Source: Bacteroidales bacterium Bact_19 | Lineage (GTDB): Bacteria; Bacteroidota; Bacteroidia; Bacteroidales; ML635J-15 | Reading direction: 5' to 3' | Assembly: GCA_001603595.1 (NCBI GenBank) | Contig: LUZK01000026.1 | Span: 1 to 64,000 of the forward strand | Length of the DNA stretch: 64,000 bases | Shown here: in pieces, positions 1 through 64,000 of the stretch | How the letters are laid out: every line of letters starts with the position of its first letter | Position numbering within the stretch: the stretch's first letter is position 1 | Translations under genes and position numbers: made by a program | Notes under the pieces: generated by a model | What the model was told of the DNA's origin: nothing | What the model saw: only the letters and a program-made list of their open reading frames with translations | The model's database searches: none

Positions 1-477
1 TCTATATTTTCAAAAGAATTTTTTCATAATGCACCTGATGTTAATTTCAAATATTTTTCGGAATTAAATTACAATATAAATAAGTTTTGTATAAATAAAA
101 TTAACGATAGTAAAGTTTTTGTTATTGGAGACGAAAATAATAATCAGCTTTGGTATGATGCCAAAAATTTGTATTTACTTAAAATTATAAAATTTGAGCC
201 CGAAGGTAAATACGAAATTTTATTAAAGGATCATATTAAAATCGAAAATGATACATGGATTGAACAAAATGTTGATGTTAAATTAAATAATGAATTAATT
301 ATTTCCGAAAAATATTTCAATATTCAACTTCCAATTTTATTTGAAAGTATTTCTGAAAAATCTGTTAAAAATGAAACAAATATTATTTCTACAGAGAATT
401 ATCTGAATATAATAGTTATATATGGATCAAAAAAAATTGCCGATGGTATTTACTTAATTTATAAACGATTATTATAA
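1..477 (+). CDS. hypothetical protein, 5' truncated by window edge
   Basis: Frame 1 is open from base 1 to the TAA at 475-477; the listed ORF starts at an internal TTG (169). Confidence 0.6.
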   Translation, partial: SIFSKEFFHNAPDVNFKYFSELNYNINKFCINKINDSKVFVIGDENNNQLWYDAKNLYLLKIIKFEPEGKYEILLKDHIKIENDTWIEQNVDVKLNNELIISEKYFNIQLPILFESISEKSVKNETNIISTENYLNIIVIYGSKKIADGIYLIYKRLL

Positions 478-539
478 AAATTTTTTAAATCTTTTTTCTT
501 ATAATTTATATTATGTTAAATAGAATATTTTAAAAAAAT

Positions 540-1742
540 CTATAGTGGTTTTTCGTTTTTCAACTCCCTCTCTAATTGAGAATAAATTAGCAATGAATTA
601 CAACTTACAACTTTTGTATTCTTATAAAAATAATAAAGAATTTGTTCATATTTATAACCCTTAGCTGCCATATTAAAAGCTGATTCAAGCGATAATCCTA
701 CACCATGACCATTTCCTCTTCCGTTTACAGTAATTACGCCACTTTTGTCAATGCTCATAGAAAAAAATGCTGAATTCCAATTCAAATCATTACGAACGTC
801 ATCAACTTTTAAATTATCGTTACCAAGTTTGTAACTTATCAATCTTGTGTTTTTCTGATCTATTAAAAGATCTTTGAATAATTTTGATTGAGCAGATTTT
901 ATACCTTTACGAACTAAATACTGCTGCCATTCAGCACCAGGAATCAATAATTTCCATTGATAACTTTGTCCGTAGATTGCGAATGTATCTACAACAGGTT
1001 GTAGATAATCCGAAGAAATCCCCAATACTGAACCGTCAGTTGTTAACCCGCCACTATTAATATGATAAACCGGATTTATCATATTTAAAGAATTATCAAC
1101 TATAACCTGCTTATTTGTTTTTTTTGCAGCTTGTAAAATTAATCTACTGCCGGCTCTGTTCTTGTAAAGATAACAATGTCGGCTATCGCAAAAGTCAAAA
1201 CCTTCTGATTTATGTTTTCCGAGATTTAAGAAAATACTTGTTCGTAATATTACAGCTATAGCCTTATAATACTCTTCTGAAGCAAGAGTTCCGCGTTCTG
1301 CTTCAATAATTCCTGCAATATATTGATCAAGTTCAATGTAGTTGATAACATAAATAAAACCCGAAGTTCTTTTAATTCTTAACCATCCTTCAAAGTTTTT
1401 AGCCGGCTCAACACTCCCGGTATAATTAAGAAAGAAAGATGCCTCTCCCCTGTTAACTATGACTAAATCCTGATCGGAGGCAAAAGCTTTTGATCTGTTA
1501 CGATAAACCAAGTAGTCAGATTCTTTTATAACAGTAATATTTGTGCCTATTTCGAGAGTATCAACGATTTTTTTTCCATCAAAGACTATGTAAGAACCTT
1601 TTTGTACAGTGAGTGTGATACCTTGAATTTTTCTATCATGAAACAGAGATACGGAAACCTCTTCAGCAACAAGAAATTTGGAAATAATCAGAAATAATAT
1701 AACTATTACTATTTTAAAGTTATTTTCTCTTCTCTTTTTCAT
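540..1742 (-). CDS. SpoIID/LytB domain-containing protein
   Basis: Signal peptide; SpoIID-like motifs (YIAGIIEAERGTLASEEYYKAIAVILRTSIF, GRGNGHGVGLSLESAFNMAAKGYKYEQILYYFY). Confidence 0.85.
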   Translation of the reverse strand: MKKRRENNFKIVIVILFLIISKFLVAEEVSVSLFHDRKIQGITLTVQKGSYIVFDGKKIVDTLEIGTNITVIKESDYLVYRNRSKAFASDQDLVIVNRGEASFFLNYTGSVEPAKNFEGWLRIKRTSGFIYVINYIELDQYIAGIIEAERGTLASEEYYKAIAVILRTSIFLNLGKHKSEGFDFCDSRHCYLYKNRAGSRLILQAAKKTNKQVIVDNSLNMINPVYHINSGGLTTDGSVLGISSDYLQPVVDTFAIYGQSYQWKLLIPGAEWQQYLVRKGIKSAQSKLFKDLLIDQKNTRLISYKLGNDNLKVDDVRNDLNWNSAFFSMSIDKSGVITVNGRGNGHGVGLSLESAFNMAAKGYKYEQILYYFYKNTKVVSCNSLLIYSQLERELKNEKPL

Positions 1743-2853
1743 TTAAAGTTAAACTCACAATATATTCAGCTATATTAAAAAAAATTCCTGGTTGATTCAA
1801 AATTTTATGCAAATATATATAATTTTCTCTAATGGAATGTAAAATTTCATCATTATATAGAATTTTTTTCAACTGTTTTTCAACATTATATGGTGTTAAT
1901 TCATATTGTATTAATTCCTTAACAACATGTTTGTCGAGAATTATATTTACCAAAGAAATATAATTTACTCTGGCAAGTTTTTTCGCAATGGCAACAGAAA
2001 TAGGATTTGCCTTATAACAGACCACCTGTGGCAAATTAAACAATGCCGCTTCCAGTGTGGATGTTCCTGATTTTATTAATCCTGCAACAGAATTTGCCAT
2101 CAAATCGTAGGTCTGATCATAAATAATTGATATTTTGTGATTTTTAGTCAAGGATTCATATAACTTTTCAGGCAAATTATGTGTTGCGGCAATAACAAAA
2201 TTATATTCAGGGAATTTTGGAATTACAGGCAAAATTTCGGGTAAAATATGCTTTAATTCTTGTTGACGACTTCCTGGTAGAATTGCTATTATTGGTTTAT
2301 CATCAAGTTTATTTTTTTTTCGAAAATCTTGGCTGTTTAAGGGCCGATAATTTTCAATAATTTCAGCTAAAGGATGTCCAAAATATTGAACTTCAATACC
2401 GAATTTTGCATAAAATTCTTTCTCGAATGGTAAGATGCATACTATTCCTACATTATTATCCCTTAGTTTATAAACTCTGTTTGCTTTCCATGCCCAAACT
2501 GTTGGAGAAATAAAATAAACTGATTTAAAACCTTGTTTTTTTGTCCATTTAGATATTCTAATATTAAATCCCGGATAGTCAACAAAGATTATCATGTCGG
2601 GATTAAAAGATAGAATATCATTTTTACATTTTTTAAAATTCTTTTTTATTGTTCTTAAATTGGCAACCACCTCCACAAATCCCATAAATGCCAATTCTCT
2701 AATATGTTTTTCGATTTCAACGCCCTCTGATGCCATTAAATCTCCCCCCCAAGCTTTTATTTTGGCTGATTGATCGAGAGATTTTATTTGTCTGGCAATA
2801 TAAGAACCATATAAATCACCTGATGCTTCGCCGGCAATGATAAAGTATTTCAT
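1720..2853 (-). CDS. lpxB: lipid-A-disaccharide synthase
   Basis: IIAGEASGDLYG start, GHPL and LPGSRQQE motifs, SGTSTLEAALFNLPQVVCYK. Confidence 0.95.
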   Translation of the reverse strand: MKYFIIAGEASGDLYGSYIARQIKSLDQSAKIKAWGGDLMASEGVEIEKHIRELAFMGFVEVVANLRTIKKNFKKCKNDILSFNPDMIIFVDYPGFNIRISKWTKKQGFKSVYFISPTVWAWKANRVYKLRDNNVGIVCILPFEKEFYAKFGIEVQYFGHPLAEIIENYRPLNSQDFRKKNKLDDKPIIAILPGSRQQELKHILPEILPVIPKFPEYNFVIAATHNLPEKLYESLTKNHKISIIYDQTYDLMANSVAGLIKSGTSTLEAALFNLPQVVCYKANPISVAIAKKLARVNYISLVNIILDKHVVKELIQYELTPYNVEKQLKKILYNDEILHSIRENYIYLHKILNQPGIFFNIAEYIVSLTLNEKEKRK

Positions 2854-3170
2854 TAGAGAATTTTTGTTAAAATAACAAGTGCCGTGTAAACAACTACAGA
2901 TATTATCAATCCTTTAATCGCATACCAATAATCCATCTTTTTCCATGCAAAAAACAATATCATATTGGGCAATACACAAATCGTAACGGCTGCAGTAAAA
3001 GCATCGTTAATTATAAGAGCTTCAATAAATTCAAAAAGTTTTAATTCCGGATTTTTTGAAAGCATGTATAAAAAATAAATCAAAAAAGAAATTAGAGGTA
3101 ATATAATCCCTATGATTAAACCAACATAAGGTTGATTGAACTTCTTAATTTTATTTGGTTTCGGTTCCAT
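2853..3170 (-). CDS. small multi-pass membrane protein between surE and lpxB
   Basis: 105 aa, three hydrophobic segments; overlaps the surE 3' end. Confidence 0.6.
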   Translation of the reverse strand: MEPKPNKIKKFNQPYVGLIIGIILPLISFLIYFLYMLSKNPELKLFEFIEALIINDAFTAAVTICVLPNMILFFAWKKMDYWYAIKGLIISVVVYTALVILTKIL

Positions 3171-3945
3171 TTTTATTTAATTTAAAAGTTTTTAAAAAAT
3201 CTATAGAATTATAATCGGTAAAATCAATTTTTACCGGCACTATCGAAGCATAATTATTTGCCAAAGCCCACTCATCTGCAGATTGATTTTCCGGTTCAAA
3301 GTTATGAAAACTCCCGGTTAGCCAATAATAATCGAGGCCATAAGGGTCTATACGTTTTTCAAAATCTTCTTTCCATACTCCGGTGGTTTGTTTACAAATT
3401 TTGTATCCCTTAAATTCATTTTCGGATACAACAGGAAAATTCACGTTTAAACATATTTGAGATGGCAACCCTTTAGAAATTACTTCACTGATCAATGCCG
3501 GAGCATATTTTTGTACTAAACTGAAATCGGCATTTGGTGAATGATCCAGAACAGAAAAACCTATTGATGGAATTCCATATAAACTGGCTTCTATTGCCGC
3601 ACCCATAGTACCACTATAAATAATACTTACTGCTGAATTTGAACCATGATTTATTCCGGAGAGCATTAAATCCGGTTTTTTGTCGAGCAATTGATTTATT
3701 GCAAGTTTTATGCAATCTACGGGGGTTCCGGGAACTGCATAAACTTTAAGATTATCTTCTTCTACAACTCGCCTAACACGCAAAGGTGTAAGCAAACTAA
3801 TAGAATGACTCATTCCTGATTGACCTCTTTCAGGAGCTACAACAACAACCCGACCAAATTCAGATGCAATTTCTATCAATGTTTTTAAGCCTTTGGCATC
3901 TATTCCGTCATCGTTTGAAACTAAAATTAATCTTTCGTTTTGCAC
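3151..3945 (-). CDS. surE: 5'/3'-nucleotidase SurE
   Basis: LVSNDDGIDAKGL, VVAPERGQSGMSHSIS, VPGTPVDCIKLA, SGINHGSN. Confidence 0.95.
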   Translation of the reverse strand: MQNERLILVSNDDGIDAKGLKTLIEIASEFGRVVVVAPERGQSGMSHSISLLTPLRVRRVVEEDNLKVYAVPGTPVDCIKLAINQLLDKKPDLMLSGINHGSNSAVSIIYSGTMGAAIEASLYGIPSIGFSVLDHSPNADFSLVQKYAPALISEVISKGLPSQICLNVNFPVVSENEFKGYKICKQTTGVWKEDFEKRIDPYGLDYYWLTGSFHNFEPENQSADEWALANNYASIVPVKIDFTDYNSIDFLKTFKLNKNGTETK

Positions 3946-3980
3946 TTTAGAATTTTTTTTACAAAAATACTTTTCCTGTT

Positions 3981-4937
3981 TTATTCTTCCAAATCATTTT
4001 TATCATCCTTTATATCATCCTCTCCTACGCTTATTTTATTTCCGTCATAAGCCAAAACAGTGTTTGGAAATACTTTAATCGCTTCCCTTAATAATCCGTC
4101 CAATTTTTTATATCTGGATGAAAAATGCCCAATAACAAGTTTTTTAGCATACAGTAACTTAGCAATATCTGCTGCTTGTTCGGCTGTGGAATGCATAGTC
4201 TGCTTTGCAATATCCTTATGTTCATTTGCAAATGTAGCTTCGTGATATAGAAGATCGGGATTTTCGATGTATTTTTTTATGCTTTTTACCGGCAATGTAT
4301 CTGTACAAAAAACATATTTACGTGGTTTAGGTGGTTCTATTGTCAGTAGATTGTTTGATATAATCTCACCATCAGCTTTAACAAAATCCTCTCCTTTCTT
4401 TATTTTCACAATATCTGAAATTGATAAATTAAACTCCTCAATTTTTTCTTTGATAATATTTTTATCTTTTTGTTTTTCCTCGAAAATAAATCCCCATACA
4501 GGTTTTGAATGTATTAATGGAAAACTGTACACCGATAAGTGTTTATTTTGTAATATTAAAACTTTACCTTTCGGATTTAAAGGGAAAAATTTTACTTTAT
4601 ATTTTAGCTCATCGTTATTTAAGTTAAGAACTGTAGAATAAATGCTTTCAAGTTCTGTTGGTGCATAAATATTCAAATCGGATTTTCGTCCCATCAGGTT
4701 ATAGCTTGATAATAACCCGAATATTCCGTATATATGATCTCCGTGAGTATGAGATATAAAAATATGGTTTATTTTTAACATTGGAACATTAAATCTGCGT
4801 AATTGAGCTTGAGTACCTTCTGCACAATCAATCAAATAAGGTGTATTGTTATAAAAAACAACTTGCGATGTAGGCATTCTTTGAGAAGTAGGCAAAGCAG
4901 AGCTGGAACCTAAAATTCTGACGTAAAAGTTAAGCAT
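3981..4937 (-). CDS. rnz: ribonuclease Z
   Basis: ILGSSSALPT, metallo-beta-lactamase motif FISHTHGDHIYG, HSTAEQAADIAK, LVIGHFSSRY. Confidence 0.93.
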   Translation of the reverse strand: MLNFYVRILGSSSALPTSQRMPTSQVVFYNNTPYLIDCAEGTQAQLRRFNVPMLKINHIFISHTHGDHIYGIFGLLSSYNLMGRKSDLNIYAPTELESIYSTVLNLNNDELKYKVKFFPLNPKGKVLILQNKHLSVYSFPLIHSKPVWGFIFEEKQKDKNIIKEKIEEFNLSISDIVKIKKGEDFVKADGEIISNNLLTIEPPKPRKYVFCTDTLPVKSIKKYIENPDLLYHEATFANEHKDIAKQTMHSTAEQAADIAKLLYAKKLVIGHFSSRYKKLDGLLREAIKVFPNTVLAYDGNKISVGEDDIKDDKNDLEE

Positions 4938-4943
4938 AAAACT

Positions 4944-5714
4944 TTAAAATTGAAGATGCTTAACTGATTTACCACCTCTTGCAATAAGTTTCAGAGATTC
5001 TATTCCGATTTTTATATGGTCATCAACGTATTGTTCTGTAACCTTTTTATCGCTTTCCTCGGTTTTAATACCTGTGGAAATCATTGGCTGGTCACTAACA
5101 AGCAGAAGAGCTCCGGAAGGAATACTATTGTAGAAACCAACGATAAAAATTGTTGCTGTTTCCATATCGATAGCCATAGCTCTTGTTTTACGCAAGAACT
5201 TTTTAAATCTTTCGTCGTATTCCCAAACTCTTTTATTGGTTGTAAAAACAGTACCTGTCCAATAATCTCGTCCCATATCACGAATAGTTGTAGAAACAGC
5301 TCTTTGAAGCTGAAATGCTGGCAAAGCAGGTACTTCGGGCGGTAAATAGTCGTTTGAAGTCCCTTCACTACGTATAGCAGCGATTGGTAATATTAAATCA
5401 CCAAGTTTATTTTTAGCTTTTAGTCCGCCGCATTTACCAAGAAATAGTACTGCTTTTGGATAAATAGCACTCAATAAATCCATTATAATTGCAGCATTTG
5501 GCGAGCCAATTCCAAAGTTTATTATCGTAATGTTATCAGCAGTAGCACTTGGCATGTTTCTGTCAAGACCATCAACCTGAACATTGTTATACTGAGCGAA
5601 AAGTTCTACATATAATTGAAAGTTGGTTAATAAAATATATTCCCCGAAACTGTCGAGGCTTTTTCCGGTATAACGTGGTAACCAATTTCTAACAATTTCT
5701 TCTTTTGTTTTCAT
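4944..5714 (-). CDS. amn: AMP nucleosidase
   Basis: Phosphorylase-family fold: FLGKCGGLKAKNKLGDLILPIAAIRSEGTSNDYLPPEVPALP, AIDMETATIFIVGF. Confidence 0.88.
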   Translation of the reverse strand: MKTKEEIVRNWLPRYTGKSLDSFGEYILLTNFQLYVELFAQYNNVQVDGLDRNMPSATADNITIINFGIGSPNAAIIMDLLSAIYPKAVLFLGKCGGLKAKNKLGDLILPIAAIRSEGTSNDYLPPEVPALPAFQLQRAVSTTIRDMGRDYWTGTVFTTNKRVWEYDERFKKFLRKTRAMAIDMETATIFIVGFYNSIPSGALLLVSDQPMISTGIKTEESDKKVTEQYVDDHIKIGIESLKLIARGGKSVKHLQF

Positions 5715-5856
5715 ACCTGATTAATTTTAGCAAAAATACAGGAATTTTTTATATTTTTAGTAATAAAATTTGATATGAATATAGAATGAAAAAAACATTA
5801 ACATTTCGTTAATACTATTTTAAGATTTTATCACAATAAATTTTATAACAATTTGT

Positions 5857-5952
5857 TATCTTTGTGAGAGTTGCAAGGCAAAACAAACAACTCTTTTTCA
5901 TGGTTATTGGGTTTTAGTTGTCCTGAAGTCAGAAATGGCTTCAGGTTTTTTA
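5857..5952 (+). ncRNA. candidate orphan small RNA with promoter-like box and intrinsic terminator
   Basis: TATCTTTG (5857-5864) matches the Bacteroidota -7 box TAnnTTTG; inverted repeat AGAGTTG/CAACTCT (5867-5873/5889-5895); terminator hairpin 5923-5946 plus T6; no plus-strand ORF of note. Confidence 0.5.
5923..5952 (+). terminator. intrinsic terminator, GAAA tetraloop
   Basis: CCTGAAGTCA-GAAA-TGGCTTCAGG-TTTTTT (one G-T wobble). Confidence 0.85.
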
Positions 5953-6525
5953 TTTTATATTATATGCCTCAAAAGTGCCATCATCAAACAATACAATAAC
6001 TCTTTTAATTTTTGTTTCAGGTTTTTCTGAAATTTTGGGCGTGGCTTCTGAATTTACTGAAATAAAAGGAATTTGTTCCTTTTTGGGTTGTTCAAAAGAA
6101 TTATTTTCAATTTGTTGAACAGTTTTATTCTCAATTATAGGTTCTGGTTTCGATAAAGCAGCTTTTTCTTCTTGTTTATCAACTTCATCTGTCAATTCGG
6201 AGTTTACAGTCTTAATATTTGCGTTTTCTTTTTCATCGGCAACAATAGTAGAAAATAAATCTGTTTGTATAGGTAATTTTTGTCTTAAATTTCCAGAGAT
6301 TTCAGTATTCAATTCATTTTTTAACATAGGACCTTCTCCAAGTAAAAGCCAATCTGTGCTTATATCAGGAAATCTTTTTAATATCTTTAAAATTAAATCT
6401 GTGGAGGGATTGTTACGTCCGGATAAAATATGAGATATTCCAGATGCCTGAACACCTATTTCTTCAGCGAATTTAGCAGAAGTTAATCCTCTTGACTTAA
6501 TAATCTTAGCTATTCTGTCTTTCAT
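5950..6525 (-). CDS. XRE-family helix-turn-helix transcriptional regulator
   Basis: N-terminal HTH (RGLTSAKFAEEIGVQASGISHILSGRNNPSTDLILKILKRFPDISTDWLLLGEG). Confidence 0.85.
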   Translation of the reverse strand: MKDRIAKIIKSRGLTSAKFAEEIGVQASGISHILSGRNNPSTDLILKILKRFPDISTDWLLLGEGPMLKNELNTEISGNLRQKLPIQTDLFSTIVADEKENANIKTVNSELTDEVDKQEEKAALSKPEPIIENKTVQQIENNSFEQPKKEQIPFISVNSEATPKISEKPETKIKRVIVLFDDGTFEAYNIK

Positions 6526-6542
6526 TTGTTTGTAAATTTTGC

Positions 6543-6576
6543 TACAAATGTAAACATTTAAACATTACAAATGTAA
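6543..6576. promoter_or_regulatory. paired TTACA-N2-TGTAA-type operator candidates upstream of the XRE gene
   Basis: TACAAATGTA (6543-6552) and TTACAAATGTAA (6565-6576), directly upstream of the XRE start; two more copies at 7061-7072 and 7099-7110. Confidence 0.5.
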
Positions 6577-7405
6577 AACATATTAACATTATTTTTGTAA
6601 TTTTTTATTAACATGAGTGAATTTACAAAAGTGAAAGAATTTACATTTATAACTTTAAAAAAAATATTACATTTAATTTCATCCTCTTTTACTTAATTGT
6701 CTAAACCTGTTATTGGCATATCTTTCAAATTTATAAAGATTAACTTTAATAAAATTTATTAAAATATTGGTTTTCAAATAAATAAGATGTTTTATTTTAT
6801 CATAAATTTACATATATAAACTAAAAATGACTAAAAATCGTTTTTTAATTGAATATTTATTTTAAATAATAATTTTAATTAATTGATTTAAAGTATTTTA
6901 TATTTATTTTTTTTTGCAAAAATAAATAATATTTTTAGATTGATTTGAGCTGTTTATTTTTGTAAATATAATTTATTTATAATATTACCATTGATACTAA
7001 TATTATAAAAGTAAATAAAATTTATTTTTATTCAATGTTTAACTGTAAATATTTTTGTCTTTACATTTGTAAATAAATAATTTTAAATCCCGTTTGCTTT
7101 ACATTTGTAATTCTAATTAAATAAAAATAATTATCAACCTTTAATATTTAAAAAATTTAATTGGAATTTCTAACTATTAGGAAAATACACCCCTATTTTT
7201 CTAAATTGACTGAGAATTGCATAAATAAAATCTTATCATAAATTGTCCGAAATATTAAAATTATAAGCATTTAGAAAAATACCTTCCATCAAAGATTATG
7301 GTTTGTATTATCTAAAAAGAAATTTAGAATTAATGTTTTAGCAATAATTCTTTTTCCAACAATAAAGGAGTGATTGGATTATTATGGTAACAAATCAAGA
7401 TAAAT

Positions 7406-8761
7406 TTATTTAACTTGAGTAGTTTTTAGAACCTTTGTGAGATTAATAAGCATAAATAAAGTAATCAAAGCTGCCAGAAAATCAGCGGTAGGAAAAGATA
7501 TCCAAATACCAATCTCTCCGAAATACAAAGGCAAAAGTAAAACAAACGGGATAAGAAATAGAACCTGCCTGGCTAAAGCAAGAAAAAGAGAAGATTTTGC
7601 TTTACCAAGAGACTGATATAATCCAGAAACAATTATTTGAAAACCAATTACCGGGAAAGCGATGATAAATATTTTCAACATTTTTCCTCCATACTCAATG
7701 ACAGTACTATCTGTAGTAAAAATCATTATTAGTTGTTTAGAAAAACTAAAATATATTATAAGAGAAAAGATGCAAAACCAGGTTGACCACTTAATCGAAA
7801 CTTTAATAGATTCAATAACTCTATGGAAGTTTTTAGCTCCGTAATTATATCCTGCAATAGGCATAAAAGCTTGGTTTAGCCCGAATAAAGGCATAAAAAT
7901 AAGCATAGATAATCTTAGAATTATACCAAAACTTGCAATAGCAACAGTTCCTCCGTATCGAATAAGAGCATGATTAAGAACAACTGTCATAACTGAAGAA
8001 GCCATTTGACGTGCAAAAGAAGAAGCACCAAGAGCAAAAGTTTCGGTAATAATATTCTTTTCTGGAATTCTATAAAGTTGAGCTAAATTTATTTTAAGAT
8101 AAGATTTATTATTTAATGTAAAATACCAAACACAAGCCAAAGATGCTAAAGTTTGGCTGATGCTTGTTGCAATTGCGGCTCCCATAACTCCCCAAGAAAA
8201 CCCAAAAATAAATATTGGATCAAGAATAATATTTAACAGAGCAGCAAATGCTTGAACTTTCATTGGAAATTTTGTATTTCCCTCTGCCCTGATTGCATTC
8301 ATTAGAACATAAAGTATATTCTGAAAAAAAGCTCCGGGTAAACACCATAATAAGTAAATTTTGGCTTGTGGTAAAATTTCTTCATTAGCTCCAAAAAGTC
8401 GTAGAAAAAATTCAGGCAGAATCGCTAATAGTAGAATAAGAAAAAAATTAAAAAAACTTATTGCAGTAATTATATTATGCAAAACTAATTGAGCTTTAAG
8501 TTTTTTTTTGCTTCCTAAAGCACGAGAAATTATTGAAGCCCCTCCCATTCCTATTGCATGACCAAATGTTGTGATAGTCATTAATACAGGCAAAGCCACA
8601 GCAACAGCTGCTAAAGCCACTGTTCCGGCTCCATGTCCTAAGAAAATAGTATCAGTAATATTGTAAACAGAAATTGCCATCATTCCCAAAATGGAAGGTC
8701 CAGACATTGACAATAATAATCGTGGTATATTTTCACTTTCTAACCTTTCTGTATGCTTCAT
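7406..8761 (-). CDS. MATE family efflux transporter
   Basis: 451 aa multi-TM, LLLSMSGPSILGMMAISVYNITDTIFLGHGAG, GLNQAFMPIAGYNYGA. Confidence 0.92.
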   Translation of the reverse strand: MKHTERLESENIPRLLLSMSGPSILGMMAISVYNITDTIFLGHGAGTVALAAVAVALPVLMTITTFGHAIGMGGASIISRALGSKKKLKAQLVLHNIITAISFFNFFLILLLAILPEFFLRLFGANEEILPQAKIYLLWCLPGAFFQNILYVLMNAIRAEGNTKFPMKVQAFAALLNIILDPIFIFGFSWGVMGAAIATSISQTLASLACVWYFTLNNKSYLKINLAQLYRIPEKNIITETFALGASSFARQMASSVMTVVLNHALIRYGGTVAIASFGIILRLSMLIFMPLFGLNQAFMPIAGYNYGAKNFHRVIESIKVSIKWSTWFCIFSLIIYFSFSKQLIMIFTTDSTVIEYGGKMLKIFIIAFPVIGFQIIVSGLYQSLGKAKSSLFLALARQVLFLIPFVLLLPLYFGEIGIWISFPTADFLAALITLFMLINLTKVLKTTQVK

Positions 8762-8766
8762 CCCGG

Positions 8767-10299
8767 CTAATTATGCTTGTAAAGTTTTAATTCAGTGAAA
8801 TCAAAATCCGGATTAGGAATATCAATTCTTATTTCCGTAACATTTCCATATTTGTCCGAAATAAATTGAACAGTTCCCGCAGGTAAAGACGGAGCCTGAT
8901 CAAATTTTATGCTAAAAACATCATAATGCCAATGTTTTAAATAGCCTTGGTATATTGATGTATGAATCATTTCGAGATATAATTTTTTATCTTTCAAACT
9001 AACTTTAACCTCGCCATAAATATCACTGGAATAAACTCCGCAATAGGTCTCAAGATTAAATGAAGGTTGTGTATTTTTTACTCGTGAGGTTTCCCATTTT
9101 TCTTTTTCTTCTTTATCTTGATTACTAACCCATTGCTTTACTTTCAAAAAATAATTAGACCAATATAAATCAAGGCTATTATCAATCAAATAATCAAGAA
9201 GCGTAAGCATTACAACATTATATGTATATGCCATATTATTTGTAAGAATAACAAAACCCAGATTTTTCTCCGGAATAAATACAGTTTGAGAAATCATACC
9301 ATCGTATCCACCATTATGAGTAACAATGAAAAACGATTTATAATCATATAAAGTCCAACCCAAACCATAAGCTTTAAAATGTGTAGATGGATTTATTGAT
9401 TTTGAAAACGGACTAATATCAATAATTGTATGTGGCTTTGTAAGTTCATTATATTGTTTTTCTGAGAAAATCTGTTTACCTTTAAATTTACCTTTGTTTA
9501 GGTTCAGAATTAGCCATTTTGCAAGATCATTTACATTACTGTTAATACTTCCTGCCGGACCAATATTATCCCAATTAATATAAGGAATAACAAGATTTTT
9601 GTCATCAACAAAAGCATGACATGAAGCAACATTATCAAGTTGACTGTTTACCGTAATACTTGTATTTGTTCTGTTCATTTCGAGGGGTTCAAATATTCTA
9701 TGTTTAATAAAATCATCCCAGGTTGTGTCTGTAACATATTCAACAATAATTCCCGCAGCTAGATACATTATATTTGAATATCCGAATTTTTCTCTGAAGC
9801 CATATTGAGGTTTTAGATAGGCTGCTCTTCTTATAACTTCTTCGCGGGAGTAATCACTTGCATACCAAATCAAATCTCCGGAAAAAGTTTTTAACCCGGT
9901 TCGATGACATAATAAATCCCGAACAGTGATTTGTTCTGTTACAAAAGGATCGTAAAGCTTAAACCATGGAATGTATTTTGTTACTTTATCATCCCACGAG
10001 ATTCTGTTTTCATCAACTAAAATTGCCAGTGCTGTTGCTGTAAAAGCTTTGGTATTGGATGCTATGGCAAAGTTGGTATTTTCGCTAACTTTTCTGCGTT
10101 TTCCTTCTTCGAGATAGCCGAAGCCTTTGGCATACAGTATTTTTTGATTATCCACAATCGCAATTGCCATTCCGGGGGTATTGTAAGTTTGGCGGATTTT
10201 CTCCAAAACATCGTCTAATTTTGTTGCGTCTATATCTGTCTGGGAAAAAAGAAATGAAAATAAAAAGCAAAATAGTTTTAAAATTAAAAACCTTTTCAT
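8767..10299 (-). CDS. serine hydrolase (beta-lactamase/class C PBP-like)
   Basis: SNTKAFTA (SxxK), YSN motif in KFGYSNIMYLAAG, HNGGYDGM; C-terminal DUF3471-like region. Confidence 0.9.
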   Translation of the reverse strand: MKRFLILKLFCFLFSFLFSQTDIDATKLDDVLEKIRQTYNTPGMAIAIVDNQKILYAKGFGYLEEGKRRKVSENTNFAIASNTKAFTATALAILVDENRISWDDKVTKYIPWFKLYDPFVTEQITVRDLLCHRTGLKTFSGDLIWYASDYSREEVIRRAAYLKPQYGFREKFGYSNIMYLAAGIIVEYVTDTTWDDFIKHRIFEPLEMNRTNTSITVNSQLDNVASCHAFVDDKNLVIPYINWDNIGPAGSINSNVNDLAKWLILNLNKGKFKGKQIFSEKQYNELTKPHTIIDISPFSKSINPSTHFKAYGLGWTLYDYKSFFIVTHNGGYDGMISQTVFIPEKNLGFVILTNNMAYTYNVVMLTLLDYLIDNSLDLYWSNYFLKVKQWVSNQDKEEKEKWETSRVKNTQPSFNLETYCGVYSSDIYGEVKVSLKDKKLYLEMIHTSIYQGYLKHWHYDVFSIKFDQAPSLPAGTVQFISDKYGNVTEIRIDIPNPDFDFTELKLYKHN

Positions 10300-10336
10300 G
10301 ACAACTTTTAAATTTTGAATTATTAAACTAAAAATC

Positions 10337-12286
10337 TCAAGGTTTGTTTGATATTACCTTAAATTCTGTTCGACGATTAAGAGCTCTGCCTTCTTCTGTA
10401 TCGTTAGTTGCAATAGGTACAGAAAAATCATATCCTTTGTAGCTCAGGCGTTTTTTATCAATTCCCTTAGAAACTAAATAATCAAAAACAGACTTGGCTC
10501 GATTTTCGGATAAGGTTTTATTATAAGCTTTTGACCCTCTATTATCAGTATGACCGCCGATTTCAATAACCAAACCCGGATTGTTATTAAGATATTCCAA
10601 CACTTTGTTTAACTCTGCAAAAGATTCAGGCAGAAGTTCGTATGAATCGAATTCAAAGAAAATATTTTTTAAAATAACAGTAACGCCTTCGGTTAAAGGT
10701 TGCAGTGGAATATTCATAACATAAGGTTTATCCGGAGTTTCGAGGTTACTGAGAGAAAAGTTTTCGGAATAAAACAAATAGCCTCTTTTATCAACATTAA
10801 AAGCATAATCCTTGTCCACAGGCAAAGAAACCATATATTCTCCGGTTTTTGCATCGGATAAAACAGTAGCAACAAGATTTTCGGTTTTAAGGTCAATAAG
10901 TTCGCAAATTGCTTCGAGTCTTTGATTGGTTACAATATCATATACATATCCTGTAACATAAGTAGTGGCAATTGGTTTAATTTCTTCAGGAATTTTAAAG
11001 AAATAAATATCCAGGTCGTTTTTTCCCTTAGTTGAAGCAAATAATGCAATATCTCCTCTGGCATTGACAATCAAACTTCTTTCTTCTCCGTTTGTATTTA
11101 TTGGATATCCGAGATTCACAGGCTTTGACCATTTGCCGGTTTTTTCGTCGCGTCTGGAATAAAACAGGTCGAAATCTCCCATTCCGGGATGTCCTTGAGA
11201 AGCAAAGTATAAAGTTCGTCCGTCGGGATGAATAAACGGGGAAATTTCTTCATATTCTGTATTTAAAGGATCTCCCAAATTAAATACAGGAGAAACAGCA
11301 TTGCCCTGATTGTCAATTTCTACAACCCAAATATCTGTTTTTCCTTTTCCTCCGGGTCTTCCAGATGCAAAGTACAAAAATCTGCCATCGGCACTAAGGC
11401 TTGGATTACTATCCCAATACGGAGAATTTACAGTTTTCATGTTTTTGGGAGCAGTCCATTTTCCATCAACAAGAAACATTATGTATAAATCACAAGATCC
11501 AAGGCCATCAGGACGGTTACAGGCTGTAAAAACTATTGTTTTACCGTCCCCCGAAATACACTGAGCTCCTTCGTTTAGTTTTGTATTTATATTTCCCGGC
11601 AAAGGGATTGCTGTACCAAACATTTTAAATTCCGGATCATAATACGAAACAAATAAGTCTTCGTGCATGTTGGATTGAGCCCTTGAAGAATTATTCGGAT
11701 TTAAAGGAATTTGGCGAGTAAAAACCAGAACATGCTCATCAATTGACAGCGAAGGCCAGTATTCATCGAAATGTGTGTTAACCCCCGGTCCGAGGTTTAT
11801 CGGAGTGAATGGAACAGGATTGTTATATGCACTGTCGGCAAAGTAAATGTATTTCTTAAGACGTTGAAAATCATATTTAAGATATTTTACTGTATCGGCA
11901 TTTTTATAAAAAAAATCTATGAATTGTTTGGCATTGGAATATTCTCCTGCCCTATATGCAAGTACAGCAAGTTTGTAGCATAAGCCGGTATCATAAAACG
12001 GGTCTATTTCAAATACATTCTTATAGGCCAGATAGGACTCCCAAACATCTCCTAAAAAATCATGAATCTCGGCTTTAAGTAACCAAGCTTCGAGGAATCC
12101 CGGATCAATTTCCACTGCTTTGTTTATTTCCATAACAGCAGCATTGTTTTGATGTCGTTCCATTAAAGCTACTGATTTATTAAAACTTTTAATGGCTTTT
12201 TTGTTCGTTGTATATTTAGATTTCTCTTGAGAAAAAAGAATTATGCAAGGCAGCATCAAAAAGTATATCAATAATATTTTTTTCAT
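10337..12286 (-). CDS. OmpA family protein with TPR and PD40 beta-propeller repeats
   Basis: N-terminal TPR-like repeats, repeated LSADGRFLYFASGRPGGKGKTDIW motifs, C-terminal OmpA domain (IEIGGHTDNRGSKAYNKTLSENRAKSVFDYLVSKGI). Confidence 0.92.
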   Translation of the reverse strand: MKKILLIYFLMLPCIILFSQEKSKYTTNKKAIKSFNKSVALMERHQNNAAVMEINKAVEIDPGFLEAWLLKAEIHDFLGDVWESYLAYKNVFEIDPFYDTGLCYKLAVLAYRAGEYSNAKQFIDFFYKNADTVKYLKYDFQRLKKYIYFADSAYNNPVPFTPINLGPGVNTHFDEYWPSLSIDEHVLVFTRQIPLNPNNSSRAQSNMHEDLFVSYYDPEFKMFGTAIPLPGNINTKLNEGAQCISGDGKTIVFTACNRPDGLGSCDLYIMFLVDGKWTAPKNMKTVNSPYWDSNPSLSADGRFLYFASGRPGGKGKTDIWVVEIDNQGNAVSPVFNLGDPLNTEYEEISPFIHPDGRTLYFASQGHPGMGDFDLFYSRRDEKTGKWSKPVNLGYPINTNGEERSLIVNARGDIALFASTKGKNDLDIYFFKIPEEIKPIATTYVTGYVYDIVTNQRLEAICELIDLKTENLVATVLSDAKTGEYMVSLPVDKDYAFNVDKRGYLFYSENFSLSNLETPDKPYVMNIPLQPLTEGVTVILKNIFFEFDSYELLPESFAELNKVLEYLNNNPGLVIEIGGHTDNRGSKAYNKTLSENRAKSVFDYLVSKGIDKKRLSYKGYDFSVPIATNDTEEGRALNRRTEFKVISNKP

Positions 12287-12482
12287 TTGTGCAGAATTAT
12301 TATTTTGTTAATTATCATCATTTAATAAAAATTATTTTTAAAATTTATATCTTACAATATGGATATTCAATTTAAACATTACACTCTTTAATTAGCTTTT
12401 TACTACTATACTTTTATTAAATTTAAATTCTTTACATACCTATATTTTAAAAAATTAAACTATCCGATTTTATTACGAATCA

Positions 12483-13094
12483 TCAAGGGATATTTAGATA
12501 TTTATGCACCTGTAAGGAAATTTTCCATTTAGGATTATTTTTAACATAATCAACAACCATTTCTGCTGTTTTTTTTATTCTACTCCATTCGGGTTGCAAA
12601 AATAATTCCGAAGACTTTTTGGATTTATTTGCACAAGTTTCTGCCCAGAGAAAATCATCTTCTTCGAAAATCACAACTTTAACCTCATTAGCTATCTGAA
12701 AATAAATATCAAGTGGTGGTTTTTGTTTTTTTGGCGAAAGGCAAACCCAATCCCATAACCCACTGAATTGGTATGCTCCACAGGTCTCGAGCATCAACTT
12801 ATAACCAAGTTTTTTTGCTTTATGACAAAACTCGTCAAAATTATATATTAAAGGTTCTCCTCCTGTTACAACTATTGTATCGGCTACTGTAGATTTTACT
12901 CTTTGGAGAATTTCCTCTATTTTGATGTATTTATGTTCTTCGGGAAACCACGACTCTTTTGAATCGCACCAATGGCATGCCAAATCGCAACCACCAACCC
13001 TTATGAAGTAGGCGGGTTTTCCTGTATTATGCCCCTCTCCCTGTATGGAATAAAATTCTTCAAGTATCGGAATAGAACCTTGTATATTTGCCAT
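12483..13094 (-). CDS. queE: 7-carboxy-7-deazaguanine synthase
   Basis: YSIQGEGHNTGKPAYFIRVGGCDLACHWCDSKESW with radical-SAM CxxxCxxC; VVTGGEPL. Confidence 0.92.
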   Translation of the reverse strand: MANIQGSIPILEEFYSIQGEGHNTGKPAYFIRVGGCDLACHWCDSKESWFPEEHKYIKIEEILQRVKSTVADTIVVTGGEPLIYNFDEFCHKAKKLGYKLMLETCGAYQFSGLWDWVCLSPKKQKPPLDIYFQIANEVKVVIFEEDDFLWAETCANKSKKSSELFLQPEWSRIKKTAEMVVDYVKNNPKWKISLQVHKYLNIP

Positions 13095-13104
13095 TTAAGC
13101 CATG

Positions 13105-14337
13105 TTATTTAATTATTTTATCTAAAACTCCTTTTGCCACATCATAATGTATCATAATGGTCATCATTTTTAATTTGATATAGTCTTCGTGAAAAAAACG
13201 ATACCCTTTATGTTTTCCGTCAAATGCTCCGCTACCTGAATCTTTAATCAAGTACCAATAAGCATCTCCGGTTTTATAATAACCAACAATATGAATACAA
13301 TGGTCATTTGTTGTAGAACCATTATATAATCTTAGCTCACGCGAATCTGCATTTATATAAGCTGCCGGAATATCAAAATCCGGAACAATTGCAACTTCTT
13401 CGATCTGACAGTAACCCGGCTCGGATACATCTCCGCAAAGACTTACGGTATATCCTGATGTTACTGCACTACGTATTAAAAAAATAAAATCCTCCAGTGA
13501 AACATTATAGTATTCTTTGCATTTCCACCAGTTATCAGGTTCTTCGAGCTCATGTTTTTCGTTGTAGTTATATCGTTTCGTTGACATAAAGGAGTAATAT
13601 CGCCCCGGATTAAGTTTAAGAAATTCTCGCATATAAGTCTGAGGATTATATACTATATTATTGATTTTCAGCACTGTTGGTGGTTCTCCTAAATATTTGT
13701 TTAGAATATTTTTAATATTTGTAAGGACTTCTTCTTTGTTCCAATTATCAGCAGTTTTTACAGATTTCAGATATGTTTCATATTCCTCGAAAAGTTTGTC
13801 GTGATCGTTAAATTTTTTACCTTCCTGAAGGCCTGTATATAATTCATAAGGAACTAAACCGTATTTATTCATAATCCTTTGGATTGCATTTGCCTCGGAT
13901 CCTTGACCAAGCGGAGTTTCTCCTTTGGTATCAACAAAATTTTCTGCACGGTCATAGTAATCCCAATAAACCAAATACATTTCAGATAGTTTTACTTTTT
14001 TGGTTGTTAATCTGTAAATCTCAGATTCCATAAATGAAACTGCAGAATAAGCCCAGCAAGTTCCGCTATTTCCTTGAGAAAGTGGAAGATTGTGATATAT
14101 GGTATTATAAAGAGAAATATCGTTTGGATATTTTTTTTCGGAAAAATCCACTTTAAATTGTAATGGAGCTTTATAATTTTTAAGCACAGGCATTTCACCA
14201 CTGATATCGGGCAAAATTACCTTATGATAAAATCCGGGCGGATATATTTTATAAATTCCAACATATTGATTTTGAGCAATTATTGCTACTGTAACTAAAA
14301 CTAAAATTAAATTAAAAAAAACTTTTTTCATAGTCAT
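13105..14337 (-). CDS. C1 (papain-like) family peptidase
   Basis: QGNSGTCWAYSAVSFMESE, NDHCIHIVGYYKTGDAYWYLIKDSGSG; signal peptide. Confidence 0.85.
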   Translation of the reverse strand: MTMKKVFFNLILVLVTVAIIAQNQYVGIYKIYPPGFYHKVILPDISGEMPVLKNYKAPLQFKVDFSEKKYPNDISLYNTIYHNLPLSQGNSGTCWAYSAVSFMESEIYRLTTKKVKLSEMYLVYWDYYDRAENFVDTKGETPLGQGSEANAIQRIMNKYGLVPYELYTGLQEGKKFNDHDKLFEEYETYLKSVKTADNWNKEEVLTNIKNILNKYLGEPPTVLKINNIVYNPQTYMREFLKLNPGRYYSFMSTKRYNYNEKHELEEPDNWWKCKEYYNVSLEDFIFLIRSAVTSGYTVSLCGDVSEPGYCQIEEVAIVPDFDIPAAYINADSRELRLYNGSTTNDHCIHIVGYYKTGDAYWYLIKDSGSGAFDGKHKGYRFFHEDYIKLKMMTIMIHYDVAKGVLDKIIK

Positions 14338-14818
14338 GAATTTATTTTCAAAAATATGAAATTAATTGAAGAATGAAAGATTTTTAAGGTTAATAATTTT
14401 GCAAGATAGAATGAACCTTATAGATTCTTCGATTACAATCTTTTAACAATCTCTTCAAAAATACTTATTTAAATGGTAATAAATTTATATAAAAGAATTT
14501 AGTATTTTTTCACAAAGGTTTTTAAATAATAAGTAATTTAATTTTGTTGTAAGTTGGTAAAAATAGTATGTTTGTTAAAGTTGGAGTAGATTGTTTTTTT
14601 AAAGTATTTACTTTCTTTTTTACCGATATAACTGGAATTAACCTGGATGCTTTTTTGTTCGGCATTTTTGAGATTAAAAAGAATTTTAAATTTCAAATCA
14701 TAGTTGAGATAACATCTTGAAAATAAAAGTCACAAAAGAAAAAGCTCAGAAGTCCACAGAAAATATTTGAGTAATGGAAAAATTATACTTAAAAAATAGA
14801 GAGCATTCATAAAAACAT

Positions 14819-14891
14819 CCAACTAACCAACTAACCAACTAATCAACCAACTAACTAACTAACTAACTAACTGACTAACTGACTAACTAAC

Positions 14892-14893
<2 letters not shown>
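14819..14893. repeat. tetranucleotide array (AACT/AACC)n abutting the bipA stop codon
   Basis: aactaaccaactaaccaactaatcaaccaactaactaactaactaactaactgactaactgactaactaact. Confidence 0.95.
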
Positions 14894-16694
<1,801 letters not shown>

Positions 16695-16720
16695 TTAAAA
16701 AAAAATTTAAAAATCAATTT

Positions 16721-16748
16721 AAAAAAAAAGTCTCCAACCGGAGACTCT
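16721..16748 (-). terminator. intrinsic terminator downstream of tRNA-Arg
   Basis: Minus strand AGTCTCC-GGTT-GGAGACT followed by a T-run. Confidence 0.85.
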
Positions 16749-16750
16749 TG

Positions 16751-16824
16751 TGAACCAGAGAGGAGTCGAACCCCTAACCTTCTGATCCGTAGTCAGATGC
16801 TCTATCCAATTGAGCTACTGGTCC
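16751..16824 (-). tRNA. tRNA-Arg(ACG)
   Basis: GGACCAGTAGCTCAATTGGATAGAGCATCTGACTACGGATCAGAAGGTTAGGGGTTCGACTCCTCTCTGGTTCA folds as a cloverleaf; loop CTACGGA gives anticodon ACG; CCA not encoded. Confidence 0.95.
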
Positions 16825-16877
16825 ATTTTTTGAGCTACAAAGATAAAATGTTTATTTTAAATCTGCAAAAAGATTTT

Positions 16878-18197
16878 TTAGATTTTTTTTCCTCTCAATG
16901 AATATTCATCTGCAGACTCTATATTTACTTGAACAAATTGTCCTGTTTCAATCTTTTCTAACGAAGTAAAAATCACTTCATTATCAACTTCAGGAGAATC
17001 AAATTCAGTTCGCCCGTAATAAAATTTTCCGTCAAATTCATCAACAATAGTTTTAAAACTTCTCCCTACTTTTTTAAGATTAAGTTCTAGAGAAATTTCA
17101 GCCTGAATATCCATAATCATTTTTGATCTTTGCTTTTTTACAGAAGTTTTTATCGTATCTTTATAATTTTTTGCTGATTTTGTTCCTTCTTCTTCCGAAT
17201 ATTCAAACACACCAAGCCTATCGAATTTTATGATTTTAACAAATTCAAGCAGTTCTTCGAATTCTCTTTTGCCTTCACCCGGATGACCTACAAGCAAACT
17301 TGTACGGATGGCTGCATCAGGAATTTTTTTTCTGATTTTTTCAATGAGTTTATACGTTTCTGCTTTTGTACCTCCACGGTTCATCATTTGAAGGATTTTG
17401 TCGGAAATATGCTGAACAGGAATATCAAAATATTTACAAATTTTAGGATTTTCAGCAGCAATATCAATAACCTTCTCAGGGAACAAAAACGGATACAAAT
17501 AGTGCATTCTAATCCATTCAATACCATCAATTACACTTAACTTTTCGATGAGTTCGGACAGAAGAAATTTCTTTTTTAGATCATATCCGTAAAAACTCAA
17601 ATCCTGAGCAATTAAAAGTAATTCTTTAACTCCATTATCGCTTAACACTTTAGCTTCTTGCAATATTTCGTCTGTTTCTCGAGAAACATATTTCCCTTTA
17701 AACAATGGAATTGCACAAAAAGAGCAATTCCTGTTGCATCCTTCGGCAATTTTTAAGTATGAATAATGATTTGCCGACTCAAAAATACGTCCATAAATAT
17801 TATAAGTTTTTCTATTTTGAACATTTAGAGCCGACATTAAGTCGTTAGGATTGTAATTTCCAAGAAAAACGTCAACCTCCGGGATCTCTTGTTTTAAGTC
17901 GTTCATATATCTTTCGCTCAAACAACCGAATACAATAATTTTTTCAAGATTTTTATTTTTTTTTAAAGCTACTAAATCTAAAATTGTATCAATTGATTGT
18001 ACTTTGGCATCATTTATGAATCCGCAGGTGTTGACAATAGCAATGTTAAAATCATTAGTTTCGGAATTATGATAAACCTTAAATCCATGATTTTCAGCAA
18101 TATAAGCAAATTTTTCGGAATCCACAGTGTTTTTTGCACATCCCAAAGTTATAATATTAATTATTTTTTGCATATTAGCAATGTTAAATTTTTGCAA
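16878..18197 (-). CDS. rimO: ribosomal protein S12 methylthiotransferase
   Basis: LGCAKNTVDSE, NTCGFI, AEGCNRNCSFCAIP, YLYPFLFPEKVIDI, LVGHPGE; C-terminal TRAM-like domain. Confidence 0.94.
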   Translation of the reverse strand: MQKFNIANMQKIINIITLGCAKNTVDSEKFAYIAENHGFKVYHNSETNDFNIAIVNTCGFINDAKVQSIDTILDLVALKKNKNLEKIIVFGCLSERYMNDLKQEIPEVDVFLGNYNPNDLMSALNVQNRKTYNIYGRIFESANHYSYLKIAEGCNRNCSFCAIPLFKGKYVSRETDEILQEAKVLSDNGVKELLLIAQDLSFYGYDLKKKFLLSELIEKLSVIDGIEWIRMHYLYPFLFPEKVIDIAAENPKICKYFDIPVQHISDKILQMMNRGGTKAETYKLIEKIRKKIPDAAIRTSLLVGHPGEGKREFEELLEFVKIIKFDRLGVFEYSEEEGTKSAKNYKDTIKTSVKKQRSKMIMDIQAEISLELNLKKVGRSFKTIVDEFDGKFYYGRTEFDSPEVDNEVIFTSLEKIETGQFVQVNIESADEYSLRGKKI

Positions 18198-18208
18198 ATA
18201 TAAAAAGT

Positions 18209-19270
18209 ATGAAGAATATTGTCCTATTGATATTAAGTAGTTTATTTTATTTTAGTTTATTTTCTCAATACTATAAAATTCCTGATTGGGCAGAAAATTT
18301 ACCACAAAGTTCCAATTATTTTATATACTCTATTGGAATAAGTGATCCGCGAATTAAAGATACAGAATTAGCAGAAAGCATTGCAATACAAAGGGCTTTA
18401 TGTTTTGCAGTAATTGCATCAAAATCTGATGTGCTTTTAATATCAGATTATTTCGAAAAGAAAAGCGAAGAATATCGTTGGATAATAATGAAAGATAATG
18501 TTGAAGAATTGAGTAAAATTATTGCTTCAGGATATGTTGACAAAAATAATTATACCGTAATTGATAAATTCACAAATGAAAACGACGAAGTATTTGTATT
18601 GTTAAAGTATGTTCATGACAATTCAAAAACTCCCAATTTTTTTGTTGAAGCTGAATATTACCGTAAGGAATTCGAAGTAAGTAATACAAGAGCTTTAGAA
18701 TCTGTAAAAAATATTATTCTTAAATCAAAATGGAAATCTTCCGAAATGAAAGACACGCTTCGAAGTTCTTACGAGCTTGTTATCTGGAACAATGATATAA
18801 CAGTAAAAAATAACTTTAACAATAAAACAGTTACATCTCCCGGATTTTCATACGAATATTTTTCAACTATCCCCGAAAATTTCGAACCGAGCTTATATAC
18901 AGGAAACGGAAGTGTAAAGAAAGGTATCTGGATTGGATATCTCGAAACGATGATGCAAAGTTTTGTTATAGCCTCAAAAAACTTTCAATCGAAATTTGCA
19001 TCAGTATCAGATGATTATAAAGTAAGCCGAAATGATGGGATTTACGAGACAAGTACAGAAAGTTTATCAAGAAGTGTAAGCAGAAATAATTTGTCATTTG
19101 AATATGCTGGTTTTGGAATTAACGAAAATCGCATTTACACAAGAACCTATCTTTATGGACAACGACCTGCATATAAAACCTACGAAGCGATTCAAGCAGA
19201 ACAAGACAGTCTTAATAACAGCAAAACAAACAAATGTTTCTTAAAAAGAATTTTTAAGAAAAAAAGATAA
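18209..19270 (+). CDS. secreted hypothetical protein
   Basis: Signal peptide MKNIVLLILSSLFYFSLFSQ; IYSIGISDPRIKDTELAESIAIQRAL; no family recognised with confidence. Confidence 0.6.
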   Translation: MKNIVLLILSSLFYFSLFSQYYKIPDWAENLPQSSNYFIYSIGISDPRIKDTELAESIAIQRALCFAVIASKSDVLLISDYFEKKSEEYRWIIMKDNVEELSKIIASGYVDKNNYTVIDKFTNENDEVFVLLKYVHDNSKTPNFFVEAEYYRKEFEVSNTRALESVKNIILKSKWKSSEMKDTLRSSYELVIWNNDITVKNNFNNKTVTSPGFSYEYFSTIPENFEPSLYTGNGSVKKGIWIGYLETMMQSFVIASKNFQSKFASVSDDYKVSRNDGIYETSTESLSRSVSRNNLSFEYAGFGINENRIYTRTYLYGQRPAYKTYEAIQAEQDSLNNSKTNKCFLKRIFKKKR

Positions 19271-19321
19271 TTCCCAAAAATTAAGTTTTTCGGCAATTAA
19301 GATTTTATAAAAAAGAAAACA

Positions 19322-19654
19322 TTATTCTTCGTCAGAATCTGAATCCTGATAATCAGAATAATTTTCGTTTTCAGAACTTTCGCGTGGAATAAAATACTCA
19401 GGTTTTTGTTCCTTAATATATTCTACAGCTTTCTCGTAACCTTCGGCAAACTTTCCAAAATCTTCTTTATATAAGAAAACTTTGTGTTTTTCGAATCTTG
19501 AGTTTCCATCACGATCAAAAACCTTTTTACTTTCAGTAATTGTAAGGTAGAAATCCCCTTGTTTAGTTTCTTTTACATCAAAAAAATACGTCCTTTTTCC
19601 GGCTCTAACAGACACAGAAAAAATTTCCTCTCTCCTTTTTTCATTGCCTTCCAT
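19322..19654 (-). CDS. PUR family DNA/RNA-binding protein (DUF3276)
   Basis: SVRAGKRTYFFDVKETKQGDFYLTITESKK...FEKHKVFLYKEDFGKF. Confidence 0.85.
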   Translation of the reverse strand: MEGNEKRREEIFSVSVRAGKRTYFFDVKETKQGDFYLTITESKKVFDRDGNSRFEKHKVFLYKEDFGKFAEGYEKAVEYIKEQKPEYFIPRESSENENYSDYQDSDSDEE

Positions 19655-19804
19655 ACAACACTATTTTATTGTTCAGCACAAATATAAATAAAAAATAAAT
19701 ATACAAACAACAATTTCAAAGATTTTTTTCATTGATTTTTTTTATTGCTGGTAAAAAGAATTAAATTATTTTTGCACAGCAAATTTTTTGACAAGTACAT
19801 TAAC

Positions 19805-20752
19805 ATGATTAGCCGAAGATTAATTCGATTGAAAGTGATGCAGATTCACTACGGTTTTTTACAGTCTGATGATATTTCTGAATTATCAAAACTGGAAAAC
19901 GATTTAAATTACAGTATTGAACAATCATACAATTTATTTTTAAGTTTACATTGTTTATTGATAGAACTTTTTGAACTCGAAAGAGAAAAAATAGAAATCA
20001 GAAAAAACAAGTTAATACCAAGTCGTGAAGATTTGAATCCTAACACAAAATTAATTGATAATGAAATAATTAAAAAATTTAAAGAACACCCTCTTATTCA
20101 GAAAGCTTGTAAAAATTTTGATTTAAATTGGATAGAACATTATAGATTAATAAATAATATTCATGAAACATTGATAAAATCCGAACATTATTATAAATTC
20201 ATGAATAACGGAAAATTGGGAATTGATCAAGATTATGATATTATTTCCTTTATTTTAGAAAAAATAATTCTTAAAAACAAACTTCTCGAAGAAATTTTGG
20301 AGGACCGCAACATTTTTTGGAACGATGATATTGAATTTTGGGTTAGTAACATTTTGCAATACTTAAAAAAATACAAAAAAAATCCGCAGTCATTTGAGAT
20401 ACCTGGTGTTTGGAAAGATGAAGAAGACAAAACATTTGCCTTTAGATTGCTTAAGTTTTCTGTTTTAAACAGACAAAAATTTGATGCTATAATTGTTGAT
20501 GCATTACAGAAATGGGAATTAGATAGACTTGCCTTAGTTGATAGATCGCTTCTGCATCTTGCAATTTGTGAGTACACCGAAATGTCTGAGGTCCCCGTAA
20601 AAGTTACAATTAACGAATATATAGAAATTTCAAAATACTACAGCACCGAAAAAAGCAGTGTTTTTATTAATGGAATTCTTGATAAAATTCATTTAATGCT
20701 TAAAGAAAAAGGTCTGCTCTTAAAAGTAGGACGAGGCTTAGCCGATTGTTAA
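19805..20752 (+). CDS. nusB: transcription antitermination protein NusB
   Basis: Start chosen at ATG 19805 (MISRRLIRLKVMQIHYGF); C-terminal VDRSLLHLAICEYTEMSEVPVKVTINEYIEISKYYSTEKSSVFINGILD. Confidence 0.9.
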   Translation: MISRRLIRLKVMQIHYGFLQSDDISELSKLENDLNYSIEQSYNLFLSLHCLLIELFELEREKIEIRKNKLIPSREDLNPNTKLIDNEIIKKFKEHPLIQKACKNFDLNWIEHYRLINNIHETLIKSEHYYKFMNNGKLGIDQDYDIISFILEKIILKNKLLEEILEDRNIFWNDDIEFWVSNILQYLKKYKKNPQSFEIPGVWKDEEDKTFAFRLLKFSVLNRQKFDAIIVDALQKWELDRLALVDRSLLHLAICEYTEMSEVPVKVTINEYIEISKYYSTEKSSVFINGILDKIHLMLKEKGLLLKVGRGLADC

Positions 20753-20807
20753 CATTTTTTAATGATTTTATTCTTTAAAAATCTTTAAAATATTTTATTT
20801 TTGTAAA

Positions 20808-21275
20808 ATGTTAAATTTTCGTAAAAAAATGAACAGATTAATTTTTTATTCGATAGTTTTTCTTAGTGTGATTACATTTTCGTGTAAAAACGGCAACAAT
20901 AAAACCGGTGGAGATTATAATATTAACAATCCAAATTCGGCAACTGAAAGTGTACGATCCGGTTCACCAACGATTGACTTCGAAGAAATGGAATATAATT
21001 TTGGAACTGTTATCGCAGGTGAAAAAGTTTCGCATGCTTTTGTTTTTAAAAATAACGGTAAAGGAAATCTTATAATTTCCAATGTGAAAACATCCTGCGG
21101 TTGCACAGCATCAAAATGGTCTAAAGAACCCGTTAAACCCGGAGAAACAGGAATTATAGAAATAGTCTTCGACAGTGCAAATAGAAGTGGGAAACAAACT
21201 AAAACAGCTATAGTATATTCAAACGCTCAACCGAATTCAACCGAATTGGTTATACATTGTGATGTTATAAATTAA
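20808..21275 (+). CDS. DUF1573 domain-containing protein
   Basis: Lipoprotein-like N-terminus; FGTVIAGEKVSHAFVFKNNGKGNLIISNVKTSCGCTASKW. Start may be 20829. Confidence 0.85.
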   Translation: MLNFRKKMNRLIFYSIVFLSVITFSCKNGNNKTGGDYNINNPNSATESVRSGSPTIDFEEMEYNFGTVIAGEKVSHAFVFKNNGKGNLIISNVKTSCGCTASKWSKEPVKPGETGIIEIVFDSANRSGKQTKTAIVYSNAQPNSTELVIHCDVIN

Positions 21276-21300
21276 AATTAACTAAATTAAATCAAAAATT

Positions 21301-21618
21301 ATGATGAATCATTTGTTTTTAATGGCAGGACAAGAAGGTCAAAGTCCTTACGGTACGCTTATTTTCTTAGGTCTTATTATTGTTGTTTTTTACTTTTTTA
21401 TGATTAGACCACAAATCAAAAGACAAAAGGAAGCCCAAAAATTCAGAAACAGCCTTCAGAAAGGCGATAAAGTTATCACATCTGGAGGCATTTACGGTAT
21501 TATCACCGAAGTTCACGACACTTATGTAATGGTTGAAATTGATTCCAACGTAAAAGTTAAAATTGATAAAGGCTCAATTGTTGCAAGCCCTTCTGATCTT
21601 CAAAACACTCAGAAATAA
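21301..21618 (+). CDS. yajC: preprotein translocase subunit YajC
   Basis: FYFFMIRPQIKRQKEAQKFRNSLQKGDKVITSGGIYGIITEV. Confidence 0.95.
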   Translation: MMNHLFLMAGQEGQSPYGTLIFLGLIIVVFYFFMIRPQIKRQKEAQKFRNSLQKGDKVITSGGIYGIITEVHDTYVMVEIDSNVKVKIDKGSIVASPSDLQNTQK

Positions 21619-21624
21619 TTTATT

Positions 21625-22617
21625 ATGGATAAAAAAAAGAACATTGTGTTGGTACTGAAAAGAAAATTCAGAAGTCGCAATGTTCTTATTTTTATATTTT
21701 TTGTTATTATCTCAACAATTTTGTGGTTTTTAAATGCACTCAACAAAACATATGTTACGGATTTTAATTTAAATATTTCTTTCATAAATATTCCGGAAAA
21801 TTTAATACAAAAAAATATCAGTAAAACTTTTATTATTAAAGTTAAAGGAACAGGTTTTTCTTTAATACGTGAAAAATTTAATAACCTCGATATCCCGATA
21901 AATATAGATTTAAACAATAAAAACATAAAAATTTTTTCCTTAGAAAATTCTTCTGAAAAATATATATTGACTCGAGATATTGTTCCTCTGATTAGTAAAT
22001 TATTTTCCGATGAAGTAAGCATTGGAAAAATTATTCCTGATACAATTTTTTTTGTAGATAAAAGAGGTATTTCAAAAACAGTTCCTATCAAGGCAAATTT
22101 AGTTTTTCCCGAAAACGATATCTCAAACTTTATTTCTGAAATTATTATTTCACCAAAAAAAATAACCATTTATGGTGAAAAAGGAATTATTGATACAATT
22201 AATTATCTATACACTCAACCGAGAGAAGTAATTCTTACAAGCCTTAATAATTATTTTGAACTGCCCATATTAGACAAATTTGAAGGTAAAATCAATTTTT
22301 CGATAAAAAAAGTCATTGTAAATGTAAAGGTAAAAGAATTTACTGAAAAAAAATTATTGGTAAAAATAACTCCCGAAAACTTTCCAGAAGAATTTGATGT
22401 AATATTATCGCCAAATGAAGTAAACATTGTTTGTAAAATACCCCTCAGCGACTATGAGAACATAAAATCCGAAGATTTTCATGCATTTGTTGATTACCAG
22501 ATTAGAGGTAAGGATATGATACAAGTAAAAGTCGAAAGCAAAAACACCAAAGCTAGAGTTACTCAGATAAATCCGGAATTTATTAATTATATTTTGCAAA
22601 AGAAAAATCATGATTAA
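21625..22617 (+). CDS. YbbR-like domain protein
   Basis: N-terminal TM then repeated beta-rich segments; position between yajC and coaE. Confidence 0.55.
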   Translation: MDKKKNIVLVLKRKFRSRNVLIFIFFVIISTILWFLNALNKTYVTDFNLNISFINIPENLIQKNISKTFIIKVKGTGFSLIREKFNNLDIPINIDLNNKNIKIFSLENSSEKYILTRDIVPLISKLFSDEVSIGKIIPDTIFFVDKRGISKTVPIKANLVFPENDISNFISEIIISPKKITIYGEKGIIDTINYLYTQPREVILTSLNNYFELPILDKFEGKINFSIKKVIVNVKVKEFTEKKLLVKITPENFPEEFDVILSPNEVNIVCKIPLSDYENIKSEDFHAFVDYQIRGKDMIQVKVESKNTKARVTQINPEFINYILQKKNHD

Positions 22618-23197
22618 AATTGGACTTACCGGAATTATCGGTTCCGGCAAATCTACAGTTTCTAAAATTTTTGAAACACTTCAAATACCAGTTTATTATT
22701 CAGACTTAAGAGCTTCGGAATTGATAAATACCAACCAATACATTATAGATTCTTTAAAAAATAAATACGGTAAAACCATTTACATAGATGGAACATTAAA
22801 TAAACCTTTACTGTCAAGCATTATATTTAACGACAATGATGAAAGAAAATTTGTAAATTCTGTTGTTCATCCCATCGTTATAAATGATTTCATATTTTGG
22901 TCGCAAAATCAAAAAGCTAAAATTGCTGCTATTGAATCGGCCTTAATTTATGAAACATCATTAAAGACAATTTTAACAAATATTATTGAAGTAAGAAGTC
23001 CTCGAAAATTACTTATCGAACGAATTATAAAAAGAGATAAAATTTCAAAAACAGAAGCATTAAAAAAAATCAATTCTCAAAAAGCTTTATTTACTAATGA
23101 AAAACCAGATTTTGTGATTATAAACGACGAGAAAAAATCAGTAATATTACAGACGCAAAGAATATTAACAAAAATTGGACATAATGAAGTTTGGTAA
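22610..23197 (+). CDS. coaE: dephospho-CoA kinase
   Basis: [43 protein letters not shown]. Confidence 0.92.
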
Positions 23198-23909
23198 AAT
23201 CATTGGAGCAGGTTTAGGATGGGCATTCGGTGGACCTATTGGAGCTTTATTGGGCTTAATTTTAGGTGGGTTTCTCGATGCTGTGAGTGTTAGCACAGTT
23301 AATGTTTCCAGGAATAAAACAACCAGAGGAGACTTTATTTTGAGTTTATTGGTATTATCAGCAGCCGTAATGAAAGCCGATAATGTTGTTAGAAAGAGCG
23401 AACTCAATTTTGTAAAAAAATTTTTACTGCAAAACTTCAACGAAGAAGAAACTCTCGAAGCTCTCAGGATTTTAAAAGAAATTCTTGATAGAGAAATAAA
23501 CCTCGACGAGGTTTGTACTCAAATAAGAATGAAAATGACTAAACCCTTGAAACTTCAAATTATTCATTATTTATTTGGAATAGCATACGCTGATGGTGAA
23601 TTACATAATAACGAAATAGAAACAATAAAAAATATTTGCTTTAAAATAGGACTATCAGGCTATGACTTTGAAACAATTTATTCAATGTTTAAGCCAAAAC
23701 TAAACATAGATGATTATTACAGCGTTTTGGGATTAAACCAGTCTGCAAGCAACGAAGAAATAAAAAAAGCATACAGGAGTTTAGCTTTGAAGCACCATCC
23801 GGATAAGGTTGCACATTTGGGGGAAGATATACAAAAGGCGGCACAAGAAAAATTCAAAAAAATCAATGAAGCCTACGAATACATCAAAAAAGAAAGAAAC
23901 ATGAATTAA
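23184..23909 (+). CDS. TerB/DnaJ-domain (DjlA-like) protein
   Basis: Gly-rich N-terminal segment, TerB-like middle, J-domain [28 protein letters not shown]. Start chosen at ATG 23184. Confidence 0.85.
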
Positions 23910-23986
23910 TTTTAAGGCATAAATTTTGTTTGCCGATATTTTATTTTAATTTTATTTTTGCATTCGAATTACTAAAAAGATTGGTT

Positions 23987-24448
23987 ATGTATTTGGAAGG
24001 AATATTATCAATTTCCGGACAGTCCGGATTATTTAAATTAATTTCAAAAGGAAAAAGCAGCGTTATTGTTGAATCATTAGTTACCGGTAAAAAAATGCCG
24101 GCTTTCAGCACATCAAGGATCAGCACATTAGAAGATGTAGCTGTTTATACCGATGACGGAGAAATTCCTTTAAAAGATATTTTTAATAATATTTTTAAAA
24201 AATACGAAGGGAAAAAAATAGATAATTCAGTAATTAAGAACAATAATTATCTGGAATTTTTCGAAACAGTATTACCTAATTTCGACAGAGACAGAGTTTA
24301 CCAATCAGATGTAAAAAAAATCGTAAACTGGTATAACTGTTTGGTTGATAATAATATCCTAAACGAAAATTCTGTTAAAGAATCAGAGGAATCTAAAGAA
24401 AATAATAAAGAAACAATCGAACAAGCTAGCGATTCCGGAAAAGAATAA
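23987..24448 (+). CDS. DUF5606-like protein
   Basis: MYLEGILSISGQSGLFKLISKGKSSVIVESLVTGKKMPAFSTSRISTLEDVAVYT; start chosen at ATG 23987. Confidence 0.7.
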   Translation: MYLEGILSISGQSGLFKLISKGKSSVIVESLVTGKKMPAFSTSRISTLEDVAVYTDDGEIPLKDIFNNIFKKYEGKKIDNSVIKNNNYLEFFETVLPNFDRDRVYQSDVKKIVNWYNCLVDNNILNENSVKESEESKENNKETIEQASDSGKE

Positions 24449-24685
24449 TTATTCAGTTTCATCATCATGATTGTGGAGATTAGCACCTCCGCAACAACCA
24501 CCATTTATACCACAAGCTTTGTATTCATCGTGTTTAACACAGGTAATATTAAGTTTGTGCATATCTTTATTTTTGCTTATTGAAGTTTGAGGAAATTTTT
24601 TCTTCTTTGTGAAAAATATATTAATTCCTAAACCAATAACAACCAAAATTAAAAATCCAATAACAAGTAATAAAACTTTCCACAT
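24449..24685 (-). CDS. small membrane-anchored protein with Cys/His-rich tail
   Basis: N-terminal TM, KFPQTSISKNKDMHKLNITCVKHDEYKACGINGGCCGGANLHNHDDETE. Confidence 0.6.
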   Translation of the reverse strand: MWKVLLLVIGFLILVVIGLGINIFFTKKKKFPQTSISKNKDMHKLNITCVKHDEYKACGINGGCCGGANLHNHDDETE

Positions 24686-24715
24686 AAAAATAATTTTATA
24701 TTAAAACCAAAAAAT

Positions 24716-26665
24716 CTACGTTTTGTTTATTTCTACTTCTGTATGTTTACCAAAGAAATATATTACCAACACAGTCGAAATTATCATTATCAAATAAACA
24801 ATGAATATATTTAATCCACTCTCTACTAAAAAAGTTCCAAATAATGCAGAAATCAAAGCCACAATTAAGGCATAAGGAGCTTGAGTCCTTACGTGCTGAA
24901 TATGATTGCACGAAGAAGACAATGAACTCAAAATTGTGGTATCAGAAATTGGACTGCAATGGTCACCAAAAACAGAACCAGAAATTACAGTTGCACTAAC
25001 GTGAGCAAAAATTTCCAATGATTGCCCGTAATCCAATCCGAAATGAACAGATAGCGACCAAGTAGCCGGTAAAATTAAAGGATACATTATGGCCATTGTT
25101 CCCCATGAAGTACCTGTGCTGAAAGATACCAAAGCTGAAACAATAAAACTTAGTAATGGCATTACATTTGGGCTTATTTCGGTTGTGGTTATAAGACGAA
25201 TAATGAAATCTGCAGTTCGTAAATCTGATATAAGATTAGATAAAGCCCATGCTAAACATAAAATTATAATTGCCGTGAGCATTACCTTAAAACCACTCAA
25301 AATACTTTCTGCCGCTTCTTTAATTGTCAATATTTTTTGTGCTACGCTTAAAATTACGGCAACGATCAAAGCCAAACCCGAAGCACGTATCAAAGATACA
25401 TAAGAATCAGAATTACCAATTATCTGCGATAGTTTTGTAACAAAACCTATTTCAGGATTATTCCAAACATTTGTATCCCAACCTGTATAAAACAACCCGA
25501 TAATTGCTCCTAAAACAAGAACCAAAACCGGAATTATTGCATTAAATGCTTTGGGTTTTTCAACCGAACTTTCAAATTCTTTGAGATTATATTCTATTTT
25601 TTTCTCATTCGAAGGTAAATACACTCCTTTGGTTCTTGCTCTTATTTCGGCTTTATACATTGGTCCGAAATCACGTTTAAGGTATATTAACACTAAAATA
25701 AAAAACAAAGCTAAAAACGGGTAAAAACAATATTTTAAGCTCATAAAGAAAATACTATAAGGACTAACATCCAGATTTGCCAGTGTAATCGCTGATTGAA
25801 TATAACTAAGCTCCGCTCCTATCCAGGTTGTAACAAAAGCTATTGAAGCAACCGGAGCTGCGGTACTATCAACAATGTATGCCAGCTTTTCTCTAGAAAT
25901 TTTCAACTTATCAGTTACCGGTCTGATTGTATTTCCAACTATAAGTGTATTAGCATAGTCATCGAAAAAAATTAAAATTCCCATAAGCCATGTAACAAAC
26001 TGACCAGAACGCGGAGTATTGGCATACTTAGTTAATTTTTGTATAATGCCATGCATCCCTCCGTTACGGCTTATTACATTTACAGTGGCACCTATTAACA
26101 TGCTGAAAATAATAATGGAAACATGAGAACCTTCTGATAAGGCTCTGACAATATAAGTATCGAAAACCCCGAAAAATGCGGTTCCGATTGAAACTATAAA
26201 GCCGGTGCCGGAATAAAAAGCAATTATCAATGTTCCTGAAAAAATTCCCAAAAAAATTGCTGTATAAACTTCTTTAAAAAGTAAAGCTAACAAAATTGCA
26301 ATCAAGGGAGGCAGAATTGATAGCCATAAGGGGATGGGATTTATTTCTTTTGAAACAGAAATATCTTCACAAGATAATATCAATTCCGATTTTTCTTTAA
26401 AATTAAATTTTAAAGTCGCAACTCCTTCATTAAAAAAGATATCAACCTTTTGTCCATTAATGAAAATGCTGCTGAAACAATCATAATCAGCGACTTTTCC
26501 CAAACTATCGAGTGCGATTATTTTTAATTCCGATTCCACACCTTTGATAATTGGTGCGGAATTTTGGAATTTGAATTCTTTTACAATAGAATTTTGAGCA
26601 TAAGATAAAAATGCGACAAAGATAAATGATGAAAATATCAGAATATTAAAAAAAACTTTTGTCAT
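24716..26665 (-). CDS. Na+/H+ antiporter NhaC family protein with N-terminal extracytoplasmic domain
   Basis: Signal peptide and ~110 aa soluble domain, then multi-TM with FFDDYANTLIVGNTIRPVTDKLKISREKLAYIVDSTAAPVASI and SVFGDHCSPISDTTILSS. Confidence 0.88.
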   Translation of the reverse strand: MTKVFFNILIFSSFIFVAFLSYAQNSIVKEFKFQNSAPIIKGVESELKIIALDSLGKVADYDCFSSIFINGQKVDIFFNEGVATLKFNFKEKSELILSCEDISVSKEINPIPLWLSILPPLIAILLALLFKEVYTAIFLGIFSGTLIIAFYSGTGFIVSIGTAFFGVFDTYIVRALSEGSHVSIIIFSMLIGATVNVISRNGGMHGIIQKLTKYANTPRSGQFVTWLMGILIFFDDYANTLIVGNTIRPVTDKLKISREKLAYIVDSTAAPVASIAFVTTWIGAELSYIQSAITLANLDVSPYSIFFMSLKYCFYPFLALFFILVLIYLKRDFGPMYKAEIRARTKGVYLPSNEKKIEYNLKEFESSVEKPKAFNAIIPVLVLVLGAIIGLFYTGWDTNVWNNPEIGFVTKLSQIIGNSDSYVSLIRASGLALIVAVILSVAQKILTIKEAAESILSGFKVMLTAIIILCLAWALSNLISDLRTADFIIRLITTTEISPNVMPLLSFIVSALVSFSTGTSWGTMAIMYPLILPATWSLSVHFGLDYGQSLEIFAHVSATVISGSVFGDHCSPISDTTILSSLSSSCNHIQHVRTQAPYALIVALISALFGTFLVESGLNIFIVYLIMIISTVLVIYFFGKHTEVEINKT

Positions 26666-28395
26666 TAATTTTTAATCCATTTATCAACTTCATCAACTGA
26701 AGGATTTTTTAAACCAAGTTTATGTTTTTTGTTCAAACCGCATAAAATCTGGTGCAATTTTCCGACGCTGGTTTGTTTAAGTTGAGTAACAGAATTAAAA
26801 CCTGCTTTTACCAAAACTTTTGCCCAATCTTCAGGAATCCCCATTTCGATGAATACTTTTTCATCAAAAACTTCTGCTTTTTTCTCAGGTTTCATTTGCG
26901 GGAAGAACAGAACATCCTGAATTGATTGACTATTGGTCATGAACATTGTCAGGCGGTCAATTCCAATACCCATACCTGAATTTGGAGGCATACCGTATTC
27001 AAGAGCTTTGAGGAAATCATAATCAATATACATAGCTTCGTCGTCGCCACGCTGTGATAATCTGAGTTGTTCTTCGAATCTATGTTTTTGGTCAATAGGA
27101 TCATTTAATTCTGAATATGCATTTGCAAGTTCTTTTCCATTAACCATCAATTCAAAACGTTCGGTAAGTCCCGGTTTTGAGCGATGTTTTTTTGTTAATG
27201 GCGACATCTCCATAGGATAATCAATGATAAAAGTAGGTTGAATAAAATGATGCTCACACTTTTCTCCAAAGATGGCATCAATCAATTTTCCTTTACCCAT
27301 CGAAGAATCTGTTTCTATCTCAAAGTCTTTACAAATTTTACGCAATTCATCTTCTGATTTACCTTCAATATCATAACCTGTATATTCCTTTATGGCGTCA
27401 TACATGCTAACTCTGCGGAAAGGTCTTTTAAAATCAATGATATTATCGCCGTATTGCACTTTTGTAGTTCCATGAAGAGCTAATGCTATTTTTTCGATCA
27501 TTTCCTCTGTGAAGTTCATCATCCACAAGTAATCCTTATATGCAACATAAATTTCGAGAACAGTAAACTCAGGATTATGAGTTCTGTCCATTCCCTCATT
27601 ACGGAAATCTTTTGCAAATTCATAAACCCCGTCAAAACCACCAACTATTAATCTTTTTAAATAAAGTTCATTGGCAATACGTAAATATAATGGAATATTT
27701 AAAGCATTATGATGAGTAATAAAAGGACGTGCTGCTGCTCCACCTGGAATACTTTGCAAAATTGGAGTTTCAACTTCAAGGTAACCTCTTTCGTTGAAAA
27801 ACTCTCGCATGGTGTTGATTATTTTTGTTCTTTTAATGAAAACATCCTTTACATGTGGATTAACGATCAAATCCACGTATCTTTGTCTGTATCTTTGTTC
27901 GGGATCAGTAAAGGCATCGAAAACTTTCCCGTCTTTTTCTTTAACAATCGGCAGTGGACGTAACGACTTGCAAAGAACCTTAAACTCTTTTACATGAACC
28001 GAAATCTCTCCCATCTGCGTTCTGAAAACAAAACCTTTGACTCCAATAATATCGCCAATATCGAGCAATTTTTTAAAAACAACATTATACATTGTTTTGT
28101 CTTCGCCGGGACAAATATCATCACGCTTGAAATATAATTGAATCTTTCCTTTGGAATCCTGCAACTCTGCAAAAGAGGCATTTCCCATAATTCTACGACT
28201 CATAATTCGTCCGGAAATGCAAACATTTTGTAATTTTTCATTTTCAACGCTATCATCAAATTGTCCAAGAATGTCGGTTGTATGAATGTTTACCGGATAC
28301 TCTTCGGCAGGATATGGATCTATTCCAAGATTAATTAATTCCTGTAATGCTTCACGTCTGATTATTTCCTGTTCACTTAAACCTAATTGTTCCAT
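26665..28395 (-). CDS. lysS: lysyl-tRNA synthetase, class II
   Basis: [57 protein letters not shown]. Confidence 0.97.
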
Positions 28396-28763
28396 CTGCT
28401 TAAATTTTTGGCAAATTTATAAAATAGAGTTCAGAATCTAAAATTTAAGAAAAAAATTATCAAATTGGTTTTTGCTTGATTCTAAATAAAATTATGCGTT
28501 CTTGTTTAAATAACTAAAATTTTTTGAATTTTCAGGTTTACATTCAAAAAATTCTATGGATTAATAATATATCCATAAAGAAATTTCATATTTTAAATAT
28601 TTTCTTAGTTTATAACTAATTTTTTGTCAATTTTAGTCAAGATATTTTAATTTATTTTGAACAATAATTTAAAATATTAACTCGCCCCGAGCCTTTAATT
28701 TTTGAAAAAGTATTGATAAAAAAGAAAATTTATATTATGAAAATTTAAATTAAAACATTAATA

Positions 28764-30515
28764 TTGTTGCATAAAAATATAAAAATGAACAAGCCTCGTT
28801 GGATAATTAAAGAGAATGGAGATAAAGAAAAAGTTGAAAAACTTGCTGAAGTACTGAATGTTGATAAAATAATTGCCAATTTGCTTGTCCAAAGAGGGAT
28901 AGAGACTTATGATCAGGCAAGAGTTTTTTTCAGACCTGAAATTAGCGATTTGCACAATCCTTTTGAAATGAAAGATATGGATATTGCCGTTCAAAGACTT
29001 GATCAAGCAATATCCAAAAATGAAAAAATACTTGTTTTCGGAGATTACGATGTTGACGGTACTACCGGAGTAGCTCTGGTTTACAGATTTTTACGCAAAT
29101 TCACCGATAAACTTGACTTTTATATCCCCGACAGGTATAACGAGGGCTATGGGATTTCTTTTAAAGCTTTAGACTATGCAGATGAAAATAAGATAACCTT
29201 AATTATTGCAGTTGATTGTGGCATAAAAGCAGTTGAAAAAGCAGAATATGCCAAATGCAAGAACATAGATCTAATTGTTTGCGATCATCACAATCCGGGG
29301 GAAAAAATCCCTTGTGCTCTGGCTGTTTTGGACCCTAAAAGACCCGAATGTAATTATCCATACAAAGAATTATCGGGATGCGGAGTTGCTTTTAAATTAT
29401 TACAAGCATATTGTATTTATAAAAATCTTGATTATTATGATTTAATCAGGCTTCTTGATTTAGTTGTAGTTTCAATAGGTTCAGATATTGTACCAATCAC
29501 GGGCGAAAACAGAATTTTAGCTTATTACGGATTACAGCAATTAAATACTGAGCCCTTGCCCGGTTTAAAAAGTATAATAGATCTATCATGCCTAACGGAT
29601 AAAGAAATTCAAATAAACGACATTGTTTTTAAAATCGGACCGCGAATAAACGCAGCAGGCAGAATGAATTCGGGTAATAAAGCTGTGGAACTGCTAATAA
29701 CCGATAACTTAGAATATGCAAACGATATTGCTGGTCAAATAAACCTTTTTAATGATAGCCGTAAAGAATTAGACCACGATATTACTGAGCAAGCTCTTGA
29801 GCTGATAAAAAATAATCCTGAAGAATTAAATGCAGCTTGCACTGTTCTTTATAACGAAAACTGGCTAAAAGGAGTAATAGGAATTGTTGCTTCCAGATTA
29901 ATCGAAACTTATCACAGACCAACAATAATTTTTACAAGATCAGGTAATTTTGCTACAGGGTCAGCAAGATCAGTTCCGGGATTTAATCTCTACGAAGCTA
30001 TCGAATCCTGTTCAGACCTGCTCGAAAATTTTGGTGGGCATATGTATGCAGCCGGTCTCACTGTGAAAATTGAAAACTTTCCGGAATTCAAAAAAAAATT
30101 TACCAAATATGTGGAAGAACATATTACCAATGAACAAAAAACACCGGTATTAGAAGCTGACATGCTAATAGAATTAAAAGACATTACACCTAAATTTTAC
30201 AGGATTTTACGACAATTTTCTCCTTTTGGACCTCAAAATATGACCCCAACATTCGTTACCAGAGGAGTTTTTGATAACGGTTCCGGTAAAATTGTCGGTA
30301 AAAGCAACGAACATTTAAAACTCAAATTAGTTCAACATCTTGGTGATAATCGCTGTATAGAAGCAATTGGGTTTGGATTTGGTGAATACTACGATAAAAT
30401 AAAGGATTATAAGTCGTTTGATATCTGTTACCAGGTATTCGAAAATAATTTTATGAATCAAACTTTTTTACAATTGTTGATAAAAGATATACAAAATATT
30501 AAAAATTCTTTTTGA
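28764..30515 (+). CDS. recJ: single-stranded-DNA-specific exonuclease RecJ
   Basis: VFGDYDVDGTTGVALVYRFL, DCGIKAVE, CDHHNPGE, GPRINAAGRM, SARSVPGFNLYEAI. Start could be ATG 28785. Confidence 0.95.
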   Translation: MLHKNIKMNKPRWIIKENGDKEKVEKLAEVLNVDKIIANLLVQRGIETYDQARVFFRPEISDLHNPFEMKDMDIAVQRLDQAISKNEKILVFGDYDVDGTTGVALVYRFLRKFTDKLDFYIPDRYNEGYGISFKALDYADENKITLIIAVDCGIKAVEKAEYAKCKNIDLIVCDHHNPGEKIPCALAVLDPKRPECNYPYKELSGCGVAFKLLQAYCIYKNLDYYDLIRLLDLVVVSIGSDIVPITGENRILAYYGLQQLNTEPLPGLKSIIDLSCLTDKEIQINDIVFKIGPRINAAGRMNSGNKAVELLITDNLEYANDIAGQINLFNDSRKELDHDITEQALELIKNNPEELNAACTVLYNENWLKGVIGIVASRLIETYHRPTIIFTRSGNFATGSARSVPGFNLYEAIESCSDLLENFGGHMYAAGLTVKIENFPEFKKKFTKYVEEHITNEQKTPVLEADMLIELKDITPKFYRILRQFSPFGPQNMTPTFVTRGVFDNGSGKIVGKSNEHLKLKLVQHLGDNRCIEAIGFGFGEYYDKIKDYKSFDICYQVFENNFMNQTFLQLLIKDIQNIKNSF

Positions 30516-30603
30516 CAAAAATTTTTTTTTAAATTTGTAGCAACTATTTTGTATAAAATTTCGTTATATTTGTTAAATAAAAATAACTCTAATCAATTCT
30601 GTT

Positions 30604-31410
30604 ATGAAAAAAACAATTTTGGTACCCCATGATTTTACAGAAGTTGGTGATTTTGCATTAGAACATGCCTATATGATTAGCAAATCTTCCAACAGCCCTA
30701 TTAATCTTATTCATATTGTTAGAAAAACCTCTCAAATTGAGGAAGCAAAAAGAAAACTTCAGGAAATTGCAGACAATTTTATTGCAAACAAAACTAACGC
30801 TGATGTTCAAATAAATGTTGATGTTAGAAGAGGAAATTTATTTAAAGAAATATATAACTATGGCGTTGAAATTGATGCATACCTTGCAGTTATGGGCACT
30901 CATGGTGAAAAAACAGTAAAAAAAGCCATGAAAGTTGTAAAAAAATTCGTCAAGATTCCGTTTATACTCGTACAAAGTCCTGTACAGCACGGTGAATATG
31001 ATAGAATTGTTGTTCCTATTGATCATGACAAAAGTGCAAGAATAAAAATTCAATGGATAAGATATATAAACACTCTTTTCAAAAGCAATGTTTATATAAT
31101 AACTCATAATTACTCCGACGGATTTAAACAAAAATCACTTGCAGCAAACATTAAATTTTCTCAAAATTGGTTCGAAAGAGAATTAATTGATTATGACCTT
31201 AAAGTTCTCGAAAACGGGAAGAATTTTGCTGATGAAATTTATAATTACGCCAATCAAGTTGAAGCTGACCTTATATTGGTTATGACAGACAAATATCGTG
31301 AATACGTAAGAGATTTAAAACGGGCAGCAAACAAGGAATTGTTTAAGAAAATTCCTATAATGTGCGTAAACAAAAGAACTGATATTGTAAGACTTGGAGG
31401 CTTCAATTAA
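30604..31410 (+). CDS. universal stress protein UspA family
   Basis: MKKTILVPHDFTEVGDFALEHAYMISK, AVMGTHGEKTVKKAMKVVKK. Confidence 0.85.
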   Translation: MKKTILVPHDFTEVGDFALEHAYMISKSSNSPINLIHIVRKTSQIEEAKRKLQEIADNFIANKTNADVQINVDVRRGNLFKEIYNYGVEIDAYLAVMGTHGEKTVKKAMKVVKKFVKIPFILVQSPVQHGEYDRIVVPIDHDKSARIKIQWIRYINTLFKSNVYIITHNYSDGFKQKSLAANIKFSQNWFERELIDYDLKVLENGKNFADEIYNYANQVEADLILVMTDKYREYVRDLKRAANKELFKKIPIMCVNKRTDIVRLGGFN

Positions 31411-31892
31411 TATCTGCTGCTAATTGAGATTTTTTTCGGCCTAATTTTACCTTCCAAAAGTAATTTTATAACTTTATTGGTTGCATTTATCAAATCCTTT
31501 AAAAGTTCATCTACTTTAATTATTAATGTTCCATTTTCCATTTCAAGGTGTTTATAGCCCTCCAAATCCTGTTTTCCAACAATCAGTAACGAAGGAGTTG
31601 GGATGAACATGTGTGTTAGGCAAGCACGCATTTGTGTATATAAAAATGACTTTGAATTTAATTCAGCATATTTCTTGGGGAAAAGCTTATACAAAGCCAG
31701 TTCAAAACGCTTTGCAGACAAGCCTTTAGCCCGCATAGGTTTATCATCTAAATATGCACCCAAAACCTCAATTGCTTGAGCAGCAATCATTACTGTAAGA
31801 ACATATTCATTTTGATTTAAAACTTTAGAAACAGCTACGATAATTTTTTTATTCAAAAAATCAATGTGTTCTTCTTTTGTTTGAAGCAGCAT
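31407..31892 (-). CDS. hypothetical protein
   Basis: 161 aa ORF; abuts the downstream-transcribed partner 31892-33982. Confidence 0.6.
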   Translation of the reverse strand: MLLQTKEEHIDFLNKKIIVAVSKVLNQNEYVLTVMIAAQAIEVLGAYLDDKPMRAKGLSAKRFELALYKLFPKKYAELNSKSFLYTQMRACLTHMFIPTPSLLIVGKQDLEGYKHLEMENGTLIIKVDELLKDLINATNKVIKLLLEGKIRPKKISISSRY

Positions 31893-33982
31893 TAAAATTT
31901 ATATCTAAGTTGAAGTTTTACGTCTGTTTTATTTCGCCCGTTAATTTTATCCAACCCACTGCTAATATAATCCCTGTCGTTGAAATAAGTATTGGAAATT
32001 CTAAACCAAAAATCTATGTTTCTCGAAGCTGTGTATTTTACAACCAGAACATTTCTTAGACCTTGTCCATAATATGCTGGAACAGAAAATCCGTATAATA
32101 CATCAGGCTCGTAAGCATAAATTGCAGCATCATAAGAATCAATTTCAAAAACAGCTACTCTTGCTGTAAATGTTAACGGCAATCTGTCAGGTTTGAATTG
32201 AAAATCCTGATAAATCATAAATCCCCAGTCATCTCGTTCATTGATTTTGTAATTCGAGAGTTCTATCCTACTCTTAAGAGTAAGATTTTTATTAACAACA
32301 TAGTTTAAATGATACCTGTATCTTGTTGTATTATAATCTGTTAGCGGTCTTATACCGGTAGTAATTTCAGTATTATTTTTTTGTTTTGTTTTATTCCTGT
32401 ACCGGAAATACATATCTAAATTACGTTTTGGAAAATATGAAATCTGCACAAGCATATCGTTACCGGTTGAAGGCGAATTTACACTATATCTTAACCATGG
32501 ATAATTCCACGAATCAAAAAAGCTTTCAATCTTCCAGTATTTGCGTGGGAATATCTCTGTTCCGATGAATAATCCCGATTCATTGTATGCCTTATTTCCT
32601 TCGGAAAATGGATTTGTATACATATTTTGATAATCAGGACGATAATACCTATGCACTAATGACATTTTAAACTCAGGGACAAAATCTATCAAAGCACCGT
32701 TAAGGCTTGCCCAACCTAAATTTTGGCTCAAGGATGTCTCTCCGAACAAAATAAGTTTATTTTGCGTATAAATATAATCAACACCAAAATTAGAATTTGA
32801 ACTTCCATTAAAATCAAAAAATCTGTAAGGTTCTGTTCTGCTTCCAATCGGAATAGAATAATTATAATATACTCCGGTTGCTCCTAATCTAAGCTTGTTT
32901 AGAGTGTAATTTGCATTAAAACCTGTAACAAATTCGGAAATTGTTTTACGTTTCTTTATTTCAGAAGGTGTTCTATGATATCCGGTCTCAAGAAAAGAAG
33001 TTAAATACTGTTCTTCAATTATGTCGGAATCTGTTGTATCTGATATAGAAGTTATTGTGCCATCAATATTTTTGTATGAAATAAATTCAGTAAAATTAAA
33101 TTTGCCGAAATTAATAGTAGAAGCCTGGCCTCTGAAAAAAGAAGTTTCGTTTACCGAACTATATTTGTTGATACCTCTAGCTTTTTTCATTACTCCCGAA
33201 ATACTGCTGGTTTTACCGAAACTCAAGCCACTCCAGAGAGTCAAGCCTTGTCCGAATTGTGCTAAATAATCTCCAACAATAATTTTTTTAAATTTCCACA
33301 CATCATTTAGCTGGAAATGAGCAGAATAAAAATCAAATCCGTATTTTTGTGCTCCTCTGAAAAATTGTTCGCCATCATCCTTCTCGGCAGTAATACCAAA
33401 TAATAAGCGATTTTTAAATTGGAAAGAATGTCGAAAATAAAGCTTATAGGGACTCCCCAAATAACGGCTTTTATCGGGATTTATGGCAAGAATGCTATCC
33501 GGTACGGGAATATACCCGGACTTTTGTTGTAAAGTTTGTTGATAGCGTAAAAAAGTAACATTTTTACCGTATGTCAATGCCTTCTTCAAATCCAGTGTCT
33601 CAGTCCTTCTAACATCAGCTACAGTAACAAATGGCAATAATCTTTTAAGAGTCAACAAATCCATTCCATCAACAAACTGCAACTCATATATACTCATGAA
33701 ATTGCCGTATTTCTTTCTGTATTTAATGATAGAATATATCTGAAATTCATTCAAAAAAAGTAATTCCTTAAGTTGAGTTTCGGTAGCCTGATTAAGGTCA
33801 ATAGGATCATACCAGTATTTTTCGAGAGCATCGAATAAGGTGGTGTAATCCAATTCCGAATCTGAGGCAGAAGCAATTTCTTCGATAATTTCGTCCAACC
33901 TGCTTAAAGTTTCCTCCTGTGATATCAACAAAATTGGGAAACCGGTAATAGTAATAAATATAATAAGTCTTTTAAAAAGCAT
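31892..33982 (-). CDS. helix-hairpin-helix domain protein with C-terminal outer-membrane beta-barrel-like region
   Basis: Signal peptide; PIDLNQATETQLKELLFLNEFQIYSIIKYRKKYGNFMSIYELQFVDGMDLLTLKRLLPFV (HhH repeats); long beta-rich tail ending in aromatic F. Confidence 0.75.
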   Translation of the reverse strand: MLFKRLIIFITITGFPILLISQEETLSRLDEIIEEIASASDSELDYTTLFDALEKYWYDPIDLNQATETQLKELLFLNEFQIYSIIKYRKKYGNFMSIYELQFVDGMDLLTLKRLLPFVTVADVRRTETLDLKKALTYGKNVTFLRYQQTLQQKSGYIPVPDSILAINPDKSRYLGSPYKLYFRHSFQFKNRLLFGITAEKDDGEQFFRGAQKYGFDFYSAHFQLNDVWKFKKIIVGDYLAQFGQGLTLWSGLSFGKTSSISGVMKKARGINKYSSVNETSFFRGQASTINFGKFNFTEFISYKNIDGTITSISDTTDSDIIEEQYLTSFLETGYHRTPSEIKKRKTISEFVTGFNANYTLNKLRLGATGVYYNYSIPIGSRTEPYRFFDFNGSSNSNFGVDYIYTQNKLILFGETSLSQNLGWASLNGALIDFVPEFKMSLVHRYYRPDYQNMYTNPFSEGNKAYNESGLFIGTEIFPRKYWKIESFFDSWNYPWLRYSVNSPSTGNDMLVQISYFPKRNLDMYFRYRNKTKQKNNTEITTGIRPLTDYNTTRYRYHLNYVVNKNLTLKSRIELSNYKINERDDWGFMIYQDFQFKPDRLPLTFTARVAVFEIDSYDAAIYAYEPDVLYGFSVPAYYGQGLRNVLVVKYTASRNIDFWFRISNTYFNDRDYISSGLDKINGRNKTDVKLQLRYKF

Positions 33983-34790
33983 AATTCAACGAAATTTTTG
34001 GAGTACTGCCTAAAACATTGTGATAAGCATAAGAAAAATCCAGATTAAAATCAGAGATTTTATATCCCAGTCCAAAAGTATATTCGATAGGATAAAATGC
34101 TACACCAGTTCTAAACATAAATTTATGGTTAATAGTGTATTCAATACCAGATCGAAAAACGTGAGTAAAGCCGTTTATTGATTTTCCGGTTTCTAGTGCA
34201 AATAAAAGGGAATTACTGAATTTATACGACAATCCTATTCTCAAACAAAACGGCAATTTAAAGGTATTGTCGGCAAAATAGGATACATTAACCGGATTTG
34301 CTATGTAGGTTGCTATTCGTAGATTATTTCCTTGAATAAATAAAGCTCCGATTTCAAAACTCATGCCGTGAAAATTTCCATAATCGGCAGATTGTCGCAT
34401 ACTGAAATAATTAGCATTTATGCCAAGGAAAAAGTTGTTAAAAAGTTGCTGTGAAAACCCTAAAGAAGCCTTTTGCTTATTAAAAGAAGAAAAACCAAAA
34501 TTGGCAAATCCCACGTTAATTGTAGTACCTCCAAGTGGAGCCGAAAATGCAAGAGCCGACAATCCTGTTTCTTTTAAAATAAAACGATTTTCGTAATAAA
34601 TTCCTGAATTTATTCTTTCCAGCTGAGCTGTTCCGGCAGGATTATTAAACACAGCCCAAACATCACTTAAAGTAACCGAAGCATATCCCATTCCGGATTG
34701 TCTGCCTCCGGGATTAATGTTTTCAGTTTGAGAATAAGCAATTGTCGAGCAAAAAAACAATGCAAAAACTGATATTTTTAATTTCAACAT
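33972..34790 (-). CDS. PorV/PorQ-like outer membrane barrel protein
   Basis: Signal peptide, GGRQSGMGYASVTLSDVWAVFNNPAGTAQLE, repeated beta strands, C-terminal F. Confidence 0.65.
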   Translation of the reverse strand: MLKLKISVFALFFCSTIAYSQTENINPGGRQSGMGYASVTLSDVWAVFNNPAGTAQLERINSGIYYENRFILKETGLSALAFSAPLGGTTINVGFANFGFSSFNKQKASLGFSQQLFNNFFLGINANYFSMRQSADYGNFHGMSFEIGALFIQGNNLRIATYIANPVNVSYFADNTFKLPFCLRIGLSYKFSNSLLFALETGKSINGFTHVFRSGIEYTINHKFMFRTGVAFYPIEYTFGLGYKISDFNLDFSYAYHNVLGSTPKISLNYAF

Positions 34791-34802
34791 TTTAAAAAAT
34801 AT

Positions 34803-35309
34803 TTAATTTACTCTATATTCAAACTTATAAGATTTAAGTTCTTCGTTAGCTTTAACAATTTTTTCCTTGAGATTTTCTTTGAACTCTTTCAATTTTTGAG
34901 CCAATTCTGGATCTCCGGTAGCGATGATCTGAGCAGCCAGAATAGCAGCATTTTGAGCCCCATTAATTGCAACTGTTGCAACAGGTATTCCGGGCGGCAT
35001 CTGAACTATTGCTAACAAAGCATCCATTCCATCCAAACTTGCGTTAATCGGAACTCCGATAACCGGCACTGTTGTCATGGCTGCAATAACTCCACATAAA
35101 TGAGCTGCCATACCTGCACCGGCAATTATTACTTTTATTCCTCTTTCTGCTGCTCCTTTAGCAAATTTTTCTACCTCTTCTGGAGTACGATGAGCCGAAA
35201 GAGCGTTTATCTCAAACGGAATCTTAAATTCATTCAACTGAACTGCAGCCTTTTCCATTATTTTATAATCACTCACAGAACCCATAATAATACTTACAAC
35301 TGGTTTCAT
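34803..35309 (-). CDS. purE: N5-carboxyaminoimidazole ribonucleotide mutase
   Basis: VSIIMGSVSDYKIMEKA, SAHRTPEEV, GAGMAAHLCGVIAAMTTVPVIGVP. Confidence 0.96.
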   Translation of the reverse strand: MKPVVSIIMGSVSDYKIMEKAAVQLNEFKIPFEINALSAHRTPEEVEKFAKGAAERGIKVIIAGAGMAAHLCGVIAAMTTVPVIGVPINASLDGMDALLAIVQMPPGIPVATVAINGAQNAAILAAQIIATGDPELAQKLKEFKENLKEKIVKANEELKSYKFEYRVN

Positions 35310-35390
35310 AATTCAATTTTTTTAATTTTCGTAAAAATAAATATTTTTTTTAATTTTGTAACAATTTATATAACAATAAATTTTTCTGAA

Positions 35391-35933
35391 ATGAACGAAA
35401 TTAAAATTTTAGATAAAGTTTTTAAACTATATATTTCTTACAACGAAATAAAAAAAAGAATTAAAAAACTAGCTCTGCAAATAGAAACCGATTACGGCGA
35501 TAAAGACCCGATTTTTATTAGCATTCTAAATGGCTCTTTTATGTTTGCTGCTGAATTGTTTAAAAACTTAAATATTCCATGTAACATTACTTTTGTAAAG
35601 CTTGCTTCTTATCAAGGAACACAAAGTAGCGGAAAGATAAAAGAACTTGTAGGTTTTAATGAACAAATCGAAGGTCGAACGGTTATTGTTATTGAAGACA
35701 TTGTTGATACAGGTAATACAATTATTGATATTGTGAAAGATTTAGAATCCAAAAATCCTAAAGAAATTGTTATATGCACTCTGTTGCTTAAACCTGAGGC
35801 GTATAATAATTCATTTCCAATAAAATACCGATGTTTCGAAATTCCCAATGATTTTATTGTGGGCTTCGGGCTTGACTATAACTCGTATGGAAGAAATTTT
35901 AAAGATATTTATGTAATAAGTAATCAAAAATAA
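35391..35933 (+). CDS. hpt: hypoxanthine phosphoribosyltransferase
   Basis: ISILNGSFMFAAEL, VIVIEDIVDTGNTI, FIVGFGLDYNSYGRN; start taken as ATG 35391, not the listed 35100. Confidence 0.92.
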   Translation: MNEIKILDKVFKLYISYNEIKKRIKKLALQIETDYGDKDPIFISILNGSFMFAAELFKNLNIPCNITFVKLASYQGTQSSGKIKELVGFNEQIEGRTVIVIEDIVDTGNTIIDIVKDLESKNPKEIVICTLLLKPEAYNNSFPIKYRCFEIPNDFIVGFGLDYNSYGRNFKDIYVISNQK

Positions 35934-35939
35934 ACTTAT

Positions 35940-37112
35940 ATGCTTAACATTGCTTTATTCGGACCTCCCGGTGCAGGAAAAGGAACACAAGCTAAAAGAC
36001 TCGCTGAAAAATACAATCTAACCTACATTTCAACAGGCGATATTCTACGAAGGGAAATTGCTGAAGGAACTTCTTTAGGACTTGAAGCTAAGTCAATCAT
36101 CGAACAAGGTGGTTTGGTTTCAGATGAAATAATTGTTCAAATCATTGAGAGAAGCATAAGAATGAATCCGGATTCTAATGGTATTCTTTTCGACGGGTTC
36201 CCACGTACTTATGCTCAAGCTTATATCTTAGATGGATTATTGCTGAAAATGAACACCAAATTGTCCTGTTTGTTAAGTCTTGAGGTGCCAAGAGATGAAC
36301 TTGTTAAAAGAATGATGCTCAGAGCCGAAAAGGAAGCTCGTGCCGACGATAAAATCGAAATTATCGAAAATCGTCTCAGAGAATACGATATTAAAACTGT
36401 TCCGGTAATTGATTTTTATAAAAATCAAAATAAATTTTATCCAATTAACGGAATAGGAACAGTTGATGTAGTGTATGAAAGACTTACAAATACCATTGAA
36501 GAAATACTTGCTCAAACTTTGTTAAATGTTGTTTTCTTCGGACGACCCGGAGCAGGAAAAGGAACCCAGGCAAAACGCATAGCCGAAAAATTCGGACTCG
36601 AATACATTTCAACCGGCGAAATGATCCGACAAGAAGTTGCCGCGCAAACAGAACTTGGAAAAATTGCTCAACCCTATCTCGAAAAAGGAGATATTGTTCC
36701 GGATGACGTAGCTATCAGGCTTATTGAGCGTAAACTAGCCGAAACAAAGAATGCCAAAGGATTTATTTTTAAAGGATTTCCTTCAACCCTTGTTCAGGCA
36801 TACATACTTGGTGGTTTGTTGAAAAAATTAGATTCTTCGGTTTCTGTGGTGATTGAATTAAAAACATCTACCCTTCAAGCTATGAAGAGACTCACCGCCA
36901 GATCAAAAACAGATAAAGCAAGAACCTACGACCTCAATCCCGAAACTATAATCCATCGCCTCGAAGTATTTCAGGATCGAAGTGAAAAAATAAGGGATTT
37001 TTATATTCAACAAAACAAACTTATCAGCTTTAATGGAGATCAAGACGCTGAAACTCTAAACAAACAAATCGAATCCGTAATTGAAAAAGCTTTTAAGGAG
37101 ATAAGAAAATAA
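35940..37112 (+). CDS. adk: adenylate kinase, tandem two-domain
   Basis: Two P-loops (GPPGAGKGTQAKRLAEKYNLTYISTGDILRREI and GRPGAGKGTQAKRIAEKFGLEYISTGEMIRQEV) in one ORF. Confidence 0.9.
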   Translation: MLNIALFGPPGAGKGTQAKRLAEKYNLTYISTGDILRREIAEGTSLGLEAKSIIEQGGLVSDEIIVQIIERSIRMNPDSNGILFDGFPRTYAQAYILDGLLLKMNTKLSCLLSLEVPRDELVKRMMLRAEKEARADDKIEIIENRLREYDIKTVPVIDFYKNQNKFYPINGIGTVDVVYERLTNTIEEILAQTLLNVVFFGRPGAGKGTQAKRIAEKFGLEYISTGEMIRQEVAAQTELGKIAQPYLEKGDIVPDDVAIRLIERKLAETKNAKGFIFKGFPSTLVQAYILGGLLKKLDSSVSVVIELKTSTLQAMKRLTARSKTDKARTYDLNPETIIHRLEVFQDRSEKIRDFYIQQNKLISFNGDQDAETLNKQIESVIEKAFKEIRK

Positions 37113-37160
37113 TTTTTATAATACATAAACAATATCTTAAAAAAACTTACTTAATACCAA

Positions 37161-37658
37161 TTATTTATAATCATTTGTTTTAACATCAAATGTGAAATGT
37201 TTTTGCATAAAGTAAGAGTATAAAATAACTATGCCTGTGGTTAAAATTTTTGATATTGTTGGCCATATATAGCACAATTCAACAAAAAATTTCAATAAAA
37301 CATAGTTTAGAATAATTGAACCGGTTACAGACACTCCATACCTGAATAATTGTTTGCGACCTCGAAAAACAGATTGAGTAAAGGTTACATATTTTGCCAT
37401 TAAAAATCCTGTAATAAAAGTGATCGGAAAAACTATCAAAAAAGCCGCTATATGTGATGAAATAACAATAACACCAAGGTCAAGATTATTTTTTTTTAAA
37501 ATAAAATTGTAAAAAACAAAATATAAGAAAATATCAAAGGTTGTGTTCAATCCTCCTGTAAAAGCATATCTGTACGTTAATCTTGACATAAACCTGCTAA
37601 ATACCGGATATGTAAAATCACAAACCTTAACAATATAATTTTTTATCCACTTTAGCAT
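37161..37658 (-). CDS. GtrA family membrane protein
   Basis: 165 aa, four TM segments, FTGGLNTTFDIFLYF...YSYFMQKHFTF. Confidence 0.75.
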   Translation of the reverse strand: MLKWIKNYIVKVCDFTYPVFSRFMSRLTYRYAFTGGLNTTFDIFLYFVFYNFILKKNNLDLGVIVISSHIAAFLIVFPITFITGFLMAKYVTFTQSVFRGRKQLFRYGVSVTGSIILNYVLLKFFVELCYIWPTISKILTTGIVILYSYFMQKHFTFDVKTNDYK

Positions 37659-37717
37659 AAAAATATTTTAGCAAATACAAATACTCATGTAATCAACTTT
37701 CTGCTTCTTTTTATTCT

Positions 37718-38380
37718 TTATCTCCTATTTACTCTTCCATTTTTTCTCAAAATCATAAAACCGTCACGTATATCAAGAATTACTTTTTCTACCCTGTTGT
37801 CATTTCTTACAAAATCATTAAATTCCATTATGCCTTTTGTCATGTAATCATTAGATTCTACCGGATAAAAAATTTTATTGTCCCACAAAACATTATCTAC
37901 TAATATTAAACCTCCGGGCTTTGTTTTTGACAACACAATTTCGTAATAATTTATATACTCTCTCTTATCCGCATCTATAAAAACAAGATCAAAAACTTCT
38001 TCTATTTTAGGTAAAATTTCAAGAGCATCACCTATTAATAAGTTAACTTTATTTTCAATATCTGCCAGTTTAAAATATTTTCTTATAAGCCATTCGATTT
38101 CATCGTTTATTTCTATACTTGTTAATTTACCGTTTTCAGGCAGTGCACGTGCTATACAAATTGATGTATATCCTGTATATGTTCCGATTTCAAGAACATT
38201 TTTTGCATTTGATATTTTTACTAACATAGCGATAAAAGCTGCCTGAGTCGGTCCGGAGATCATTCGTGGATGTAACTGAGTTAGATGTGTCTCTCTATAT
38301 AAATCTTTTAAAACATCGTCTTCGATATTACAAAAACTGTCAATATATTCCTGCTTGATATCGTAAATAAAATTAGTCAT
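37718..38380 (-). CDS. O-methyltransferase (SAM-dependent)
   Basis: VLEIGTYTGYTSICIARALPENGKLTSIEI, FDLVFIDADKREYINYYE, LILVDNVLWDNKI. Confidence 0.92.
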   Translation of the reverse strand: MTNFIYDIKQEYIDSFCNIEDDVLKDLYRETHLTQLHPRMISGPTQAAFIAMLVKISNAKNVLEIGTYTGYTSICIARALPENGKLTSIEINDEIEWLIRKYFKLADIENKVNLLIGDALEILPKIEEVFDLVFIDADKREYINYYEIVLSKTKPGGLILVDNVLWDNKIFYPVESNDYMTKGIMEFNDFVRNDNRVEKVILDIRDGFMILRKNGRVNRR

Positions 38381-38381
38381 A

Positions 38382-39599
38382 CTAATAGAAAATAAGTTTT
38401 GAAAAATTGTCCTTATTTAAAATTTCATTTGCTACCTCGAGAATGTCACTTTCAGTAACTTTTTCAATTTCGGAATACATTTCTTTTAAGGTTTCAACAT
38501 TATTGTAAACCAAAACAGACTTACCAATACCCATCAGAACGTTAGAGTGAATTTCGTTTGCAATTGCAAGTTGTCCGATAAGCTGTTTTTTCATTTTGTT
38601 TAATTGTAAAGTTCCTAGAGATTTTGATTTAAGAGCTGAAAACTCTTTAAAAATCAATTCTAATGCGATTTCATGATTATTTTTATCGGAGCTGAAATAA
38701 ATAGTAAACGAGCCTGTATCTTCGTAATTCGTATAATTAGATTCTATATTGTAGCTAAAACCTTTTTTTTCGCGTAAGAGTAGGTTTAATCTGGAATTCA
38801 TACCCGGTCCCGCAAGAAGATTATTTATCATAAAAAAAGGCAATCTTTTCGGATTTTTATAAGAATATGCATAGGTACCGATTATGCAATGCAATTGATG
38901 TGTTTTGCGAGCAATTTTCTTTTCAAAAACAGTTTTGTTATTAAATTCAATTCTTTTGTAATTTCGGTAATTTGCAGGATTCTGCTCCAAATATTTTTTA
39001 CATAATTTCTGCAACCTATCGAATTTTATCTTTCCGATTGATGCAAAGACCATTTGATCTGTATTGTATTTCTTAGCGACAAAAGTCCTTATTTCATCAA
39101 CTTTAAATTTTTTCAACAATTTTTGAGAACCAAGTATATTTCTTCCTAAAGGATGTTTCGGAAAAATCATCTCCTCAAACAAATCATATATGGTGTCAAC
39201 GGGAGAATCTTTATATGAATTTATTTCATCAATAATTACTTCACGTTCACGTTCAAATTCTCTTTCGGGAAATGTAGAATTAAAAACAACATCATTTAGC
39301 AATTCAATGGCACGTTCGTAAAACTCGTTTAAAAAACTTGCAGTTACACAGGTTTCTTCCTTAGAGGTATAGGCATCAATTTCACCTCCTACATCTTCGA
39401 GACGGCTTAGTATATGAAAAGTTTTACGATGTTTTGTCCCTTTAAAAAGCATGTGCTCTGTAAAATGAGCCAGTCCAGATTGATTCTCATCTTCGTCGCG
39501 TGAACCTGTATTTATAATTATTCCACAGTGAGCAACATCAGAATCCACATATTTATGTACTAATCTTATTCCGTTACTCAGTTCTGAAATTTGATACAT
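38382..39599 (-). CDS. M16 family metallopeptidase
   Basis: HFTEHMLFKGT (HxxEH) and downstream E; start set at MYQISELSNG. Confidence 0.92.
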   Translation of the reverse strand: MYQISELSNGIRLVHKYVDSDVAHCGIIINTGSRDEDENQSGLAHFTEHMLFKGTKHRKTFHILSRLEDVGGEIDAYTSKEETCVTASFLNEFYERAIELLNDVVFNSTFPEREFEREREVIIDEINSYKDSPVDTIYDLFEEMIFPKHPLGRNILGSQKLLKKFKVDEIRTFVAKKYNTDQMVFASIGKIKFDRLQKLCKKYLEQNPANYRNYKRIEFNNKTVFEKKIARKTHQLHCIIGTYAYSYKNPKRLPFFMINNLLAGPGMNSRLNLLLREKKGFSYNIESNYTNYEDTGSFTIYFSSDKNNHEIALELIFKEFSALKSKSLGTLQLNKMKKQLIGQLAIANEIHSNVLMGIGKSVLVYNNVETLKEMYSEIEKVTESDILEVANEILNKDNFSKLIFY

Positions 39600-39769
39600 G
39601 TAATTTTTTTTCGCAAAGATACTATTTAAGACATAAATACCAATATACATTTTTACATACTAAAGTAGATTATCTCGACATTTTTTCAATATAAAACAAT
39701 TATTAAATTCCTGAATTTCTGATATATAGAATTTATATTAAAAAAAATTTTGTATTTTTTTCGTAAAGT

Positions 39770-39802
39770 TCTTGTATAATTAAAAAATTCTACATATTTT
39801 TG
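39770..39802 (+). promoter_or_regulatory. candidate Bacteroidota-type promoter of tRNA-Phe
   Basis: TCTTG, 20 nt spacer, TATTTTTG (39795-39802; consensus TAnnTTTG), ~11 nt before the tRNA 5' end. Confidence 0.5.
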
Positions 39803-39813
39803 CAGTCCAAATT

Positions 39814-39886
39814 GGTACCATAGCTCAGTTGGTAGAGCACAGGACTGAAAATCCTGGTGTCCCTAGTTCGATCCTAGGTGGTACCA
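39814..39886 (+). tRNA. tRNA-Phe(GAA)
   Basis: GGTACCATAGCTCAGTTGGTAGAGCACAGGACTGAAAATCCTGGTGTCCCTAGTTCGATCCTAGGTGGTACCA; anticodon loop CTGAAAA. Confidence 0.96.
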
Positions 39887-39888
39887 CG

Positions 39889-39916
39889 GTCCTTCTGAAA
39901 AGAAGGACTTTTTTTT
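39889..39916 (+). terminator. intrinsic terminator of tRNA-Phe
   Basis: GTCCTTCT-GAAA-AGAAGGAC-TTTTTTTT. Confidence 0.93.
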
Positions 39917-40030
39917 ATTATTATCATTAAACCTTGAAAAATCCGAGATATTTTCTTAGAAATATTTTTGTAGCATTAAAAAACAAATCAAAGAATTTGT
40001 TTTAATTTTGTTCATAAAATTATCTAAAAG

Positions 40031-40297
40031 ATGTTACCTTGCCCTATTCATAAATTAACAGGTTTTGACTGTCCGGGATGCGGAATGCAGAGAGCAGCAA
40101 TGGAACTTCTCAATGGAAACATTTGTAAAAGTATATTATACTATCCTGCCCTTTTGCCTTTAATTCTTATGTTTGTTTTTCTATCTATATATTTAATTTT
40201 TAAAATTAAAAACGGAGCTAAAATTTTAAAATATTTATTTATTTTTAATGCAATAATTATTTTCGTAAATTACATAATTAAATTCATTAAAATATGA
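40031..40297 (+). CDS. DUF2752 domain-containing protein
   Basis: CPIHKLTGFDCPGCGMQRAAMELLNG, TM segments. Confidence 0.85.
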   Translation: MLPCPIHKLTGFDCPGCGMQRAAMELLNGNICKSILYYPALLPLILMFVFLSIYLIFKIKNGAKILKYLFIFNAIIIFVNYIIKFIKI

Positions 40298-40992
40298 CAG
40301 ACGATTTGAATCAAAACCCCAACAAAAACCAGGAAATACCTCCTGTTCCAGACATTACAAATATTCCGGATATTCCCGAGTTGAATGACGACTTAACACT
40401 CACATCAAATGAAAATATAAATATTGAAGATCCGAACTCTATTGAACCAGACAAAACAGTAATTTCGGATATTAAAGCTGAAAATCAGCAACATACATCA
40501 TATCAATCCAAAGGTTTTGGTCCGGAACATCATGAATTCAATCGTCAAAAAGAAATTGAAGAAGAAAAACTTTATGCTAAAAATACAAATAATTCATATT
40601 CATCAAATAAAAGCCAGACACCGCCAAATATTCCACCTCAAAACAATAATTACTTATATCAACAAAACTTACCAAATTCATCTGCTATATTAACTTTTGG
40701 AATATTATCAATATTAACAATTTGTTGTTGCGGATCATTTGTCCCTACAATTTTTGCAGTTATTGCTCTGGCAATGGCTGGCAAACCTTTACAGCTTTAT
40801 AAACAAAATCCGGGGCAATACACTTATTCTTCCTATAACAATATTAAAACAGGAAAAATTTGTGCTATAATAGGATTAATTCTTTCAATTTTGGTATTGA
40901 TTATTTTTATTTTAAACATGATTTTCAACGGTGAATTTCAATACCAATTTAACGAAATCATTAACGAGACATGGGATCAGAGTGGTTATTAA
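40294..40992 (+). CDS. CCC-motif / DUF4190-like membrane protein
   Basis: Pro/Asn-rich N-terminus, ILTFGILSILTICCCGSFVPTIFAVIALAMA, second TM. Confidence 0.7.
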   Translation: MTDDLNQNPNKNQEIPPVPDITNIPDIPELNDDLTLTSNENINIEDPNSIEPDKTVISDIKAENQQHTSYQSKGFGPEHHEFNRQKEIEEEKLYAKNTNNSYSSNKSQTPPNIPPQNNNYLYQQNLPNSSAILTFGILSILTICCCGSFVPTIFAVIALAMAGKPLQLYKQNPGQYTYSSYNNIKTGKICAIIGLILSILVLIIFILNMIFNGEFQYQFNEIINETWDQSGY

Positions 40993-40998
40993 AAGTTT

Positions 40999-42024
40999 AT
41001 GACATTACAAGATCGCATAGAAATTTTATCAGAAATTGGGACAGAATTATCTCAATTAATTGAAAATCGAGACTTATACGATTTTCCGGGATACGAAAAA
41101 ATAAATCTGGAAAATTCTTGGTTTACTGAAGAATTCGTTAAGAATTCGTTCAATCATTATGCTTATTTATTGACAGAAAACAAACTAACTGATTGGACTA
41201 AGAATTATGATTTTTCAAAAGATTTATCAAAAAAAACTTTAGGTATAATTATGGCAGGGAATATACCTTTGGTTGGTCTTCATGATTTTATCTGTGCCTA
41301 TCTTAGCGGAATTAGTACGATTATAAAACCGAGCAGTAAAGATTCTGTTTTAATAAAATGGATTATCAATAGGATTCTGAAAAAACACAAAGAAAAAAAC
41401 TATTTGATTAAAATTGCAGATGGGTCTATCAGTAGGGTTGATGCAATAATTGCCACAGGCAATAACAATTCAAACCGTTATTTTGAATATTATTTTTCAA
41501 GTATTCCATCTATACTTAGAAAAAACAGAAATTCAATTGGAATACTTAGTGGCAATGAAACCGAAGAAGAACTATCAAAACTGACTGATGATATTTTCTT
41601 ATATTTCGGATTAGGTTGCAGAAGTGTGAGTTTGATTTACATTCCGGAAGATTATGATTTCAATCCTTTGTTCAAAGCTTTTGAAAAGTATAAACATTTG
41701 ATTTATCATCATAAGTACGCAAATAATCTGGAATACCAATATGCAGTAAATATTGTTAGCAGAATTCCGGTTTTAAATCCAGGAAATATTATTTTGATTG
41801 AAAACGATAAAATAAATTCACCCGTTGGTGTTTTACATTATAAATTTTATAAATTTGCCGAAGATATTTATAAAGAGATAAATAAGAATATAGAGGATAT
41901 TCAATGTGTTTCGACCAGTAAATTATCAAAATCTTTTGAAGTGGAATTCGGAAGAACACAATATCCGGAATTAAATGAATATGCAGATAATATAGATACG
42001 TTAAAATTTATTTTAACATTATGA
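40999..42024 (+). CDS. LuxC-like acyl-CoA reductase
   Basis: GIIMAGNIPLVGLHDFICAYLSGISTIIKPSSKD, FGLGCRSVSLIYIP. Confidence 0.85.
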   Translation: MTLQDRIEILSEIGTELSQLIENRDLYDFPGYEKINLENSWFTEEFVKNSFNHYAYLLTENKLTDWTKNYDFSKDLSKKTLGIIMAGNIPLVGLHDFICAYLSGISTIIKPSSKDSVLIKWIINRILKKHKEKNYLIKIADGSISRVDAIIATGNNNSNRYFEYYFSSIPSILRKNRNSIGILSGNETEEELSKLTDDIFLYFGLGCRSVSLIYIPEDYDFNPLFKAFEKYKHLIYHHKYANNLEYQYAVNIVSRIPVLNPGNIILIENDKINSPVGVLHYKFYKFAEDIYKEINKNIEDIQCVSTSKLSKSFEVEFGRTQYPELNEYADNIDTLKFILTL

Positions 42025-42557
42025 GCAGAATAATAAAATACAGAATTGTAAGTGCTTACGATGATGATTTCGTAAGAGATATAGAAATTGAAGAAGACAA
42101 AACCTTTATGGATTTGCATTTGGCTATTCAGTCAGCTTGTAATTATGACCCAAGCTTATTAACAACTTTTTATCTTTCAAATAAAAATTGGGATAAACTT
42201 CAAGAAATTAGTGCCGAATGCATTGACCCCGAAACTCAAAAAGAGGTAATGCTTATGGACAGCACTAAATTAGCCAAATTCAAACCTGTTGTAGGACAAA
42301 GATATATTTACATTTTCGACTTTTTCTCAGTAAGAGCATTTTTTATTGAAATAGTAAACATCAGAGAAAAATCCGAAAGTGATGAAAATCTCCAATTTCC
42401 TATATGTACACTATCTCACGGAAATCCTCCAGAACAATTATTTGTTGATGATATTACCGATGATAATGACATCGAAGATGATGATTTTAATGACATTGAT
42501 GATGATTTATATGATGATTTCAACGAATATGGATATGATAATTTAGATGATTATTAG
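42021..42557 (+). CDS. pRiA4b ORF-3-like (IS1096 passenger TnpR-like) protein
   Basis: FMDLHLAIQSACNYD.. LSNKNWDK pattern, acidic C-terminal tail. Confidence 0.75.
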   Translation: MSRIIKYRIVSAYDDDFVRDIEIEEDKTFMDLHLAIQSACNYDPSLLTTFYLSNKNWDKLQEISAECIDPETQKEVMLMDSTKLAKFKPVVGQRYIYIFDFFSVRAFFIEIVNIREKSESDENLQFPICTLSHGNPPEQLFVDDITDDNDIEDDDFNDIDDDLYDDFNEYGYDNLDDY

Positions 42558-42566
42558 AATTTTAAA

Positions 42567-43466
42567 ATGACAAAAAAACTTTTTGTTATTCTAGGTCCCA
42601 CAGCAATTGGAAAAACAGAGCTTAGCATTGAAATAGCACAAAGAATTAATTCAGAAATTTTCTCTTGCGATTCGAGGCAATTTTTTAAAGAATTAAATAT
42701 TGGAGTTGCCAAACCTGATGTAAATCAATTAAATACCGTAAAACATCATTTTATAGGGCATATTTCGGTTACCCAACATTACAGTATAAGTAAATACGAA
42801 CAAGATTTTCTCGCTTTATCGAGTGAATATTTCAAAAAAAACAACATTGCAATTTTGTGTGGAGGTTCGGGTTTATATATTGATGCTGTTTGTTATGGAG
42901 TTGATGAAATGCCTGATCATGATCCTAAAATTCGTGAAGAAGTAAATGTTTTTTTAAAAACTTATGGCCTTGAAAAGTTAAAGCAAGAGGTAAAAAAAAT
43001 AGATCCGGAATATTATAACTCTGTTGATAAAAACAATCCTCAAAGACTGTTAAGAGCCCTGGAAATATACAAACAAACCGGGAAAAAATTCTCAGAATAC
43101 AGGAAAAGAAATATCCCCAAAAGAGATTTTGAAATCATAAAAATTGGCATAGAATTAGAAAGAGAAAAACTTTATCAAAAAGCCAATTTAAGAGTGGATA
43201 AAATGATAGTAGCCGGGTTAATAGATGAAGTTAAAAGCTTATCAGTATATAAAGAATTAATTCCTTTAAAAACAATAGGTTACAAAGAAATTTTTGATTA
43301 CTTTGACAACAAAATCAATCTTGAAACTGCGATTGAACAAATTAAACGAAATACAAGACATTATATCCGCAGGCAAATGACATGGTTTAGAAGGTATAAT
43401 GATATTAAATGGTTTAACGTTGAACAAAAAAATGATATAATGTGTTATATAGAAAAATCTTTATAA
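42567..43466 (+). CDS. miaA: tRNA dimethylallyltransferase
   Basis: VILGPTAIGKTELSIEIA-type P-loop, EIFSCDSRQFFKELNIGVAKP, GGSGLYIDAV, IKRNTRHYIRRQMTWFRR. Confidence 0.95.
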   Translation: MTKKLFVILGPTAIGKTELSIEIAQRINSEIFSCDSRQFFKELNIGVAKPDVNQLNTVKHHFIGHISVTQHYSISKYEQDFLALSSEYFKKNNIAILCGGSGLYIDAVCYGVDEMPDHDPKIREEVNVFLKTYGLEKLKQEVKKIDPEYYNSVDKNNPQRLLRALEIYKQTGKKFSEYRKRNIPKRDFEIIKIGIELEREKLYQKANLRVDKMIVAGLIDEVKSLSVYKELIPLKTIGYKEIFDYFDNKINLETAIEQIKRNTRHYIRRQMTWFRRYNDIKWFNVEQKNDIMCYIEKSL

Positions 43467-43484
43467 ATTTCAAAAATTGAAACT

Positions 43485-43883
43485 ATGAAAAAAATTATTG
43501 TTTTATTAAGTGCCATTGCAATGTTTGGTTTATTTGCAAATGCTCAAAACACGCAACTTACTCAGTCAAAAATCATTTCCCTTACAGAATCAAATTTTGA
43601 TGCAACAACTAAAAAAGGGCTTTACCTTGTAGATTTCTATGCCGACTGGTGTCGTCCATGTAAACTAATGAAACCCGTATTAGAAGAATTTGCGGGAAAC
43701 TATGAGTCTAAAATTAAAGTAGTATCAGTTAATACTGATTATAATAAAAATCTCTCAACTCAGTACCAGGTTAGTGGAATTCCTTGTTTAATACTCCTGA
43801 AAGACGGAAAAGAGATAAAAAGATTGGTAGGTTATAGAGGAAAGGCAGAGCTTGAAAACGATCTTCAACAATGGATAAAATAA
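43485..43883 (+). CDS. thioredoxin family protein, exported
   Basis: Signal peptide; VDFYADWCRPCKLMKPVLEEFA (WCRPC), GIPCLILLKDGKE. Confidence 0.92.
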   Translation: MKKIIVLLSAIAMFGLFANAQNTQLTQSKIISLTESNFDATTKKGLYLVDFYADWCRPCKLMKPVLEEFAGNYESKIKVVSVNTDYNKNLSTQYQVSGIPCLILLKDGKEIKRLVGYRGKAELENDLQQWIK

Positions 43884-43908
43884 AAAAACCGGATTTGCCG
43901 GTTTTTTT
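43882..43908. terminator. bidirectional terminator between convergent genes
   Basis: AAAAAAACCGG-ATTTG-CCGGTTTTTTT. Confidence 0.85.
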
Positions 43909-43909
43909 A

Positions 43910-44920
43910 TTATTCAACAGTCCAAGTACTCCCACTATTAAATACATCATCCATGCATTTAAATTTTGATTTACTTTTAACTTCTTCAATTTGTTGATTA
44001 AGCAAATCATCAAAGCAAGAAGCTTCAACGGCCCTAATAATTCCAAATACCATCGGAAAGTCAGGCAAATTAAGATTAGCAAGTGCAAGGTGAATAATTG
44101 GGTTCTTTTGTGTCATATCATGAACTAAAATATCCTTTTCGGTAATACCGTTTTCACCTATTTTAACTATCTTCAATTCGCCATTTTCAAAAATTAAGCC
44201 CTTATCTTTATTCTTACCAAAAATCATTGGTTTTCCGTGTTCAACCCACAATTGATTTTCTTCACGCTCATCCTTATTTGTAATTTTATTGTGGGCTCCA
44301 TCATTAAAGATTACACAATTCTGAAGAATTTCAATTATAGATGTACCTTTAAATTTATCAGCAAACTTGAAGATTTCAACGTTTTCCTTAACGTTAACGT
44401 CAATAGTTCGTGCAAAGAATGTTCCTCCTGCACCAATTGTCAAAGAGCCAACATTAAAAGGTTTTTCTAATGTCCCATAAGGCGAAGTCTTTGTTTTTTG
44501 ACCAAATTTTGATGTAGGAGAATACTGACCTTTAGTAAGACCATAAATTTCGTTGTTAAACAACAAAACATTAACATCAATATTTCTACGTACTTCGTGA
44601 ATAAAGTGATTCCCTCCAATAGCGAGTGCATCTCCATCACCGGTAATTTGCCAAACGCTGAGTTTAGGATTAGCAATTTTTACACCTGTAGCAAGCAAAG
44701 CTGCACGTCCATGAATACCGTGAAATCCATAAGTATTCATATAATACGGAAAACGAGATGAACAACCTATACCCGAAACTACTACAAAATCTTCACGTTT
44801 ACGTCCGGTTTCTGCAAAAGCTTTTTGAACAGCTGCTAAAATGGAGAAGTCTCCACAACCAGGGCACCATCTTACCATTTGCCCGCTTTTAAAATCTTTA
44901 GCTTCGTATGTTGTTGACAT
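43910..44920 (-). CDS. 2-oxoacid:ferredoxin oxidoreductase subunit beta
   Basis: RWCPGCGDFSILAAVQKAF, GIGCSSRFPYYMNTYGFHGIHGRA, GDGDALAIGGNHFIH (TPP binding). Confidence 0.93.
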   Translation of the reverse strand: MSTTYEAKDFKSGQMVRWCPGCGDFSILAAVQKAFAETGRKREDFVVVSGIGCSSRFPYYMNTYGFHGIHGRAALLATGVKIANPKLSVWQITGDGDALAIGGNHFIHEVRRNIDVNVLLFNNEIYGLTKGQYSPTSKFGQKTKTSPYGTLEKPFNVGSLTIGAGGTFFARTIDVNVKENVEIFKFADKFKGTSIIEILQNCVIFNDGAHNKITNKDEREENQLWVEHGKPMIFGKNKDKGLIFENGELKIVKIGENGITEKDILVHDMTQKNPIIHLALANLNLPDFPMVFGIIRAVEASCFDDLLNQQIEEVKSKSKFKCMDDVFNSGSTWTVE

Positions 44921-44923
44921 AAT

Positions 44924-46753
44924 TTATTCCTCCATCATTTTTTGAATTTTTTCTACGATTTCATTCACTGTAAATGGTAATCCCTGAATTTTATTTATTT
45001 GTTCGTATTTATATTGCGGGAAGGTCATTCTCAAATAGTTGGCAAGTTGTCCCATGTTCATTTCACAAACAATAATTCTCTTATATTTTTCAAGGATTTC
45101 ACCAAGATTTTTTGGAAATGGATTGATGTAATGAATATGTGCATGGGCAAGTTTTAAACCGTTTTGAGCCAATTCTTCAATAGCAGACTCTATATGTCCG
45201 TAAGAACTGCCCCAACCAATAATAAGAGTATCGGCATCTTCGAAACCCTCTACAATTTGCAATGGTATAAAATCAGCTATTTTCTTTACTTTACTGTCCC
45301 TTAACATTGTCATTCTTTCGTGATTTGCCGGTACATAAGAGACAGTTCCGGTAATATCCATCTTTTCCAGACCTCCGATTCTGTGTTCTAATCCGGGAGT
45401 ACCTGGAATTGCCCACATTCTTACAAAATTTTCATCTCTTGCATAAGGCTGATAACATTCTACATCTTCCTTAGCAAATTTAGGTTTAATTTCATCTAGA
45501 TCTTTAACAGAAACAATTTTCCACGGTTCGGTTCCGTTGGCAAGATAAGAATCTGTCAACAACAATACGGGAGTCATGTGTTCGATTGCAATTTTTGATG
45601 CCTGATAAGCATAATGGAAACAATTTGATGGAGTACTTGCAGCAATAACAGGAACAGGAGATTCTCCATTTCGTCCGAATAATGCCTGCATTAAATCTGC
45701 TTGCTCGGTTTTTGTTGGTAACCCTGTTGATGGTCCACCACGCTGAACGTCAACAACAACCAATGGCAATTCAGTCATAACAGCTAAACCAAGAGCTTCA
45801 GATTTTAATGCTAAACCAGGTCCAGAAGTGGACGTTGCTGCAAAATTTCCTGCAAAAGCAGCGCCAATAGCTGTAACAATTCCTCCGATTTCATCTTCTG
45901 CCTGTAAGCATTTAGCTCCCAAATCTCTTCTTTCTGCGATTTCCATTAAAATTTCAGTTGCCGGGGTTATTGGATAAGAACCTAAATAAAATGGCAAATT
46001 TGCCTTTTCGGCTGCTGCCAATAAACCCCATGCTGTAGCTATATTTCCGCTTATACTTTTATATTTCCCTTTTAGTCTTGTATCATTACTAACTCTAAAC
46101 GACGGAATTGCCTGAATTGCTGAGGCATAAGAGGCCCCGCCTTGTAATACCTTTTTGTTAGCTTCTGCCAATTCAGGCTTATTTTTAAACTTCTTTTCTA
46201 AAAATTCCTCTGTATATTTCAAAGGAAATCCAAATAGCTTATAAACAATACCCAAAGCAAACATGTTTTTCATCTTCATTATAGTTTTGATATCTAAACC
46301 TGTATCCTGAAGAGCTGCTTTGGTCATAGAACTTATTGGTGCTTCAATTAAATTATTGTTTTGCTTTATTTGTTCAAAAAGTTCGGGAGTAAAACCTGCT
46401 TTTTCGAAATTTGCTTCACTAAAAGTATCCGAATCGGCTATTATGGTTGATCCCCATTTTATATTATTAATATTTGCCATAATAGCTGCAGGATTCAATG
46501 CGATTAGAACATCACATTTATCCCCCGGAGTATAAACATTTTTGCCAAAATGTAGTTGAAAACCTGATACACCACCAACTGTTCCCTGGGGTGCTCTAAT
46601 TTCAGCCGGATAATCAGGAAAAGTCGCGACTTCTTCTCCCATTAAAGCTGTGGTATTTGTCAATTGTGTTCCGGTTAATTGTATTCCGTCTCCGGAATCA
46701 CCGGCAATTTTTACTACCACATTGTCTAAATCAATAATCTTTTTACTACTCAT
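44924..46753 (-). CDS. 2-oxoacid:acceptor oxidoreductase subunit alpha (gamma-alpha fusion)
   Basis: IAGDSGDGIQLTG, PDYPAEIRAPQGTVGGVSGFQ, GSYPITPATEILM, DVQRGGPSTGLPTKTEQADL. Confidence 0.93.
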   Translation of the reverse strand: MSSKKIIDLDNVVVKIAGDSGDGIQLTGTQLTNTTALMGEEVATFPDYPAEIRAPQGTVGGVSGFQLHFGKNVYTPGDKCDVLIALNPAAIMANINNIKWGSTIIADSDTFSEANFEKAGFTPELFEQIKQNNNLIEAPISSMTKAALQDTGLDIKTIMKMKNMFALGIVYKLFGFPLKYTEEFLEKKFKNKPELAEANKKVLQGGASYASAIQAIPSFRVSNDTRLKGKYKSISGNIATAWGLLAAAEKANLPFYLGSYPITPATEILMEIAERRDLGAKCLQAEDEIGGIVTAIGAAFAGNFAATSTSGPGLALKSEALGLAVMTELPLVVVDVQRGGPSTGLPTKTEQADLMQALFGRNGESPVPVIAASTPSNCFHYAYQASKIAIEHMTPVLLLTDSYLANGTEPWKIVSVKDLDEIKPKFAKEDVECYQPYARDENFVRMWAIPGTPGLEHRIGGLEKMDITGTVSYVPANHERMTMLRDSKVKKIADFIPLQIVEGFEDADTLIIGWGSSYGHIESAIEELAQNGLKLAHAHIHYINPFPKNLGEILEKYKRIIVCEMNMGQLANYLRMTFPQYKYEQINKIQGLPFTVNEIVEKIQKMMEE

Positions 46754-46779
46754 ATCAATTGTTATTTATTAAACAAAAA

Positions 46780-48912
46780 TTACTGTTGAATTTCTTTCAT
46801 ACTAAGTTGTATTCTTTTTCTTTCTATATCTATAGATAAAATTTTCACTCTAACATGCTGATGTAACTTCAATACTTGTGAAGGATTAGAAATAAATTGT
46901 TCTGTAATTTGGGAAATATGGATTAATCCGTTTTCCTTAATTCCAATATCAACGAATGCTCCAAAGTTTGTAATATTAGTAATAATCCCTGGCAAAATCA
47001 TACCTTCTTTCAAGTCTTCAATTTTGTAGATACTTTTATCAAACTCTAAAACTTTAACTTGTTTTCGCGGATCTCTTCCGGGCTTTTCCAGTTCAGCTAC
47101 TATATCTTGCAATGTTGGTAATCCGAAATTCTCGTCAATATAATCATGTAGATTTATTTTAGAAACCAAGTCCTTATTACTTATCAAGTCATTGATTTTA
47201 ACTCCGAGATTTTTAGCAATTTTTTCAACAACTCCATAAGCTTCGGGATGCACGGCACTGTTATCAAGCGGATTATCACTTTCTGGAATACGTAAAAATC
47301 CTGCACATTGTTCATAGGCTTTTGCACCTAACCTTGGAACTTTAATCAATTCTTTTCTAGATTTAAAATAACCGTTAGTCTTGCGATACTCAACTATATT
47401 TTGTGCCAATACTGGTCCTAATCCTGAAACGTAAGTTAATAAATGTTTACTCGCAGTATTCAGGTTAACTCCAACCGTATTTACACAGGATTCTACCACA
47501 CGGTCAAGGCTTTCTTTAAGCATCTTTTGGTCAACATCATGTTGATATTGCCCCACTCCTATTGCTTTCGGGTCAATTTTAACCAATTCAGCCAGTGGGT
47601 CCATCAAACGTCTGGCAATAGAAACAGCACCCCGAACAGTAACATCATATTGCGGAAATTCTTCCCTAGCAATTGAGGATGCTGAATAAACAGAGGCTCC
47701 GTCCTCGCTTACAACATAAACCTTAACTTCCCTATCGAAATGTATTTTCTTAATAAAATACTCTGTTTCTCTGCTTGCAGTGCCATTACCAATTGCAATA
47801 GCTTCGATTTTATACGTACTGACAAGTGTAGATATTTTTTTTGAAGCTAAAGCAACTTCTTCTTGTGGTTTATGCGGATAAATTGTTTCGTTATGAAGAA
47901 GATTTCCCGTTTCGTCAAGACAAACAACTTTGCAACCTGTTTTATATCCCGGATCAATGCCCATTACTCGTTTTTTGCCAAGAGGAGGTTCAAGTAAAAG
48001 CTGTCTTAAATTTGACGCAAACACTTCAATTGCTTGTATATCAGCCTTTTGTTTAGCATCATTAAAAAATTCATTTTCGATTGATGGTTTTAATAATCTA
48101 TCATAAGCATCTTCAACAGCTTCGGCAACAATTAAAGAGGAATGTTCCTTCCCTTTAACAAATAGATAATTTAATGATTTTAGTGCTAAGTTTCTATCGG
48201 GAGAAATATCAACACGCAATAAAGATTCACGATTAGCACGCATAATTGCCAAAATTCTATGAGAAGGACAATTATCTAATTTTTGGGAAAATTCAAAGTA
48301 ATCTTTATATTTTTCGGCTTCGGCTTCTTTAGATTTTATAACTCTGGATGAAATAATAGCTGTTTGTGCAAAAATTTTTCTAATTCTTTCCCTTGCCTGT
48401 TTCTCTTCACTAACAATTTCGGAAATAATATCTTTTGCTCCCTGAATTGCTTCATCAACATCTTTAACTTGCTCGTTAACAAATGATTCTGCAAATTTAA
48501 AAACATCAAACTTTGGAGCTTGTTTCAGGATTGCTTCGGCAAGCGGTTCTAAGCCTTTTTCACGAGCTACCGAAGCTCTTGTTTTACGTTTTGGTTTATA
48601 TGGCAGATATAAATCTTCAATTTCATTTATATCCCAGGTGGAATTTATTTGATTTAAAAATTCATCGGTAAGTTTCCCTTGTTTTTCAACTGAACTTATG
48701 ATGCTTTTTTTTCTATCTTTAATCTCAACAAATCTTTCATACTCTTTTTTGATGATTTCAATCTGAGTTTCGTCGAGCCCGCCGGTTTTTTCTTTTCGAT
48801 AACGACTAATAAACGGAATTGTTGCTCCATCATTTAGAAGTGCTACAGTGGCAGAAACATTTTTATAACTGATGCCCGTAGTTCTAACAACCAATTCCAG
48901 TAACTCAGTCAT
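46780..48912 (-). CDS. tex: Tex family RNA-binding transcription accessory protein
   Basis: TIPFISRYRKEKTGGLDE, MGIDPGYKTGCKVVCLDE, HhH region, C-terminal S1 domain GIITNITNFGAFVDIGIKENGLIHISQ. Confidence 0.95.
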   Translation of the reverse strand: MTELLELVVRTTGISYKNVSATVALLNDGATIPFISRYRKEKTGGLDETQIEIIKKEYERFVEIKDRKKSIISSVEKQGKLTDEFLNQINSTWDINEIEDLYLPYKPKRKTRASVAREKGLEPLAEAILKQAPKFDVFKFAESFVNEQVKDVDEAIQGAKDIISEIVSEEKQARERIRKIFAQTAIISSRVIKSKEAEAEKYKDYFEFSQKLDNCPSHRILAIMRANRESLLRVDISPDRNLALKSLNYLFVKGKEHSSLIVAEAVEDAYDRLLKPSIENEFFNDAKQKADIQAIEVFASNLRQLLLEPPLGKKRVMGIDPGYKTGCKVVCLDETGNLLHNETIYPHKPQEEVALASKKISTLVSTYKIEAIAIGNGTASRETEYFIKKIHFDREVKVYVVSEDGASVYSASSIAREEFPQYDVTVRGAVSIARRLMDPLAELVKIDPKAIGVGQYQHDVDQKMLKESLDRVVESCVNTVGVNLNTASKHLLTYVSGLGPVLAQNIVEYRKTNGYFKSRKELIKVPRLGAKAYEQCAGFLRIPESDNPLDNSAVHPEAYGVVEKIAKNLGVKINDLISNKDLVSKINLHDYIDENFGLPTLQDIVAELEKPGRDPRKQVKVLEFDKSIYKIEDLKEGMILPGIITNITNFGAFVDIGIKENGLIHISQITEQFISNPSQVLKLHQHVRVKILSIDIERKRIQLSMKEIQQ

Positions 48913-48915
48913 TTA

Positions 48916-48939
48916 ATTATTATTATTATTATTATTATT
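48916..48939. repeat. trinucleotide repeat (ATT)8 in the tex leader
   Basis: attattattattattattattatt 3 nt from the tex start codon. Confidence 0.95.
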
Positions 48940-49140
48940 TTTTGCAAAACTACTACTTTTTATAAATTTAGAGAAATTAAAACCTTATTATACAACATAT
49001 TTTTGTAAATTTTTAATTGATAATAGTCATATAAAATTATGGAATTTATCAGTTAAGATTGTCATTAAGTTTATTCATAAATTGGTATATATAAAACTAT
49101 CGAGAAAGTTTTTATTTTTGCAGAAACGAATTTTTAGAAT

Positions 49141-49881
49141 TTGAAGCTTAGTAAAGAAAATATTAACGCTATTCTAGGAACAATTTTGTTTCATCTTATT
49201 ATCGTTATTATTCTTTTAGTAAATAAGATTCAATCCTTAACAATTCATGAAGAAACCTACATGATTATTGAGCCTGAATATATTGAGGAAATCACAAAAA
49301 AACCTGTTGAAGAAAATATTCTTGGCGAAGATTTTAATATTCAGGACTATATTAATGAATTTAGAAACGTAGCCTCAAACAATCCTGTGCAATATCAAAA
49401 ATTTGAAGCAATGTCGGAAGATGAGCTTAGAAAATATTATGAAACACAATTTTTAAATGAAAAATACGGAGATAATCCAATAAGATATCAAGATAAAAAT
49501 CAGGGGAATCAAGATAAACAGGAAAACAAGGAAAACTCTAAAAATGATAAATCTAAAAATGAGAATAATAATTCCGACAATTATCAAAATTATTCTGGTC
49601 CTGCACTGGTATTTGTAGAGCTTGAAAATCCCAAGAGGGGCAAAATATATATTGAAGTACCTGTATTTACATGCCGTCATGGTGGTAAAGTAGTTGTGGA
49701 TATTCTAATTGGCTCGGATGGCAGAGTTCGTTCTGCTAACGTTATTTCAGCAAATTCATCAGGTGATGCTTCGTGCATTTCTGAAGCTGCTTTAAGAGCT
49801 GCAAGAAATTCAAGATTTACCATGATATCAGGAGGCAAAAACGAAAAAGGAAAAATAACATATACTTTTATTGAACAATGA
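49141..49881 (+). CDS. TonB-like energy transducer protein
   Basis: TTG start, N-terminal TM, low-complexity linker, C-terminal GGKVVVDILIGSDGRVRSANVISANSSGDASCISEAALRAARNSRF. Confidence 0.75.
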   Translation: MKLSKENINAILGTILFHLIIVIILLVNKIQSLTIHEETYMIIEPEYIEEITKKPVEENILGEDFNIQDYINEFRNVASNNPVQYQKFEAMSEDELRKYYETQFLNEKYGDNPIRYQDKNQGNQDKQENKENSKNDKSKNENNNSDNYQNYSGPALVFVELENPKRGKIYIEVPVFTCRHGGKVVVDILIGSDGRVRSANVISANSSGDASCISEAALRAARNSRFTMISGGKNEKGKITYTFIEQ

Positions 49882-50654
49882 AATACAATTTTAGTACAAT
49901 CCAAACCGATAAAAATAATGAAATTAGATGGATAAAACTTAATAATCCATTGAAATATAATAAGATAAGCAAATTATTTATAAATGAACTTGAAGTTATT
50001 TTCGACCATTGCATTAATGAAAATGATTTAAAAGCAGTTATAATTTATAGCGATGATAAAGTATTTTCGGCAGGAGGCGACTTAAAAGAAATAGCTGGTG
50101 CAGATTATAAACAAGCTGAATTGATGTGTTCGAGGGTTCAATCAGTTTTCAGAAAACTACATTCCATACCGGTACCGGTTATTTGTTGCTTGAAAGGAAT
50201 TGTTTTCGGGGGTGGGCTTGAGCTTGCTCTGCATTGCGATATAAGATTTGCCGACAAAACCACAGTGCTAAAAATGCCCGAAACTGATTTAGGGCTCATT
50301 CCTGGTGCAGGAGGAATAACTTTACTTTCTAAATATCTAAGTCCTGCTGATACTTTTTATTATTTATCTATCGGAAAAGAAATCCCCTTAGAAAAAGCTA
50401 TTTATAAAGGTTTGCTTCAAGAAATAATTGAAGATGAAGATGTGATTAAATACGGTTTTGATTTTGCAGAAAAATTAGCTGTAAAACCAAAAGAATCTTT
50501 AACTGCTTTAAAGTCTGTTCTATATACAGCTCTATATAATGACACACTTGCCGGTTTAGATGCAGAAATAAAAGAATTCAGTTCTGTTGTTCAACTTTGT
50601 GGCAATAAAAAGATAGAAATGTTTTTTAAAGATAAAAAGAATAAAAATGAGTGA
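49878..50654 (+). CDS. enoyl-CoA hydratase/isomerase family protein
   Basis: FSAGGDLKEIA, CCLKGIVFGGGLELALHCDIRFA, MPETDLGLIPGAGG (both catalytic Glu positions kept). Confidence 0.9.
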   Translation: MKYNFSTIQTDKNNEIRWIKLNNPLKYNKISKLFINELEVIFDHCINENDLKAVIIYSDDKVFSAGGDLKEIAGADYKQAELMCSRVQSVFRKLHSIPVPVICCLKGIVFGGGLELALHCDIRFADKTTVLKMPETDLGLIPGAGGITLLSKYLSPADTFYYLSIGKEIPLEKAIYKGLLQEIIEDEDVIKYGFDFAEKLAVKPKESLTALKSVLYTALYNDTLAGLDAEIKEFSSVVQLCGNKKIEMFFKDKKNKNE

Positions 50655-52497
50655 TAGCTATATCTTTACTGGAATACATTTTGTAACCGGACAGTATAAA
50701 ATCAGCAATTCAGAAATTCAAAAAGCCATCGAATCAGGTATTTTAGAAGGATTCGATCAAAATCGCATAAAAGAATCTGATGAATTCAAATCACAATCAG
50801 ACTTAAACGAATTTGAATTTTTATGCAAAACACTTATGGGATTTGAATTTCGGTATCACGTTGTACCATTTCCACCGGATTTTAATCACATGGAAGAAGC
50901 AGAAGACGTAGTTTCACTATGCGTCAAAGCCACAGAAAATGTTCTTCAAAAAACCGGACTTAAAGGAGACGATATTGATGCATGGTTTGCAAGCACTGCT
51001 ACACAATCGCATATTACTCCAGGAATAGCAGAATTTATTAAATCTTATTTTACGGGCATACACAATCAAAAGCCAACATATTCATTAACATCTGCTTGTG
51101 TTGGATTTAACATCAACCTTGAAAATGCCATAAATTATTTTAAAAACCATCCTGAAGCCAATCATATTTTAATAGCTCATGGAGAGATTATGTCATCCTT
51201 GCTAACTAAAGAAAGAGATTTTGTTCCTTATGTAACTTTTGGGGATTCTGCAGCAGCAGTGGTTCTTTCACGTGTTAAAACAAAAAAACAATGTGGCGTT
51301 ATTGCAATTACCAATCATGAAGATACAACAATGATTGACTTTTTAGCTTCTGATTCAAAAGGAAATCTGATAATGAATCCCAGAATGGTTAAAAACAGAG
51401 CCGTACCAAATATTACAAAAGCTTTCAAAATAATCGAAGAAAAAAGTCAAACTGGATTTGTTGATGTTGACATTTTTATCCCGCATCAAACAGGAAATGC
51501 AATTGTTGACAGTGTTGTAAAAAACTTGAATCTTGACCAAAATAAAGTTTTCAAAGACATTCAAATAAAGTATGGAAATCTCTCAGGAGCCTCAATTCCT
51601 GCGGCATTTTGCGAACTTGAAAATCAAAAAAAACTATTACCCGGCATAAAAGTTTTTACTGCTGTAGCAGGACTTGGTGGAGAATTTGGGGGCTTTTCCT
51701 ATATTGTTCCGGAAGAAAAAATTAAGTTTGATTCTAAAAAAGAATTGGAAGGTAAAACTATTCTAATTACTGGAGCTTCAGGAGGATTAGGCAAAGAAAT
51801 AGCTCTATGTGCTGCTGAAAATTCTTGCTCAAACATATTGCTTCAATATAATTCCGGCTCAAAGGAGGCATTAAGTATTAAGAAAAAAATCGAATCTGAA
51901 TTTGGATTATGTTGCAGAATATACAAAGCAGATTTATCAAACGAAAAAGAAATAAAAAACTTTAAATCAAACATTTTAAGTAACTTTAAATCAATTGATT
52001 ACCTAATTTGCACACATGCTATTACCGGTCCACTTGCAAAAGCAGGCGAAACTTCAATTGAAGAATATATAAGAGTTATGGAAGTAAATTATCGGTCTGT
52101 TAAAAATAGCGTTGAGATTTTTGCTGATTCAGTAAAAGAATGTGTATTAATTACAGGTTCGGTTGGCGAAGATGCACAATTTCCCGGGTCTGCTCCTTAC
52201 GTTGCTTCAAAAAGAGCTTTAAGAGCATTTGCTAGAGAATTTGCAAATACTTTATATCAACGAAATGTTAGGTGTATTTATTATCTGCCGGGTGTTATTG
52301 ATTCGGGAATGGTAAGCATTTTAAATGAACAACAAATAAGTGCTTCATTACAAGCAATAAGACAAAAAAAACTTACACCGGTAAGAGAAATAGCTCGCAG
52401 AATTTTGCATTCTACCTACAGACTTAATGTGCCTAATGTTCGCAGAAGTATGGAGTCGAAACTAATTGTAATAAAAGATTCTTATCGGAATTATTAA
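50647..52497 (+). CDS. fusion: KASIII-like 3-oxoacyl synthase + SDR ketoreductase (copy 1)
   Basis: KASIII Cys SACVGF, His IPHQTGN, Asn YGNLSGASIP; SDR TGASGGLG, HAITG, YVASK. Confidence 0.88.
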   Translation: MSDSYIFTGIHFVTGQYKISNSEIQKAIESGILEGFDQNRIKESDEFKSQSDLNEFEFLCKTLMGFEFRYHVVPFPPDFNHMEEAEDVVSLCVKATENVLQKTGLKGDDIDAWFASTATQSHITPGIAEFIKSYFTGIHNQKPTYSLTSACVGFNINLENAINYFKNHPEANHILIAHGEIMSSLLTKERDFVPYVTFGDSAAAVVLSRVKTKKQCGVIAITNHEDTTMIDFLASDSKGNLIMNPRMVKNRAVPNITKAFKIIEEKSQTGFVDVDIFIPHQTGNAIVDSVVKNLNLDQNKVFKDIQIKYGNLSGASIPAAFCELENQKKLLPGIKVFTAVAGLGGEFGGFSYIVPEEKIKFDSKKELEGKTILITGASGGLGKEIALCAAENSCSNILLQYNSGSKEALSIKKKIESEFGLCCRIYKADLSNEKEIKNFKSNILSNFKSIDYLICTHAITGPLAKAGETSIEEYIRVMEVNYRSVKNSVEIFADSVKECVLITGSVGEDAQFPGSAPYVASKRALRAFAREFANTLYQRNVRCIYYLPGVIDSGMVSILNEQQISASLQAIRQKKLTPVREIARRILHSTYRLNVPNVRRSMESKLIVIKDSYRNY

Positions 52498-52529
52498 TAA
52501 TTAAAAAATACAATCAAAAATTATTCATA

Positions 52530-54347
52530 ATGAAGCATATAAATTACATATTTAGTGGCTTTGGTTATTCACACGGTAAATACAAAATCTCCAATAAGGA
52601 CATACAAGATGCGATAAGTAAATCTTTTCTGTCAGGTTTTAAAGAAGACAGAATCTCAGAAAGCGAAAACTTTTTAAAATATAAAGCTAACAATCCTGAT
52701 GCAAGAGCTTTTGATTATTTTGTGACCGAAATTATGGGTTTTTACGAAAGATACCATGTGAGTCCATTCCCGCCCACACGCAAAAAGTTGTTTTATTCAG
52801 AAACATCATTAGATTTAGCGGTAAAAGCAGTAGAAAACTGTTTGATTGACGCAAAAATAAAAGCTGAAGAAATAGATGCATGGTTTGTCAGTACAGTTTC
52901 ACCTCAACAAAAAGCTCCCGGAATTGCAGCAAATGTAAAAGCATTCTTTGTTGAAAGTTCTAATTACACACCGGCATTTAGTCTTCAGAGCGGATGTGCA
53001 GGTTTTTTATTGAATCTCCAAAGAGCAATTGAATGGTTGAATTCACATCCCGAAGCAAAAAATGTTGTAATTGCTCACAGTGAAACAATGTCTTCGTTCT
53101 TGACTCAGAGAATTAAGTTTGTGCCTTTTGTTACATTTGGGGATGCTGCTGCTGCCGTTGTTTTAACAAAAATAGAATCAGAAGAAAAATTTGGTATTAT
53201 TTATTTGAATAATTATCAAGACCAATACATGCTTGATTTTGTGGGTGTTGATAAGAACAAAAATTTATATATGGACGACCTGTTAATAAAAGACAGGGCC
53301 ATAAAAAACATTACCGATTCAGTTGTTGATTGTCTTAAAGCTACAAATCATAAAATTGAAGATATTAGTTTTTTCGTTCCTCACCAAACCGGTAATGCAA
53401 TTATTTTTCCAATAGCTAAACATTTTTCAATTCCTAAAGAAAAAATTATTCTATACGGGCAACACAAATACGGAAATGTATCGGGAGCTACTATTCCAAT
53501 AACTTTAGCTCTGTTGCAGGAAAATAATGAGCTTTACGATGGTTCCAAAATTTTATGTGCCACTGCTGGTGTAGGGGGCAATTTTGGAGCATTTTTGTAT
53601 TCACATAAAATCACAGAAAAACCTAAAGAGTTTTACCTATACGAAAATGATTTTAAGAATAAAACCTGCCTTGTATTGGGAGCTTCAGGACATATTGGTT
53701 CACAATTAGCAATAGAACTACAAAAAAGAGGAGCTGATTTAATTTTACAGTATAATTCTGCTCCTCATAAAATTGAAATTTTTAAAAATCATATTCAATT
53801 AAAATGTGATTTAAAAAAAGAAACTGATGTTGATAAGTTTATTAATCATTTACAAAACCTCAATTCCAAAATTGATTACGTTTTTAATCTTGCAGGAACC
53901 ACTGAGGCGAACGATTCAATGCAAGTTAATTTTTATTCACCGATTAAAATATTTAACAATCTAATTAGTAAAATAAAATCAGCAATAATTCAATTAGGAA
54001 ATTCATCTGAAGATTTTGCTTCAAACGATTGCTATGAATGGGCTGCATCCAAAAGAGCTCTACACGGATATTTAGCATCGGCAAGTGGCGAATTCCTTAA
54101 ATACGGGATAAAGATTATTTATATCCAGTCAGGATTTACAAACCAAGGTATTTTTACTAAATTACCCGAAAAGTATATATTTAAGACAATGTTATTGTCA
54201 GGACAGGATGATAGTATAAAAACAGATATTCTTGTGAACAAAATTGTCAATTCTCCGTATAAATCAAAAGTTTTAGGTATGAGATCCTCTTACGAAAATG
54301 CAATGTTGCTTTATCGTTACGGATATCATCAAGATGTTGACATTTAA
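52530..54347 (+). CDS. fusion: KASIII-like 3-oxoacyl synthase + SDR-like domain (copy 2)
   Basis: KASIII Cys SGCAGF, His VPHQTGN, Asn YGNVSGATIP; SDR GASGHIG but WAASK at the YxxxK position. Confidence 0.86.
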   Translation: MKHINYIFSGFGYSHGKYKISNKDIQDAISKSFLSGFKEDRISESENFLKYKANNPDARAFDYFVTEIMGFYERYHVSPFPPTRKKLFYSETSLDLAVKAVENCLIDAKIKAEEIDAWFVSTVSPQQKAPGIAANVKAFFVESSNYTPAFSLQSGCAGFLLNLQRAIEWLNSHPEAKNVVIAHSETMSSFLTQRIKFVPFVTFGDAAAAVVLTKIESEEKFGIIYLNNYQDQYMLDFVGVDKNKNLYMDDLLIKDRAIKNITDSVVDCLKATNHKIEDISFFVPHQTGNAIIFPIAKHFSIPKEKIILYGQHKYGNVSGATIPITLALLQENNELYDGSKILCATAGVGGNFGAFLYSHKITEKPKEFYLYENDFKNKTCLVLGASGHIGSQLAIELQKRGADLILQYNSAPHKIEIFKNHIQLKCDLKKETDVDKFINHLQNLNSKIDYVFNLAGTTEANDSMQVNFYSPIKIFNNLISKIKSAIIQLGNSSEDFASNDCYEWAASKRALHGYLASASGEFLKYGIKIIYIQSGFTNQGIFTKLPEKYIFKTMLLSGQDDSIKTDILVNKIVNSPYKSKVLGMRSSYENAMLLYRYGYHQDVDI

Positions 54348-54355
54348 TTGATTGT

Positions 54356-57670
<3,315 letters not shown>

Positions 57671-57733
57671 GGATTGTGTGGAAAGGTTGAAATTATAAAC
57701 CTTGAAACTCATATTTAATTCTTTTTAAAAAAT

Positions 57734-58564
57734 TTATTTTTCTTCACTTTCATCTTCATTTTTTTCTTTAATGATATCGCAAACACATCTAAATCCAATC
57801 CAGCTTTCAGGTTTATAATATCTAAAATCCGTGAGGACAGTAACTTCTTCGGGACGTTGTCGCCATGAACCCCCTTTTGCAATTCCATACTCATCAATCA
57901 TTTCAGCGACATTACCTAAAATATGATAAATCCCAATTACGTTTGGACTATAAGAATGCACAGGAACTGTAATTTCAGATTCAACCGGAGCTTTTATGTA
58001 ATCATCTCCAAAATTAAATTTAAAAACCTCGTAAAGAGCTATTTTTTCTTTTAACAATAGCTTTCTTATTTTTCGGGGAAAATCATAAGCAGCAGCTTCC
58101 TCCCATTCCTTTCTTGTGGGCAATCTGAATTTTATACGCTTTGGTATCTGAACATTACTAATATCTGTACCCGGTTTGATTTTATTTTCTTTGAAATAAA
58201 TATATTCATTAACTCTATCTGTTCTCCACTCACAGTACTTTACGGCTTGCTCATAGGTTACACCAACAACAGGATAATTGGCATAAGCCGGATGACGTAA
58301 ATAAAGCGATACATAAGCCAATCTTGTTTTCGTTCCCCAGACTGTTGTATCAGGCAATATCGAAATAAACTCAGGACTTTTAGGACCATATTTTTTGGCT
58401 GTCCAGTACATATACTCTCTGTAATTGAGATTTGTAACCTCAAATTTGTCAATGTAGGTACTGTCATTAAGTTTAACTGTTCCGGGAGGTACAATTCTTT
58501 TTTGAGAAAACAAACTATAAAAAAACAAAATCTGAAATACTAACAAAATTAAAGTCGTCTTCAT
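57734..58564 (-). CDS. SUMF1/formylglycine-generating-enzyme-like domain protein
   Basis: GTVKLNDSTYIDKFEVTNLNYREYMYW, FRLPTRKEWEEAA, GNVAEMIDEYGIAKGGSW, WIGFRCV. Confidence 0.87.
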   Translation of the reverse strand: MKTTLILLVFQILFFYSLFSQKRIVPPGTVKLNDSTYIDKFEVTNLNYREYMYWTAKKYGPKSPEFISILPDTTVWGTKTRLAYVSLYLRHPAYANYPVVGVTYEQAVKYCEWRTDRVNEYIYFKENKIKPGTDISNVQIPKRIKFRLPTRKEWEEAAAYDFPRKIRKLLLKEKIALYEVFKFNFGDDYIKAPVESEITVPVHSYSPNVIGIYHILGNVAEMIDEYGIAKGGSWRQRPEEVTVLTDFRYYKPESWIGFRCVCDIIKEKNEDESEEK

Positions 58565-58719
58565 AATAACTAATTAAAAAATTTTAACAAATTTCATTTT
58601 TTTTTTTAATAATTCAAATGATTGTTAAAATTTATTGATAAAATTGTTTATAAATAATTCTGAAGATTTTTGGCTATTAAAACAAATAATTTTAATTTAG
58701 TCTAAAATTATAATTAAAA

Positions 58720-59169
58720 ATGGAAATAAAAAATTACAACTTATCAATAAAGGCAATTTTAACGGATTACCTCGAAAGAAAAGGTTACAGAAAAACTCCC
58801 GAAAGGTTTGCCATACTTGACGAAATATATAGCAGAGAAGGACATTTCGACATAGAAAGCTTGTATATATCAATGAAAAATAAAAATTATCAGGTTAGCC
58901 GAGCTACATTATACAATAATATAGATATTTTGATTGATGCAGGCTTAATTATTAAGCATCAATTCGGGAAAAATCACAGTACATATGAAAAAGCCTATCA
59001 ATGCGGTCAACACGACCACATGATTTGTTCAAGTTGCGGGAAAGTAATTGAGTTTTGCGACCCTCGAATTTCAGAAATAGAAAAAACCTTAAAAAAGAAT
59101 TTTAATTTTGATATTACGCATCATTCTTTGTATTTTTACGGCATTTGTAAAGATTGTAAAACTAGGTAA
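58720..59169 (+). CDS. fur: Fur family transcriptional regulator
   Basis: [66 protein letters not shown]. Confidence 0.92.
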
Positions 59170-59192
59170 TTTTTTTTTTAATTGCGGATAAG

Positions 59193-60458
59193 ATGAAAGT
59201 AGATGTTTTGTTAGGGCTCCAATGGGGTGATGAAGGAAAAGGAAAAATTGTTGACGTTATCACACCAAAATATGATATTATAGCTAGGTTTCAAGGAGGT
59301 CCCAATGCCGGACACACCCTTGAATTTAATGGGATAAAACATGTTTTACACACTATTCCTTCAGGTATTTTTCATGATAACACCGTAAATTTAATAGGTA
59401 ATGGAGTTGTTATTGACCCTATTATTCTAAAAAAAGAAATTCTTGAAGCTCAAAAAATCGGAGCTAATCTTAAAGAAAATCTTTTAATAAGCAATAAAGC
59501 ACAACTTATTTTACCGTCTCACCGTATTCTTGATAAAGTATACGAAGAAACAAAAGCAGAAAAGAAGATTGGAAGTACGCTTAAAGGCATAGGACCGGCA
59601 TATACCGATAAAACAGCAAGAATAGCCGTCAAAACAGGAGATATATTTGATAGTAAATGTTTTATCGAAAAATATAATAATGCCAAAAGCCATCACATAA
59701 AAATTTTGAATGGTTACAATTATTTTGAAAGTTTTGATGAACTTGAAAAACAATGGTTCGATGCTGTTGAATTTTTAAAACAATTTAAATTTGTTAATTC
59801 AGAAAATTATGTAAATCAAGCAATTAAATTAAAAAAATCTATTCTGGCCGAAGGTGCTCAAGGTTCACTGTTGGATATAGATTTTGGTTCCTACCCTTAT
59901 GTTACTTCATCAAACACAACCTGTTCGGGAGTATGCACAGGATTAGGAATATCGCCTAAAAAGGTAGGTAAAGTTTATGGGATTGTAAAGGCATATTGCA
60001 CAAGAGTTGGTAGTGGCCCATTCCCAACAGAACTCACTGACGAAATCGGGCAATATCTTAGAGACAAAGGACACGAATATGGTTCAACTACAGGAAGACC
60101 TCGTCGTTGTGGATGGCTCGACCTTGTTGCTCTTAAGTACTCCATAATGCTTAATGGTGTTGATAAACTTATTGTTACAAAAGCAGATGTGCTAAGCGGA
60201 TTAGATACGTTAAAAGTTGCAGTAGCTTATAAAGTAAACGGAGAAATTACAACAGAAATGCCTTATGATTTAAGCTCAATTAGCGAAATTATCTACGACG
60301 AATTACCAGGCTGGAAAAAAGATATTTCCAAATGTAGCAAATTTGAAGAATTACCTGTTGAACTTCACAACTATTTAAAGTACATTTCAGTAAATACGGG
60401 AGTAAAAATAAAATACCTAAGCGTTGGTCCCGACAGATCTCAAACGCTTAAAATTTAA
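59193..60458 (+). CDS. purA: adenylosuccinate synthetase
   Basis: LLGLQWGDEGKGKIVD, QGGPNAGHT, GIGPAYTDKTAR, EGAQGSLLDIDFGSYPYVTSS, STTGRPRRCGWLD. Confidence 0.97.
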   Translation: MKVDVLLGLQWGDEGKGKIVDVITPKYDIIARFQGGPNAGHTLEFNGIKHVLHTIPSGIFHDNTVNLIGNGVVIDPIILKKEILEAQKIGANLKENLLISNKAQLILPSHRILDKVYEETKAEKKIGSTLKGIGPAYTDKTARIAVKTGDIFDSKCFIEKYNNAKSHHIKILNGYNYFESFDELEKQWFDAVEFLKQFKFVNSENYVNQAIKLKKSILAEGAQGSLLDIDFGSYPYVTSSNTTCSGVCTGLGISPKKVGKVYGIVKAYCTRVGSGPFPTELTDEIGQYLRDKGHEYGSTTGRPRRCGWLDLVALKYSIMLNGVDKLIVTKADVLSGLDTLKVAVAYKVNGEITTEMPYDLSSISEIIYDELPGWKKDISKCSKFEELPVELHNYLKYISVNTGVKIKYLSVGPDRSQTLKI

Positions 60459-60485
60459 CCACAGAAAATTTTTGTGGTTAAATTT
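60451..60485. terminator. bidirectional hairpin between purA and the convergent oxidoreductase gene
   Basis: Perfect 13-bp inverted repeat AAATTTAACCACA...TGTGGTTAAATTT; contains the purA stop codon. Confidence 0.8.
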
Positions 60486-60490
60486 TGCAA

Positions 60491-62371
60491 TTAAATAGGA
60501 AACTCTCTCAATAACTCATGAACGCCTTTATGAATTTCATACCAAAAATCATAAGCAGCTTCATGCTTATTTTCTTCGAAACGTTTCACCCAATAATCAA
60601 GTTCGGAATTATTCTTTTCGGTCTTTTGTTTAAGTTTTAAAAATGTAAAGACATAGTCAATATTTCTTTCTGATTCCCAGAAAACGCTGGAGTTACGGCT
60701 ATTAATTCTACTAGCAGCCAAATCAATTGATTTTAAAAATCCCTCTTTGTCTCCAAACAATTTCTGCACTATATCAGGCATAATGTCTTCTGCCCATGCT
60801 CTATGGAATCTGCAAATACCAAGATTGTCGAGAATAAGTTCTTTTTTCATTCTAGTTGCAGATATTCTTCCTAATTCACGTGGAGAGAAAAATGCTCTGC
60901 CATAATCGTTGTAGTATTTTCCCATAATACCCATTGGAGACAAAACTCCGGGAGTCCAATACTGATTTGGCACCATCCAACCTTGGCGAGCAAATGCGGT
61001 ATAAACAAATTTATCCATTATTTCTTTTGAAATGCATTTTGCCCAAGCTCTTGCAATTTTACGGGCACCAAGGCTCAAATCTATTTTTGATTCCGGTTTA
61101 ACTATTTCATCAAGTAAAGCAATTGCCAAATTTGCATTGTGCATAGAATCATTTACCAGATCAAAATTATTTACATCCCATTTTGGTTTTCCTTTAACAC
61201 CGAGCTCTTCTTCGCCGAGTAATCCTGAATCCATGCAATCCAACAACCAAGCTAAAACCCCACCGATGGAAATTGCATCAAATCCTAAACTATCGGCCTT
61301 ATGATTTAATTTTTCTGCAGCACGTTGGTCGAAGATTCCACAAAGTGGTCCCATTGTATGATATGGTTCGTAATCTTTTTTAAATTCATCTTTCATTTTT
61401 TTACAAACAGCAACACAAGGCTCACCACAATTTTTGAATTGTTTGGGCATTATTGTTTCTTCATTAAACTGTGCCAGATAATGATCGAGAACAAATTCCT
61501 TGTGTATTTTGAGTCTTTCTTCACTTGACCAGTAAATAGTTCTGTAATTGAAAGCAGTCATGTGTTCGCCTAATGAAGCATAATTAACACCGAATGTGCC
61601 ACCAGTGTTAAAATTCGGGTCATATCTGTATTTTGTTGTTGCTTCAAGATCTTTTGCCGACAATTTTTTATTATATCTATCTTCGAACCATTGATCTGCA
61701 ACTTTTCGGTCACGGAAGTCCTCGTCAACAAATGTTCCACCATAAATCACAGCAGCAATTCCATGTTCTGTTAGAAGTTTAGTTCCAAAACCTCCTCTAC
61801 CTGCCCAGGTATCTACATAAGTCAGTAAACCTTTTTTTACAGGTGCCGAGCAAATAGCTCCTATATCCGTATATTTTGATGCCGGACCAACGGCTAAAAC
61901 TCTTGGGTCTTCTTCGTATCTGTCGCCAAAAAGATTTAAAGCATGTTGCATCATAGCATAAACCCCTTTTCTGCCTTGTTGCCACACCTTATCAACATCA
62001 ACAGGAACAATTTCTATCTGAATTTCTTCACCATGAATACGGTTAAGATATAAAATTGAAGGAGTTACAGCTTTTCCCTTGATTGAAAGCATATTTATCC
62101 CCAAATTATCGAATACAAGACCTGCACCACCCATACTCGAAATATAAAAGCCATGCCAGCAAGGACTTATGCCGGTAAATATAAGACGATTAGACCCAGG
62201 GAAAATTGAGCCTGCCAATAATCCAGTGCCAATGTTAAGACTATTATGTTTATATGCCAAATGTAATCCTAAATCAACAGGTCCCCAAAATTTTCCGATA
62301 TTGAATCGCATGGTTTTATAAAATCCGCTGCCTGCATCAATCATTAAAGTTTTTAACTGTGATTGTAACAT
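60491..62371 (-). CDS. aldehyde ferredoxin oxidoreductase family (tungsto/molybdo-pterin) protein
   Basis: GAGLVFDNLGINMLSIKGKAV, GRGGFGTKLLTEHGIAAV, CGEPCVAVCKK, KADSLGFDAISIGGVLAWLLDC, LGICRFHRAW. Confidence 0.9.
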   Translation of the reverse strand: MLQSQLKTLMIDAGSGFYKTMRFNIGKFWGPVDLGLHLAYKHNSLNIGTGLLAGSIFPGSNRLIFTGISPCWHGFYISSMGGAGLVFDNLGINMLSIKGKAVTPSILYLNRIHGEEIQIEIVPVDVDKVWQQGRKGVYAMMQHALNLFGDRYEEDPRVLAVGPASKYTDIGAICSAPVKKGLLTYVDTWAGRGGFGTKLLTEHGIAAVIYGGTFVDEDFRDRKVADQWFEDRYNKKLSAKDLEATTKYRYDPNFNTGGTFGVNYASLGEHMTAFNYRTIYWSSEERLKIHKEFVLDHYLAQFNEETIMPKQFKNCGEPCVAVCKKMKDEFKKDYEPYHTMGPLCGIFDQRAAEKLNHKADSLGFDAISIGGVLAWLLDCMDSGLLGEEELGVKGKPKWDVNNFDLVNDSMHNANLAIALLDEIVKPESKIDLSLGARKIARAWAKCISKEIMDKFVYTAFARQGWMVPNQYWTPGVLSPMGIMGKYYNDYGRAFFSPRELGRISATRMKKELILDNLGICRFHRAWAEDIMPDIVQKLFGDKEGFLKSIDLAASRINSRNSSVFWESERNIDYVFTFLKLKQKTEKNNSELDYWVKRFEENKHEAAYDFWYEIHKGVHELLREFPI

Positions 62372-62462
62372 ATCCTTTTGTTTTTATTATTTTTGCAAAG
62401 ATATTATTTTTACTTAAATTCAGTGAGAATATTCAATAAAAACATACCAAAACCCTGAATAA

Positions 62463-62747
62463 ATGAAAGTAATAAAGTTTCTGGTTCCTTTAATTGTAGT
62501 TTTTTCATTTGTAAATGCTAATGCACAAAAAACTGCAAAAAGCATAATTGAAAAAGAAGTTGTGAAATTACTCGAAAAAGATAAAGTGCTTTTATCAGAA
62601 GTTGAGAAAAAATGTGAAGGAGATTGCTCCTATTCAGGTCTTTGGAAAAATAAAAAACAAAAAAAGAAATTTCTTGATTTTGATCAAAAACTAAAAACTA
62701 AATTATTAAGCAACTTAAGTACTCCTTCTTTTTTGATAATTCGATAA
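62463..62747 (+). CDS. signal-peptide-bearing N-terminal part of a frameshifted exported protein
   Basis: MKVIKFLVPLIVVFSFVNANAQ signal peptide; stops at 62747 shortly after a T6 tract. Confidence 0.6.
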   Translation: MKVIKFLVPLIVVFSFVNANAQKTAKSIIEKEVVKLLEKDKVLLSEVEKKCEGDCSYSGLWKNKKQKKKFLDFDQKLKTKLLSNLSTPSFLIIR

Positions 62748-64000
62748 TTAAAACCGAACTTTCATTTCCGAACAAATCTCTCAATTTTCTGGGGAGTGTA
62801 ATTATTAGAGATAACTATTTCGATGCTATAAACGAAAAGAAAACTCCGGATTTACCGGTTTTGATTTCCGAAAATCAGTTTTTACTACCATCACCAAACA
62901 CCTCCACAAGTTCGTATTTATTGGCATTTAATTCGGAAAAATTTTTCAATACATCTCTCAACAATCAATTATCAGGAGAGTTTAAAGATTATTTTAAAGC
63001 TAAATTTGATTTAATAAGCAAAGTTTCTGAATCAGAACGAAACAATTTACTGGCAGCAGCAGGAATTTTTACCAACAGACTTGCCGAAATTTTCGAAAAT
63101 CTCGAAACGATTTCCTCAAAAGACTTTTCACCGGTTTATTATTTGTGGTTAAATCACTGCAAAGGTAATGTTAACCCAGGAGATAAAATAATTAAGGCTT
63201 TTGAAGGACTTTGTGTTTACATAAGAAAAGGGATAAATTCTGAACATCAAACTTCTTTAGAAATAAATTCCGGATTTAACATTAATGCTTTTCCATTTGT
63301 GAATATTCAAACAAACCAATCGAATGAATGGATATTTAATTATAAATTAAACATTTCCCAAAATACCTATGATATTTATATGTTCGACATACCCGAACTT
63401 ACAGAACTTCCCTCAAGCTCAAAAATACTTAATTGTTGGAAACGATTAAGTTCTAACTGCCATATTGACTTTGTAAGCTCAAATATGTTGGTTAGCGGCA
63501 AAAAATTACAACTAAGAGTCAAGTTCGGTCCAATTGCCGATTTTGAATCAATAAAAAACATTATACTCGATGAAAAATATACACTAAGCAAAATTCCGGA
63601 TAATAAAAAGTTTGTAAAATCAATAAAAATCACCTCCGATCCCGGAAAAATTTCAATTGATGACGATAATTTTTGTTACTTAATTGTTGAGGTTTTAAGA
63701 GATGAAAACTTTATTTCACTTAATTATTCAACATTATCTACTATTATCAGCAATAATCTTTATTTGAGACTATACTACGATATCTCGTGCGGCAAAGATA
63801 CACTGGATATTAAATATGCTCCCGTAGAAATAATTACGGAAAGATTTCCTTCACCAAGAGCAGATTATGAAATTAAACCGGTTAAATTGGACAAGTTTTT
63901 TGAATACTCTTCAATAATTAATTTTTATTCTAATAATACGCAATTCAGTGTTGGAACAGCACCTTTTCCGCCACGAATTACGGAATTAAAAGTTATTAGC
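62702..64000 (+). CDS. long open frame (not in the ORF track) continuing 62463-62747 in the -1 frame; truncated by window end
   Basis: Read by eye: no stop from 62702 to 64000; translates FFFDNSIIKTELSFPNKSLNFLGSVIIRDNYFDAINEKKTPDLPVLISENQ...; no usable start near its 5' end. Confidence 0.75.
   Translation, partial: MIKQLKYSFFFDNSIIKTELSFPNKSLNFLGSVIIRDNYFDAINEKKTPDLPVLISENQFLLPSPNTSTSSYLLAFNSEKFFNTSLNNQLSGEFKDYFKAKFDLISKVSESERNNLLAAAGIFTNRLAEIFENLETISSKDFSPVYYLWLNHCKGNVNPGDKIIKAFEGLCVYIRKGINSEHQTSLEINSGFNINAFPFVNIQTNQSNEWIFNYKLNISQNTYDIYMFDIPELTELPSSSKILNCWKRLSSNCHIDFVSSNMLVSGKKLQLRVKFGPIADFESIKNIILDEKYTLSKIPDNKKFVKSIKITSDPGKISIDDDNFCYLIVEVLRDENFISLNYSTLSTIISNNLYLRLYYDISCGKDTLDIKYAPVEIITERFPSPRADYEIKPVKLDKFFEYSSIINFYSNNTQFSVGTAPFPPRITELKVIS

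Follow-up and report, generated by a model that had tools for sequence, protein, structure and literature searches.

In bacterial type II fatty-acid synthesis, condensing enzymes and reductases are normally separate proteins, exemplified here by FabH (KASIII) and by FabG, a classical SDR. Specialised condensing enzymes composed of two different FabH-like subunits also occur beside the normal FASII: PqsBC, the Pseudomonas quinolone signal synthase, is the heterodimeric precedent (PMC4807248). A KASIII-like condensing enzyme working together with an SDR is found in the long-chain olefin (beta-lactone) pathway, i.e. OleA plus OleD, and KASIII and SDR genes lie side by side in a biosynthetic cluster of the Streptomyces plasmid NZ_CP107820.1. 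The locus analysed here belongs to a 64,000-nt stretch (the window) of contig LUZK01000026.1 from Bacteroidales bacterium Bact_19. It can most safely be described as a pair of KASIII-SDR fusions that is restricted to certain lineages, stems from an ancient duplication and is coupled to a crotonase; the three genes are named KAS1-SDR, KAS2-SDR and ECH (Table 1).

The module resembles FabH in fold and in its Cys-His-Asn triad, but differs by its fused SDR, by an N-terminal insertion of 24-30 residues, by the replacement of W32, R151, R249 and F87 and by a low identity (~20-26%); furthermore, the host has a canonical FabH of its own. The KAS1 SDR is similar to FabG in its Rossmann motif and Ser-Tyr-Lys residues, but it is fused behind a KASIII domain, and its KAS2 paralogue is without the catalytic residues in most lineages. 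With PqsBC the module shares the use of two different FabH-like subunits; the heterodimer is known for PqsBC and proposed for KAS1/KAS2, the gene distribution of the module being compatible with it. PqsC, however, uses Cys-His without Asn and PqsBC has no SDR domains, whereas both partners of the module keep the full triad. The Ole system has separate genes, an extended SDR, OleB and OleC, and no crotonase, and no such Ole partners were identified beside the module. The Streptomyces pair (the only match in plasmid records, unfused) consists of separate proteins at ~26% identity, and genes for ACP, AMP-ligase and PPTase lie close by. No description of a KASIII-SDR or FabH-FabG fusion was found in the open-licence literature, and no solved protein of KASIII-SDR architecture figures among the Foldseek PDB matches listed.

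Table 1. Genes of the module, its immediate neighbours and the ALDH-like genes found between KAS1 and KAS2 in other genomes
Feature	Position	Strand	Remarks
TonB C-terminal domain protein	49141..49881	+	neighbour outside conserved module
ECH, crotonase-family protein	49878..50654	+	258 aa; catalytic Glu115 and Glu135; ECH_1 4e-44
KAS1-SDR	50647..52497	+	616 aa; KASIII ~aa 1-358, FabG-like SDR ~aa 366-616
KAS2-SDR	52530..54347	+	605 aa; KASIII ~aa 1-360, degenerate SDR ~aa 375-605
Tricorn-like S41 peptidase	54356..57601	+	neighbour outside conserved module
ALDH-like gene between KAS1 and KAS2	L046:5412-6641		
ALDH-like gene between KAS1 and KAS2	L073:10526-11743		
ALDH-like gene between KAS1 and KAS2	L076:5654-6904		
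ALDH-like gene between KAS1 and KAS2	L077:9399-10649		
ALDH-like gene between KAS1 and KAS2	L105:9521-10786		

The positions of the three consecutive genes, the fusion architecture, the C-H-N triad of both KAS copies and both Glu residues of ECH had been recognised in an earlier, sequence-only reading of the window, and all of these hold. The Pfam matches above cut-off were ACP_syn_III (6e-9), ACP_syn_III_C (8e-19) and adh_short (1e-26) for KAS1, and the same three (4e-10, 9e-19 and 3e-14, respectively) for KAS2; the two fusions are 34% identical to each other. AlphaFold2 single-chain models of KAS1-SDR and KAS2-SDR each display two confident domains (mean pLDDT of 92.1 and 92.2, pTM of 0.90 and 0.92). 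Because full-length tandem homologues exist in relatives (E down to 0) and the two-domain models are confident, the fusion pair is not a product of chance. The junctions were also as previously given (TonB/ECH overlap of 4 bp, ECH/KAS1 overlap of 8 bp, KAS2/S41 gap of 8 nt), save that between KAS1 and KAS2, where the gap is 32 nt and not 33. In a Pfam scan of ~30 other ORFs of the window, nothing emerged that could serve the module as an acyl-transfer, thioesterase or ligase partner; an LpxB gene is present at the far end. Two other genes of the window may be mentioned. The 390-aa protein encoded at 35940-37112 (+), right behind a phosphoribosyltransferase gene, gives two adenylate kinase matches, as if an adenylate kinase had been duplicated or fused, and an aldehyde:ferredoxin oxidoreductase family protein is encoded at 60491-62371 (-), ~6 kb downstream of the module.

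To determine how far the pair extends, genomes were sampled at several taxonomic levels. The KAS1 query matched in 30 of the 31 sampled genomes of the window's family (the exception is 73% complete) and revealed no fusion in 30 genomes of other Bacteroidales families; a match in one genome (G337) was discarded, being ordinary separate FabH and FabG genes with a stop codon between them. With a profile of both paralogues, the fusion was found in 15 of 393 sampled Bacteroidales genomes, distributed over five families (f1, f69, f192, f200 and f223). No fusion was detected in 296 further genomes sampled from the phylum or in 344 further ones sampled from the class; the distant profile was applied to genomes of this phylum, and a wider distribution is possible. 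A relative at 92% identity is an uncultured Bacteroidales MAG. Tandem conservation, a question raised by the sequence-only reading, is supported: both paralogues occur in 14 of the 15 carriers of the order sample, and they are adjacent and on the same strand in most carriers. Exceptions include G908 (92% complete), where only one of the two was detected, and the f200 genome G710 and the f223 genome G733, where they are on different contigs, unlinked in the former and apparently so in the latter. Sporadic ORFs of 81 to 125 aa lie between KAS1 and KAS2 at two loci (L040 and L041). An apparent single KAS1-KAS2 protein of 1094 aa in G325 (L047) was rejected since it results from a run of N in the assembly. 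In the tree of KAS domains (47 rows), KAS1 and KAS2 fall on opposite sides of one branch, with support that is moderate on the KAS2 side (90/75) and weak on the KAS1 side (46/69). As all five families are represented on both sides, the simplest reading of the tree would be a single duplication predating them.

The triads are C151/H280/N311 in KAS1 and C156/H285/N316 in KAS2, and Asn is the third residue in every copy covering that position. Since it is Asn, and not the Cys of thiolases, decarboxylative condensation fits. The motif around the nucleophile is SACVGF, or a close variant, in KAS1 and SGC[AS]GF in KAS2 (AGC in L073). The top Foldseek PDB matches to both fusions were FabH structures, 2ebd first, with a TM-score by target of 0.90-0.92; they span the KAS half alone (TM-score by query of 0.45-0.50). 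BioZ structures appeared merely as generic FabH-like matches and a BioZ (biotin) identity was rejected. The best NCBIfam profiles were PRK09352 and TIGR00747, at 117-140 bits, i.e. below the curated cut-offs of 249-292.

The entrance of the KAS site departs from that of FabH. The KAS domains were aligned with the host's own FabH and with E. coli FabH (catalytic numbering checked by script); one row was gapped in each paralogue group. C112, H244 and N274 (E. coli FabH numbering) are preserved, and in all KAS1 and KAS2 rows covering them W32 is replaced by M, F or L, R151 by F or Y, and R249 by A, V or I. These are the CoA- and ACP-contact residues of FabH, Arg249 being the one for ACP docking. 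The R151 and R249 columns are secure, as they adjoin ungapped motifs (FGD and PHQ); that of W32 is less certain, lying beside the 24- to 30-residue N-terminal insertion, which is near the entrance. The gate residue F87 is Ala or Thr in 45 of 45 KAS rows. The host's own FabH keeps all four canonical residues. With the contact residues gone, the substrates may well differ from the standard ones of FabH. Arg36 and Arg151 have been placed in the CoA/ACP site of PqsD, and a small residue at position 87 is reported to accompany long-chain substrates or primers (PMC3734052); the Ala/Thr found at the gate would favour priming by medium- or long-chain acyl groups.

The two SDR domains have diverged. 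In the window, that of KAS1 possesses both the GxxxGxG motif (TGASGGLG) and Ser-Tyr-Lys (S505/Y518/K522); its best profiles are FabG models, and the three residues are kept in 22 of the 22 rows covering them. One oddity is genus g142 (L045 in G322 and L048 in G326), where Ser-Tyr-Lys is kept and the Rossmann glycines are altered (GATGELA and GSTGDLA). In the KAS2 SDR of the window, Ser is replaced by N491, Tyr by W504 and the middle Rossmann glycine by H388, with K508 kept. Ser-Tyr-Lys is complete in only 4 of 23 KAS2 copies, which come from f192 and f200; at least one of the three residues is lost in f1, f69 and f223, and f223 is also without the Rossmann glycine motif. The earlier supposition of two ketoreductases is not supported, since 19 of 23 KAS2 copies, that of the window among them, have lost catalytic residues, and reductase activity of this domain is predicted to be absent in most lineages. 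The tree, together with the differing modes of loss, suggests at least two separate losses of the site, with the caveat that deep branches are weakly supported. The domain is nevertheless retained: its dN/dS is 0.28 for the window versus L006, which denotes a selection that is purifying but more relaxed than that on its neighbours, and 0.08 for L038 versus L040. The retention of a non-catalytic domain under purifying selection suggests a structural role, which would be expected if both SDR domains pair with each other.

The coupling of the fusion pair to ECH, proposed from the gene overlap, is borne out in relatives: in four of the five families ECH is the gene immediately preceding KAS1, both catalytic Glu are present without exception in 18 of 18 homologues and the ECH tree broadly follows that of the genomes. 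ECH is a frequent, not an obligatory, neighbour of the module. It is not adjacent in f200, where similar genes exist elsewhere in the genomes, and at the cut-offs applied none was detected in G318. Within the window's genus, one clade (L109:6302-9641, L110 and L111) has a cyclophilin gene in its place upstream of KAS1, and the ECH orthologue is beside lysine 2,3-aminomutase and KamB genes (lysine fermentation). The inclusion of the TonB-like and S41 peptidase genes in the operon fared less well. A TonB homologue is beside the module only in L006, from a near-identical genome, and the S41 gene, although probably co-transcribed, adjoins the module at eight loci, all in part of the window's family; with so restricted a distribution, neither is a member of the module. 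A gene of the ALDH family (~410 aa) lies between KAS1 and KAS2 in five genomes of three families (f69, f192 and one f1 genus; Table 1) and was not detected in the window's genome. Judged against the classical and CoA-acylating ALDH motifs, it has Ala at the catalytic Cys position in 5 of 5 cases (GQAAVC) and GxGN in place of ELGG; the protein is possibly another pseudo-enzyme, or else a partner with a specialised function.

The host genome contains an ACP gene (C51) next to a 416-aa gene, probably fabF by its position, and the canonical FabH gene is beside PlsX. Hence the label 'ACP-less' is unsupported: the organism has an ACP, and the absence of one from the window is uninformative. The genome has one thiolase, one acyl-CoA dehydrogenase and no second ECH at E<=1e-15, which makes a role in beta-oxidation unlikely; the module does not belong to a beta-oxidation set, nor is it the FASII of the host. 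The only thiolase is encoded in one cluster with KamC and the alpha subunit of lysine 5,6-aminomutase (L114, G000:C162), and the host is probably a lysine-fermenting Bacteroidales.

From the above we infer, with about an even chance of being right, that ECH, KAS1-SDR and KAS2-SDR form one module, a heteromeric condensing and ketoreducing synthase feeding a dehydratase; the direction of the reactions, the chain length, the substrate carrier and the class of product belong to the same model. KAS1-SDR and KAS2-SDR would be the two subunits, the KAS domains pairing as in FabH dimers and the reductase domains assembling as SDR-type dimers or tetramers. The KAS centres would carry out a decarboxylative condensation on a medium- or long-chain acyl primer, giving a beta-ketoacyl thioester that the KAS1 SDR would reduce to the 3-hydroxyacyl thioester; the KAS2 SDR would now be structural only in most lineages, as its loss of Ser-Tyr-Lys and its dN/dS values suggest, and the crotonase would dehydrate the product to the 2-enoyl thioester, or equilibrate the two. 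The condensation, reduction and dehydration logic of the sequence-only reading is thus plausible for KAS1-SDR, whereas KAS2-SDR would supply a second KAS site together with an SDR of structural function. Counting against this scheme are the unlinked paralogues of G710 and, apparently, G733, the single paralogue of G908, and an ECH that is non-adjacent in f200, beside lysine-fermentation genes in one clade and undetected in G318 at the cut-off applied, as well as the missing CoA- and ACP-contact residues and the altered KAS1 Rossmann glycines of genus g142. More tentative, and in our estimate doubtful, is the stricter version in which the synthase is an obligate heteromer with a pseudo-enzyme reductase and a KAS entrance rebuilt away from canonical ACP docking and the FabH CoA clamp.

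The complete triad in both KAS domains would also suit two independent, homodimeric bifunctional enzymes with different chain-length preferences, performing successive or parallel rounds of elongation. The two intact SDRs of f192 and f200 and the dispersed genes of G710 and G733 point the same way, but KAS2 would in most lineages be unable to reduce what it makes (no Ser-Tyr-Lys in 19 of 23 copies), its SDR is still under selection and the partner is retained, so that we regard such enzymes as rather unlikely. The entrance invites another reading, in which the KAS domains, instead of condensing malonyl units, transfer, hydrolyse or join acyl groups head to head (like CerJ, DpsC or OleA) and the SDR then reduces the keto product as OleD does: the carrier-contact residues of FabH are lost in all copies, the insertion lies close by, and KASIII plus SDR recalls OleA plus OleD. 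It is unlikely given that FabH profiles are clearly the best and OleA structures score weakly, that the SDR is of the classical short FabG type and not of the extended OleD type, and that neither OleB nor OleC was encountered next to the module; moreover, an ECH is not known to have a place in the Ole pathway.

Two further possibilities concern the place of the module in metabolism. Hydroxy and iso acids are abundant in the lipids of Bacteroidales, and the host's FabH-PlsX and its ACP beside the probable FabF could take over 3-hydroxyacyl or 2-enoyl primers, for instance for the hydroxy fatty acids of membranes or lipid A. An accessory primer module for ordinary FASII is however very unlikely, its patchy presence (15 of 393 genomes of the order) being unlike a housekeeping lipid supply and the ACP-docking Arg249 of FabH being absent. 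A catabolic, beta-oxidation-like chain of hydratase, 3-hydroxyacyl dehydrogenase and thiolytic cleavage would agree with ECH as a CoA-type enzyme, with the ability of SDRs to serve as 3-hydroxyacyl-CoA dehydrogenases and with the ECH orthologue beside lysine 2,3-aminomutase and KamB in one clade. Thiolases, though, use Cys-His-Cys, and here a FabH fold carries Cys-His-Asn; with a host genome devoid of a beta-oxidation gene set, this explanation is highly improbable.

To conclude, a conserved and diverged KASIII-SDR pair, in which one reductase is apparently dead but kept, would offer a natural example of type II enzymes becoming a mixed multifunctional machine. It points to an acyl product new for Bacteroidales, and the module may be devoted to making an unusual lipid or signal. 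If the obligate heteromer proved true, self-contained elongation enzymes would gain a new class, the product of which would be a lipid or signal new for Bacteroidales.
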